A stretch of DNA of 64,000 nt. Origin: Sipunculus nudus. Lineage: Eukaryota > Annelida > Sipuncula > Golfingiida > Sipunculidae. Positions 1-64,000 of this stretch are shown one piece after another; position 1 is the first letter of the stretch, and every line of letters starts with the position of its first letter. The translations under genes were made by a program, and so were the position numbers. The notes under the pieces are model-generated. The model was not told where the DNA came from. It did not search any database and was given only the letters and a program-made list of their open reading frames with translations. Location of the stretch: contig CM049314.1 in assembly GCA_026874595.1 (NCBI GenBank), positions 35,569,229 through 35,633,228 on the forward strand, written 5' to 3'.

Positions 1-773
1 TCTTTCAACATTCCATCTATTTGCGCATCCAAATCATTTCTGATTTTTTTAGCTGCGTCCTCAACTTCCTTTTTCACAACCATAAAGTGTTCAACCAGAT
101 TCTTCCACTGGTCTAAGTTGACTTTTGTTTCTTCAATCCTTTTTCTCATACATTGTTCCTTTGGAACAAACTTAGCCCTCAGCTGACGTGAATACTGAAA
201 AACCTCTTTTACGGCGTCAGGGTGCGAGCCATGTTTGCCACTGAGTAAGCAATCCGTGCAAAGAAGCTCGTTGCATTCACTGCAAAAGTGGACATATTTG
301 CTTACATGGATCTTACAGATATCCAACGCACCTTTAGTTGATCTCAAGGGCATTTGTTCCATTGGATGATTTTGAAACCCGGGATACTTATTATGTTCCT
401 TTATGCAGTTTTGACATAGCCTACGGTCACACGTCCGACATTTCACTGCTGCAAGGATAAACTCTCCTCTCATCCAGCAAGTGTTGCAAAGGTCGACCAT
501 CCCTAGTGAACGAATCATCTCGTTTGTTTGCTCTATTGTAAAATTTAATTGCAGATTTGATATATCCCCACCTTGCAGAGTGGTAAATTGTCGGCAGTTA
601 GGACAGGTAACGAAGTTTCCTTCGACGATGCTTTCCAGGCATGGAGTACAGAAGGTATGCAAACATTTTAGGATTCGCGGGGACCGATGGATTAAGGGAT
701 TTAAGCAGATTTGACAGGTCAAAACTTGTTCCATCTCACTCAAAGATGTGTCTTCTTGATTAAAGGTAGCCAT
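1..773 (-). CDS. TRIM-type RING / double B-box protein, N-terminal part (runs off left edge)
   Basis: Reading the minus strand from the ATG at 773 gives an open frame of 257 codons to the window edge. RING finger: Cys20, Cys23, Cys37, His39, Cys42, Cys45, Cys57 and Cys60, all eight zinc ligands present. A Cys-rich B-box1-like segment follows (CNTC...CRTC...C..C), then a B-box2 (CKIH...CSEC...CTDC...H), then a Lys/Glu-rich stretch that looks like a coiled coil. This is the TRIM order; such proteins are usually ubiquitin ligases that act in cytoplasmic signalling or innate immunity (family knowledge). The C-terminal domain lies outside the window. A splice acceptor (tcatttcag) ends 8 bases upstream of the ATG, so coding probably starts in exon 2 after a 5'UTR intron, as in the other two TRIM loci here. 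No lesion is seen. A short frame on the opposite strand at 481-714 is a shadow. Confidence 0.88.
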   Translation of the reverse strand, partial: MATFNQEDTSLSEMEQVLTCQICLNPLIHRSPRILKCLHTFCTPCLESIVEGNFVTCPNCRQFTTLQGGDISNLQLNFTIEQTNEMIRSLGMVDLCNTCWMRGEFILAAVKCRTCDRRLCQNCIKEHNKYPGFQNHPMEQMPLRSTKGALDICKIHVSKYVHFCSECNELLCTDCLLSGKHGSHPDAVKEVFQYSRQLRAKFVPKEQCMRKRIEETKVNLDQWKNLVEHFMVVKKEVEDAAKKIRNDLDAQIDGMLK

Positions 774-780
774 AGTTCAA

Positions 781-1930
781 GCTGAAATGAATGATGTATG
801 GGTAAAATACCTAATTAGCATCATTTTTTTATCCCTGAACCTTTTTGATGGAAGATAAATGATTAAAGATATTTAAGATTTATAGAATTCCCCCATATAT
901 CGGCATATTCTGAAATTCTGATAAAGAACAGTCAATTTAGTAATCAAGGCCTTACTTAATTTGAACACTATTTCGTGTAGGTAGACCTTGACTTAATAAC
1001 GTGGAATCTTTTCTTCTGACTTTATCAATTTTCGACCGATTATTTAAAGTATTTCCATATTAATATCATACTAAAATATAACTTTATTTAATGAGAATGA
1101 TAAGTGCATGGTAATTTGAGCATTATATTTTAGTATAATTATGATATGATTATTAAGGGCTGCAAGTACTTTTGATATTAAAGTTTTAGCAGAATTGATG
1201 ATAGTATTTAAAATCATCGAATAAAGCGCTTCAAAGAAACAAATGTTAATTCTGTGAACAAAAATGATATGGAGATATATTGATACATTTAAAGTATCCA
1301 TAGGAATACAGGTTATACCACCATTAGAGAAAGGCTACAATCAAAATTTAATTCTCTTCTGGAGAAGTCCACAAAGTCTTAATCAAACACATCTACTGAA
1401 CTATCAACGTCCACGTACATAAATATATGACAGGCCATGCGGGCTACTTTGTCCTCATGTTAAAATGATGGCTGTTTTACTAATGATAGAACTAATGTTA
1501 CCGAACTGCTAAATCTACTTTTTTTCATTTCTCCTCGGCAATAACATCTGACAACTGTTGACCCTTCGATTATTCTTCTGCATCAGTAAACATATGGCAT
1601 GGCATTCATGCTACATCGTTTTTGTAAGCTTGATTGTTGGTTCTTGCAAATTAATGTTTCTGTTTTGGCATTCGTTGTTAATTACAAAAGAAAGGTTTCC
1701 TTCATGATCAACATTGTCCTCAATTTCGAAAGGTCTTGGCTTTACCCTTTATAGTGGATAAAGGGTTTTAAACAAACGGATATCTTTATCTTCATTGTTG
1801 AGATATACGATGGGTACCTGTACTCAGAAACATCGATAAAACTGTTGTTCGGGCTTTACTTCTGCGGCTATGGTTCAAATAAATAACATGCATTTCATGT
1901 AAATTGAATATATAACTTGTGATACTCACC
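781..1930 (-). other. Presumed 5'UTR intron of the left-edge TRIM gene
   Basis: The stretch runs from an acceptor (…catttcag, next to 781) back to a donor-like CG|GTGAGTAT whose exon would end at 1930 on the minus strand. It holds no convincing coding frame and is AT-rich. The intron call is inference; it rests only on the two splice signals and on the same layout at the other TRIM loci. Confidence 0.35.
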
Positions 1931-2040
1931 GATGAATCAGCGCCAAAGATTTGTCATGAAATGATAGTGGTTGTTCAGATAGAACGAGATATATCCCGGT
2001 ACAAAGGGTGGCTCTCTTGAGCTTATAACATTTGACGTCA
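1930..2040 (-). promoter_or_regulatory. Candidate CRE + TATA promoter and leader exon of the left-edge TRIM gene
   Basis: On the minus strand a perfect palindromic CRE (TGACGTCA, 2033-2040) is followed within a few bases by a TATA-like TTATAAG (about 2022-2028). About 95 bases further on is a strong donor (GTGAGTAT at 1929-1922). This is the order expected for CRE, TATA, leader exon and 5' splice site of a gene whose coding exon starts at 773. The CRE-TATA spacing is unusually short. Not confirmed by any transcript. Confidence 0.35.
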
Positions 2041-5000
2041 CAAGCTTCCCATTAGTGTCAAGGGTATATCAGGCCTTACAATGAAAATATGCACTCATGA
2101 CCCCCTTTGTTTTGCCGTATCGCTAGAGTTTCTTTATCATGCCATGTATATTTACGTTTAGGTAATTTGTAAGTTTAGGAAATATTTTCAAGCTAATATA
2201 ACAGCATTCGGTTTTTTGAGAGCAATAAGGTTTGTGAAATTCTAGTACATGTAAGAAAGGATCAAGATATTTTAAGTAGTTTAACAAAAACAGAATGTCG
2301 GCAAAGTGGTATGAAATGCTAAAACAGAATTTGAACTCTCGCGTAACAGTATTGCGTGTATTTATAGATACATCCCACCGCCAGTGATCTCTGTTGCAAG
2401 GTTATGTAGAGCAAAACAATAATAAACGGGGACACTTGATAACATCTGACCTGGCTTATCAGTGAAATGTCACATTTATTGTACTGGAAATAAACGTGTT
2501 CTGATTACCGCGTAGTTCACGTGCACGTACACTCAAATGATTCATATCATTATAATTTAAGCTGATATTTATGTCCCACTGAGGTAGAGTGATCACCCTC
2601 CGTCCATCCGGACCCGATTAACATGGCATACATTTATTAGGTCTAGGAACTTTTTATTTGTCATCCAGCGGGGTCTTGATCAGATCGCCTCAAAAACCCT
2701 ACCTGATTTAGTGTGACCGTTCTACCCTGAACAGTTAGGCAAAAACACGAATTAATGCCTTAGAAATATTGATATTTATATATGTTTTGATATTTATATA
2801 TGTTTTAACGTGCTCGTCAGCAATTTATGTGATTCATTAAATTTGAATCAGGTGCTTCGGGGCACTTATACAACTCTTTGTTCATGTAAATTTGTAGAAA
2901 ATTTGTCGCATCCTGTTTACAGTAGTTAAGCTTTTAGCTTTAAAAGTAAAGCATATACGACAGGCCAGATACCCCATAAATGGCTGCATAGAGTGGGCTG
3001 GAATTTGGCATGCTCATTGCCTCTTGCATAGGTTCACAAGTATTGCAATGCTATCGGGTCCATCTATAGGACTTTTCTAACAACGTACATGCAATGCAAT
3101 TAAATTTGAACAAATTGGTCCTACGAGTGATTAAAAAATCTGTATGACATTGTGAATTTCACCACAGAAACTGTTTGCTACGTTCTTTAATAACTTCAAG
3201 AAATCTGCCCAATCAATACTTTAAAATGTGAATAAGGCCAGTAAGAATTTTTACTACAATCTTTCACTGCAATGTAAACTTAAATGATCATTTACACTGT
3301 GACTACAAGGAAGACGATTTTTATTTTTATCTAAGGTATTTATGTTTATTGAAACTGTATTAACCATAAAGTCGTTTCTTTGTGTTGAGAGTGTCCCGAG
3401 ACTAGTTTAAGTATTTTTCTAGAATTTGTGTAGTTTTAGAGTGTGCACGAACCTGTTATGTAAATTGTGCATGGTGTGTGTTTGATGTGCTTTATTCTAG
3501 GGAATGGACATGTTTGATCAGACTTGATTTAACACCATCTTTCAATACGTCAGTGTATTCAAGAATATTGATAGAGGTATCTTCTTGTTGAACATCCTAT
3601 AAATATGCCGGAAATTCTCGGCTGCTACATGGACTCTTTGTACGCACCACTATCAACTACACACGAAAAGGAAGCCCAGTCAGACACAAATAGCTAACAG
3701 CAATTTGGTCAGATATTGTGAATTTTTCTTTCAAATGAATTGTTTTAAAACACCTTTATGAAACCAAAATCTTACATCAACATAAATCAATATCATTTGT
3801 TAAATTTGATTTCATTCTTTGCGTTTTGTTTTTTTTATGTTTTTGAAGGAACAATTCTGTAACAACTCTGTTACGGTTTCATCATATAGACTCTTAGAAA
3901 AAATAGTTTATTGTTTACTAGTATTCTTTAAAGAACGCACATGGCCCTTGAAAGAACCATGGTTCCTGCTGGAACTGTTTTCTCCGTTATATTGTTCTAC
4001 CTTGAACTCGAAGGTTTATAACCGTAACTTATAATTAGGTTTCAGATGGAACCTGTGTTTGACTGGATGACCCAATGGCCAAGATAAGCATGCCCACTTT
4101 ATTTGAACCAATGAAGTCAACGGTTCACGGTCGCGTGTTTTGGTTGTCCGATATATTAGAAGAGGATATAATATGATACTAGCTGTTCCCGTGGAAAATC
4201 CACGGCTCTATCTGATGCATATTTTTGTAATGAGCTGATAGGAACTAAACGACGCATATTTAAATGCTAGGATTTTTGCAGGAACTTTAGTCATGTATTT
4301 AACTTAAATGATATGAAGATTACTTCTGCTAGAATGTTCCAGGAACATCCCACTCCCCCCAAAAAATATCAACATAGAGAAAAATCATTCTGTTCCAGAA
4401 ATCACACCAAAAAATATTTTTTTTCTTCTGATAAACAACAGAGGTTCGACAGCTTCATTGCTTGGGAAATATCGTAGGTATAACGATTGTATAAAGAAGC
4501 TTTCTACAGTGAAATTATATGAAAGATGTGTTGCGTCCGCCCCGCTGGGGATAATTTTACCCGGTGTCCGCGGTTGCATTCTGCTGTCTGGGGGTTATTT
4601 TCCCTAACTTATATTAAAATTATTCCAGTTAAGTTTTAAAATGCCAAGATTAATTTTATTAATTAAATGTGTTCAGATAATGAAGTGATTAATCAACCAG
4701 GGAGGTGGGACATAAAGTCGGTTTCCATATATTGGATAATTATGTAACAGTCACTCACACACACTCATAATCTCTGACACACTGGAGCAGAAAATATAAT
4801 TGAGACATTGGTGTTTTTAAAGTTGTTCCAAAAATACTTGAACAATATGTCATATAAAAAACTACAAAATATCTGGTATCAAAATATGGTATCTCTCTGT
4901 TAGATTACATTTGTATAGTATAAAGCATAATATAAAGACTAAACAACTACTTCCTTTCATACCCATGCATTGCTATCCACTACTAAAATAGTTATATCTC

Positions 5001-5200
5001 TATTATATGATATTTGGTCACAGCTACATGCTAAAATGTGTTCACAACCTTGTGCTCTTAGTGCGGACTATCATAGCACTAATACTGTAATAAGCAATTG
5101 TTATTGGCTATGCATAATTATTAATAACTGTAATGAGACTCATGCATAGTAATGATACTGTGTAACACATTTACATATATGCTCAATAGTGCATTCATTC
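2041..5200. other. Intergenic, AT-rich, no supported gene
   Basis: I see no coding region I can support. Items noted: a TATAAATA motif near 3598 (plus) with only a 22-codon ORF after it, a short perfect hairpin (CCGTGGAAAATCCACGG) near 4190, and several polyA/polyT tracts. Confidence 0.5.
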
Positions 5201-5566
5201 CTAATTACCCTTACTATTATAATCTCCCTTGGCTCTTTTAATGATTAAGTGTGACCCCCTGTGACCAACTTGTGACCCGCTGTGACCAACTTGTGACCAG
5301 CAGCTTGTGACCAGTTGTGACCAGCATGTAACCAGTTGTGGCCTGCTTGTGACCAGCTGTGACCAAGTTGTGACTAAGCTGTGACCAGCTTGTGACCAGA
5401 TGTGACCAAGCTGTGGCCAAGTTGTGACCAAGCTGTGACCAGCTTGTGACCCTGCATAACGGTTCCCCCTACGACACCTCCCAGAGCTTGTTTTATTCCC
5501 CATAAGAATCACTATTGTCAAGACTGAGATGTCGAGTTGTAAGAAGTGATGCACTGGTACATACAT
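5201..5566 (-). CDS. Small ORF with hydrophobic leader and minisatellite-coded tail (uncertain)
   Basis: A 121-aa frame starts at the ATG at 5566 on the minus strand. Residues 8-22 are hydrophobic (LQLDISVLTIVILMG), so the start could act as a signal or anchor segment. The middle and C-terminal half is the translation of an 11-bp tandem repeat, giving a repeating pattern like SQAGHSLVTTW with an 11-residue period. A CRE plus TATA promoter sits about 110 bases upstream on the same strand, which is the main reason to list it. Against it: at least one other frame through the minisatellite is also open, so openness alone means little; no family is recognised; and no AATAAA is seen soon after the stop. 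Confidence 0.25.
   Translation of the reverse strand: MYVPVHHFLQLDISVLTIVILMGNKTSSGRCRRGNRYAGSQAGHSLVTTWPQLGHIWSQAGHSLVTTWSQLVTSRPQLVTCWSQLVTSCWSQVGHSGSQVGHRGSHLIIKRAKGDYNSKGN
5248..5457. repeat. 11-bp minisatellite (TGTGACCAGCT-type units)
   Basis: About 18 imperfect copies of an 11-bp unit of the type TTGTGACCAGC / CTGTGACCAAG, often alternating as 22-bp pairs. It is richer in GC than its surroundings. Confidence 0.9.
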
Positions 5567-5679
5567 TTTATAGGCTAGAAGATAAGGCTGGTTTCTCAAG
5601 TGAAGGAGTGAGGTGCTGCTTCAGATGTGCTGTGAAGCTAACAAGCTGATGCAGAATGCCAAGTCAGCCAGCGTGGGTC

Positions 5680-5718
5680 CTTATATAGACGCGGACCTGT
5701 GACAGACGAATGACGTCA
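5680..5718 (-). promoter_or_regulatory. CRE + TATA core promoter, minus strand
   Basis: On the minus strand TGACGTCA (5718-5711) is followed about 25 bases later by CTATATAAGG (TATA at 5687-5680), a classical spacing. Transcription would start near 5655 and run into the small ORF that starts at 5566. Predicted from motifs only. Confidence 0.45.
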
Positions 5719-5719
5719 T

Positions 5720-7018
5720 GTGACCAAAACAAAGGCCGTCGGTCACACCTGCTAAATTACACTTTCTAGACATATATCGTTCCCCTAGACATTGCAGAAC
5801 TGAAGAAAATAATAAAAATGGTAATGTCAAACAAATAATCCTACATGAAATACTTTATATGTGAAAAGGAGAACTTCGCTAAACTAGCATCTAGCACTGC
5901 GGCAACTGACCTTTGACATCCGTGCTTTAGTATTATTCCGCGGATAATAGTCGGCCGGCTTAGTTTGTTGACGTGGAACGCTTGAAACTAAACCCGACAT
6001 ACACGACAACAAGGAATAATAACATCTTACAAAAATGGATTAATTATAAAGAAAATTACTTAGGTTTTCCTACCTGACGACCTAAAACAAGGTAAGTTGT
6101 ATAATAAGAACGCATAGCGGCTAATAGACTACACCCGCTTATTATCGCCCACGAACTCGCGTGCGACTCCGGTTACAATTTGTAAACATTAAGAGTACAT
6201 CACTTACCAGCAAGCCGTTACAATGTATCCCGCGGGATAATTATCAGATTGACTCTGTTTAATCTTCTACGTGGTATAAAACTTATTGCTGTAACATTAA
6301 GCTAATATTCGCCCCTGTCGACTCCTGATAACAAACTGTCACTTGAATGTCAACATATTGTTTACATGTATTAGTATTAAGTACTCAGTCCTCATATTAC
6401 ACGACCATATCACCCTGAGCTAGTGCTTACCCTGCTGATAATAAATGCAATACTGTCAATCCTCCAACAATGAGGTACCCGTTTAATTATTACTTCAGTA
6501 ATAATTACTGCAAACATATAAAATGGTAAAATATAAAAATAATACTTATCATGGCAGGAAACATGACTTTGCTGACACGTACATTCACAAAAGGTTCTTG
6601 AAAATATATATAACAGATGCTTTTTATTACTTGAAGCTCAGGCGACATCGTAAACACGATGTTTATTAAATGTAGTCAGTTGAGGGTATAGTGTAAGACA
6701 TGTTTACAGACACATGCGTTATTTGTATACACATGCACATGTCGTTGAATTTTCTTGTACGCGAAACGTATAGCTGCCAAAGTGAAAAAGATAGGCGTAG
6801 AAAAATATATTCCAACAGTATTAAATTTTTGGTTTGAGAACTGTACATTGTCATGGAATAAGCAGGCTTGATGCAAAATTGACAACTCTCCCAGATAAAA
6901 AGAAAGCAGTATGATATACATTATTTTGATGAAAGCATTTAGCAAAGAAACCACTTCAGCCTTTGTTCGTTACAGTGTCATTCAGCAAATTAACGCAAAA
7001 TGTAATATACCGATTTTG
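5720..7018. other. Intergenic, no supported gene
   Basis: Moderately GC-rich patches lie near 5880-6180, and a good donor-like AAG|GTAAGT lies near 6090 on the plus strand, but no exon could be framed around it. Confidence 0.4.
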
Positions 7019-8410
7019 CTGGAAATTTGTAGAGGGGTAGAGTAAACTGCATCCGTAATCCATTACATTTTTGGAGGTAATCAAAATCACCATAATATAT
7101 TTTTTTCCTAAGTGTCATAATCACAATTCCACAAAGGAATAATTATAAGTGGCTATTCCTTTGTCCCCGAGAAGAAGCCGCCCATTCGCATGCAGTTGTT
7201 CTGCCACTCGCCTGGTGAACCCGTGTTTCTGAACCATGACAATGTTTTACATGAAACGTGCACGTATGAACGAACGACTGATAAGGAGATTCTGGCGGGG
7301 TTTCAAAGTCCCCAAGTGATTGGGGACCCTTAGAAGTGCGTGCAATCCTCCCAGGGTTTTAAAAAAAATTAAACAACCAATAAATCGGCCGAACAAGTAA
7401 AACCATGGTTATCATTGAAAGATACTTTTGAATGTTTAAAAAAAAAATCAACATACCTGTAAACCATTAAAGCGGTGATCGTGTAAAGGGTCTCAGCTCT
7501 TTGTGTCCACTCAACGGAAAAATGCTCCCTTTAAGAGATTCATGTAGATATATGTTTCGCGCTAGAAATTAAAATCTTTACTTCCTTTTGACAGAGTAAA
7601 ATTCCTTAACAGGCGATAAATTGGAAAAAGGGTTCAGTTAGGATTACAGGTCGCCTCCTGAAATAGCGTGCCAGGTGAAAATGTTTTACTGAACATTTGT
7701 AGAGGGTAAGGGTAAAGACATATCAATAGTCCATTTCATTTTGGGGGGTAATAAGAATCACCACAATATATATTTTCTTATAAACCATTATAACAAAGTA
7801 CCATTCCTTTGTCCACGTGTGGAAGCAACCCATTTGTATATATTTATTCTGCTACTCGCAAGGTGATCTCGTATTACTGAAGCTTGACAGTGTTCACACA
7901 TGAAACGCATACACGTGAACACGTCTGATATTAAAGAAGATTCTGATGGAGGTCTGTACGCCCTGACTTCAGAGTATAGTTTGTTATCAATTTAAAGATG
8001 TACAGATGATTTTTTTTTTATGTTTCACCGTCCCTACGGATCTTAACAAATATATGTAAACCCCCCCCCCCACTCCACCCCAACCCGAATGATAATTAAG
8101 TTGTGGGGCTTCTTTTTGAAAAGAAAACTTCATAAAACACATTACTTGGCCAACATTTTGAAACAATGGTCTTCATTGACTGATATTTTTGAATGTATAA
8201 AAATCAACATACCTCTAACCCATAAAAAAATTGTCAAACGGTAGTCGCATCACTTGACTCAGTGCCCAGTTTTGACCAAACTGAAAAGCCCTCACATAAA
8301 AAGCGGAGTCATGTGGTCTTTGAATTAAAAAACTTTACATCCTTTTGACAGAGAAAATTCCTTTGGAGGCGTTACAAGGGATATGGGGGATCAATGGGGA
8401 TTATAGTGGA
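7019..8410. repeat. Diverged tandem duplication (two ~0.7 kb units)
   Basis: Unit A (7019-7688) and unit B (7689-8410) share a series of blocks in the same order: ATTTGTAGAGG near each start, AATCACCA(C/T)AATATAT, ATTCCTTTGTCC, CATGAAACG, TTTGAATGT, AAATCAACATACCT and CTTTTGACAGAG. Alignable blocks are interrupted by indels. No coding potential is seen in either. The nature of the unit (old transposon or local duplication) is unknown. Confidence 0.7.
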
Positions 8411-9658
8411 GCCACGTGACCGCGTATTGCACGGAAATGCCTTTTAGGCAGGACATGTGCTCTGGCCACGGTCTTAACAGGCCAGTGAAAACCCCTTAGG
8501 CGCCTCATGAAAAAGCGTCACAGGCGTGGAGGACCTCGCAGCACAAAAGATATAAGGGCACCTAATGGGAAAATATTTAAATTATTAATTATTCAGCTTA
8601 ATAGGGCATAATCCCGCAAAATAAAACAAACTTGTCCTAGAAGAGCACACCACCGATACGTCTGCCGAATTTGGAGAGTCAAAGCAGGTAAACCGTGGTC
8701 TAGAAAAAAAAACCAACTCCGTATTAATTATATAGATAACACCCATTTTTATACATTTTCATGTGCGGAAAAGTTATCGTTCGTAGTAATGTCTAGAGAT
8801 TAACCGACCAGTGACTTGTATCCAGTTAGTATCTGCCTTCATATGAATTTGCGTTAACTTAACCTAAATGTGTATAGAGGCCGGTGATAAACATGCTATT
8901 GTGTTATCATGAGAAATAGCATGTCAAGGAAATACCAGTCATGTAAAATTAGAAACAGTTTCAGCATTGTAAAAGGAAAATGATCATTTTAAAGTAACAG
9001 TCACAAATGTCATCATAGAACTGAAACTTTGTTATTGTGTTACATAATCTAGCATGGATAAAAACTAGATGATTGATTTGATATTTTTTTCTGCATTAAA
9101 AAAGAGTATCATTTTTGGAAAATAGAGATGGTTGGTTAAGGGTAACTCTGGTCGTGTTATGTGTTAATTGAAGGGAAGTCTAGTTATTGGAGATCACACG
9201 TTTCACCTGTGATGTTAATTTCAGTACAGTTTAATTTAGACGGGGCCGCCACTGTTTTGGCGATCACTAGCGTTTGTTGTAGATTTCAAACGAAGTGCAC
9301 CTGTGTGAGTTAGATCCTTTTCAATGTTTGCGCAGTAATTTGCGGTCGGCGATATTTGAAGTGATGATTGGCCGGGAGAATGATTTGGAGTTGTGACGTC
9401 GGCAAGCATTCATAAGGAGGATCCGTTTCAGTGTCCTGGGGGAGCAGTGCTTATTCAGCAGTCCGGAGGTAGGTCTGCATATATTACAGTGGGGACAGCT
9501 GAGATGTGATGTCTGCTAGTGTGTATAGCCAATGTCTGAGAAAGCCATCAGTGATTTCTCCGTAACGGATTCCAGGGCAAATAACGCATTTTGCCGACGG
9601 ACTGGTTTTCTGGCGGTGTGATACCTGTTGTGAGTGCTTCCAGGAGGACCGAGGACTT

Positions 9659-9666
9659 TATAAATA
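9659..9666 (+). promoter_or_regulatory. TATA box candidate
   Basis: TATAAATA lies 66 bases upstream of the ATG at 9732, in a locally less AT-rich stretch. A CRE-like TGACGTCG occurs about 260 bases further upstream. Confidence 0.3.
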
Positions 9667-9731
9667 CACTTTACCATAGAGGTACAAGATATTACTGTGT
9701 TGAAGCTTATTCTGGTACTAGGTCTCTCAGT

Positions 9732-9971
9732 ATGAATCCAAGAGATATCAGCTGTGAGAGACGGCGATTTTGTCTTTGCGCGATACGTGGATTGTGGATC
9801 GTGTATACTCAGCGAGAGTTTGGAGATTATAGAACATTTTTATTTTTCGGAGTTTACGTATGTATGTGTTCGGCCAGTTTGTTTGATTCTGAAACGAACA
9901 TGGACATTCACATCTATAATTCGGCATCAGTGATTGAAACTAAACAAGCCAGGCCCCTGTACATGGAATAA
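9732..9971 (+). CDS. Small single-exon ORF of unknown function
   Basis: A 79-aa frame from an ATG at 9732; the frame stays open upstream to about 9591. A TATA box lies 66 bases upstream and an AATAAA at 10027-10032 lies 56 bases after the stop, so the block could be a compact single-exon transcription unit. The protein has several Cys (CERRRFCLC, CMC) and an aromatic hydrophobic patch; I recognise no domain. It could be a chance frame. Confidence 0.22.
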   Translation: MNPRDISCERRRFCLCAIRGLWIVYTQREFGDYRTFLFFGVYVCMCSASLFDSETNMDIHIYNSASVIETKQARPLYME

Positions 9972-10301
9972 TTCAAACATCCTCTATAGAGTTTTCAGTA
10001 AAACACTATCCTAGGTCATTTCTCTAAATAAACTGACAAATAATTTATAAAACAAAGGGCGTAAAAACACATCGCCCAGGATAGCCAGTCAATGGGACAG
10101 ATTGGGGCGCTCGCTTGAAAATTATTCATGGGAGTTTTTATCATATGTGCCTGAGAGACAATATAGACTCCCCAAATGTTTAGTCAGGCTTAATTACACA
10201 TGCACTTAAAATGTTCTCCAATTTATGCGGTGACGTATTTACCTATTTTTACCTACACATTCTTTTTATTGAAGTCACTCATCCATGCCGTCTCTTTGCA
10301 G

Positions 10302-10383
10302 ATACACCAGCCTGGCTAGCAAGAGTGCAAATAAAAAAGTAGAAGGGAGTTTTCATTTGAAAAGGGCTGACGATTATAACATG
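10302..10383 (+). CDS. Candidate internal exon (27 codons)
   Basis: Acceptor CTCTTTGCAG, then 1 + 81 bases open in one frame, then the consensus donor ATG|GTAAGT. The encoded stretch ends in RADDYNM. The parent gene was not found: no flanking exon of matching phase could be placed with confidence. A decayed duplicate lies 0.47 kb downstream. Confidence 0.28.
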
Positions 10384-10754
10384 GTAAGTTATTCCACAGT
10401 TTATCCTAAGGCTTAATTATAACATGCCATGTGTTAATCATGCACATGAAATGGTGTATCACAAACTGTGTTATGTATGTATTTACATCTGATTAAGAGT
10501 AACCTACAAACACGTTTTAAAGAATAAGATCAAACTACTTACTCAATATGTTGTTATATCGTTGTAATAAAACATATACCTTAAATTTTGATTATGTTTA
10601 TATTATGCCTTTTGAACTTTTAAATTGGGAATTATAAAACATGTTAGATTCAGGGACAAAACTGACTATCTCAAGGTGTGATCATGTTCAATTTCAAATC
10701 CGTTGGATTTTTTTTTATTAAACATTGTTGCATTGGTGAGGTATTACCAAGTAC

Positions 10755-10870
10755 AGAATATATATGTCACTCATGCATTCTTTCTCTTTGCACGAGCAAC
10801 ATCTGCCTTACTAACAAGAATACAAATGAAAAAGCATGGTTGACGATTATAACATGGTAAGTTATTCAAG
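10755..10870 (+). repeat. Decayed duplicate of the exon candidate at 10302-10383
   Basis: It shares GTCACTCAT, CTCTTTGCA and GACGATTATAACATG|GTAAGTTATT in the same order with 10274-10393. The acceptor AG is changed to AC and the matching frame has a stop, so this copy should not be spliced as the first could be. Confidence 0.6.
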
Positions 10871-11213
10871 AGTTAGTTCTAAATCTTAACAAGTGTTAAC
10901 TAGGGCTTTGCACTCATAGATTTCAGATATCCGTCAAGGCAGCGTATTACTTCTTTATGGCATTGTCTGATATACAGCATTTTGTTTTCTTAAAATAATC
11001 CTAGATCCAGATTGTCTAAATTTAGTTTACAATATTTATTGTTTGGTATGCTTCATATGATTTAAAACTCATCGTAGTAATGATATTTAGGGAGCCTTGC
11101 GAACAATTTTTAGGTAGCAAACATTCACATTTCCAATATAATTCTTGATTGCAGACCATGAACTTTGGGCAATTTAGGCCAGGGCAACAGTGTGACAAAA
11201 TTAAATTACCGGG

Positions 11214-11256
<43 letters not shown>
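11214..11256. repeat. (TA)n(TG)n microsatellite
   Basis: About 12 TA pairs run directly into about 9 TG pairs. Confidence 0.95.
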
Positions 11257-13040
11257 AATATAATTAATCTTTTTTCTTCATGTATCTCACCTCTTATTTT
11301 CCTTATCGGTTCTCAATAGGGGATAGCTAGACAGAATCAATAATAATGTTTAACCTAGAGATGTTTTTTAATAAATCGCCGATCACACAAGTCATCGATT
11401 TTACACAGACATATCAATTTAGATGGTAAACTTGTAAACATAGAAATAATACATTCACGAAAGGGACCTATGTGGGATTGAAATCACTCACTAAGGCGCA
11501 TCTGCTGTACTAGTAACAAACATTTGAAAATAACTCGGCATCACCTGCTATTAATCGATTATATGTGGCTTTGAAGTTGCTTTTTAAAACAGAAAAGTAT
11601 TATTTTTTTTACTACAGATTCACTACAAAAGAGGACCTTGAGTCCTAAAAGATAAACGTCTACCTAATTACACGCAAACAATTTATCAAAAATGTATTGT
11701 TGATGTACACCAGCTGTCAAACCCAAAAAGGACAGGACGGCTAATTTTTGGACGTTCATTTTTGTGTGTTCGGGTGTCAGAGAGACCGTGCAAAATGATC
11801 AAATCAATGCTTAGTATATACATGTATCAAGAAAACCGATTTTTTTTTCGCAAGAATATCACAACATTTGCTTAAATTATCAAAGACTATGATTGAATGA
11901 ATAAACACTGATTGATTTCAATTTATTAATATTTATAAGTATTTATTTTGTGAAACGACTCTGAACTATTTGTGGTAATCGTTAACACTAACCCCAAATT
12001 ATATTATTCAGTTATATTCATATGCTAAGGTAAAGATTTATAATATTTACAGGATACAAGAATAAATGTGATTTTTCAGCCAAGATTCTTGAATTTACCA
12101 ACTTTCTATGAGATATACTTTTATCATATTTCCTACTTTCTTTCAAAACGGTTTTCCTTTAATGTGGACATATTGCTTATGATTAATTGATCCTAAGCCT
12201 ATGATATGACATCATCGAGTGTTTTCTAAAAAACAGAATCTATAGAGAACCTTAGACATGGGGGTCCACCAAGAACAACAAGTATCCCCACTCAGTCCAT
12301 TGTGAAGAAACTTGGAGGAACATCTGAAGAGGTTTTTTAGATAAAAGCTTATAGTTTCCATAAGGGACCCCTCGAGAGGTTCCAAAAAAGAACCCCGTCT
12401 TTTAGAATCCAGTCGGAACATTAGTATGTTCTCAAATCAGTCTACTCTGGATAACTCTTTTGTAATTATAATTATTTCCATATTATTGTGAAACGTGATG
12501 TAATTTTAAGGTAATAATTGGCATACACCTATATTACTGAGTTCTCATATACTGAATTTCTTTTGCTGTGGACATTATAAAACCGATTACATATTTTGAA
12601 GCCAGAGGCAAGTAATGGGTTGACTGGCTCTCTGTCTCACAAATGCCAACGCCACCTGGGAGGGTTTGAGTAAACTATAAACTCTCCAAAATTGTCACAT
12701 TATTTCTTGATATTTGATAATTAAACCTATTGATATACACATTTTTGCCTATAAAAATATTAATATTTAATTTTCCATGTGTATGCAGAATATTATTTGA
12801 AACTTATCGGTCATTTTTCTAAAATGTGGAACTGTATTTTACCCCCTAGTTAAAATATCATATTAAAAACACCACAAGGGCTATATTTTACTTCAGATAC
12901 TGCACAAAGCAGCATATTGACCCGTTAATTTCATTATCTAACAAAGCATGCTTTGTTAATATACTTTGTAAAATATCTATACATATCTGTTGTGAAGAAA
13001 AAAACAGTCCTTTGGAACCTTATTTCATACATGACTAACC

Positions 13041-13221
13041 ATCCTGGGGCCCAGACAGCTTAGACAGCTCCGCCCGCGACCCGGGTTCGATTCCCGATGT
13101 GGCTATGAGGGTCGGTTGTAGTTGTCCGCCCAAGGTCGGTGGTTTTCTCTGGGTCCTCCGGTTTCCTCCACCCTTATCGACTACCGAGCGCCAACATCCC
13201 AGCCATGGAGAGGGCCTCGCA
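13041..13221 (+). mobile_element. tRNA-derived SINE-like element
   Basis: It contains a Pol III B-box (GGGTTCGATTCCC at about 13083-13095) preceded by a degenerate tRNA-like head. About 50 bases later comes the conserved-tail type segment GTGGTTTTCTCTGGGTCCTC and CGGTTTCCTCCACCC, which resembles the central domain shared by SINEs of marine invertebrates (recalled family knowledge, not searched). It is GC-rich against an AT-rich background. The two overlapping frames (13035-13347) are by-products of this element. Confidence 0.65.
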
Positions 13222-15752
13222 TTAGTTATTATAACTATTTTTACAATCCATATAAAATCAATAACGTTTAAAGTATCCGATAATGGCTTTTGCACACATG
13301 TAGTAACTATACAGTACATAGGATGGAGCTTTAATACGGGGGAATAAGGTTCTCAATGATAACGTTTCATATTCATTTATCAAAAATACATATAATTTTA
13401 AACGATGGCCCTGGCTATACATGGACTAGAACAGAATTGTCCCTTTTTCCTTTATAATTATCGGAGACTAAGCTCTGTTAAACTTACAGGTACATAATGC
13501 ACGAATATTTCAACTCTGCATATTATAACAGTGTGTTATGTTGTTATGTTCACTATTAAGTTTGTCGTATTGTCGTAGACGCAGTATAAGGGTGAGTCAT
13601 AATTGCCTTACCTTCCCGCTAAGGTCAGTAAACATGACACGACGCTTAGTCATCAGTCTGATGCTTTACTTGCTAAAAAGGAAACATCATATAAAAAAAT
13701 AATATGATGGGAGGAATATCTGGAACGCAAATGTCCATGGCGCTTGCAATGTTCACTGTACATGAGATTTTTGCATGCGAGAGGAACCTTAGTGGTACAC
13801 GTTTCTTTCGAACAGGGTTCATCTTATGCTTCTATTAATAAATTCAATTATTAGGTCTCATTAGTGTTCTTCCATCCGACTGAAGCCGTTTGATAAACAA
13901 ATCATTTTAACACATCATACTATGGATCGAATCCATACGCTTTTTAACCGGCATTGCTGGTAAGTATTGAACGTATTTTTTGTATGATTTAGGCCTGAAC
14001 AGTTCCAGTGGTGTCGGGTTAATGAATAACCAAATTCCTCCTACTTGTACTTGATAATATAGGTACTAGTTAAAAAAATATCACTGAATAGAAAACTGGG
14101 TAATCTAGGTAGGTGTTGCTATGTGTTTACTATAATTCAGCTCTCAGCTACCTGGGATCATAGGAATTGTTATATAAATCCTGAAACAACAGTTGTTTGT
14201 GTCCTCAATTATAACCATCATTACTATTTTTCCTAACGGTGCTAATTTAATTACTATACCCACCCAAAAAAAATCTAAAACATAAGACGTTCCAAAAACA
14301 AACTTGTTTTCTAGGTGAAAGAACAAAATGTAATATCTACAGCTTTTGGAATCCACTGTCTGCAGAGGGAAACAATTCAGGGACCCATAGATCCAAGATT
14401 TTTTAATAGTACATGCATTATTTTATGCCGGACCATAACAGAACGTTTTCGCCTAAAACGTGATATTAACCTGTTTTTCCCCCGCAGCTATTAGATCTTT
14501 TCCATAATCATCAATTGGATGACATTTGTATATTGTTAATTCTAACCCTCAGTCGAATATCTGGCAAATGACAGCGGAAGTTTTGTATATATAATTAAAA
14601 ATTAACTTCAATGATTTTGACATTCTTTTTTTTACATATTTTTAAATTCCTGTTGGTTAATACAGTGATACTACGAAATACTTAAGCAAAAAGAACACCC
14701 TTAAACGTTCATAAACTATTTACAGCTGTGTTTCTTGTACTTATATTCTTTTACATAGTTGCTTTCATATCGCACTCCGTACAAATTATACACAATAAAT
14801 ATAATTTTTCATTTTCTACCTTGGCCATGCGACCATTATTTTCTTTTCAACGCTTAGAGGGTTATTTAGTTTGTCTGTTCGCCACTTTATTTGAACACGC
14901 ATCAACGTGTTTGGCAGCGCAAACAAAATAACGATTAAATCGTGTTTTACACGTGTGATGCCGATTTCTTTTCCGACCGAGTGTGCCATTAACTGGTATT
15001 TTGACAATTTTAACATAGACCTTATCTGTATTTAATGGACTTGTTGAACCGCAACTAACATGTATTTGTGTAAACAACAACATGTGATTAGCATATAGTC
15101 TCCTGAATAATTTTTACCTGAAGGCTAGATACTCTCTTCTAAAGGTCATCATATATCATTTCCAAAATAAATAGGATATTTTAAGAAATCAAGTTATTTA
15201 TTCATTCATCACAGATGGCTATATGCAGAAAATGTTTTTCATATGTTTTTTGTCAGGTTGACGGTTAGATGATCAGACAATACACGTGATTCACCTGCGC
15301 TCAGCGAGGCATGTAGCCTTCCGCTTGCTTCCTCAGGCAAACACAGCTACCGACCCGTCTTGCAATAGATCATTCGTTTTTCAACCTATATTTACACTAC
15401 TTTTGCCTGCAGTTCACGTGATGATATAATAACAGTCTGTTATTAACAGTTTAATACTTCATTTTAATCAAGACTATTACGTGATGACTGTAATATATGT
15501 GTGTGTATTTGTTTTTTAATTTGCCCACAAATGAGCTAACGCTGCGTCACCGATGACCTTTGTCTTTGAAGTTTCCATTTGTTTTTCTTGACCATCGCAC
15601 CCAGCCAATCACCAGATACAGAGATCATATATAGTGATCATGTTACATGAACGGCGAACCCACCATTACATTTAACATAATATATAAAGGATGCTTTTAT
15701 ATATTAAATGGCTTTTTTCTCTATCAATTTGACGTTCTCGTGGCTGCTTTAG
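13222..15752. other. Intergenic, no supported gene
   Basis: No gene that I can support. A CCAAT motif (AGCCAATCACC near 15602) and TATA-like motifs (near 15628 and 15682) precede the exon candidate at 15753. Confidence 0.4.
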
Positions 15753-15949
15753 GTGAATCAGATAGTGACGACTGGGCAGGAATGCAGGTTGTTGTCAAAG
15801 TAACGGTTTGTACGTCTTCATCCAACAATACACCGCAGGATCATTATGGAGGTTTTCTTTTTGAAAAGAAAGTGGCTCAGCAGACATGGAAGGAATTCGG
15901 AACAATTGATGAGCAAGTGTTTGTAGCAGCATCTTCAGTCATATCATGA
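15753..15949 (+). CDS. Candidate terminal coding exon, unknown protein
   Basis: After a good pyrimidine-rich acceptor (…TTCTCGTGGCTGCTTTAG) there are 2 + 195 bases open to TGA at 15947-15949. The 64-aa end contains [14 protein letters not shown] and [18 protein letters not shown], with a composition that looks coding. The same frame can be read back to an ATG at 15647 as a 100-aa single-exon ORF, preceded by CCAAT and TATA-like motifs. I do not recognise the family and found no partner exon. A (TA)n tract begins 26 bases after the stop. Confidence 0.3.
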
Positions 15950-15972
15950 TAGCGAAAAGCAAAGATTTTGTT

Positions 15973-15974
<2 letters not shown>

Positions 15975-16041
<67 letters not shown>

Positions 16042-16044
16042 AAC

Positions 16045-16103
<59 letters not shown>
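15975..16103. repeat. Long (TA)n microsatellite
   Basis: About 129 bases of nearly pure TA with a few TAC and AAAC interruptions. All Tyr-Ile repeat frames over it are artefacts. Confidence 0.97.
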
Positions 16104-16107
<4 letters not shown>

Positions 16108-16959
16108 CGACGCCACTTATTTGCAAGTCGGTTAACAGAAAATGCCGCTTATTTGCAAAAAATTCTGAGAACCAAAACCATTTTCTATATGTTATCATTA
16201 AAAACGCGCCGCATAATCGGAAGCCTCATTATCGCAAACTTCCGATTGACGCAAGGAAAAATATGGGCAGGAAGGTAGAAAACTCACGTTAAATGCAAGT
16301 AATTTAATGAGTCGGTGAGTTGTGTTTGTGTTATCCCAATAACGATCATAGACCGGAACTTCAAAAGTAGCCGTTGTGATAACTGCAGGTGCACATGTGT
16401 ACAAAGGACCTTAATTTCCCTGTGCTCGGTGATGTAGTTAGATACGGTCACAGCACACATCTCTTTGAAGCGGGTTACAATGGTAGGTTAAAAATGCGTC
16501 ACGCATATTAAACACCTTGATCATAAGAGCAACTCCTAATTAGCTTGAGTTCAAACTTCGTATGCTGTCCCATGGTTTGTTCCTTTGATGATACTCATAA
16601 TAGAATTGTCAAAGGCTTTTATATAAACTGTAAACCCCTTATTTTCGTTATGTCTTGTTAAAACATCTCTTCTATAAAAGACCGGCAAATTTAAAAAAGT
16701 ATGCCGTGTCTCAGTCACAGATTTCTCGAATAATCGCTCAGAGGGAGACAAACATCCAAGAAAGTTTTCTAATACTGGTGTTTTTATACAGTACGATTAG
16801 TGTTACAAAACAAATGCTAAATTAATTAGATATTCGGCGGTCCTATCGATCTTTCGGCCTACCCTTACACATGGTAGACGGTGAACTTCGCCTAAAGGCA
16901 ACTTCGGTTAATTGCAACAAATTTGCTTAACAAAAGCCTCTTGCAATTAAACGGCTTCG

Positions 16960-16963
<4 letters not shown>

Positions 16964-17009
<46 letters not shown>
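16964..17009. repeat. (TA)n microsatellite
   Basis: Uninterrupted TA run. Confidence 0.95.
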
Positions 17010-17013
<4 letters not shown>

Positions 17014-17899
17014 ATTTTTTTTCTAGGCCCTTTGCAATGCACTGACGGCAAAGTGCTCGATGGTATAAACAGAGCGTATAAATATACATATCATGTGTAA
17101 GGAACCGAACGATTGTAAGCATCGTGTTGACAAATTAGTTTTGTACCGATGAACGGCACTCTTCAACACCGTTCATAGGCCTTAGCTCTTTCATCTGGTG
17201 GAAAATGCAATAATTGAAATATACATAAATGGCACTTTTCTTATTGCGTTTGAGGCATTATCATTTCTATAATTATAAAACTCAACATGAAATTAAATGC
17301 ACGTGGGTACTTTGTCAGGTGGGAATGACTTGCTACTGGCTAAATATATAGATTCATGTCTCTGTGCTTCCACAGTCCCTGTCGTCAAAAAAGGTGGGCG
17401 TATTGGTCGTTGTTCCTTTTACGGGTGCCAAACCCGGATGTTAAAGTACGAATCAATTCAGTACATCATATGATAAGGCTTTGCGTCACCTGTGGCACTT
17501 GCCATTAAACATGCACAAGAATATTGTACAAGGATCAGGGGGCGCTCCGGCTCTGAAAGATATAATCAGCTCACGCTTTGTAAAATTATTTCTAACCATG
17601 CACAAAGCTGTAAGTGCCTTTTCAATTTTTTGATAAAAAGAGCTCATACTACCGCAATTAGTATTCTAGAAAGGAAATTTACGGTATATAGAAAGTCAGA
17701 TGTGCGTAAAAGGTGTAAAGCATAATATAAGAAATATTAAAGTGTCATCCGATGATGGTTAAAAAAAATCCATAAACACAGATTTATTTTTAAAGCTGAT
17801 TTTATACAAAGATGGAATATGTACCTCATATTTGACCTACGATGGATTAAAATGCTTATTGATTTATTATCGACTGACTTTGTAATAAGTATAGACTGA

Positions 17900-17903
<4 letters not shown>

Positions 17904-17936
<33 letters not shown>
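17904..17936. repeat. (TA)n microsatellite, flank of SINE-like element
   Basis: Uninterrupted TA run about 40 bases beyond the 3' end of the minus-strand tRNA-like element at 17977-18185. Confidence 0.93.
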
Positions 17937-17940
<4 letters not shown>

Positions 17941-17976
17941 GGACGTATGAAAAGCCATGCTGGCTCATTGTATATA

Positions 17977-18185
17977 AATGAAAATGGTACACACGGAAAA
18001 GTCGGCTCACTGCCGATGGGAATCGAACCCACGATCTTTCGATTTCTGGTCGGACGCCTTAACCACTTGGCTTCACCAGATCCCCCACCCCTCTGGGTAT
18101 TTTCACATTGACCTCACAGTCTCACCTACTACATGGGTCGGCACGGCGACTTTGCATGCACCAGGGAGAACTGATCGCCTTATAT
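17977..18185 (-). mobile_element. tRNA-Ser-like SINE element, copy 1
   Basis: On the minus strand a tRNA-like body carries an A-box (AAGCCAAGTGGTTAAGGCG), a CCAGAAATCG anticodon-loop-like segment (AGA anticodon position, as in tRNA-Ser) and a B-box (GTGGGTTCGATTCCCA). Upstream of the tRNA part is a ~57-bp block (18115-18171) that recurs at 59663-59720 in the second copy. The end CATCGGCAGTGAGCCGAC also recurs twice near 59.85 and 60.07 kb. A (TA)n tract lies on each side. The pairing of a conserved block before a tRNA-like unit is unlike an ordinary tRNA gene. Confidence 0.65.
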
Positions 18186-18195
18186 GGTGTGTGGC

Positions 18196-18241
18196 ATATA
18201 TATCTATATATATATAATGTATATATATATATATATATATT
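18196..18241. repeat. (TA)n microsatellite, other flank of SINE-like element
   Basis: Interrupted TA run directly next to the 5' block of the minus-strand element. Confidence 0.93.
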
Positions 18242-18344
18242 AAACACAGTGATGTATTTGTTGCAAATGGATAAGTAACATTTAGTCGTATTCGATGGAT
18301 ATAATCAGAAACTCTGAAATATATATGGGATTTGATTTTTTCAG

Positions 18345-18467
18345 AGATTTAAGCTTTCGGACTTGCACCAAATCTGTTTGGAACATGGACAGTACATCAG
18401 AAGACGGACCATACTGGAGACGACAAGTTGTGTGATTGGAAGTCTGTCTCGTCGGTGGGTAAAGAAG
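18345..18467 (+). CDS. Candidate internal exon (41 codons, phase 0-0)
   Basis: Acceptor GATTTTTTCAG, 123 open bases, donor AAG|GTAACT. The encoded peptide is basic and has two Cys (DLHQICLEHGQYIRRR… and TTSCVIGSLSRRW). Unrecognised. A phase-0 terminal exon candidate lies on the same strand at 20123-20296 and could in principle join it; both then lie beside or inside the minus-strand gene at 18910-21768. Confidence 0.2.
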
Positions 18468-18709
18468 GTAACTCCTCGGATAGGAAGGTGTCATATTAAC
18501 ATATTCCGAAAGAGCGCCATAACAAAAACCCCAGTAAAATGTAGTTACGGTTTTATAGGTACAAGAAGTGGTCACCTCAAATATTGAAAAGAAGAAGCTC
18601 TTTCAGTTGAGGAATGTTGAAATAGAAGAATATAACGTATAGAGACTGTTTTTCGAATAACACATCGGTACGAATAACATTACTTTTGATATAAAGTGAA
18701 AATATTGAC

Positions 18710-18715
18710 TTTATT
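18710..18715 (-). terminator. AATAAA polyadenylation signal of the minus-strand gene at 18910-21768
   Basis: On the minus strand GGCAATAAAGTC lies about 195 bases after the stop codon of the last exon. One ATTTA pentamer lies between them. Confidence 0.5.
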
Positions 18716-18909
18716 GCCTTTGATCCTTAAGTTTCCCACGTGAATAATAGACGACAAAAATATGCTGCATGTTCTGTTGATTTAAAACCATCGAATAAAG
18801 GCATCAAGCACAATAGTAATAGTAAATTCTTACACGCTTGATTATCATGACAAATATGATTACATATTCCTGTATATACATTCAACAGAAGTAGTCACAC
18901 TATTCTAAT

Positions 18910-21145
18910 TCACAGTGTCCTTATGTTTGCACGGATAACCTGGAGCAGCCGCCTGACAAACAAAACGTAATTCGTTACGCGTTCTGTAACTGAGGTACTT
19001 GCGACTGCATCCAAGGGGAATGGGGAATGAAGCTCGCCAAACAGGATATCTGTCGTGAAACACTGCAAATAAACAAATAAACATATACTTTGTGGAAAAT
19101 ACCAGTGCGCCACCTTTAAAATATAAGAAAAAGTATGATTTGTCTTTATTCCTCACCGTTGATATGATTTCCTGATTTATAGTACAATAATGTAAGCCTT
19201 AAATAGCAGTGATTGTATCAGCTTTGCTGAAGCGTTTTGTGTTTATTACAGGTTTAAATTAAACTTTGAAATTAAATATGAAGATACATTACATATTTTT
19301 ATCTCTGTGCCGATAAATAATATACACCTCTTTTGTACATATCGAATTGCAGGTTAAATAAATATCGATATCCCAAGGTAAATGACAAGTACAATTTACC
19401 TTCAGACGTTCGTGATCAAGATCCATGTTTTGCAGTCTATGATCAATGTTATAATACATGTTGTAAAAGTCCTTATCAGGGTCATCATTGCTTTCTTCTG
19501 GATACCAGCAAATGTCAGACATGGACTGACTGTAGGTCTTCATTCTACTGAGGGTGTTTCGTGCTTTCTGGAAACGTAATTATCCAAAGTCATAACGATG
19601 AAATAATGAAAATTTATTTAATAATAAATGTAATAAAATTAAGAATCTTTGATTACTTTATATATTATCAAACAAAAACTATTGAAGGTTAGCACCCCGA
19701 ATAATAAAGGTATTTAGGGTTGTAACCATATTTAAACATGATTCCGACTGGTATTCCGTGTCTGCTACAATTATGACTTTTTGATCAAATATCTTAATTT
19801 ATTTTAAATGAGTTATAATCTAAATAAATCAAATCATGGCAGAAGATCTATATTCTATATTTAAAAGATGTAAAGCAGATACTACACTTTTAGAATATGT
19901 ACAAGTAAATGGTTCACAAGGAAGTTGAAAATATACTACTTATAATATACATGCTGGCGAGACTGTTTTGAGAGTTTAAATGCAGAGGTATAATTTATTT
20001 TGAATACAAATGAGAACTGACAGGATTTTTGCTAGTTTTTCTATCTTGCATATCAGAACATCAGTTCGCAAATAATAATTCCTTGATCTGTTTAGTATTT
20101 AAATCCAACAATATAATGCCAGCGAACTTTTCCCGAATTATCCTCTTATGCACGGTCTGTTGATAGAGGAAATGGCAAACTTCTGTCAATTAATGTGCAA
20201 GTTGCTGCTTCCGGGATAAAGGCTGTTCTACACGTTTCCCACAATATTCAGGGAACTTTAGGATTATATGCTCGCTGGTTTGAATGTATCAAGTAATACA
20301 AGATTTATCTTTACATCTTCAAAGGGCTGTAATTTTGACATTTAGACAGTTCCTTTAGGCAGCTTCTTCTGTGCAAATATAAACTCTTGCTTAAACGTAC
20401 ATGTATCAGTTATTAGACATGCTTCACTCAGAACATTTTTGTTACTATACCCTTAAAAGTAATGACATTACGATGATGTTAACTATACTCACTTGTAAGG
20501 TAAACGTGTCTTGGTCAATGATCACAGTTGAATTTGTGTTTATCTTGTCAGCAGTGCATGCATTAGTTCTCTCCAGAATATTAGAGTATTTATAGCACTA
20601 AGTGAAAATAAGAATATGACATATGTAATATATACATGAAGATAAAATTTAAGAAAAATTTTCAACCAAAACCATTGAAATGAGATTCAAGAATATTCAC
20701 AAGTAACCATTTTAATAATATTTGACTGAGTTTAACATTATTTTCTTTTATTGAAATATTCATCTGTTTTTCCGTTAAACTGACTTTCTGAATGTTTGTA
20801 TGTATAAATCTCAAGGTACTCTGATAAACTTTCGATCGTGAAACGCGTTTGAAACATAGGTGTGACTCTGTGCTTAACCGTTTGAGCTTGAATCACGGCT
20901 TTTAAGAATAGATAATACTCACGAAGTCCTGTAAAAGCCTTTCAATTTTATCTGTGAGGTCAAGGCAGAGTTAAGGATGTTCGGCATCCCGTCCTTGTAT
21001 TGCTGCTGCATTGTTCCAGTCAGTGAAGCAAACAGAAGCTATGGTTAATGTGACTGTAAAAGCAGAAATGATTGGTATTAGAATGTATGACCCATGGGAT
21101 TGTCCCTATCTGTCTCATTCTGTATCTCTTTCTCATTATATCTCC

Positions 21146-21219
<74 letters not shown>

Positions 21220-21768
21220 TACCGTGGAAGTGTAAAGTCATCCACTTTTCAAAACTTTCCAGCAAGTTCCAGTCGATTTCCCGAGTGCCTGATTCTCTTA
21301 GGCAAATAATCAATTGGCTTAACATTCGCGAATATCATGAAAAATAGTTTATTTACCTGACCGATTCAAATGCAAACAATTATAAAATAACACTCTAAAA
21401 ATATTCTTGAATTAAAAGTGTATTTGACAGCTTCATTAAAAGTAATAAATATAAATGAAAGTATTACTAAAAGACACTTCTACTCCTATTTAAGCATATC
21501 TTTATCATGCATTTCATTTTACCAAATATATGATTATGATTATTCTTTACCAACCATTTCAGTTCATTCATACAAACATATCAGTAACCTTCCAAAAACT
21601 CTTTATAAAAAGATATGAGCAAATGGTTTAGTCATATGACGGAGTTATATATTGTGAAAATGTATATATATATTTATATATATATTTCATATTATAAAGA
21701 TTAATGACACGAATATATGTATATAAAATGAAAAATATGAGCTTACCTCTAACGCTGGAAACGTTCAT
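18910..21768 (-). CDS. Five-exon gene for a small secreted four-helix (cytokine-like) protein; in-frame stop in exon 2
   Basis: Spliced model on the minus strand: exon 1 21768-21747 (22 nt), exon 2 21053-20923 (131 nt), exon 3 20597-20493 (105 nt), exon 4 19567-19400 (168 nt), exon 5 19062-18910 (153 nt with TGA). Every junction is GT-AG, with donors GTAAGC, GTGAGT, GTGAGT and GTAAAT and good pyrimidine tracts; phases are 1,0,0,0. Total 193 codons. N-terminus MNVSSVRVTLTIASVCFTDW looks like a signal peptide, with likely cleavage after AAA25. Predicted helices: A about 36-60 (DKIERLLQDF), B 87-110, C 127-142, D 165-192 (YVLFVRRLLQVIRANI). Cys 37, 52, 64, 106 and 143; one N-glycosylation site (NST). 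Length, exon sizes and phases match class-I helical cytokines. Codon 35 is TAA (20973-20971). A second acceptor inside exon 2 (at 20951) would skip it but lose the signal peptide. An alternative first exon ending at 21223 has the same phase. No sequence-level family match was recognised. Confidence covers a real exon set, less so the cytokine call. Confidence 0.55.
20123..20296 (+). CDS. Candidate terminal exon on the opposite strand (weak)
   Basis: An AG at 20121-20122 is followed by 57 open codons and a TAA. The peptide includes NGKLLSINVQVAASGIKAVL and GLYARWFECIK. The pyrimidine tract is poor. It lies in intron 3 of the minus-strand gene. May be chance. Confidence 0.18.
   Translation, partial: RTFPELSSYARSVDRGNGKLLSINVQVAASGIKAVLHVSHNIQGTLGLYARWFECIK
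21149..21219. repeat. (TA)n(TG)n microsatellite
   Basis: Long TA run followed by TG repeats, in intron 1 of the gene at 18910-21768. Confidence 0.95.
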
Positions 21769-21849
21769 TTTGCCATCAACGATACAACCTTTCTATTTAC
21801 AAATTACTGTTGGGTTGTGTTTAATAAGCTCAACCGGAAAAATAAACAT

Positions 21850-23160
21850 ATTTATGGGTTAAAAACAGAAAATGAAATTTAATGGTAAATTTAACTCAAC
21901 TGTATTGATTGTTGGGATGGTGACGATTTATGTACACTGATTTTTTCTATTTCTGTCATGACCGGAAGAAAATTTCATTGTTATCAGTTGAAGATAACGC
22001 TTAAGTGTAGATGACAACAGATGAATATCATTTTTTATGGTTTTTTGGAAAGGTTTCTCCATTATTGACGAAACCAACAAAATATTACATCGCACTTGAT
22101 TAATTTAAAATTCATTTATTCTTAGGAATAAATACATCCCTATAAATATCTTGTTTCGGCAAACCCTTTTTAATTGTACTAAAACTTATTTCCTTGTTTA
22201 GGTAAGAGGATAAATCAAAGTTTGTTCGAATATCTTATTTATGAAATTATGAAATGTGAGACTATATATATTAGTCACAAATGCAGATCATAATTTTTTG
22301 CAGATACAATTCGAACAATTTACCACCACCCTAACCGAGGGAGAGTGTGTTGACATGTGTCCGTGTGCGTTACTAGTATCTCTCAGACCCCTTGATATCA
22401 GAATATGAACACATGCTAAAACCGAAATGTGAACATTTAAAGATTACCTTTGTACCGATAAATTAGGAGTTATTCTGTTTTTGGGTAATTTCGGTCGTTT
22501 ATATTTGAACTTGTCACTGGTTATGATAACCTGACACATATCATATTCATTTTTCTGTACATATACAAGCATTGTGACATGTATAACAGCCGTTATCTCT
22601 TTGAAAAGGAGATCAAGGTGATCATCCTGCGACATGGCTGTAATTCATTATTTTACATCAGTTGGAATTATACGGCAGTTTCACATATCCGTGACCATAC
22701 CACTTTATATCAAAATGACGCGAACCCATCTCGCTCATAAGCCAGCCTAGTGGGATAGGGCATCATACCCCTTCCCCCCCCCCCCGTGGAACCTCCTTGG
22801 CTACGTCCCTGCGCCGACTAACGTGTCACAGGTATGATACCTGGGATGCGCCAGTTATCTTATCGATTGAAACGCCGAGCAGACGCTTGATATTGGTCCA
22901 AAGGTCGGCGTTGTCCCGGACAACGGAGGTCTGCCTTCAACGGTGACATCACGGTCCCAGTGGTCGATGTCTGCTTCGGCGGACAACACCGGGCATAGTA
23001 TAGATTCACTTTGTACGGGTGGAAGCGTAAGCTTATATTTTAAATTAGCGTGTTGCTCCTTGTGTGTTGATAGATTCCTTGAATAACTTTAAAACAAGGG
23101 AATTAAATTTCTTGAATAACTTTAAAACAATGGAATTACATTTCTAACACCAATGACGTG
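21850..23160. other. Intergenic, no supported gene
   Basis: A GC-richer patch with a C13 run lies at about 22740-23000 and may be a mobile-element remnant, but no structure was recognised. Confidence 0.35.
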
Positions 23161-23168
23161 GACATCAA

Positions 23169-23175
23169 TTTATAT

Positions 23176-23209
<34 letters not shown>

Positions 23210-23226
23210 TTATATTAATATATATG
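23169..23226. repeat. Imperfect (TA)n microsatellite
   Basis: TA runs broken by AAA and TTT steps. Confidence 0.9.
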
Positions 23227-25800
23227 ACACCTATCATGTATTTGTTTAATATGTTACATCAGCATACACACAATTATATGGAAAACATGTTGTTCAGTTG
23301 GCGATATATCCACCTTGCATTTCAAATAGTTTGTTCCCCGCCTTAGGGCTTAATTTTGTTCCATTAATTACTTTTAACAACTTTATATAGTCATTTTAGA
23401 TCATCAGGCCTAATATATTATAGTGATAAGTCCTTTAGGATATTTTGAGCAAACCCATTTAGAAAAATTCAGAAATGTTTTGAAAAATGTATGCCTATAC
23501 ACTGTTTAGATTTTTTTTGTCATGAAGGTTTTTGTTTACCCTTGAAATAATACACTATACTATAATGGCTTCAAGAACTCAACTCATTATTTTGTCATAA
23601 AGGTAAACTTTACACTTTACAGAAAAATAAAAACAGGTCTCTCGAAAACTAATGATTAAAATATAGATAACATATACGTATTTTATAAGAATATATGTTA
23701 TATATCCAATCGGGGTGGTTGCATGGAATTTAAAGATAAGTTCATAATTGTTGCACAAGACTGTTTCACACATGGGGTATGTATATCTATGAATTAAGTT
23801 TTGATATGGAATATATTGCAACCTTTAGATAACTGACTGCATTCAGTTGATTCAGTGGTTCACTATATCATATGTATACAAAATTTCACATCACGCAACA
23901 TAAGTAACTGTACGCATGACATGAATGCTGCCAAGTTTCTTACTTGGGGAACCCGTATCACTTCTCTCCTCAGTCAACGATATAAAATCGTTAAGGAGGA
24001 TAATACTGATTTGATATATTATAATTTATATAATGTTGCATCTAACAGTAATATGACGGATATGGTAGTTTTTTTCTTCGTATATAACTGAATACGTTTC
24101 CCGCAGAGTTCCATTTGGGTTTGGCCTGCGCAACGTCACATCCTGGTGCTAACATGACCGGGTGAATGCTGCACTTGCGGGTTCTGGTTGCAGAATGATC
24201 CCCCTTGCTTGATCATAAACTTAGGAACTTCTTAAATCAGATTCGTTTTTGAGTGAAATATGAGCATGGGGCACAACGTTCTCCAAGGAAGACGGGGCTG
24301 TACGTGAAACTTCTCATGGATTGTTAAATCAAGCCAGTAATGTTCTTGTTCTTTGATCAAATAATACAACATTAGTACAATGGTTCATACGTATATGCAT
24401 ATTTAAATACATGCTTATCGAGATATCAAAATGTATGACTTCCGTGTGTTGCTTACATTTTCAACCGACCATGGCTGGTAAGCTGATTACATACATATTG
24501 TTAATACTAAGTGTACACTTATAGACACACCCATATATAGTATGCATCGTATCATGTTTGTTTTCCACTGCATGTCACTTCAGGTCCATCACAAACATCA
24601 TAGACCTATATATGTATGTCAAACGTATCAGTGCTTAATCACCACTTTCCTGAAGTGCTTCGTGATGGTGTGTATTTCAACGAAGAATCTCTCAGTTTAC
24701 AAATTATAATGTACCCGCAGAAATCGTGTAAAAATTTATTTTTCATTTCCTAGAAATAAAGAAAAAAAATACTGTGCACCACTTAGCCGCATTGGTATGA
24801 ATGAGGAGGTAATATCCATTGTGGATTAATCAATATTAATAATGTTATGTTGTATAACTTCCTAGCTTGCTTAAAAAGACATAAATCTCACCACCCAAAG
24901 AATTACATGGCCTGTTGTTTGGTGAAAAAGCAGTATAAGTAGTATAAAGCAGAAAATGCATGCAAAGCACCTGTGAGAGACAAATCGATTAATATCCAAA
25001 TATAGATGTTTATAGTTGTTTTTGTTTCATGAGGGAATTTATAATAATGTTAGTTAGACTAAGGTGCACTTTGGTAAAATTTACACGTCCATGTAGTTAA
25101 ACATAAAAAGTTTATTTTATAATATTGTTCGGTGCCCTCCCGATCACTCACTCTCCCATTGACAGAACCTAGTCATAGATATAAAAATGGATGTAACCTC
25201 TACACATGTAACACGAAAGGTTATAAATGAATATAAGAATTATGCTTTATAATGAAATTATAGATGTATCTTCATGTGTGAGACAATTGGTCAATATATA
25301 TGATATAAAACATTATGATAATTTTTCTGGCATAAAGGATTTAGTTTATTTTCTAAAATGTCCCAGAAACCACTTCCATGAAACCGAAAGTCTTTGAATA
25401 GCCCTACATAATTACTAAAATACAAATGCCGAATGACATAATGGTCATACTTACAAAAACATGCTACAATAATTTATGTATGATCTCACATCCGAAAATA
25501 TTTTTAAATAGAATTTATATTCATTACGCTGTACATCATCACAATAACCCTTATTCAACAATCAACCAATTAAACACAATACCTGCATTTTAAGACCGAT
25601 AAAACTACGGATGCTCTACATGGAAATTTGAAACAGATCATGCGATATAATAAGTTCAAAAAGTGAAGCTGACGTGGAAATATAGCAATCTTAACGAACC
25701 TATCAATAACATAAACGTGTTTACTATCTTTCAAGTGCTTACTGATGTTTCCCCACCAGGATTTAATTGAATGTATTATACTGCTGAACGTATGCTGAAC
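23227..25800. other. Intergenic, no supported gene
   Basis: Short frames exist (for example 23855-24091 plus) but lack splice partners or recognisable motifs. Confidence 0.4.
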
Positions 25801-25812
<12 letters not shown>

Positions 25813-25845
<33 letters not shown>

Positions 25846-25846
25846 A
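25813..25846. repeat. (TA)n microsatellite
   Basis: Interrupted TA run about 110 bases past the 3' end of the TRIM/NHL locus. Confidence 0.9.
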
Positions 25847-25959
25847 ATTTGTATGTGTGTAAATATGCTTTCAAAAAATACTAAAGAAAGAGGCAGCAAC
25901 AGCTTCCTATCAATGCGACACAGATACAGAATCATGCCTGTAAATTGTAAAATGCAAAT

Positions 25960-27756
25960 TTACAATTGGAACAATATAGGACCATCATTGTTCTCATGCT
26001 CTGTTATCCAAAGTCGTCCATCAGTGTCACATGATATATCACAGGGGTCGGTGATCTCATCACATCCGGCGATTATGTGTCTGATGAAGGAACCATCGAT
26101 ATTAAACTCAGAAATGCTATCGTTTTCAAAATCGGCGACCAGAATTGTCCCAGTCGGAGAGACTGCGCAGTCTTCTATGTCTGAGTTAGTCTGAGTACCA
26201 AGCTGTCCTACCTTCCTCCGGTCTTCGTTCCACAGTTTTACACTCCGACCAAATGAAATAACGTATTTATCCCTGCTCCCTTCTGATGCTACGTTAATTC
26301 TAATGAGCTCATCAGTTTGAAGACTGTTTTTCCATATCATATTTCCTTCTTCATTATATTTCCTTACATCTTCCTTTCCATCTATTGCATCTGATATTAT
26401 CACATTCCCAGCAGAATAAAAAAGTACTGCACGGTATATCATAGTCCTTTATGGTCTCCGTCCTGTCTATAATTGTAACTTCAAAAACTCTGTTACGGAT
26501 TTCATCAGCACAAAGTATTCTGTTCTTGTGAGTTGAAACCCGTGTGATATATCGTGACGTTGGAAATTTTGTTGAACAACCTTCAATGGAATCAAAGAGT
26601 ACAAGTGATGTCTGGTCGGCAGAAACACAGACAGCCCGGCCATTATTCAGGACACCTATGCCACAAGAAGAATTAATTTGATGGTTCTTATACCTCTTGA
26701 TTAACCTTGCTTGTCTTTTCCCTGATTCCCATTTGTTACTGGGTTTTCTCCCAATGAAGGGCCCGATGCCTTAGCCGATTTTTCAGTTTCATCTGCAGGG
26801 CAGTCAACTGATGACAATACACCAACTTTCGGTTCTAAACCGTGAACAAATTTCGCAGTCACTCATATCCATACTCTGAGCCATGGACTTGTATAATTCA
26901 TCTTCTTTTTCAACAACCCTCTTTAATGTGTTAACCCCATGGTCCACTTCATTCGAGCAAGTTTCCCTTAACTCCCGTAGCAACATTTGCCCCTGTGCAT
27001 CAATAGATGCTTTCATATTCTGTACCGTTTGGTCAATATCTTTTTTTTATTTTCTCAAAGAATCTTTGTTGAATCATGTATACCTGAAGGGTTTCTTTTC
27101 TCTCTAAAAGTTTCTTTTTCAAGATATCCTGGCTTTTAACATAGGAAGATTTTATATCAGCGGCCACCTTTGCAATGTCATTTAGGGAACCTTGGTGGCT
27201 ATCGTGATTAGAACTCAGTAAACAATCCACACACAAAAGTAAATTACACTTGTGACAAAAGCGTACATACTTGCTGTGATGTTTTGTACACATGTTTGAC
27301 TTAAGTTCTTCCTCAATTTTTATGTCGACCTTTTCGTGAAAATGGAACCCAGGAAAGCTGTCGTGTTTTTCAACACAATCGTCACATAATTTTCGGTCAC
27401 AGGTTAAACATGTTACTGCAGCACGGAGAAATTTCCCCTTCGTGCAACAGCTTATGCATAAATGCATCTTGCCGAGGGATCGAACCAATTTGCTGGTATG
27501 AACTGCTGACACATTCAATGGGAGGTTAGCAACCCCTTCCGGGTAGTCGTGTGTCCTCACGGCATGTTGGACAGGACACAGAATTCTGATTTCCTGGAAT
27601 GCCATCGGCCATGTTTTCAAGGCAAGGGGTACAAAATGTATGTAAGCAACGTAGTGTTCGTGGTTGACGGGTTGCAAGAGGCTCCATGCATATCTGACAC
27701 AATAACACCGCGTCTAATTCATTCAGTGAAGACGGTTTTGGCATAGAAGAGGCCAT
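25960..27756 (-). pseudogene. TRIM protein with C-terminal NHL-like propeller, broken by five single-base frame changes
   Basis: From the ATG at 27756: RING (Cys20, Cys23, Cys37, His39, Cys42, Cys45…CPTC), B-box1-like (CISC…CLTC…CDDC), B-box2 (CTKH…CHKC…CVDC…H), coiled coil, then a C-terminal part rich in NHL/WD-like turns (GTILVADFENDSISEFN, DPCDISCDTDGRLWITEHE) ending at 25960. The frame is lost at about 27533 (an extra G in a G4 run), 27045 (extra A in A8), 26850 (extra T in TTT), 26762 (net one base short) and 26418 (extra T in T6). Between the breaks the protein remains well conserved, which suits either very recent pseudogenisation or homopolymer errors in the assembly. A splice acceptor (TTTTTTTCAG) lies 8 bases before the ATG, as at the other TRIM loci. 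If intact it would be a cytoplasmic E3-ligase-like protein of about 590 aa. Confidence 0.8.
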
Positions 27757-27767
27757 AACTTGCTCTG

Positions 27768-29188
27768 AAAAAAATATTTATATACGTATATTACGGTTAA
27801 TGATTTTATTATACTGAAAAAAAAATATTTTACCCCTTTACGTGTATTATTTAGCTAACAATATCACGTGAGTTTTGATTACATGTATGGTTTTAATATT
27901 ACTTCCTTTTAGAATGGCCCTACGAAAATAATTTTTGTTTAATTTGACTATTTATCATCTTTCAAATAATATGCAAGAGGCCAATCTGTCATCATTTATA
28001 TACTCATTTTGACAAAAGAAACTGACATAAGTGAAAAAAAAAATACCTTCCTGGTGATATCTGTTAACATAAGTATGTGTAAACGTAGATCCCGAAACCA
28101 TTGGAGGCCAAGATGATAAACTTTGACTTTTCATCAGTTTGCTTAAATGCTTAACCTGTTAACAAACACAGCACACCGTACAGGAGACCATCAATTATTA
28201 ACTGGTTTTGAACTTCGACCTATTGATTTATGTCAACGCGTAAGTACTCTGTTATGGTGATATAACCTTTTTTCGCCTGTAAGGTCAATAACGCCCATAA
28301 AATCTTATCTGATCGATATCACCTAAGCGACCTGACATGCAACTGATAAGTGTCGTTATCATTTTAAATGTCACATATGTGGCAGACCTGTCCATATGCT
28401 GCATGATAAACCGGAATTCTGTCTGGAATGTACCATACCTTACATAATAGCATGAGTGGATAACGGTCAAGTAATAAATATGCTACCTGGGGAAATTTTG
28501 GTCAGGTCAACTTGTATTTTGGCCGTGGAACAGTGACCTGGTATAAATAGGTTGTGTAAACATCGTTGAGATGTTAGAATACAATTTGTTTGATAGTTCG
28601 TGTAAAAAGGTTTTTGTGGGTGATTACACTGACATAAATATTGTTCCTTATCGAGATGTAAAATTCATTTCCTCTTTAGGTTCCCATGTTTGACTAAATT
28701 GTACTCGGATGACTGCTCATACCTCTCAAAATTATACTGATTGATATTTTACCAGTCACCGACGTTCCATTCTTTGAGAAAGATGGGTATTATTTCTGTC
28801 TACTTACAGACATATCTGTCCGTATATTTTCCATACAAAGATGGGTTTTATGATGATGCCGAGGATTATTATTATGGCATCTGTAGGTTAGAAATGGCAT
28901 TATAACTTAGACAGAGATTATTTTGCTGGTACAGGCAAAATAGTCAAGCAAGTAAAATAGCCAATTACATACAAATGTAAGTTTAGCCGGTACCATAAAG
29001 ACGCCCACTATAACTTTGTCATACATTTAAAGCTTACATGGGGCAACTCATTTAATTAGAGGAGTTGTATAAGCAAATGTTAGTTTGTGCTATTGATGTC
29101 ACCTCACAAAAGAGAGTACCGACTTATTTAGGTGGGTTGTTTGTGTCGCAGTTGGTGTTATGTGCCAGGGAAGATAAAACTCTGACCT
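27768..29188. other. Intergenic / possible 5' leader region, no supported gene
   Basis: No coding region. A TATAAATA motif on the plus strand near 28551 has no ORF after it that I can support. Confidence 0.4.
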
Positions 29189-29690
29189 ATGTTGTAGAAT
29201 ATGTATAAAAAACAAGAGGTAATCATATATAATCATTTCATTGCATATAATCATTTCTTTGCATTTGAGATTACACAAACATATGGACTATACATAACCA
29301 TAGCCCAGTATGCTATATAGCTGGTAATACATACCATAACATATGTTGTAGACTATGCATAAAAACAAGAGGTAATAAGTGTAAAATCGTTTTATTCCAT
29401 TTGAGAATACACAAACATATATACATGTAGACTTTACAAAACCGTTGCCCAGTTGGCTATATAGCTGGTAATGCATACCATAAATTATGTTGTAGACTAT
29501 GCATAAAAACAAGACGTAAAAAGTGTATGATAATTTTTATTGCATTTGAGAATGAGACAAACATTTATACATACAGACTATGCATAACCATAGCCCAGTA
29601 GGCTTTGTTGCCGGTAATGCATAGCATAAAAAAAGAAGAGATAATCACTTTTATTGCCTTTCAGAATTTAGATGACATATGTAAAAGTAT
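29189..29690. repeat. Tandem repeat, ~145-155 bp unit, 3+ copies
   Basis: The motif GTTGTAGA(A/C)TATG(C/T)ATAAAA recurs at 29191, 29345 and 29489 (spacing 154 and 144), each followed by ACAAGA(G/C)GTAA, a TTGCATTTGAGA block and GTTGGCTATATAGCTGGTAA-like sequence. A degraded fourth start is near 29620. Short frames over it are artefacts. Confidence 0.8.
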
Positions 29691-29734
29691 ACATATATAA
29701 AAAATGAAATTGTATGTACTAAAATTGGGTTCTA

Positions 29735-32700
29735 AACATTATCTGCAGTTGTTTTAATACCAAAATTTGTTTTTGGTGCAGTTTTCTTACCAATGAAGTA
29801 AAGATGCTGCTACTCAAGGCAGGAGTCACACACAATGGAACCTCTTGCTGTCTTTGATGTTTCAGCATCCCCTTCACAGACCTGGCATATATACAGTAGA
29901 GACATCTGCTTCCTCCCCTGGTAGACATGTTGGACATCAGCCCAGCCATCATCATCAAAGTATTTGTGAATCAGAATTAAGCTGACGTTTTCTTCCAGGC
30001 ATGCAGAAAGAATCAAACGTGGGTTTTGCTCAACATATTTTTCAGTTAATACTGATCCCTTCTTGGCAAGAATAGTGGAATCTTGCTATGTAAACCAGGC
30101 CAATAACTGGTGATCAAATTCTTCAGTTACAAGTTGGTTCGCACATTCTGCGAGGTGTGGTGGGTTACTTTGTTCTGTGGAGGACTGTATGCCTGGGATG
30201 GTATCTGATATACCGCTGCCAGATGGACTTCAAGTAGGGGGATGCTTGAATCTGTGGAGATTTTGTGGTTGACTGGGTTCCGAGATGGGTACCTCGAAGA
30301 TTTTGTTTAGGAATGTAGTGGCTGATGGGATATTTGAACTGACATCTGGTGTTTTTGTCAGGACGTTCAAGCGTCGGATGGTTAGTAGGGTGCATGAGCT
30401 TGTATCTGAGATACCACTGGTAATTACTTGATCATTATCACATCGTTTCCTGCTTGCCAGATATATGCTAATTTCTGCAATAATTCCAGTTTGTGGTTGA
30501 CGTCACACATTCCTTCACTTGCAGCTAGGTGTTGCTAGATTTTATGTGACTGTTGATTCTTCGCGAAACTTCTCCACCTCTGAAGCACTAGTCGTGAAGG
30601 AGCTAGCTGAACTGATATTGCAGAAACCTGGCATGAGGTAGGATAAGTCCTTGGCTGTAATACTCCTCTGTATATCTCACATGACAAAGGTCAGGGTAAT
30701 ACAGTTCCATATCAACAGCCGACATAACAGCAAAGATGTGATGACATGGCACGTTATGACACTTGATGAAAGAACATGTACATTGTTACAGGTGCCCTCT
30801 TTATTGTGTGCAGCGGTGTTGCATGTGTTTCTTGAGGGGTGCTCCATGCGTTGCTGACATTCGGTTCGTGTGCCAAGCGTAGCTCTTGTTGTAGCGGCCT
30901 CGCCTCGCCGGATGTTGCAGGTTCGGTTTAATCCGCATTGGTTGAACCCTGTCGCGTAGATACCCAGCGTTCTTTGTTCTTGTATGTTCTTCGAGCGTGT
31001 TTATTATATTAGGTTCTTTAGATTGTTTGAGAAATGGAAAATTCTCGGCTTGAGGTGAAAAGTTATATAAAGAGGCCGTGTTTTAAAGACGGGAGAGAGT
31101 TGAGAGAATATTCCAGCACACACAGTTTGTGGGACCTATTCGGATAAGTGCGGCAATTATAGATTTTCTTCAGATTTTATTCTGGATTTGTAACGGATCT
31201 TTTATAGTCTATAGAGCTTTACATTGGACTGTTATTCTCTGAGAAGATTTGTGTGAACTGTTCATCTGAATTTTAAGCGTTAAAGGACTAATCGCTGTGA
31301 CAGTGGTGTTATCCAAGTACTGTGCACTTTGTTTATTGGGCTGTGTGATTATATTGCTGTTATACTGTTTTTGTACTGTGTAATTGTATTGATTTATTGT
31401 ATTGTAATGTTAGGGTTATTTTAAGAATAAATTATAGTTATTTGTTAACAAAAAAAAAACACTGACACTAGACATTTCACGCTGCCTGGTGTTACAGAAT
31501 CTGATTTTTTTTTATCTCCATGACAAAGCTAATTTTCGTCACGCATACGTGATCTGTTGATATTATGTTCCGTAAAAACATGAATCTTGGGTAATGCATA
31601 GCGTACCTTGTGCTGTGGCAGCTTTGAAGGCACCACTTCAATCAGGTGAACTTTGGAGGCCAGCTTCATCTGCTCTGTGATGATTGTGAATGTGTGGGGT
31701 AACACGTTGGTGGAACTGGTGCTGAACACTTCCCTCATTGAATTGTACACTTGGTACTTTCTGAAACATCACAAAGGCTCGATGATCTCGTTCTGTCTGC
31801 AGGGTTGCCAGCACTTGAAAGAATGTTGCTAAGAAATCCTTGAGACACATTTCAAGGGTTGTGACTGACTTTAATTTCTGGAAGAAGTTCTCTAGTTTGT
31901 TGTTTGTGCGAACACACAGGTTCATTTCTCGTTGCTTGAAGCGTTCAACCCATTCCTTCTTTATAAGCTTCAATTTTTCTGAAAGTACCTAAGAACACTG
32001 GCAATTCCGGTGTTATGAAGCTGCTGTACACTGTTGTTGTAGGGCTCCTCACAGTTTGCGAAAGTAATCTTTTTCATTATATCTAAGACTGTTGCTTTCT
32101 GTTCACCACTGATCCCTATTTTCTCAGTTGTTATTTCTCGCTAGAATGTATGTAGCACATGAACTAGACTTTTGTGCATATCTGCTTGTGATATCTCTCT
32201 TCAGTCATGTACTTGTCAGTAATAATGACTATAACATCAGTCCATCTGGGCTTGCTACGTTTGGACAACTGAACCATCTTCTTCAGCAAGGGAGCCTGTT
32301 CATTAATGACTAAGAAAGCGCAAGCAACCTGATTCCCTCCATTACCATCTATCATCAGTATCTCAAAATGAGAGAAACCAAGGATATTGGTTTTGTGCGT
32401 GGAATCAATCAGAATTACTTCTGGATATTGAAGAAAAAGTCCTTGCAGTATGAACTCTTCATTGATGATAAATTCAGTTTCAAGTCCAGATATGCCTGAC
32501 GGTTTAGATTTGATCTGCTGTAGTTTTGGAGTGGATGACGTGATAGTTTGCTTATAAAAAGCTCCGATATTATGAATATCTTTAAACAAGATGTGTTTTC
32601 CAGGTTTCTCTCGAAAATGTTGCCTTACTATCTTTCTGTTTGCCCTGACGTAAAGCATCTCTGTTACCTCGGACCAGTGTCAGTGTCATTTAGCCTTCTC

Positions 32701-33075
32701 TGAGCTGATATGAGTTTGTATGAACATTCACTGACAAAATGATTATGTTCATTTTTGAATCCTGTCACTTCAAGAGACTGTCCGTCCTTTGTAGCTTTCA
32801 ACTTTAAAGTGAATGGGCAGTGCATCTCCTGTGTATGCTGATATGGTCTTTCGTCATTGGACTGACTTTGGTAAGCCCTCCATCCAATTTGTGCATTTGT
32901 AGATGACTTCTGAGAATTTAATTACATGATTGAATACACGTTTTGGAGCTCTTTGTTGAGAAGTGGCAATTGTTTTAGGAATTCCGGCGCCAAAGGTCTA
33001 TGTTGTATGTCTCTTGAAAGAAACAAGTTGTTTTTCAAATTCCTCCCGTGAAAGAAACAAGTCTCCTTGGCTTAT
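29735..33075 (-). pseudogene. ZSWIM3-like (MULE transposase-derived, SWIM zinc finger) pseudogene with C-terminal PHD-like end
   Basis: Minus-strand pieces in order: GDLFLSREEFEKQLVSF and an N-terminal zinc-like segment (MHCPFTLKLKATKDGQ…EHNH) at about 33070-32680; a MULE/DDE-like core at 32658-32164 (PEVILIDSTHKTNILGFSHF … VIVIITDKYMTE); a linker with an in-frame TAG at about 32140; a helical part 31973-31530; a SWIM motif (CTCSFIKCHNVPCHHIF) near 30780-30730; and a PHD-like end (CQVCEGD…VCDSCLE) near 29900-29810. Several frameshifts and stops separate the pieces. Zinc-finger SWIM proteins of this type are domesticated Mutator-like transposases (family knowledge). The order is intact but a ~0.6 kb LTR-like block splits it between the helical part and the SWIM motif. 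Confidence 0.7.
30887..31496 (+). mobile_element. Candidate solo LTR nested in the ZSWIM pseudogene
   Basis: The block starts TGTTGTAGCGG and ends GGTGTTACA, with TATATAA at 31064-31070 and AATAAA at 31426-31431 followed by an A10 run, which fits a U3-R-U5 plan on the plus strand. Its composition differs from the pseudogene on both sides. No target-site duplication could be confirmed, so the ends are approximate and the LTR call is inference. Confidence 0.4.
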
Positions 33076-33710
33076 CTAGTTTTCTGTAATACATGAGTAC
33101 ACTTCTTATTGCATTTGGAATTGTGCAACATATATATAAGCGTAGATCAAAGGACAGTAAAGGATGTTTTTACCTACAATTTTTATATTTCCTTTGAAAG
33201 CTTTAAGAAAGTGCAAAAAACAAACTTACATGATTTCTTAACTCATCAAGTTCTGTGTAAACTGTCAGTGGTGACACCAGCAGACACAAACACACATGTA
33301 GCTGTTTTCACGGCTTTTCTGATTACAGATATATCTTTGAAGGTATGATTACTATGAAACATAGGAACTCAAACAACACACCTAATTAAGCCATTTATGA
33401 TGTGACCATAAGAGCACAATTTCACACTTGCTAAAAAAACTTCTCTAATTAATAAGTGACCCTATGTAAGCTCTTAAATGTTTGACACAATCAAAGTTAT
33501 AGTGCGGGTCTTTATTGTACAGACAGAAAAAGACATTTAAATGTACCGGCAAAATAGCTACTTTGTACAATATATACAGTGGCTAAAGTTCAGGCCTAAT
33601 TGCGTTTCATGCGTAATAGATAAAGAAGGCTAACAAGAGTACGCTGGTTTTGTAAAAGGTGACCATAATTATTTCTTATTTCAAGTATTTTGTTACGTTA
33701 ACACGTCGGG
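33076..33710. other. Intergenic, no supported gene
   Basis: A TTATTGCATTTGGAAT fragment near 33108 resembles part of the tandem repeat at 29189-29690, on the other side of the ZSWIM pseudogene. Nothing else was recognised. Confidence 0.35.
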
Positions 33711-34055
33711 GTCTAGCTGCCGCCAGTCGGGTCCCAGTGCCGCCAGTCGGGACCCAGTGCCGCCAGTCTTGGTCTTGTGCCGCTAGTCGTGGTCCAGTGC
33801 CGCCAGTCTGGTTTCACTGGTGCCAGTTGGGGCCCAATGCCATCAATCTGATTCCACTGCCTCCAGTCGGGTTCCACTGGGGCCAGTTGGGTTCCAGTGT
33901 CGCCAATCTGGATACAGTGTCGCAAGTAGGATTCCTGTGCCGCCAGTCGGGGTCTGGTGCCGTCATGATTGTTCCAGTGCCGCCAGTCGATGTCCAGTGG
34001 CCGCGGTTGGGGTTAAGTGCGACCAGTTGTTGTCCAGTGCCGCCAGTGCCAGTTT
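33711..34055 (+). repeat. 20-bp GC-rich minisatellite, array 1
   Basis: About 17 imperfect copies of a 20-bp unit close to CCAGTGCCGCCAGTCGGGTT. As 20 is not a multiple of 3, several frames stay open across it on both strands; none is supported as a gene. Confidence 0.95.
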
Positions 34056-34154
34056 AAGTCGTCTAGAGAATATAGTTGAGCTTTCAGTGAAGAAGGGTAT
34101 TTAGGTGTCGCTAAACACGATTGTGAATTTTGGCTTCGGTGCCTAAAAGCCAGC

Positions 34155-34490
34155 CTGCCACCAGTTTGGCACCAGTGCCGCTAGACTTGGATCAGGGCCG
34201 CAAGTCGGAGTTCTGTACCGCCAGTCGGGCTCCATTGCCGCAAGTCTTGGGCTTGTTTCGCCAGTTCAGTCCAGTGCCGCCTATCAGGTTCCAATGTCGC
34301 CTGGCGGTGGCCAGTGCCACCTCTTGGGGTCCATTGCTGCCAGTTGGGGACCGGTGCCACAAGTCAGGATCACGTGCCAACAGGCGGGACCCAGTGCAAC
34401 TGACGGGCTCATGGGCGGCCAGTCGATGTCCAGTGCCGCCAGTCGGTATCCGGTGCCGCCAATCGGGGGTCAGTATTACCAGTTTAGGAT
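34155..34490 (+). repeat. 20-bp GC-rich minisatellite, array 2
   Basis: The same 20-bp unit family as array 1, more diverged, separated from it by about 100 bases of unique sequence. Confidence 0.93.
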
Positions 34491-34828
34491 GTCTAGGGAC
34501 TGTTTAACCGCAGGGATTTTGTATTTGTGTGCAGCCAGTGTATTTTATGTGGATTATATCCCTCTCTTGTAAGGAGTAACAGACTGGGAGCCCTTTCTGG
34601 TAGGTGGTGGATGATTCTGTAATTTACTGATAATATCTTCATTGTAAGTGGCTAAATGGTGAGTGCACCATCAAAAGTCACACCATCTCTGCTTTACCAA
34701 GTTGACCTAGGGCAACCTAGTCCATTGCTTTGTAAGCGCGATCGTTTTTACTAAAGCTCCGGTAGGGGCAACGTTTATCGGATGACATCTATAGTGCAGC
34801 TGCAAAACAATAAGCAGTCCTAAATATG

Positions 34829-34830
<2 letters not shown>

Positions 34831-34888
<58 letters not shown>
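34831..34888. repeat. (TA)n microsatellite near the left edge of duplication copy 1
   Basis: Uninterrupted TA run ending about 55 bases before the start of the 34942-40594 duplicated block. Confidence 0.95.
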
Positions 34889-34891
<3 letters not shown>

Positions 34892-35859
34892 CGAATTATG
34901 ACCAACATAACACATGGGCTAACTAAAATGAAAGAAAATGCATGGGGATGGTAGAGCTCAATTAGTTGACATGCAATTAATAATTTTGTATCGTAAAAGT
35001 GAATTTTTGCCTGCATGTTAACGGATGAGGGCAAAGCATTTTGGCCGTGTAGAGGGGTATGTATTAACGCATATTGTTACACACATACTAATGTAAACAT
35101 TATAGGTTAAATGGAGGAGTTAGAATGTATGTGTTAGGTTGTGATTTTGTGAACAGTTTATAAAATACGCACGTATATTTGCACGAAGTGACTAGGCCTT
35201 AATAATATGATCTAAAGCCTAGTTACGACTGAACTATCATCACGCAAGAACTTATTACAAGATCTGACCTGAATAACAAGGGCGCCATGTAGCACAGCCA
35301 GTAACGAGCATGGTCGACAGAAAAAGTGTATGTTTTATATTGGCTAATGAATGAAGCGTTACCAAATTCACTTAATCCATGGAGCTTAAGCCATTTGTTG
35401 TGGTTTATTCTAAAATATATATACATAATATATATATGTACAATCATGAAGTATTCTTTTTTCCCACACAGATATATATGTATTGATATGTATTGTTAAA
35501 TATGAAAACATAATATAGTATTCCTCTGAAAAATGTATACTCTATCTTAAAGTTAATGGTCTGAGTTTAAGTTCAATCTCTGTATTTAGTATATATTGAA
35601 CTAAACATCTTACCTGACATATTTGGTTACAGCCCACTAAAGAAGACAAATTACCGCAATTCAGCTTTCGAAACTGAACATTGTAATCACTTTAATTTTA
35701 CCAGGTAACTTGATATTAGAATGACTTATAATAAATACACGTCCCGATTGTCTCAGGAAGAAGATAGTTGCTGTTTGTCCTCTGGATTGGGTTACAATTC
35801 AATATATGAGCAGTTGATTGACTTCCTCGATTTAAAATATCACAATATCTGTTAAACAT

Positions 35860-36810
35860 TTACTCCGTAATGCAATTATGGAAAACTAAAAAGAGAATAC
35901 ACAAAACAAATAACACGAAGTTGTAAATGTTTTTCCATCGTTTATCGGTGTCAACCACTTCTGTCATACACACATGGCGCTGTTTCAACTGAGCATCTTT
36001 CGGTGAAAGGCTACCCAATTTTAAATTTAAATCTTTAACCAGAGTAAATTCAGGAGGTAAGTTTATTTTATTAATCTTACTCTCAGCAACTCTCACTTGT
36101 TCTTCCTTCGTCTGCACAATATCCAGATACTGTATAATCTCACAGTCACTTTTTTGGCCACTTCTGACAATGATTGGTATATTTCTTGTTCCTTCTCGAG
36201 CACATTTGTGATGAAGCCAACTATTTCCTGTGACCCTTTTAAATAATTTTCTTCCAGTTCCTGTAGTAAATTTTCTCTTTTCCTATCGACAGACGATTTC
36301 ACCTTTTCTGCATTCTCTTCGACATCGTGTTTCACATTTGTCAGGTGTTTTGTACGGTTCAAATGATCTTCAAGTGTTGTATTTGTCTGATAAATTTCGT
36401 CAACATGTCTACCTTCATTTTATTCATTTTTGATCTCACTGATCTAGCCTTTTCTGTTATACTTACAAGATGCTGTTTGTAAGCATCATGTTCAACACTT
36501 AGCAAAGCAATCCACACATAATAACACATTACACACGGAACAATACAGCCGAAAGTCACTGCTGTGTTTTGCACACGTGTCGGAACTTTGACCACGGTTA
36601 GTTTTGCTTATTGATGATTTTTTATGTGCTTGAAAGCCAGGAATTGTTTCGTGTCGACCTCTGCAGATTTCACACAAGCGACGACCACATTCAATACATT
36701 TCACACTTGCATCAGTAAAGTCTTCCTTATCCCAGCATGCACTACATGAGTCTAATTTTGCAATGGATCGAACCATGTCGCTTGTCTGTTGTTTTGTAAA
36801 ATTTAGTGGC

Positions 36811-36812
<2 letters not shown>
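35860..36812 (-). pseudogene. TRIM copy 1: RING deleted, frameshifted, C-terminal membrane segment kept
   Basis: Compared with its duplicate at 42771-43802, this copy starts abruptly at a (TA)n tract where the RING should be; its first codons match about residue 80 onward. B-box1-like (CSACWDKED…CIEC…CEIC) and B-box2 (CAKHSSDFRLYCSVCNVLLC) remain. Frame breaks: an extra A at about 36505 (AGCAAAGC against AGCAAGC), one T short at about 36397, and one T short at about 36155. The last part (35860-36117) is in the original frame and ends in a hydrophobic segment IYNFVLFVLCILFLVFHNC followed by ITE and a stop, a tail-anchor-like transmembrane helix. The gene is not functional as it stands. Confidence 0.88.

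Positions 36813-36867
<55 letters not shown>
36813..36867. repeat. (TA)n microsatellite at the RING-deletion junction
   Basis: Pure TA run joining coding sequence (…AGTGGCAG) directly to DNA that in copy 2 lies upstream of the gene (CCAGCTTGCGA…). Confidence 0.97.
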
Positions 36868-36868
<1 letters not shown>

Positions 36869-39800
36869 CCAGCTTGCGATATCATTACCCACTCCATTCA
36901 GCTGCAATGATTCACTGTAAATTTATACAAATGAACATTTTGATTTATCGAAATTACGGCAAATAACTGTTTAACCTACCTGAGCTTACTGCGACACAAG
37001 TATGTTGATTATAAGGGAAAACATAAAATGGCTTATCGGTGATATGGTAATTGTGTAGTGTATGCGCTGTCCACTTGGACTTTGTGCAGATCTAATTGGC
37101 TTGTGAAACGTATGCCCATACACATTCTACACTGCTAAGCAGTCTCATTAACCTTGCTGTTATCTGCTCGTGAACAGGTTCCCTATTAGCTTTTATTTCG
37201 AGGACAATAAACATCAAATTTGATATTAATAGTTATCAAACTACTGCCAATCGTCGAACTATGTTTTGCCTCAATGATATGTGTTATGACAAACATGACT
37301 CCATTTATATTTCTGGTCAGGATTTAATTATGAACATTTTCATTATTTTATTCTATATGATGAACACTAGTCTCCATGATCCTTCCAGTATATTTATTTT
37401 GAGTTGAAGAAGCGTTGATGCAGCAATTAAGCATTGGTGCCCCTGTCCGAACTATCATTATATCAAATATATTGAACATATAGTCTGAAATTTAAGAGTG
37501 CTAATTTATCAAGGTTAGTGTAGTTATTTGTCCATACAGTGGGCAGATTTATTGTTATTTGTTGGTTGAGAAATGACGAGGGAATCTTGTATTTCTATCC
37601 TTGTCTCGGTAAACCTTTTGTAGTAGTTTATCTTTTACTTATTACCCCTCATTCATAACATGGGTTTCCCAGCTACCTGGTGTGCAGTTCAGGTAGTAGG
37701 TATACAGTACAGTTAGATAGGTTCCTTGTCGCTAGCAGATGGAGACATGTTTACAAAAAGGCCCATTTTGTACTGCTATGAACTGATTGTGAATTTTTGT
37801 AGCATCAATCATGATTTTTCCCTTTCTCTCCGATTTTATATTCCACACCTGCGAATTACAAATACGAAAAGCTTGACCAGTTATAGCATCGTAGAAGGCC
37901 CTATCATCTGATTGATTAGAATGTATAGTGACTTGGATGGTGTAGATACTTGTATTACATCCTTGGCGTCCGTCGGTTAGTCAGTGTAATGACATAAGTA
38001 GAGTAGGCATTCGGGGTTATATGCCAGTCGTCGAGCGGTTTGTCTATGTATTCACACAGTTTAGTGAAATTGTCGAGTTCGTGTCAGGTATGGGTGGAGC
38101 TTTTTGTATAGCGGCTCGTTAACATAAAGTTGCAAACCATTTGAAATTTACTTGGTCATAATGGAATGTTTGTGTTGCTCAGAGACACTTTGCTCCAATA
38201 CTTTATCAGTATCCATTATATGTTCGATTTTAGCGGGAAGTGACATATGGGTGCTTGCTTATCTTTGCTATTTGAGACAATGTTTATATCTTTTGATTTA
38301 CATGCTTTTTCTCAAAAAGATGGATGCTCATAAATGAAAGTAAAATAAAATTGACAGGGATCCAAAATCTAAATGCTTATACAGTATTATTATTTTTCGT
38401 TATTGAGAACGGAAGGCTTAGCTCATTCAGTTTGATTTCATATGTTATTACAATTTATCCGCACCTCTAGTCTTTCATCCGTTCCATTTCTATATTCCAA
38501 GAACGGTTCTAAAACAAATATCTAGGGAAAATTGTCACGTAGGTTTATTGTTTTGGAGCTTATTGCCTGTTGGTAATCGTCCTGGGGTAATTGTCCAGGA
38601 GGTAATTTCACTGTTGCATCTGTCCTGTTGTCTTTCGCGTACCGGAGATATACAGGAGCACAAAAGAAGAATAATTTGGCATTAATGTGGCTCGTTTTCA
38701 AATCAAATCATATGACGGTTCAAACAACATAATCTGTCCCAGTTATCCTGAACATAGCTAGCATACGTAAATAAAAGCGGTTTTCTAAAGTAAGAGGCTT
38801 TTTGATATTATAATGGCTACTTTAGAGCTTCCCCCTTAAGTTATAGCTTAAGATGTTGACAAAATGTACAGAGGGTTATTATAATCGAATGGTCTAGAAT
38901 ATGAGGTTCAGATATTTCTAAGTCTGCATTTTAAAAACATATTTTTATAATTATACCATATATTCCAGTGAAAATACTGCTTCATATTTCTAAACTTGCT
39001 TTGAGATATTTCTGTAGAAATAACCTCATCAACCAGTATAAGCCTGCGGCCGAAGATAAATATTGTCTGCCCGATAACTCTAACAATAATTCACGGACTT
39101 AACATATGTATAGATATGAGTAAGAACACGAAGTCCTTTTAAAATTGGGTCATGGCCTTTACTAGTGAACTTGACCTGAATATTTTAGATATCTCTAGAG
39201 CTTGCACGGATTGATAAAAATTCAAGTTTGCGAAGGATTCTGGATAGCCGTTTGATTTACTGGAGAGTGGGGCCCCACATATTGTTCTTTTCTTGTTCTT
39301 ACGCCTTATAATACCCCTAATTGACATATGCAATAATGGAAATTATGACCGGATTGTGGTTTTTCGATTCACATCAGGAGCAAACTTAGTGTAAAACCAG
39401 CGTTTTGCAAGTTGAACGGTTCCAATTTGTTCCTGCTAGCAGAAATACGAACTATTTTGGTATGTCATTCGCACAAATCGATCAATAGATTGAACTTGTA
39501 TGTTTGATTTACAATTGTACTCGAGATAACATGTGAAGATATCCAAAATCGTACAATCTGTTTCAACCCTTATAGAAATAGTGCATGACATCTATCTTCA
39601 AATAGGTTATGAACAACTAAAATTATATGTATTTGTTCATTTTTTAAGGTAATACTTGTTCAGTGTTTTATATTGAGAGCATGAGCATACTATAGACTGT
39701 AGAATCTCAGCTTTGAACTATAACAGTAAAATAAATGATTGATTTTATGGAAACTTCTGTTAATGTACTATTAAGATCTTGCGTGAAAACTAACTACATA

Positions 39801-40594
39801 GTACAATTACTCTTATGGTTTGACAAAAAACCTATAGCTTTAATTTTGGATAGCTTCACCCATATTCTTTGCTACGGGGGTTTGAAAAAGAAACGATTTG
39901 CTGCAATGAAATATACATTAAAGCCATCAGTTACAATATAAATAGGGCCAAAACATCACGTTAAGTTTATCACTGATTTTTTGGCTGTCACATATTTATG
40001 TCTCATCGGTTATGCTTCACGGTTAATGTATTACGATACGCTTTTCTTCAGAAGTCCATTTTCTATCGGAGTGAACCCTGACGAAAGCATTTTCAATAAC
40101 AGAATATATCTTTGATTTATTTTTTACCGTGCTTAACATTTATGTTTTATCTTTTCCGGGCTTGACCCTGGTGATAGCCCGTAGGTTTGATGTGTACAGT
40201 GCCAATCACTTGTAAGAACGATTTATTATTCATACGTGATCCTATTGTTGATTTTAGCAGCAATGAACAAAGCAGGCTGGTATATAATATCTGTGTCCAC
40301 ATGGTACGTGACAGGTATGTTCAGATAAATCTCGGAGTATTCCAAAGTATAAAAAAAGTATATATAACAAACTCGCAGGAGGCAAGGGGAAGGTCTTATC
40401 TGGATGTGATCACTAACAAGTATCCCGGCAGGATATTATGTTCAGATCATCATCAGAAGACTTATACATATTAAGTAGAAGTATACAGACTAGAGTACGT
40501 GTAAAGGTCATAAGTGGTATTGTCCCATGATAGGTATTAACGGGATACCTAATGATGTTTATCATTTTATACCCATGATTATGATTACTGAATT

Positions 40595-41314
40595 TACTAT
40601 ATCCTACATGAATAAACGTTGGCAATTAGGCAAACCTGATGCTTGTTGAAAATCTACAAGTGAACCTTTCTCCCTGTCTGTCTTTTGTTCATTTTTATAA
40701 CAAGTAAAGGTTATATATCGTGCTGATAACGCATTATGTCTGGTAGAGCAAGAGGTAGGCAGAACGGAAAAAGGGTCTAAAGTTCATGTGCAAATGGCTG
40801 AGATTCACACTACGAAGACTTCAATGGGTAATCATGTTGATACACAAGATCAGTACTAGAGACACGAACTTACGAACTAGATTACCTGGCTAAGGTCGGG
40901 TTCTCAAATCATTTGTAATATGTATGACTGGACTCATAAAAGTAACAGCGCGCAGTGACGTTCTTTTATTAAACGTGCACTGTCTATAAACACGCCGTCT
41001 ACCTTTACAGACAAAAACACTTACCTCTGTAAATGATCAAGTAAAAATCATATACAAAGAGAAACATACTGTTATAATGAAGAGCCTTTCTATTTAAATT
41101 CCACATGGAATAGTGGTACCGCTTGTTACTTTTATACTACGTGGGCAATTATTTTTTATTCCTACCCTTTTCACTTGATGAATCAGCAAAGTATATATTA
41201 GATTAAGGCTTCGGGACAAAGGCGTAATTTTTACAATTCTTTGTTAATCCAATAAGGTATATGTACAACGAATATTTTTACACATTCTGAACAAGATATA
41301 TAACGAAACACGAT

Positions 41315-41315
<1 letters not shown>
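40595..41315. other. Spacer between duplication copies, no supported gene
   Basis: AT-rich unique sequence with no frame that I can support. Confidence 0.45.

Positions 41316-41362
<47 letters not shown>
41316..41362. repeat. (TA)n microsatellite
   Basis: TA run followed by GTTACCAGCTTGCGA, the same join seen after the (TA)n at 43984-44033. Confidence 0.96.
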
Positions 41363-41365
<3 letters not shown>

Positions 41366-41387
41366 ACCAGCTTGCGACAACATATAT

Positions 41388-41480
41388 GCAACAACAACAA
41401 CAAATACAGTTGACAGACCTAAGGACTAAAAGAGCAACAACAACAACAAATACAGTTGACAGACCTAAGGACTAAAAGAG
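41388..41480 (+). repeat. 46-bp perfect tandem duplication
   Basis: Two adjacent copies of a unit starting GCAACAACAACAACAAATAC and containing TTGACAGACCTAAGGACTAA. Confidence 0.95.
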
Positions 41481-41612
41481 CCTACATACACCCAAACAAA
41501 AAAGAAGACTATTTTTAATTAATTCAACTGTTTTATTTCTTTGTAAGTATTTTCCTAAAATAATAACTAGAGTAGATTTAATGCAACATATTTATTACAT
41601 TTATTCAATTGT
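41437..41612 (+). repeat. Direct repeat flanking duplication copy 2, left
   Basis: About 175 bp, from ACAACAAATACAGTTGACAG to TTACATTTATTCAATTG, repeated at 47551-47727. Each copy sits shortly after a (TA)n tract. Confidence 0.9.
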
Positions 41613-42140
41613 ATGGGGATGGTAGAGCTCAATTAATTGACATACAATTAATAATTTTTTATCGTAAAAGTGAATATTTGCCTGCATGTTAACGGATGAG
41701 GGCAATGCATTTTGGCCGTGTAGAGAGGTATTTATTAACGCATATGGTTACACACATATTAATGTAAACATTATAGGTTAAATGGAGGAGTTAGAATGTA
41801 TGTGTAAGGTTGTGATTTTTTGTATAACAGTTGATAAAATACGCAAGGATATTTGCACGAAGTGACTAGGCCTTTGACCGTTATAATCTAAAGCCTAGGT
41901 ACGACTGAACTATCATCACGCAGAAACTTATCACAAGATTTGACCTGAATAACAAGGGCGCTTTGTAGCACAGCCAGTAACGAGCATGGTCGACAGAAAA
42001 AGTGTATGCTTCATATTGGCTAATGAATGAAGCGTTACCAGATTCACTTCAATCCATGGAGCTTAAGCCATTTGTTGAGGTTTATTTTAAAATATATATA
42101 CATATTATATATATGTACAATCATGAAGTATTCTTTATTT

Positions 42141-42143
<3 letters not shown>

Positions 42144-42183
<40 letters not shown>

Positions 42184-42198
42184 TTATATATATATATT
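42144..42198. repeat. (CA)n(TA)n microsatellite, copy 2 only
   Basis: About 14 CA pairs then TA. Copy 1 has only CACACAG at this place. Confidence 0.95.
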
Positions 42199-42611
42199 AC
42201 AATGTTTATATAAGAAAATATAATACAACAGAGTAAGAAGAGAATCTAAGCTACAATGCTCAACCTTTAGCGTCTTCAGAGTATTCCTCTGAAAATGTAT
42301 ACCCTATCTTAAAGTTAATGGTGTGAGTTTAAGTTCAATCTCTGCATTTAGTATATATTGAACTAAACATCTTACCAGACATATTTGGTTACACCCCACT
42401 AAAGAAGACAAATTACTGCAATTCAGCTTTCGAAACTGAACATTGTAGTCACTTTAATTTTACCAGGTAACTTGATATTAAAATGACATATTAATGAATA
42501 TACGACCCGATTGTCGGAGGGGGATATTTGCTGTTTGTCCTCGGGATTTGGTTGCAATTCAGTATATGTGCAATTGATTGACTTCCTCGATTAAAAATAT
42601 CACAATATCTG

Positions 42612-42770
42612 TTAAACATTCACTCCGTAATGCAATAATAGAAAACCAAAAAGAGAATACACAAAACAAAAAACACTAAGTTGTAAATGTTTTTTCATCG
42701 TTTGTTTGTGTCACCCTCTTCTGTCGGACACACATGGAGCTGTTTCAACTGAGCATCTTTCGGTGAAAGG
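42612..42770 (-). pseudogene. Relic of the lost C-terminal membrane tail of TRIM copy 2
   Basis: In the ancestral frame this stretch reads GSLSPKDAQLKQLHVCPTEE, then a TGA, then a hydrophobic run that still aligns base for base with the transmembrane end of copy 1. It is separated from the live frame by the net +1 change near 42780. Confidence 0.8.
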
Positions 42771-43802
42771 CTACCAATTTTTTAAATTTAAATCTTTAAC
42801 CAGAGTAATTTCAGGAGGTAAGTTTATTTTATTAATCTTGCTCTCGGCAACTATCACTTGTTCTTCCTTCGTCTGCACAATGTCCAGATACTGTATGATC
42901 TCACAGTCACTTTTTTTGGCCACTTCTGACAATGATTGGTATATTACTTGTTCCTTCTCGAGCACATTTGTGATGAAGCTTACTCCTTCCTCTGACACTT
43001 TTAAATAATTTTCTTCCAGTTCCTGTAGTAAATTTTCTCTTTTCCTATCGACGGACGATTTCACATTTTCTGCATGCTCTTCAACATCGTGTTTCACATT
43101 TGTCAGGTGTTTTTGACGGTTCAAATGATCTTGAAGTGTTGTATTTGTCTGATAAATTTTCGTCAACATGTCTACCTTCATTTTAGACATTTCTGATCTG
43201 ACCGATCTAGCCTTTTCTGTAATACTTACAAGATGCTGTTTGTGTGCATCATGTTCAGCACTTAGCAAGCAATCCACACATAATAACACATTACATACGG
43301 AACAATACAGCCGAAAGTCACTCTTGTGTTTTGTACACTTGTCTGAACTTTGACCACGGTTAGTTTTGCTTATTGGTGATTTTTTATGTGCTTGAAAGCC
43401 AGGAATTTTGTCGTGTCGTCCTCTGCAGATTTCACACAAGCGACGATCACATTCGAGACAGTTCACACTTGCATCAGTAAAGTCTCCCTTTTTCCAGCAT
43501 GCACTACATGAGTCTAATTTTGCAATGGATCGAACCATGTCGCTTGTCTGTTCTATCGTAAAATTCAATGGCAGAGTTGAAACCATCCTTCGGGGTACGT
43601 CTGTGTTTCTCTTGCAGGTGGGACAGGACAGAGTTTTCCTACCATCGTTACACCCTGTGACCATATCCTCAAGACACGGAGTGCAGAATGTGTCGAAACA
43701 CTGAAGCGTTCTAGGACTTCTACCCAACAATGGTTTCATGCATATATGGCAACTGAAGACTTTTTCTACTTCTTTCACAATAGTTGACATCGAAGACGCC
43801 AT
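42771..43802 (-). CDS. TRIM protein (RING, two B-boxes, coiled coil), C-terminally truncated copy 2
   Basis: Open frame of 343 codons from the ATG at 43802; an acceptor (TTTCGCTAG) lies 8 bases upstream, so a 5'UTR intron is likely. RING ligands: Cys18, Cys21, Cys35, Asp37, Cys40, Cys43, Cys60 and Cys63; the usual His is Asp37 (GAC for CAC). B-box1-like Cys99/102/115/118/123/126/His130; B-box2 CTKHKSDFRLYCSVCNVLLC about 157-176; coiled coil about 195-320. The frame ends at LVKDLNLKNW because of two extra A and one missing G near 42780. The old frame beyond would in any case stop at TGA (CGA TGA) where copy 1 has TGG, so the membrane segment seen in copy 1 is lost. It would be a soluble RING protein; expression is unknown. 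Confidence 0.85.
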   Translation of the reverse strand: MASSMSTIVKEVEKVFSCHICMKPLLGRSPRTLQCFDTFCTPCLEDMVTGCNDGRKTLSCPTCKRNTDVPRRMVSTLPLNFTIEQTSDMVRSIAKLDSCSACWKKGDFTDASVNCLECDRRLCEICRGRHDKIPGFQAHKKSPISKTNRGQSSDKCTKHKSDFRLYCSVCNVLLCVDCLLSAEHDAHKQHLVSITEKARSVRSEMSKMKVDMLTKIYQTNTTLQDHLNRQKHLTNVKHDVEEHAENVKSSVDRKRENLLQELEENYLKVSEEGVSFITNVLEKEQVIYQSLSEVAKKSDCEIIQYLDIVQTKEEQVIVAESKINKINLPPEITLVKDLNLKNW

Positions 43803-43982
43803 TTGTATACCTAGCGAAAGGAATATTCAGTATTTAAGTGTAAACGAAATGTATGTATATTTTCATATTAAAATGGAGTTTCCCAGGTGGCTTTATTCAA
43901 GCTGAATTCCATATATTTAACGTGTTTTGTCAGGTCCTTCAGTGCACGCAACACATTATGTGCCCGTAAAACACATACACAC

Positions 43983-43983
<1 letters not shown>

Positions 43984-44033
<50 letters not shown>
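43984..44033. repeat. (TA)n microsatellite upstream of TRIM copy 2
   Basis: TA run between ACACACAGA and GTTACCAGCTTGCGA; its counterpart in copy 1 is fused directly to the coding sequence. Confidence 0.96.
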
Positions 44034-44035
<2 letters not shown>

Positions 44036-47000
44036 ACCAGCTTGCGAAAACATTACCTGTTCCATTCAGCTGCAATGATTCACTGTACATTTATACAAAT
44101 GAACATTTTGATTTATCGAAATTACGGCGAATAACTGTTTAACCTACCTTAGCTTACTGTGACACCAGTGTGTTGATTATCAGGGGAAACATAAAATGGC
44201 TTATCGGTGATATGGTAATTGTGTAGTGTATGCGCTGTGCACTTGGACTTTGTACAGTTCTAATTGGCTTGTGAGACGTAAGCCCTATACACATTCTACA
44301 CTGCTAAGCAGTAAGATTAACCTTGCTGTTATCTGCTCGTGAACAGGTTGCCTATTAGCTTTTATTTCAGGGACAATAATAATCAAATTTGTTATTCATA
44401 GTTATCAAACTACTGCCAATCGTCGAACTATGTTTTGCCTCAATGATATGTGTTAAGACAAACATGACTCCATTTATATTCCTGGTCAGGATTTAATTAT
44501 GATAATTTTCATTATTTTATTCTATATGATAAACACTAGTGTCCATGAGCCTTCCAGCATATTTATTTTGATTTTAAGAAGCGTTGATGTAACAATGAAG
44601 CATTGATGCCTCTGTCCGAACTATCATTATATCAAATATATTGAACATATAGTCTGAAATTTAAGAGTGCTAATTTATCAAGGTTAGTGTAGTTATTTGT
44701 CCATACAGTGGGCAAATTTATAGTTATTTGTCTGTTGAGAAATGACGAGGGAATCTTGTATTTCTATCCTTGTCTCGGTAAACCTTGTATAGTAGTTTAT
44801 CTTTTACTTATTACCTGTCATTCATAACTTGGGTTTCCCAGCTACCTTGTGTTCTGTTCGGATACTGAATATACAGTACAGTTAGGTAGGTTCCTTGTCT
44901 CTAGCAGAACGAGACATGTTTATAAAAACGCCCATTTTGTATTGCTATGTACTGAATTTGAATTTTTGTAGCATCAATCATGATTTTTCACTTTCTCTCC
45001 GATTTTATATTCCACACCTGCGAATTACAAATACGAAATGCTTGGCCAGTTGTAGCATCGTAGAAGGCCCTGTCATGTGATTGATTAGAATGTATGGTGA
45101 CTTGGATGGTGTAGATACTTGTATAACATCCTGGTCGTCCGTCGGTTAGTCAGTGTAGTGACATTAGTAGAGTAGGCATTCGGGCTTATATGCCAGTCGT
45201 CGAGCGGTTAGTCTATGTATTCACACAGTTTAGTTAAATTGTCGAGTTCGTGTCAGGTATGGGTGGAGCTATTTGTGAAGCGGCTAGTTAACATAAATTT
45301 GCAAACCATTTGAAATTTACTTGGTCATAATGGAATGTTTGTGTTGCTCAGAGACACTTTGCTCCAATACTTTATCAGTATCCATGATATGTTCGATTTT
45401 AGCGGGAAGTGACATATAGGTGCTTGCTTATTTTTGCTATTTGAGACAATGTTCATATCTTTTGATTTACATGCTTTTTCTCAAAAAGATGGATGCTCAT
45501 AAATGAAAGTAAAATAAAATTGACAGGGATCCAAAATCTAAATGCTTATACAGATTTATTATTTTTCGTTATTGAGAACGGAAGGCTTAGCTCATTCAGT
45601 TTGATTTCATATGTTATTACAATTTATTCGCACCTCTAGTCTTTCATCTGTTCCATTTTTTATATTCCAGGAACGGTTCTAGAACAAATATCTAGGGAAA
45701 ATTGTCACGTAGGTTTATTGTTTTGGAGCTTATTGCCTGTTGGTAATCGTCCTGGGGTAACTGTCCAGGGGGTAATTTCACTGTTGCATCTGTCCTGTTG
45801 TCTTTCGCGTACCGGAGATATGCAGGAGCACAAAAGATGTATAATTTGGCATTAATGTGGCTCGTTTTCAAATCAAATCATATGACGGTTCAAACAACAT
45901 AATCTGTCCCAGTTTTCCTGAACATAGCTAGCATACGTAAATAATAGCGGTTTTCTAAAGTTAGAGGCAACAATAATTCACGGACTTAACTTTGTATAGA
46001 TATGAGTAAGAACACGAAGTCCTTTGAAAATGGGGTCATGGCCTTTACTAGTGAACTTGACCTTGAATATTTTAGATATCTCTAGAGCTTGCACGGATTG
46101 ATAAAAAATCAAGTTTGCGAAGGATTCTGGAAAGCCGTTTGATTTACCGGAGAGTGGGCCCCCACATATTGTTCTTTTCTTGTTATTACGCCTTATAATA
46201 CCCCTAATTGACATATGCCATAATGGAAATTATGACCGGATTGTGGTTTTTCGATTTATATGAGGAGCAAACTTAGTGTAAAACCAGAGTTTTGCAAGTT
46301 GAACGGTTCCAGTTTGTTCCTGCTAGCAGAAATACGAACTATTTTGGTGTGTCATTCGCACAACTCGATCAATAGATTGAACTTGGATGTTTGATTTACA
46401 ATTGTACTCGAGATAACATGTGAAGATATCCAAAAACGTACAATCTGTTTCAACCCTTATACAAATACTGCATGACATCTCTCATCAAATAGGTTATGAA
46501 CAACTAAAATTATATGTATTTGTTCAATTTTTAAGGTATTACTTGTTCAGTGTTTTATATTGAGAGCATGAGCATACTATAGACTGTAGAATCTCAGCTT
46601 TGAACTATAACAGTAAAGTAAATGATTGATTTTATGGAAACTTCTGTTTATGTACTGTTAAGATCTTGCGTGAAAACTAACTACATAGAACAATTACTCT
46701 TATGGTTTGACAAAAAACCTATAGCTTTAATTTTGGATAGCTTCACCCATATTCTTTGCTACGGGGGTTTGGAAAAGAAACGATTTGCTGCAATGAAATA
46801 TACATTAAAGCCATCAGTTACAATATAAACAGGGCCAAAACATCACGTTAAGTTTATCACTGATTTTTTGGCTGTCACATATTCATGTCTCATCGGTTAC
46901 ACTTCACGGTTAATGTATTACGATACGCTATTCTTCAGAAGTCCATTTTCTATCGAAATGAACCCTGACGAAAGCATTTTCAATAACAGAATATATCATT

Positions 47001-47491
47001 TGATTTATTTTACCGTGCTTAACATTTATGATTTATCTTTACCGGGCTTGACCCTGGTGATAGCCCGTAGGATTGATGTGTACAGTGCCAATCACTTGTA
47101 AGAACGATTTGTTATTCATACTTGATCCTATTGTTGATTTTAGCAGCAGTGAACAAAGCAGGCTGGTATACAATATCTGTATCAACATGGTACGTTACAG
47201 GTATGTTCAGATAAACTCGGGGTATTCCAAAGTATAAAGAAGTATATATAACAAACTCGCAGGAGGCAAACGGAAGGTCTTATCTGGATGTGATCACTAA
47301 CAAGTATCCCGGCAGGATATTATGTTCAGATCATGATCAGAAGACTTATACATATTAAGTAGAAATATACAGACTAAGGTACGTGTAAAGGTCATAGATG
47401 GTATTGTCCCATGATAGGTATTAACGGGATACCTAATAAGGTTTTATCATTTTATACCCATGATTATGATTACTGAATTATGATATATAGG

Positions 47492-47543
<52 letters not shown>
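47492..47543. repeat. (TA)n microsatellite at right end of duplication copy 2
   Basis: Begins about 15 bases after similarity to copy 1 ends. Confidence 0.95.
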
Positions 47544-47547
<4 letters not shown>

Positions 47548-47550
47548 CAA

Positions 47551-47727
47551 AAACAACTACAAATACAGTTGACAGACCTAAGGACAAAAAGAACCTACAT
47601 ACACCAAACAAAAAAAGAAGACAATTTTTTTATAAATTTAACTGTTTTATTTCTTTGTAAGTATTTTCCTAATATAATAACTAGAGTAGATTTTATGCAA
47701 CATTTTTATTACATTTATTCAATTGAT
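47551..47727 (+). repeat. Direct repeat flanking duplication copy 2, right
   Basis: Matches 41437-41612 with a few substitutions and small indels, without the 46-bp tandem doubling. Confidence 0.9.
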
Positions 47728-48336
47728 AGATATATGTTAATAAATCTAATAAACCCTTCATCTACCCCAGTCGATATTAAGCAGGGTAAAAGTTGGTGTT
47801 TGGTTTCATGATATTTAAGATTAAATCTGGAAAAGCCACCCTTTTTTCAAAGTCATAGTAATATCTTATATTTATGCACTATTAAGTGACAACACCTGAC
47901 TTTTACACTTTTTCACATTTATTATATATTTTACAAACAGTAGGTTTTCGCCCAGTAATCTATTAGAGTTTACATTCAGACATATTTTAATTGAGAAAAT
48001 TGTTGGTATACGAGCCAATCATATATTTTTGGCCCAAAGTTCCTTTGTATGACCACATTCATCGAATATGTGGGTGATGGTTTCTTACTTTTCTCACTGT
48101 GACAAAAAGGTAAAGTCAAGGCTTCTGGACCAAGGCGTGTTGTTTAAATCTTACATTTTGACATCTTATATCAATTGTTTTACTATTCTGAAAATATTGA
48201 TATATAATCATTTGTTCTGGCGCACGCGAGACAGGAATTACACAAGCCTTGTTCCTCTTTATTTTCTTAAGAGTTCTTTTTATAATAAAGTAAAATACAA
48301 TTTGCTTTGTAATCTTATATAAATTACACGTCTCTT

Positions 48337-48373
<37 letters not shown>

Positions 48374-49410
48374 TCCAATGGATATCCATTATGTTATTTT
48401 GTACAGTTTTATATTAACACACACACAGCGTTAAACCCGCTAAGCATCCCTATTGTATGACCCACGGAACCTAGAATCATCAATGTAAAGTTGGATATGT
48501 GGATTAGAAGATTACGTTCAAGTAATAATAATGAAATTATCCATTGCTTACTCTTAACAAAGCAGCTGTTCACTATATTATAATGGTAATACCTTTATAT
48601 ATTATGCATAATATTAATGTACCATAAATGGAGGTGCTTGTTGGTTTTTATCATAATGAGATGTAAAAAGAGTTTAACGCATTCTTTGAATAATTTGTTC
48701 CAGCCTTAACATTTCCAGTCCCACTAAACTGATCCTGCACTTGAGCTGATGAAGCAGTAATAGAGAAAAAAAATTAAAGTTTCTTTCCTGAGATACCCTG
48801 TTTGTTTGTTGATCCCTTACATGGATATTACTTCTGTCTCGAAAGAGGTTACGAGTAAGTGTGCAATGATGTAGTTGTCCATATTGAACAAATAGCTAAA
48901 CCATAGCAAAGTTTTATTTTGCATACGGCAGTTTATGTTGATGATTTTCTTTCAAATCACTCTGTATTTAGATGTGTATGTCAGGTAAAAAAGTGGTATA
49001 CCTCTATCAGCATTAGCAACATGTAAAATACAAACACAAATATTACAATATTTATCTCTCAGCAGGCCATTTGTCTTCTTAAATTTAAATTGAAGTAATG
49101 CACATGGTAAAAACGGCTGATCTCTCAATGTAGAATTATTCATCCAGGACATGCACACCATGTCATTCCAGGACCTGGTATAACCTGTCTGTGGTATTTT
49201 TACTCAAACCTGACGGACCTGAATTACGTAGGGATGAAAGTAGTAAAAAAAAAAAAAAACGGTTCCTTTAGAAATAACAACTAAACATAAGAACCACCGA
49301 TCTTAAGCTTACCTGACCGGATTGTCTTCAAAATATTTATTGTTGATAGACAAATCTGTTGCTCCAACAAGGTTCAACGATGTTTAACTAGTCATACTAG
49401 ATAATCCAAG
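47728..49410. other. Intergenic, no supported gene
   Basis: AT-rich, with a (TC)n run at 48341-48371. No exon could be framed. Confidence 0.4.
48341..48371. repeat. (TC)n microsatellite
   Basis: About 15 TC pairs. Confidence 0.95.
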
Positions 49411-49414
49411 CCAT

Positions 49415-49580
49415 CATTAATATGTGGCTTTGATTATTGGATAATATAGGATTTGAGCTTTTTAATCATGCGAAGATAATGTTTTTATCTGCAGAGAAAA
49501 AATTGACACAAGATGGTGTGAGAGGTGTGCCTTATTCACAGTTTGCTCCAGTAGGTGCTGCCATCTTCAGACTGAGCTTC
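49415..49580. repeat. Direct repeat, ~165 bp, copy 1
   Basis: Starts TTAATATGTGGCTTTGATTA and runs to GGTGCTGCCATCTTCAGACT; matches 50850-51013. Confidence 0.9.
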
Positions 49581-50025
49581 AAACAGTTTCAATGTCTTCG
49601 TAGAGCTTGTATTTCTCATTCGGGAAGCATCACCATGAGCACATCAGGACCATCTAACCGTCCCAGGCCTTTCCGCTTCTCCCTGTCATTGTCAAACAGC
49701 AACATGCCATCACACTGTCTGGTTACAACTTTGATCATCTCAAGCAACTTGTCCAGGTGACTAATTAAGCCTGTGTTCAGCTCATTCACATCCTTTATTG
49801 CTGCAGCTTGTATAAATGCTTAGTTGGTACACGCCAGTGGGTGTAGCGGTCTATCATAGTACTGCAGATATCCATCCTCATCCATCATTTGGAAATTGGC
49901 ATTTGCAGTTTCATCAAGAGAACATCGCTAAAGCCTTTGGTACTTTTAAGGAAGTTCATCTGATTCAGTTTAGCCATTAATTCTTTCTCTGATGCCAGGC
50001 ATACCATTTCTGACACCAAATTTTG
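49575..50025 (-). pseudogene. Unrecognised coding relic
   Basis: Minus strand from about 50025: VSEMVCLASEKELMAKLNQM, then a frame change, DETANANFQMMDEDGYLQYY, an in-frame TAA, then AAAIKDVNELNTGLISHLDK, LLEMIKVVTRQCDGMLLFDN, DREKRKGLGRLDGPDVLMVM, then TGA. The amino-acid use looks like a real globular protein, but with one stop and at least one frameshift. I do not recognise the family; it may be an old gene copy or part of a transposon. The end near 49575 overlaps the 165-bp direct repeat. Confidence 0.5.
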
Positions 50026-50849
50026 CTAATGTTTAACTTTTTTTCTGGAACCAACTTTTCTCATTTGAATTTTGTTGATACATAATTGGAGTGAACCTCT
50101 GCTTTCATTGACCATTTATCAACTGAACTGATAAATCTAAACTGTGTTATATTTCACAGGAAGCTAGAGTCCTACTGACCACAGCCTGAGGCCTGATGCA
50201 TCGGCCCATCATTCCTCTACAGGCGCCAGCCCAGCCCAGCAAGTCCAACTTCAGCCAGTTTTACAAAATTGGGGGAGTTCAGCAGGTACATACCCATGAC
50301 GCATCTGGCTAACCTACATCGGGGCTCCATTATGATTACCTCCATGACAGGAAGAGTTGCAATCCTTATTTTACATAAGCTGGTATTTGAGAAAAAGGGT
50401 GATTTTTAGACCCAAAATCAGGCGCGTTTCAGGCCACCATGTAAAAAAATTATTATGCAGCTTCCAGAATGCCCATGCTGAATTAAGACATAGTTATAAA
50501 GTGCATCCTGGAATATCTAATTGATTGTTCAAGAAGTGACTGATAACATCAAGATTTAGAATTTGCTGTTGGGGCATCGATTCAGCATGAAAACAAGCTG
50601 CATTAACAGTCAGGCATGAGCTAGTGTAACAGCTGACTGTGGGGTCAGGTTTAGGCATAGACCTATCAAATTAGTATACAGAGATATATGTGTTTCACAA
50701 AAAATTAACGTCATGGGTCCAGGGGGGGTAAATTTTATTGTAGGTGTGAGCGACAATTAGAGCAGTTGGCAATTTTGTGTATGGTCCACCGACCTAAATG
50801 TAATATGACAGGGACGGGCTCAAGGGTGTCACCCTCAAGCCAATAGAAG

Positions 50850-51013
50850 GGCCATTAATATGTGGCTTTGATTATTGAATAATATAGAATTTAAGCTTTT
50901 TAATCATGCAACGATGTTTTTAAATGCAGACAAAAAAATTGACACCAGATGCTGTGAGAGGTGTGCCTTTTCCACAGTTTGCTCCAGAAGGTGCTGCCAT
51001 CTTCAGACTGAGA
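50850..51013. repeat. Direct repeat, ~165 bp, copy 2
   Basis: Same order of motifs as 49415-49580 (TTAATATGTGGCTTTGATTA … TGAGAGGTGTGCCTT … GGTGCTGCCATCTTCAGACT), 1.43 kb downstream. Confidence 0.9.
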
Positions 51014-51389
51014 TAGAACTAGACTCATAGTTCTCAAACGAGTCACATGATGCGCCACTTTCTCCACATGTGTAATCAAATTGAGTTCAATTTGGTCTCT
51101 CAGACCAATGTGCCGGAGCTGTCAAAATGTGTTCAGGTATACATGCAATTCAGCTTTTTTTACAATGATAATATATAGTGAAAACCAAGCGTCAGTCTGA
51201 CCAAGTGCATTGTCTCTGCCATAGGCTTACCATTCGGTGTTTTGAAGCACAATCGTGTGTTGGTGTTAGAAACTAGGGCACTACTCTTCTTATCTCGATT
51301 AGTAACACATTCATTTGTAATGATATACAAACTGCCCTTAGCTGTTACCCTCAACAGTTTACATACTATAAAAATGTTTTTTTTAGCGA

Positions 51390-52440
51390 ACCTGTGAGCT
51401 TATGCGATGGTGCGGCGTCGTCCGTCGTGTGTCGTGCGTCGTCTGTACGTTAACCATAGCTATCTCAAAAACGGCAGGAGCTAGCATCACCAATTTTTTT
51501 TGCAAATAATCAGTCATCCAAAAAACTAAATCGGATTTTGTTTATTTTTTTCTAACTGCAATTTCTTAGATTTTATAGGGAAAAGGCTAAATAACTTAAA
51601 AAATCTTCTTCTCCGAAACTGTCCAGCCAAATTGTCCAATATTTCACAGAAATGATTCCTAGAACAACCTTTCTCAAGTTTGTTCGAATGGTTCTAGTTT
51701 GGAGATTTTTTGCCGAGTTACAGGAAGTTGAACTTTGTTAACTTTGCAAAAAAGCATATACAAATTTAAATCTCATAAACGGCTGGAGCTATCATCACCA
51801 AATTTTATGCCAATATTGGTCACATAGGTCATATCTGAAATTGAGGTATTGGTGGCGCCACCTGCATCGGCCTTTTTTTGTACGGGGTCATTAGTGCCTG
51901 TATCACACTGAGGGCTACAAAAGACTTCTTCTCTGAAACCATATGGCCAAAATGTTAAATATCACATAGAAATGATCCTAGGGTAGTGCTTTCTGAAATT
52001 TGTTCAAATGGTTTCTTGTCAGTGACTTTTGGCTAAGTTATGGGAAGCTGAATTTAGTCATACGCCATAACAGCCCATTTTAGCTCAGTGGCTACAAAGA
52101 TCTTCTTCTCAAAAACCACTGGGCCAAATTCTTAAATATCACACATAAATTATCCTAAGATGTTGATAATTCAAGTTTGTTCAAATGGTTTTGGTTTAGT
52201 GCTTTTTGGCTGAGTTACGGGAAGCTGAACTTAGCCAGTTTGCTGTATCTTCCTATATGAGTAATAAACTTGCGAAACGTTTTTCGACTGATGCCACTGA
52301 GGCCAGTTTGTTAAATATTTTACAATAATAATCCCTACAATAATTCTTATAATAATTGTAATTAATGGTTCCACATGAATGATTTTTGGCTGAATTATGG
52401 AGATTGAATTGAGTGATTTTACCATATATGTTAGTTGTGT
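51390..52440. repeat. Diverged tandem-unit repeat element
   Basis: After a head with GTCGTCCGTCGTGTGTCGTG and CTATCTCAAAAACGGCAGGA there are at least four related ~150-bp units (about 51598, 51918, 52095, 52255). Each has CTTCTTCTC-type sequence, CCAAA-TGT-AAATAT, AATGATCCTA, TTGTTCAAATGGTT and TTTTTGGCTGAGTTA. It is an interspersed-repeat type element; its class is unknown to me. Confidence 0.75.
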
Positions 52441-52984
52441 GATGCTGTTACATCTAGCCTGGCACCAGTTTATAAGCATCTATTACATCATGCCACTAGA
52501 CATTTAGATTCCAGGTTATATTAGGTTAATATTGACAAGAAAGTTTCTTTAAAGCTTTTAAAAATTTTGATTTATGATTTTAGTTATTCATCATACCAGG
52601 CAATATTACAGTCATGGATATTCAGCTCTCTGTGGCTATATAAAGACAACTGTACGTTGATTATAAATTATTGGTATCCCAAATCAACTTAATTCAAGAA
52701 TTTGCCATCAATGATATATATCCGTATTTTAATTTTGTATTCAGTATGCATCTGTAATAATTTTACATATATTCCTGATTTATTTTTTTTATAAAAAGTC
52801 AGCTGAAAAACCTTTTGTATTGGGAAAATAAATTTCAAATATATTTTAAGTAGGGACCACTTTTGTGTACAGATGGCAGCACTTGGTTTACCATTGGCAG
52901 ATTGCCAGTGCCTTGATGTTGGCCATTAGCCAGGATGATGTCAGCTCTATAAATAGTTTGGCACAGTGCCAGGATAGGAAGAAG

Positions 52985-53240
52985 TGCAGCCAGGTATAGG
53001 TCAAGAGTTCACTCAGTGCAGTAGCTGCATTCTATTTATAGCTTTGGCAGACTGCTCACTGCATCATATTTGGCACCAAATTTCAGCCTGAATCTATTTA
53101 TAGCTTTGGCAGACTGCAAAGTGTGTCAGATTATGCAACAGGTCAAGAGTTCACTCATTGCAGCCAGGTACAGGTCAAAAGTTCACTCAGTCTAGCCAGG
53201 TGCAGGTAAAGAGTTCACTCAGTGCAGTAGCTTGAGGCAG
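52985..53240 (+). repeat. Short tandem repeats with GGTCAAGAGTTCACTCA core
   Basis: The core with a GCAGCCAGGTA(T/C)AGGTCAA lead recurs at about 52996, 53142, 53175 and 53210. CTATTTATAGCTTTGGCAGA also recurs at about 53032 and 53093. Confidence 0.85.
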
Positions 53241-53349
53241 CAATTTGTCACAGGTTACTCGGGGCAACTGCCTTACTCACCTAAGCCTTGTCATCCCAGT
53301 GCGTCAAACTCTTGGGAAGTTTGATGTATTGGACTGATACCTGTCTATG

Positions 53350-53665
53350 CGTCTTTGATGGTATTCTCATTTACAAGACAGGTGGTGCCAACTACATTGA
53401 CTTTTGCAGTGCATGCGCCTGCTTATTTCTACAAAGGAATTTGATACATCAGCCTAAAATTGGGTATGTTTATACAAATCGGGTAGCTTTATAGTGTACA
53501 AGACTGGTGGCTCCACCTACAATAATTGTTGTACAGTGTATGCCCCTGCTTATTTCTCAGGAGGGGTTTGATATATCAGTCTGAAAATTGGGCATATGTG
53601 TCTATCTCTGATAGCTTCGTTGTATACAAGACTAGTGGTGCTAGCTACAATCGTTTTTGTGATGT
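53350..53665 (+). repeat. Tandem repeat, ~130 bp unit, 2.5 copies
   Basis: TACAAGAC(A/T)(G/A)GTGGTGC and TGCCTGCTTATTTCT followed by TTTGATA(C/T)ATCAG recur at about 53372, 53500 and 53627. Confidence 0.8.
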
Positions 53666-55080
53666 TTGCACCCATGCCAGAATTTCAGCAGTGATATTTG
53701 TGTAATTGTTTCTTATTCAAAATGTTCAGTACCTGCATTGTTCATATACATGAAAAGTAATGGTCCAGCATTGAAGCATAATACCTCGTGTATTTCCCAA
53801 TGCACAGGTTCGAACTAGGCCTGTAGGCCTTGTTTTAATTTCAATAGCACTAAGATTTTGAGAAAGTTATCGAACGATATTGAGGTAAGCTCTAGGCACG
53901 CGTACATTTTTATGTGGTCCCTGAGGCCTGTGCTAGAAAGTGTCTTTTCTCATTTGACAATATTCTATGGCCATTCAAAGAGCAGTTACGTCCAAATGAA
54001 AATGCCTTTGGGTTTAAGATAACAATTTGAAGGAATGATTTCGGATACCCACAATATTTACAAATCTTACTCAACTCAGGAGAAACTTTTTTTTCACATC
54101 TATGGTGACATGTGTATGCGATATTTATATGTTAAATTGCTTGCATTCTTAATTGGGAATGAGAGCTCATGTTAAAGGTGTACCCTAGAAGTTCATGCTA
54201 CAAAAATTTTGATTGACAATGCTCGTCTATTTTTAGTTTTCCGCTAATACTTGCATTCAGGATGGAAGTTAAGGATTATTGGATTCTTGCGGTTGATTCT
54301 TTCGCTAAACTATATGCCTCTTAAAATATCAGAAATGATTTTCCGCGCAATATATAGATAACATAAATAATGTTCATATAAAAAAAGCAAATAATATAAA
54401 CAATAAATGAATAATATGTAAATATATATATAATATGTACATATAATATAATAATCAATATACATTTATATAACACCAACGCACACTCACATATATATCA
54501 TATTACATTCCTGCTTGCCGTTGGTAAATTTGTTACAAAACATTTTACTCGTACTTATTACTGATGTTTTTAAGAGGTCTGTAAAATACAATGAAATACC
54601 AAAATAAATAACTCATTTTTACCAATTGTTAAATCTTCATAAATAATCGATTTATTAAAATGAAATTAGATAACGATAACGAAAATAAAATATTAAACTA
54701 CAATAAACTTATAACGATCATTTTTATAATGGTACAATTTGTAAGATATCTACTAATTTAGTAGACTTTATTTAGTTTCAGATTAAATAAAACTATGCTG
54801 AGTTTTTCTTGTAAAAGGGGTTTGAAAGTGAGGTTTGAAAAAGGGCTTGACAGAAAGCGGCAGGTAGTTGAGCATTTAATTGATGTATTGCCAAATACAA
54901 AACGCTTTAAATAGATCCCCTTAATCTGGATAAAGTTGACTTCAATGGGTTAAAAATGTATGAATCACGAACACATTGAATTCCAGTTGAGACACAGATA
55001 TCTCTCCGTCATTATATAAAAAAATAGGAAGCTTGTACGGAGGCCTTGATGCTATTCCGATAACCGGCAACACTATCAAA

Positions 55081-55143
<63 letters not shown>

Positions 55144-56100
55144 TTTAATCATTATGATCATTTTTATCTGAATAAGTTGTGAAATGTAGAACTAACAGTT
55201 GTTAATTGGAAAGAATGAAGAGAGAGGACAACAAAAGGCAATATACCTCGCATTACGACTTACCTTGATTAAACAAGAAGAAACATCTTGTTTACACATG
55301 GGCGTTCTTGATCACATGTGTTAAACATTTAACCAAGGTTGAACGGTGACCTAATTATGTTGTTCACATTCGAAATTGAATCAGATATCAATAAAAGTAT
55401 CGTTAATATTGTTTGTACAAGTGCACGGTCAAGCGTTTGGTAAGATTTTGAAATATCTACCAGTAAAACAGTACATGGCTTAAGGTTGCCATTGCAGACC
55501 GATATGAATACAGCATTAAAATTCACACCCACAATTCCACACAAAAATAAACCTTGGTCAGAACTAAAGCATTGTACTCTGTGCTCAATAAAGGTCACCT
55601 ATTTGAAATGGGTCGAATTTACCATTTTAAGCCTCTTGCTCCTCCATACCCTGATCATCAATAGAATCGGGAAAAAATACTAATAATCTTCCCTTTATGA
55701 TGGGCATATAAAGGACACTTGTATTCAGATAAATTTTTAAATCATACAAACTCTCCATTTTGATCATACTTTCGTAAAAAGTTCAATATACGTTTCTAGA
55801 ATACTTAGTTTACTTTTGCATCAAACGAATGGCAGCATGACACATAATGCATTGAAAAGGATATATCATGTAGGAAAACGAAAAGCCTCAGACAACATTT
55901 CCTTTCAGCATCAACATATTGCACCTCCCTTTATCCTTAAAATATGTGTTAAGTGTGCAGCACATATGCTAAACATTAATTAAAAATGAAGCTGTTCCTG
56001 CTCTCAGCTGCTCTGACTTTATTTTTGTATAACTGATATAATGTACAAATGATTAAATCACTTTTTCATTGTATCGTTTGTGTAATTATAGCATGTGTAT
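53666..56100. other. Intergenic, no supported gene
   Basis: Contains a (TA)n run at 55084-55139. Frames at 55329-55683 on both strands lack splice context and recognisable motifs. Confidence 0.4.
55084..55139. repeat. (TA)n microsatellite
   Basis: Uninterrupted TA run. Confidence 0.96.
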
Positions 56101-56127
56101 AGCAATTTAACATTTGAGTCATGATCT

Positions 56128-56134
56128 TATATAA
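56128..56134 (+). promoter_or_regulatory. TATA box of the IgGFc-domain gene
   Basis: TATATAA, 112 bases upstream of the ATG at 56246, so transcription would begin near 56160 with a leader of about 85 bases. Confidence 0.5.
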
Positions 56135-56245
56135 GCGCACCCAAGCATTACCGCCTGTCCATAAAGCGTTACGCACTTTTCCGTGTTGCATATATTTCCT
56201 GGTTTATCCACACAGCATTTACGAATCGTGATCATACGTATCAAC

Positions 56246-56845
56246 ATGGCTAGGACTTTGTACCTGGTGTGCTGCATTTTCTTGGTCATGGAAGCTACAG
56301 GTACGATAACCTAAGTCTTAATAAGCTTAGAAAACCGGTATTTTCGATGATCAATGTATTGTAATTCATATCCAAATTTTTAGTCAAGCACGAGCTATTT
56401 CAGTGTGAAAACATTCTAAAGAAGAAGATGAATAAACCTTTTCTAAGCTTTGTACTAACGATAGTACATAAATCCCATCCATTGGTTATTAAAGATTAAC
56501 ATAATCATTTACTTGTTACTGTATTATATTATTCTGTATGGCATAATTCCATATATTTCCTAAATATTGGATTTATGCAAAACAGAACATTTGGATAGGA
56601 ATTATAAAATATGATTATATTTCTGTTTCCTATGTAACCCTCATACAAATAAATCTATATTAATCTAAAATTGTATCATATGCCTGAGTAGCATTTAATC
56701 AAATGGTGTTTATTTAATATTAATTGATTTTTGTTCATATTTCTGATTACCATTTTCTCAAATGGTGTCTGCATTTTAAAGACTGAACTGAATTGAGTGT
56801 TATCAGCCAGTATACAAAGGCTGATATCCAATCATTGTGTTGATA

Positions 56846-56920
<75 letters not shown>

Positions 56921-59469
56921 GATAGAACGTAGTCAATATATAATTGTCGTTTTTTACATGGTATATCATTTTTAACTATCATAAGCATAAAATCTAAAAT
57001 TCTACAGGAAGTATGCGGCATCTTCTTGTGTTTCCCTACGTCGACGAACTTGATTCGACTTGGGATTACCAAATAATGATTTCCACTCTTGTTGCTGAGG
57101 CGAGTGTTCAGGTAAAATAGTATCATATTTTGATGCGTTTATTTCAAATGAATTATTGTTTGTTAATCATTTTTACTCAAAATGTATTTACCAAATATAA
57201 AAAAGCAACAAAAAATACGCGCTTCAGATAATAAATGTCATGTTAATTATTATCTTACTGCTTATTATGTTTAAGGTGATTGCAGCTAATATGTCAAAAA
57301 GCTTTTCGATGAAGGGAAATCAACCAGTCCGCTTACATCTGAACATGAATGATTTCTATCTGACTACGTATTTCGAAAGAGAAAAAAAAGCAGTTCTGAT
57401 TTTGTCGGATGAGCCCATTATAGTTCAAGGTTACCTGCAGAGTCAGGGTTCTGCAGGAGGATACACTTCCATTCCTTTGCACTGGGGAAGCAAACGATTT
57501 ATAGTTCCTGCTTATATTGATTTTGATTCCACATACAATTCTGATATCATATTTGCAGCCTTAAGTGATAACACACGCGTGAAAGTCTCATACACTAACG
57601 GGTCATCATCCATTATCATTTTACCAGCTTTCGGGACATACTCTGTTAAGTCTAAATCTGATCTCACTGGAACTTATGTAGCGGCTAACTCTTCAATTGC
57701 TCTATATTCTGGACATGTGTGTGCAAACGTTCCAGTAATCACCAAGTTCTGCGATCGTTTGATAGAAGGAATTCCTCCTTTGTCGTATCAAGGCAAGAAT
57801 TACATCATTCCATCAGTAGGTGGCAGGAGTAAAAAGGCTGGATACGTTGTCCGTGTCTTGTCCGTAGCGCCACAAGAAAGTGTTCATACCGGTATGCACA
57901 AAGAAACCAGTTTCCATTATAATATACCGCGAGCTTTCAATTGTACGGAAGGTTGTTTTGTCTATTTGTATAACAAAGGAGGTAAAGCAGATCAATCAAA
58001 GTCGGATCCGTTTATGATGCGTGTGGTTCCTGTCACCCAATACGCAAATCCGTTGATATGGATCACACCTATGCGTTCAAATAATTCTTTTGGAGATCGA
58101 TTTCAGCATTATGTAAGCATCATTGTACCAACTGTGGAAACATTTGGTGTTCATTTAGATAGACTGATGGTTAATCAGTCCCAATGGTCTGTGGTTGAAC
58201 ATTCCATTTTCAGTGTCATTACCCTCTCGATAAAGAATGGGCTGCATACGATTCACCATGATAAATCACATGTCAAAATGGCTGCATATGCATATGGGCA
58301 TGGACAAAAATTGAGGGTTGGATATGGCTTTCCCGCTGGTGCTATGGGTCAGTACACATATTATAAAACTATTGACATGGATTATTAACTAAAAAAACTT
58401 CGTCCGTTTATTTATAATATAAAAAAAATATTCAGTATTGATTTTACAACATATGAAGTCATTTAGCCGTTGATGTGTAATGTTATTTACTTTGGATTTA
58501 AATACATATATGCAAAAGAAAAACTTCCAAAATATTCTATATTTTGAAATATGTTGGTACAAAATAGAAATCACATTATATAGTTGAATTAAGATAAACA
58601 GATTTACGACGAAAATGAGAGACAATGGTTGTCGAATACTTGTTACCTCTGCATATTTTTTTCTTGACAAAGAATGTTTCGTATGATTTCATGGGACACA
58701 GGCGAGGGGGTCAGTTCGGATGGTTGGGGTGTAAATGATGAAAAACGAAGGAAGTCAGGTATGAATTTAATTGTTTCTCATGTTTCATTACAGCTCGATT
58801 GAATGTTAATTTTATAATAGGTATATTGGATTATCTAGTTCTCATTAGTAAATTCAAACATTCAACATGATTGTGAACATATATATGGCGTTTAAATATA
58901 AAAATTACCTTTTAAAGTCATACATATCGTATATACAAGAAATGGTGTTTTAACCAAATGATCTGACACATGAAACAATTCTCTCATCTTATTTAGATTT
59001 ATCTCAGACAGTGGCCTTGTACAAAGCCGTTCTATCGGGCACGGCCGTCACTGCTGGAATCCTCCTGTTAGTACTCATCGCAACCTGGATCATGTGTTTT
59101 ATAAAGTTTCGGAAAGCCGGATTATTAAGGTAAAACATAAACGAAGTCGTAAAATTAGTTCATGTTTATTTTATTTGCTAATTCGCTACATGAACCGTGA
59201 GAATATTTGAAAGCTTTATAATTTAATGCTCCCGATCGAAGAGCGGTTCCTGTTTAAATATTTTATTTAAAAAAATAAAGAATAAGGGCAATACGATAGA
59301 CTAATGACTCATCTCCGAATTCAGAAAGCGTGACCGACAAGGGGGTTCCTCTCCTCCAAGACCGCCCATGATTCCCCTTGAAAATGTGGAGCCTGGAGAT
59401 GAAAGAGTTTACTACACGCACTTGTCCGGAGCTGATCATTCAAAACCGCACGTCTATCAGTCGATCTGA
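56246..59469 (+). CDS. IgGFc-binding-domain membrane protein with ITIM-type cytoplasmic tail (six exons)
   Basis: Splice model: 56246-56300, 57008-57111, 57276-58347, 58702-58758, 58997-59129, 59325-59469; 1566 nt, 521 codons before the stop, every junction GT-AG and in phase (1,0,1,1,2). Exon 1 encodes a signal peptide (MARTLYLVCCIFLVMEATG). Exons 2-3 encode the IgGFc-binding N-terminal domain seen in FCGBP-like proteins (SGHVCANVPVITKFCDRL, ending GYGFPAGAM), with four Cys in the core and several N-glycosylation sequons. Exon 4 is a short linker. Exon 5 encodes a transmembrane helix at about 446-465 (AVTAGILLLVLIATWIMCFI) with a basic stop (KFRK). Exon 6 is a ~50-residue tail with SSPPRPPMIP, VYYTHL (fits the ITIM consensus) and VYQSI at the end. 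FCGBP relatives are usually secreted with VWD repeats; none is seen here. Intron 3 retention would give a soluble 423-aa form ending at 58388. The apparent ATG at 57240 lies in intron 2. Confidence 0.8.
56843..56918. repeat. (TA)n microsatellite in intron 1
   Basis: TA run with one TAC interruption. Confidence 0.96.
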
Positions 59470-59471
59470 AG

Positions 59472-59474
<3 letters not shown>

Positions 59475-59530
<56 letters not shown>
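59475..59530. repeat. (TA)n microsatellite in the 3'UTR of the IgGFc-domain gene
   Basis: Starts about 6 bases after the TGA at 59467-59469. Confidence 0.96.
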
Positions 59531-59533
<3 letters not shown>

Positions 59534-59639
59534 GCATATATATTAAGGCATGTGTAATTCAATTAACCTGATGTCCATAAATATTAGCTTTTACTTTTTT
59601 TATAAGACATTTTAGACTTAGCCTCATGGATTCGATTCC

Positions 59640-59890
59640 AATTGGCCATGAGCAGACTTCCGGTTCTCCCTGCTGCATGCAAAGTAGCTGTGCCGACATA
59701 CGTAGTAGATAGTACTGTGACGTCACCACCGTAACGTCACTTCCCTAGTTTCTATAAAAGTGGGCAAATACACAGAGGAGATGGAAATCTGTCGTAGCTA
59801 AGTGATTAAAGCAGCCGACCTGAAATCGGAAGAGCATGTGTTCGATATCCATCGGAAGTGAACAAACTTTTCTGTATATTCTAATTCCAT
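59640..59890 (+). mobile_element. tRNA-Ser-like SINE element, copy 2, with CRE and TATA motifs
   Basis: The 59663-59720 block (GTTCTCCCTGCTGCATGCAA … GTGCCGACATACGTAGTAGA) matches 18115-18171 of copy 1 (opposite strand). Next come TGACGTCA (59718-59725), TAACGTCAC, TATAAAAG (59753-59760) and ACACAGAGGAG, then a degraded tRNA-like body (GTAGCTAAGTGATTAAAGCA … GTGTTCGATATCCATCGG). It sits between (TA)n tracts, as copy 1 does. Confidence 0.6.
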
Positions 59891-59945
59891 CACTATATAA
59901 AATGAACTAGCATGACTGTTCATTCATCTATCTATCTCTTTCATT

Positions 59946-59950
<5 letters not shown>

Positions 59951-60020
<70 letters not shown>
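59951..60020. repeat. (TA)n microsatellite
   Basis: About 70 bases of pure TA, 3' of SINE-like copy 2. Confidence 0.97.
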
Positions 60021-60022
<2 letters not shown>

Positions 60023-60037
60023 TTGTATATAGATTCG

Positions 60038-60100
60038 GAAGTAGAATACACAGAAAAGTCAGCATCGGCAGTGAACCGACTTCTCTGTGTATTCTACTTC
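60038..60100. repeat. 23-bp inverted repeat made from the SINE-like element's 3' end
   Basis: Left arm starts GAAGTAGAATACACAG (60038-60060); right arm ends CTGTGTATTCTACTTC (60078-60100), one mismatch, 17-base loop. The loop and right arm repeat the CATCGGCAGTGAACCGAC tail of the SINE-like copies. Confidence 0.85.
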
Positions 60101-60101
60101 T

Positions 60102-60102
60102 G

Positions 60103-60145
<43 letters not shown>

Positions 60146-60177
60146 ATATATATATATACACACACACATATATATAT
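60102..60177. repeat. (TC)n(TA)n(CA)n compound microsatellite
   Basis: TC repeats followed by TA, CA and TA repeats. Confidence 0.93.
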
Positions 60178-60270
60178 GTACATATAACATTATATAATAT
60201 ATCACTTCACAGCCGTTCATTACATACACAGAACATGGAGCGTTTATAAAGAAACTTTCCTCATTTGCAG

Positions 60271-60570
60271 TGGAGTGTTTCATGCACGAGCAGGGATGTG
60301 GTACAGACAGCGGTGCCTGCTCTATTGCGGCATGGCAAAAGGTCGTAAACATATATCCGTACCAGCACCTAAAAAAGGAAATTTACAATGTACGTACAAG
60401 GATTTCGTTGGTACTGTAATTTTACCACGATGTGACCTGCATCAATAAATATTCAACTTTTAATGCCTGGCGTATATCTTGGTTTGCAGTGTGAATGGAA
60501 GCGTGGCACAAAATTAAAAGTACTAGATGTTTGGGATCATAAAAGTAAATCACTGATTGTGCTCTTATGA
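60271..60570 (+). CDS. Two phase-coherent terminal exons of an unrecognised Cys-containing protein
   Basis: Exon a: 60271-60389 after acceptor TTTCCTCATTTGCAG, 2 + 117 bases, donor AAT|GTACGT (phase 0). Exon b: 60490-60570 after acceptor ATCTTGGTTTGCAG, 26 codons and TGA. Joined they read ECFMHEQGCGTDSGACSIAA, WQKVVNIYPYQHLKKEIYN, CEWKRGTKLKVLDVWDHKSK, SLIVLL. The four Cys suggest an extracellular fold. The incoming phase (1) matches the donors of exons 3 and 4 of the IgGFc-domain gene upstream, so these could be alternative 3' exons of that gene; or they belong to a separate gene whose 5' part I did not find. No family recognised. Confidence 0.42.
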
Positions 60571-63500
60571 CTATATTGGATATTAGGTAGGTATGTACGT
60601 GAAAGGTTAAACAGTCTCTTTGAAATACCTCGCTCGGAAGAAAATTGGCGATTGTTATGCGGCAGACATATTGGACTTAGGGTTAGTTCTGTAATTTGAT
60701 AGAGGAGCAGCTCTTATAAACACCAATCATCCCTATGATTTGCGAATGGTCAAATGTATTATCTTTTGGGATACTGCAAGAGAAAAAAAATGGCAGCCAT
60801 ATTTGTTAATGGGTGTACCTTATTGGGGCCAGAGCTCTCATAGTCACGAATAAAATCTCCAAATCTTACCTGGCGCAATAATGATTAGCTGTTTACAGCT
60901 TTATTTCGGGTTGGCTATATACTGGGTAAACTGTTAAAACATCACGTTAAGTATTCAAATAGTATGAAAAATAAGTTGATGAAGTTGAGATTGTCCATCA
61001 AGATCTGTATTGCCGACACCAAACGAGTTAATGGTTGTTTCTACCCCGCCTATGTTGGCAGGACTAGACATGGCAGTCAACATCCGCGTTGCACACAGCA
61101 ACCACGTATAATGTGTTATTCTTTTCTGCCCTCCAAGTGAAGTACCGACAGAAAAAGATAAATTATATGCAGGTTGTAGAGATATAGTGATAACTGATAT
61201 AGTGATATAGTGATGCCAGGAGATAACGTTGCTGTGTTGTAGGTTTAAATATGTCTATATCACATAAAGATACTCGCACAAATTTATTCTTAAGTTTTAT
61301 CCCCGTTGCCAAATTTTCCTTTTACAAACATACAGTCGTGTCTCCATATCTGTTTGTATGCGTTTTTGTGCGTGTGCATGAGAAAGATCTTTAGAATGAA
61401 ACCCAACAAACTTTTGAGGATGTGTCATGAGCCAAAGAAGATAATACGGTTTTGAGGAGGGATCGGCGATATTAATATGCGTATATTCATACGTATACAT
61501 CCTCATTCGTCCTTTTTCCTGTTGTCTCTCTTATTTTTCCGGACAAAATCTCTAAATAATATAAACTGGTTCGCCCAAAAAATATAATTACTTACACCAT
61601 GATCTATGGCCTACTTCTACTTTAATTCTCAATTCTTGGTCTTGACAAGCTGGGGGCCCCCCCCCCCCCCCGAGTCGGGTGGACCGTTCTGATCTAGACC
61701 CTCCCTTGGCGACATTCCCCTGGTAAATGTCCATTTCTGGTAGATACTAATCGATTATGTGCTCCCTCTGCTTAGACATTAATTAAAAAAAAAACAGATT
61801 TTTTTTTCGTTATGTTGCGCTTTACCAGTTTACCAAAGTAATTATTTTATACTCGTGTTTTACAAAGATCATTAATCATTATTCATTATTTATTTGTTAT
61901 AAAATATTAAAATTCCCCGCTTGCACCGATTACTGAGAAAACTGCATAACTGCGATGCATCGGGCTTTTGCGGCTACACTTTATATGTTGTCATCCCCGT
62001 ATTACCTGCATGATCTTAAATGCACTGTGAAGAGAATAGGTTTCGTCATGTATGGATATAATCATTGTAATAATATATAATCAGAGTAATGGAAGCTCTG
62101 ATTTACAAATTGTGCATTGTGTTGTTAACATATGTAAAACATTAAAATATCCCAGTATTATCAAGAAATTCCGATTGTTTAAATAAAATAATATGGAGGT
62201 AGCCTAGACGATTTTCATTTATGCCATTGTCATGAGTGTCATGTATGGAATAAGGCTAAATAAAATCATGATTCAGAAGACTACTATTTTTTATAACCGC
62301 TGGAAGATAAGACAACGAATTTGTCCTAAAAGGTTATGATTTATTCGGTTGTAAACTGTTTAAGCAATATTTTACAAGAATCTTATGTACAAAATAAACT
62401 GAATGCAAATACATGTTGTTTCCTTAATCTAACTGGGACAGCGTGATTTGACACAGTGAAAATAGATAACATTTTCATAGAATTTTGACACATCCATAAG
62501 CAGTTTCAGAAATATACTTTCGTGTGTCAACTATGTGAGGAAGAATTCATCTTTTAGGAGGAGCATTAATTTGGCTTTGTTCAATATCTGTTGTAACAGT
62601 GCATTTCAGTTAGACCGAACTAGAATAGTAGCTCATACAGTGATATGCTATTTTTAGCATGTCAATGGCACTAAAGCAAGAACGTTTGTTTCTAATGGTT
62701 AAAACAATGTAAGTGATATCAGCCATCCTTAAATGTGCAGTATAAGCTACCGCCATCTGATTTGATACTCATAAACAAAATGAATGCCGGATCGTTTTTA
62801 GGCCTAACAACTTCCATATTGTTATAAAATAAATGTCGTTGTTTTACAAAAGAAATAACCTTATTTATGTGTTTTCAGTGCTTGACTGTTGCTTGTTCTA
62901 GCCGTCTAGAGTTACCGTTGTATGTATTGTGTCAACAGTAATACGATTTCACATATTTTTTTATGATCTTATAAATTTTATCGTATCTTTTCAACGAGGT
63001 CACGCGGGTTTCCATGTTCAGCGGCATTATTTAACTGATTAGCATCGAAGATAGAGTCCTCAAGAAGGTATTTCAGTAGAGAGGTTGTATTGTTGATACT
63101 AAACTGTCACATTATCCATTTGACGAACAGAATATTAGATTTCATTAAAACAACCACAATAACGATAAATAATAATTGTTTGTAGCTATACACCAAACTA
63201 GATATATATTTCTTGTTTTTTTATAATTGTGAGATACGATTTGATTTTGTTTGCTTATAACCATCCATATGTAGATCTGAAATCATTGCCAGAAAAAAAT
63301 TAAAGAAGAACAACAGACGTAGAGTATATTTATATGACAAAAAGAAACTGTACACAGTTGTATGTTTGCCTGGTCTTCGTGGTTTTGATATTCAGATCAT
63401 TTTCCTAAACCGGTATATCATGGTCAATAAAAAGTAAAGGCGATCATGTGACTATTTGACCGACCTACATCAGGGGCATACTTTACCCTGTAACTGTTTT

Positions 63501-63812
63501 TTTTTCATTAAAAACTATACATGTATTAATTTCAAGCTTCAGGAAGATATGAGGTATTTGGTTCTTGATCTCGTGAAAATGGTGAACATTTTCTCAACGA
63601 ATATAAACTTTTACGTACGTTTGATTTTATTGTCTATTTCAAATCTACCAACTATCAATAATATCGAATTGTTTTAGAATATTTAAAATTATCTGACTTT
63701 CCTACGGATCATCGACAAACCGGTGAAATGCTGTACATTTTCACATGTAATAGCAGTTCAATTGGTTAAACTCGTTTCTTTGATAAAATGTCAAAAATAT
63801 TGAGAATGGAAT
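60571..63812. other. Intergenic, no supported gene
   Basis: AT-rich. A C15 run lies near 61657. No exon pair with matching phases was found by eye. Confidence 0.4.
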
Positions 63813-64000
63813 CTATCGAAGTTGGTACACTGTGGGACCTTTGTCACAATTGTACTGATTCATCCAAAGCCGCCAGGTGGAATCACATGCAATGTGCATC
63901 GGATTTTTGATACCATCATCCTGAGTGAGAACATGTCTGAGTAATGATCCGTCTGTATTGTACTCTGAAACCCTGTGGTTTTTACTGTCAGCAACTAGGA
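63813..64000 (-). CDS. C-terminus of a TRIM/NHL-type beta-propeller protein (runs off right edge)
   Basis: The minus strand is open from the window edge to TAG at 63815-63813, 62 codons. It contains LVADSKNHRVSEYNTDGSLL and KNPMHIACDSTWRLWMNQYN and ends GPTVYQLR. This closely parallels the end of the TRIM/NHL locus at 25960 (LVADFENDSISEFNIDGSFI … CDISCDTDGRLWITEHENND … GPILFQL), so the parent is probably another TRIM of the same subfamily. The N-terminal domains lie outside the window. No lesion is seen in this part. Confidence 0.8.
   Translation of the reverse strand, partial: LVADSKNHRVSEYNTDGSLLRHVLTQDDGIKNPMHIACDSTWRLWMNQYNCDKGPTVYQLR

Follow-up and report, generated by a model that had tools for sequence, protein, structure and literature searches.

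The window analysed here is a stretch of 64,000 nucleotides (C9:35569229-35633228) from a searched genome of 1.43 Gb on 153 contigs. Its minus strand carries a gene, W, for which the initial annotation had proposed five exons of 22, 131, 105, 168 and 153 nt, joined across GT-AG introns with the phases 1, 0, 0 and 0. This structure was borne out on the sequence (Table 1), and the joined frame has the five cysteines described downstream of the leader. The AATAAA predicted 195 bases beyond the stop codon was located as well. Over about 3.4 kb upstream of exon 2, no ATG other than that of MNVSSVR opens a short exon with a phase-1 donor of the GTRAG type. A tRNA-like stretch was seen just past the gene, which by eye resembles the head of a SINE. 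A run of ARAGORN over the window yielded no tRNA.

The claim that one open frame runs through all exons had to be given up, as an in-frame TAA in exon 2 had been overlooked. Owing to this stop, W as modelled in the assembly yields just a short leader peptide. Exons 3 to 5 contain no stop. With a single stop in exon 2 and the downstream exons still open, the likeliest reading of W is a young pseudogene or null allele, with an assembly error as a less likely alternative.

Table 1. Features of the gene W and of its surroundings. Positions refer to the window unless they are preceded by C9.
Feature	Position	Strand	Remarks
Exon 1	21768-21747	-	22 nt; MNVSSVR plus 1 nt; phase-1 donor GTAAGC
Exon 2	21053-20923	-	131 nt; encodes leader and first part of helix A; TAA inside; alignable to exon 2 in C and D
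In-frame TAA	20973-20971	-	Codon 35 of the joined frame, exon 2, between leader and helix A
Hypothetical shorter exon 2	20951-20923	-	Inner pyrimidine-rich CAG acceptor, phase 1; would bypass stop and leader; from sequence alone
Exon 3	20597-20493	-	105 nt; last part of helix A, including two Cys, then A-B loop; phase-0 splice sites
Exon 4	19567-19400	-	168 nt; would encode helix B, a short loop and helix C
Exon 5	19062-18910	-	153 nt including TGA; encodes C-D loop, then helix D
AATAAA	18715-18710	-	Candidate polyadenylation signal
tRNA-like stretch	about 18040-18110	-	
NHL-repeat ORF	25963-26448	-	TRIM-like; near W
B-box zinc-finger ORF	27036-27713	-	TRIM-like; near W
B-box zinc-finger ORF	42774-43826	-	TRIM-like; near W
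Transposase-like ORF	32167-32679	-	ZSWIM1-3 RNaseH-like and MULE domains
ORF matching IgGFc_binding	57201-58385	+	E 7.7e-36
Paralogue G	C9:35370100-35372500	-	
Reverse-transcriptase-like frame	C9:35392927-35394303	-	459 residues; by eye
B-box-like ORF	C9:35404824-35406218	+	Near the paralogue cluster; by eye
Paralogue J	C9:33976248-33976382	+	

The genome was searched with the part of W that follows the stop, and the resulting match lists are lower bounds. The off-locus matches listed had E values of 1.4e-4, 2.7e-4, 5.0e-4, 0.005, 0.008, 0.010 and 0.029, followed by weaker ones. Matches in order and on the same strand were found on C9 at 35.26-35.37 Mb and on C1 at 61.337 Mb. When 180 kb of C9 were examined, seven copies (A to G) were seen 0.2-0.3 Mb from W, and 18 kb of C1 contained one copy, H, at 61.337 Mb. 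A further relative, I, gave two weak matches in the correct order on C1 at 104.80 Mb in the genome search, and its exons 4 and 5 reached E values of 3.6e-9 and 3.2e-7 when a six-member profile was run over 5.5 kb. The copy J is an isolated exon 5 at locus L039, 1.6 Mb from W (E 1.2e-10 in a 4 kb search); it lies on the opposite strand, has no AG acceptor and by eye is most similar to paralogue D. Together with W the family comprises at least 11 loci in one genome, with H and I on a second chromosome.

For a control, the queries of exons 3 to 5 were reversed. Across the window and 262 kb of fetched DNA the true queries gave 19 matches at E<=0.05, three of which are W's own exons, whereas the reversed queries gave 2 in the same DNA. 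A chance chain of splice sites is ruled out by this control and by the paralogues with the same exon order, and the presence of at least ten further family loci in the genome likewise argues that W is not a chance pattern. A transposable element was also rejected, on the ground that copies of different lineages match in their exons and that identity is higher in exons than in introns (0.897 versus 0.778 for E/F and 0.650 versus 0.467 for C/D). The locus belongs to a gene family that is real and, it seems, undescribed.

In the paralogues C, D, E and F, exons 2 to 5 are open and are joined by phase-0 splice sites. Candidates for a phase-1 exon 1 were found in these four, in W and in the frameshifted G, and with them, in the four and in W, the arrangement of a tiny first exon, junction phases 1, 0, 0 and 0 and helix D in the last exon. 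The candidate is the only one in W; in C it was chosen from five by its G base and its proximity and is less certain. In H, exons 2 to 5 are open and no convincing candidate for exon 1 was seen. The profile of exon 2 gave no match to A, B or H, and exon 2 of H was later found as the single match when 5 kb were scanned in a splice-aware manner. The same scan gave 10 matches in 524 kb (both strands), at least five of which are family exons. In the paralogue G, another recently broken copy, exon 4 and the leader-encoding exon 2 are preserved, exon 3 carries a frameshift of one base, and exon 5 is shortened. Exon 4 of B is interrupted by a stop, and its exon 3 is disrupted. Exon 5 alone was found in A and J, and just exons 4 and 5 in I, where exons 2 and 3 were not found in 3 kb upstream. 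Five of the 11 loci (C, D, E, F and H) thus have open exons 2 to 5, one (I) is partly found and five (W, A, B, G and J) are interrupted or fragments.

The substitutions between E and F gave a dN/dS of 0.40 overall and of about 0.12 in exon 5. In exons 2, 3 and 4 dN about equals dS with few changes, and the constraint is clear in exon 5 only. Neutral decay was simulated for exons 3 to 5 of C, D, E and F with uniform substitutions and 400 runs each. At 0.3 substitutions per site 0.7-1.8% of the runs were without a stop, and at 0.1 the value was 14-22%. Since a stop-free outcome is rare in the simulated decay at 0.3 substitutions per site and exons 3 to 5 of W are free of stops, W was probably under constraint until recently. 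In a protein tree of seven rows W forms a separate, weakly placed lineage with a long end branch of 0.95, which was taken as further evidence of this constraint.

The encoded proteins were compared in two alignments with six (A1) and seven (A2) rows. The common order of the segments is helix A, a long loop, B, a short loop, C, a long loop and D. One cysteine lies at the start of helix A, two are encoded in exon 3 and separated by 12 residues, one follows the proposed helix B and one is part of the Cys-Phe that opens exon 5. Each of these five cysteines is conserved in all rows that extend over it, and some rows have further ones. An Arg-x-x-x-Tyr motif in helix D is invariant in both alignments. 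All seven rows carry one or more N-glycosylation motifs, in some cases within the leader. The presumed secretion leader in exon 2 is hydrophobic in C, D, E, F, G and H, as judged by hydropathy only. The signal-peptide-like start that had been ascribed to W is indeed hydrophobic, but by eye only weakly so.

The four amphipathic helices proposed for W were recovered in part. In a hydrophobic-moment scan, run without a control, segments at A, B, C and D were seen in most of six rows; in W the peaks were high at A and D, with 0.70 and 0.74, but lower at B, with 0.43, and at C, with 0.46. AlphaFold was used in single-sequence mode on exons 4 and 5 of W, each alone. For exon 5 a single helix was predicted at residues 17-49, the block means for the final 20 residues being 95 and 90, and for exon 4 a single helix at residues 32-55, corresponding to C, with block means of 70-78. 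Helix B was absent from the exon 4 model. The segment order and the loop lengths fit a class I bundle, with models that cover two single exons only and predict D well, C moderately and B not at all. A Foldseek search with the exon 5 model gave no match.

The statement that W matches no known cytokine sequence was confirmed with Pfam, with PDB sequences and with the IL6 profile. The Pfam scan of six members at E<=10 returned four unrelated families, none above its own cut-off, and no class I or class II family profile and no Unpaired profile was among these matches. A match to EpoR_lig-bind (E 0.99) and those to three other Pfam families (best E 0.11) were taken as chance. The IL6/G-CSF/MGF profile PF00489 gave nothing above its cut-off over the genome, and the PDB sequences gave chance-level matches only, among them SNF2, S17E and neurolysin. 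Divergent class I cytokines are known to evade sequence-profile searches, and the absence of a profile match is therefore still compatible with a four-helix fold. As to the pathway, STAT_bind had three matches in the genome at E<=0.01: C12 carries two of them and C5 the third, which is near the cut-off. The IL6Ra-bind profile gave nothing above its cut-off over the genome; a match on C16 (E 1) was rejected, as the 3.2 kb locus contains neither a receptor-like frame nor a WSxWS motif. Receptor genes that are split by introns can evade such a profile search.

The genes of IL-6 and G-CSF have a tiny first exon and junction phases 1, 0, 0 and 0, and genes of the IL-2/IL-4 type are divided by phase-0 introns into leader and helix A, A-B loop, helices B-C and helix D. 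The family resembles IL-6 and G-CSF/CSF3 in its five exons, with leader and helix A early and helix D in the last exon, and in the long A-B and C-D loops. It shares the exon split and the phase-0 introns with the short-chain class I cytokines (IL-2, IL-4 and IL-21 type), from which it is set apart by an additional tiny first exon, followed by a phase-1 intron, and by the lack of a sequence match. Unlike IL-6 and G-CSF/CSF3, to which it has no sequence similarity, the family shows its own five-cysteine pattern and occurs in an animal group where surveys report no such cytokine (PMC13203501, PMC8226699). Gene structure is described as a guide to helical cytokines where sequence fails (PMC2654155). 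The initial annotation had treated five exons, a tiny first exon and the phases 1, 0, 0 and 0 as typical of class I. The exon number agrees with the five exons and four introns given for G-CSF genes (PMC6389648), whereas the phase pattern is also stated for the class II genes IFNL2/3 (PMC2654155).

We propose, with a probability of roughly 0.55, that W is a recently disabled or polymorphic copy in a multi-gene family of small secreted proteins that are helical-cytokine-like and may act on receptors of the gp130/Domeless type. The mature chain would fold as helices A to D, the A-B and C-D loops being long and the B-C loop short, which is the class I layout. The protein would be an extracellular ligand that joins gp130/Domeless-type receptors and thereby would activate JAK/STAT. 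This proposed role is likened to that of Unpaired, named as the insect JAK/STAT ligands of the gp130-like receptor Domeless (PMC13203501); no Unpaired was among the Pfam matches of six members. Duplication, loss and fast sequence change would fit an immune signal, and W would have lost its full-length product through one stop. Because open-frame paralogues share the exon order, phases, leader, cysteines and the order of helices and loops, the case for a cytokine-like protein is stronger than a single locus would allow. The four-helix cytokine suggested for W alone is upheld to this extent, but W is interrupted, the AlphaFold models show helices D and C only and no profile links the family to IL-6 or G-CSF. 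In our analysis the term helical cytokine-like appears firmer than class I, since IFNL2/3 also have a tiny phase-1 first exon followed by phase-0 introns.

More tentatively, and taking the animal as a mollusc, the family may represent the first class I helical cytokines in molluscs. The gene content and the size of the genome would fit the bivalve supposed in the initial annotation. They would be true homologues of the IL-6/G-CSF type that kept exon 1 and the phases and lost the similarity, and would be the missing ligands of gp130/Domeless-type receptors. One survey reports IL6R, JAK and STAT in molluscs, the absence of IL6 from invertebrates and Upd in insects (PMC13203501); another located no invertebrate member of the IL6 superfamily and mentions IL6-like proteins in fly and sea star (PMC8226699). 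No described molluscan class I cytokine was among the papers listed in the literature searches, which covered few subscription journals and preprints.

It is rather unlikely, though it deserves attention, that the family is made up not of cytokines but of other secreted helical proteins with cysteines, such as pheromone-like, antimicrobial or carrier proteins, whose layout and phases are convergent and which have no class I receptor. The lack of any profile tying the family to a cytokine, the AlphaFold support for helix D and less surely C alone and the IL6Ra-bind search that found no receptor in the genome all fit such proteins. They would have to account for a tiny phase-1 exon, three phase-0 introns, the split into signal peptide with A, loop, B-C and D and two long loops, a combination that is a helical-cytokine pattern and that was found in no other family and is not known from one.

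A cytokine-like family closer to class II (the IL-10/interferon type) than to class I seems improbable. IFNL2/3 are described with a four-residue first coding exon and a phase-1 intron followed by phase 0, and IL-10 genes with phase-0 introns only (PMC2654155). An interferon-like protein of the Pacific oyster, CgIFNLP, is termed class II-like (PMC9756803); this helical-cytokine-like bivalve protein was compared by description only. Against this, IFNL2/3 with that first exon have six coding exons, one more than the five found here, as well as a class II fold and no sequence match, and no class II Pfam family was matched by the six members. The class I genes IL3 and IL21 have phase-0 introns and also the IL10-type structure (PMC2654155), so that gene structure does not separate class I from class II.

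That W itself is functional through the inner exon 2 acceptor, as a leaderless intracellular or unconventionally released form, is highly improbable: a pyrimidine-rich CAG of the right phase does lie just after the stop, but such a form would lose the sole leader and the first cysteine, and about 3.5 kb scanned upstream hold no ATG exon with a phase-1 donor besides MNVSSVR.

In conclusion, a recently disabled or polymorphic copy in a multi-gene family of helical-cytokine-like proteins is the reading that we prefer for W. This multi-copy secreted family provides concrete candidates for the missing IL6-type ligand, and alignment A2 can be used for exon-by-exon searches. If the reading is true, the question of the missing ligand would become a direct experiment, and gene structure would find cytokines where sequence fails. 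If the members are true homologues, class I cytokines would predate the split between protostomes and deuterostomes.
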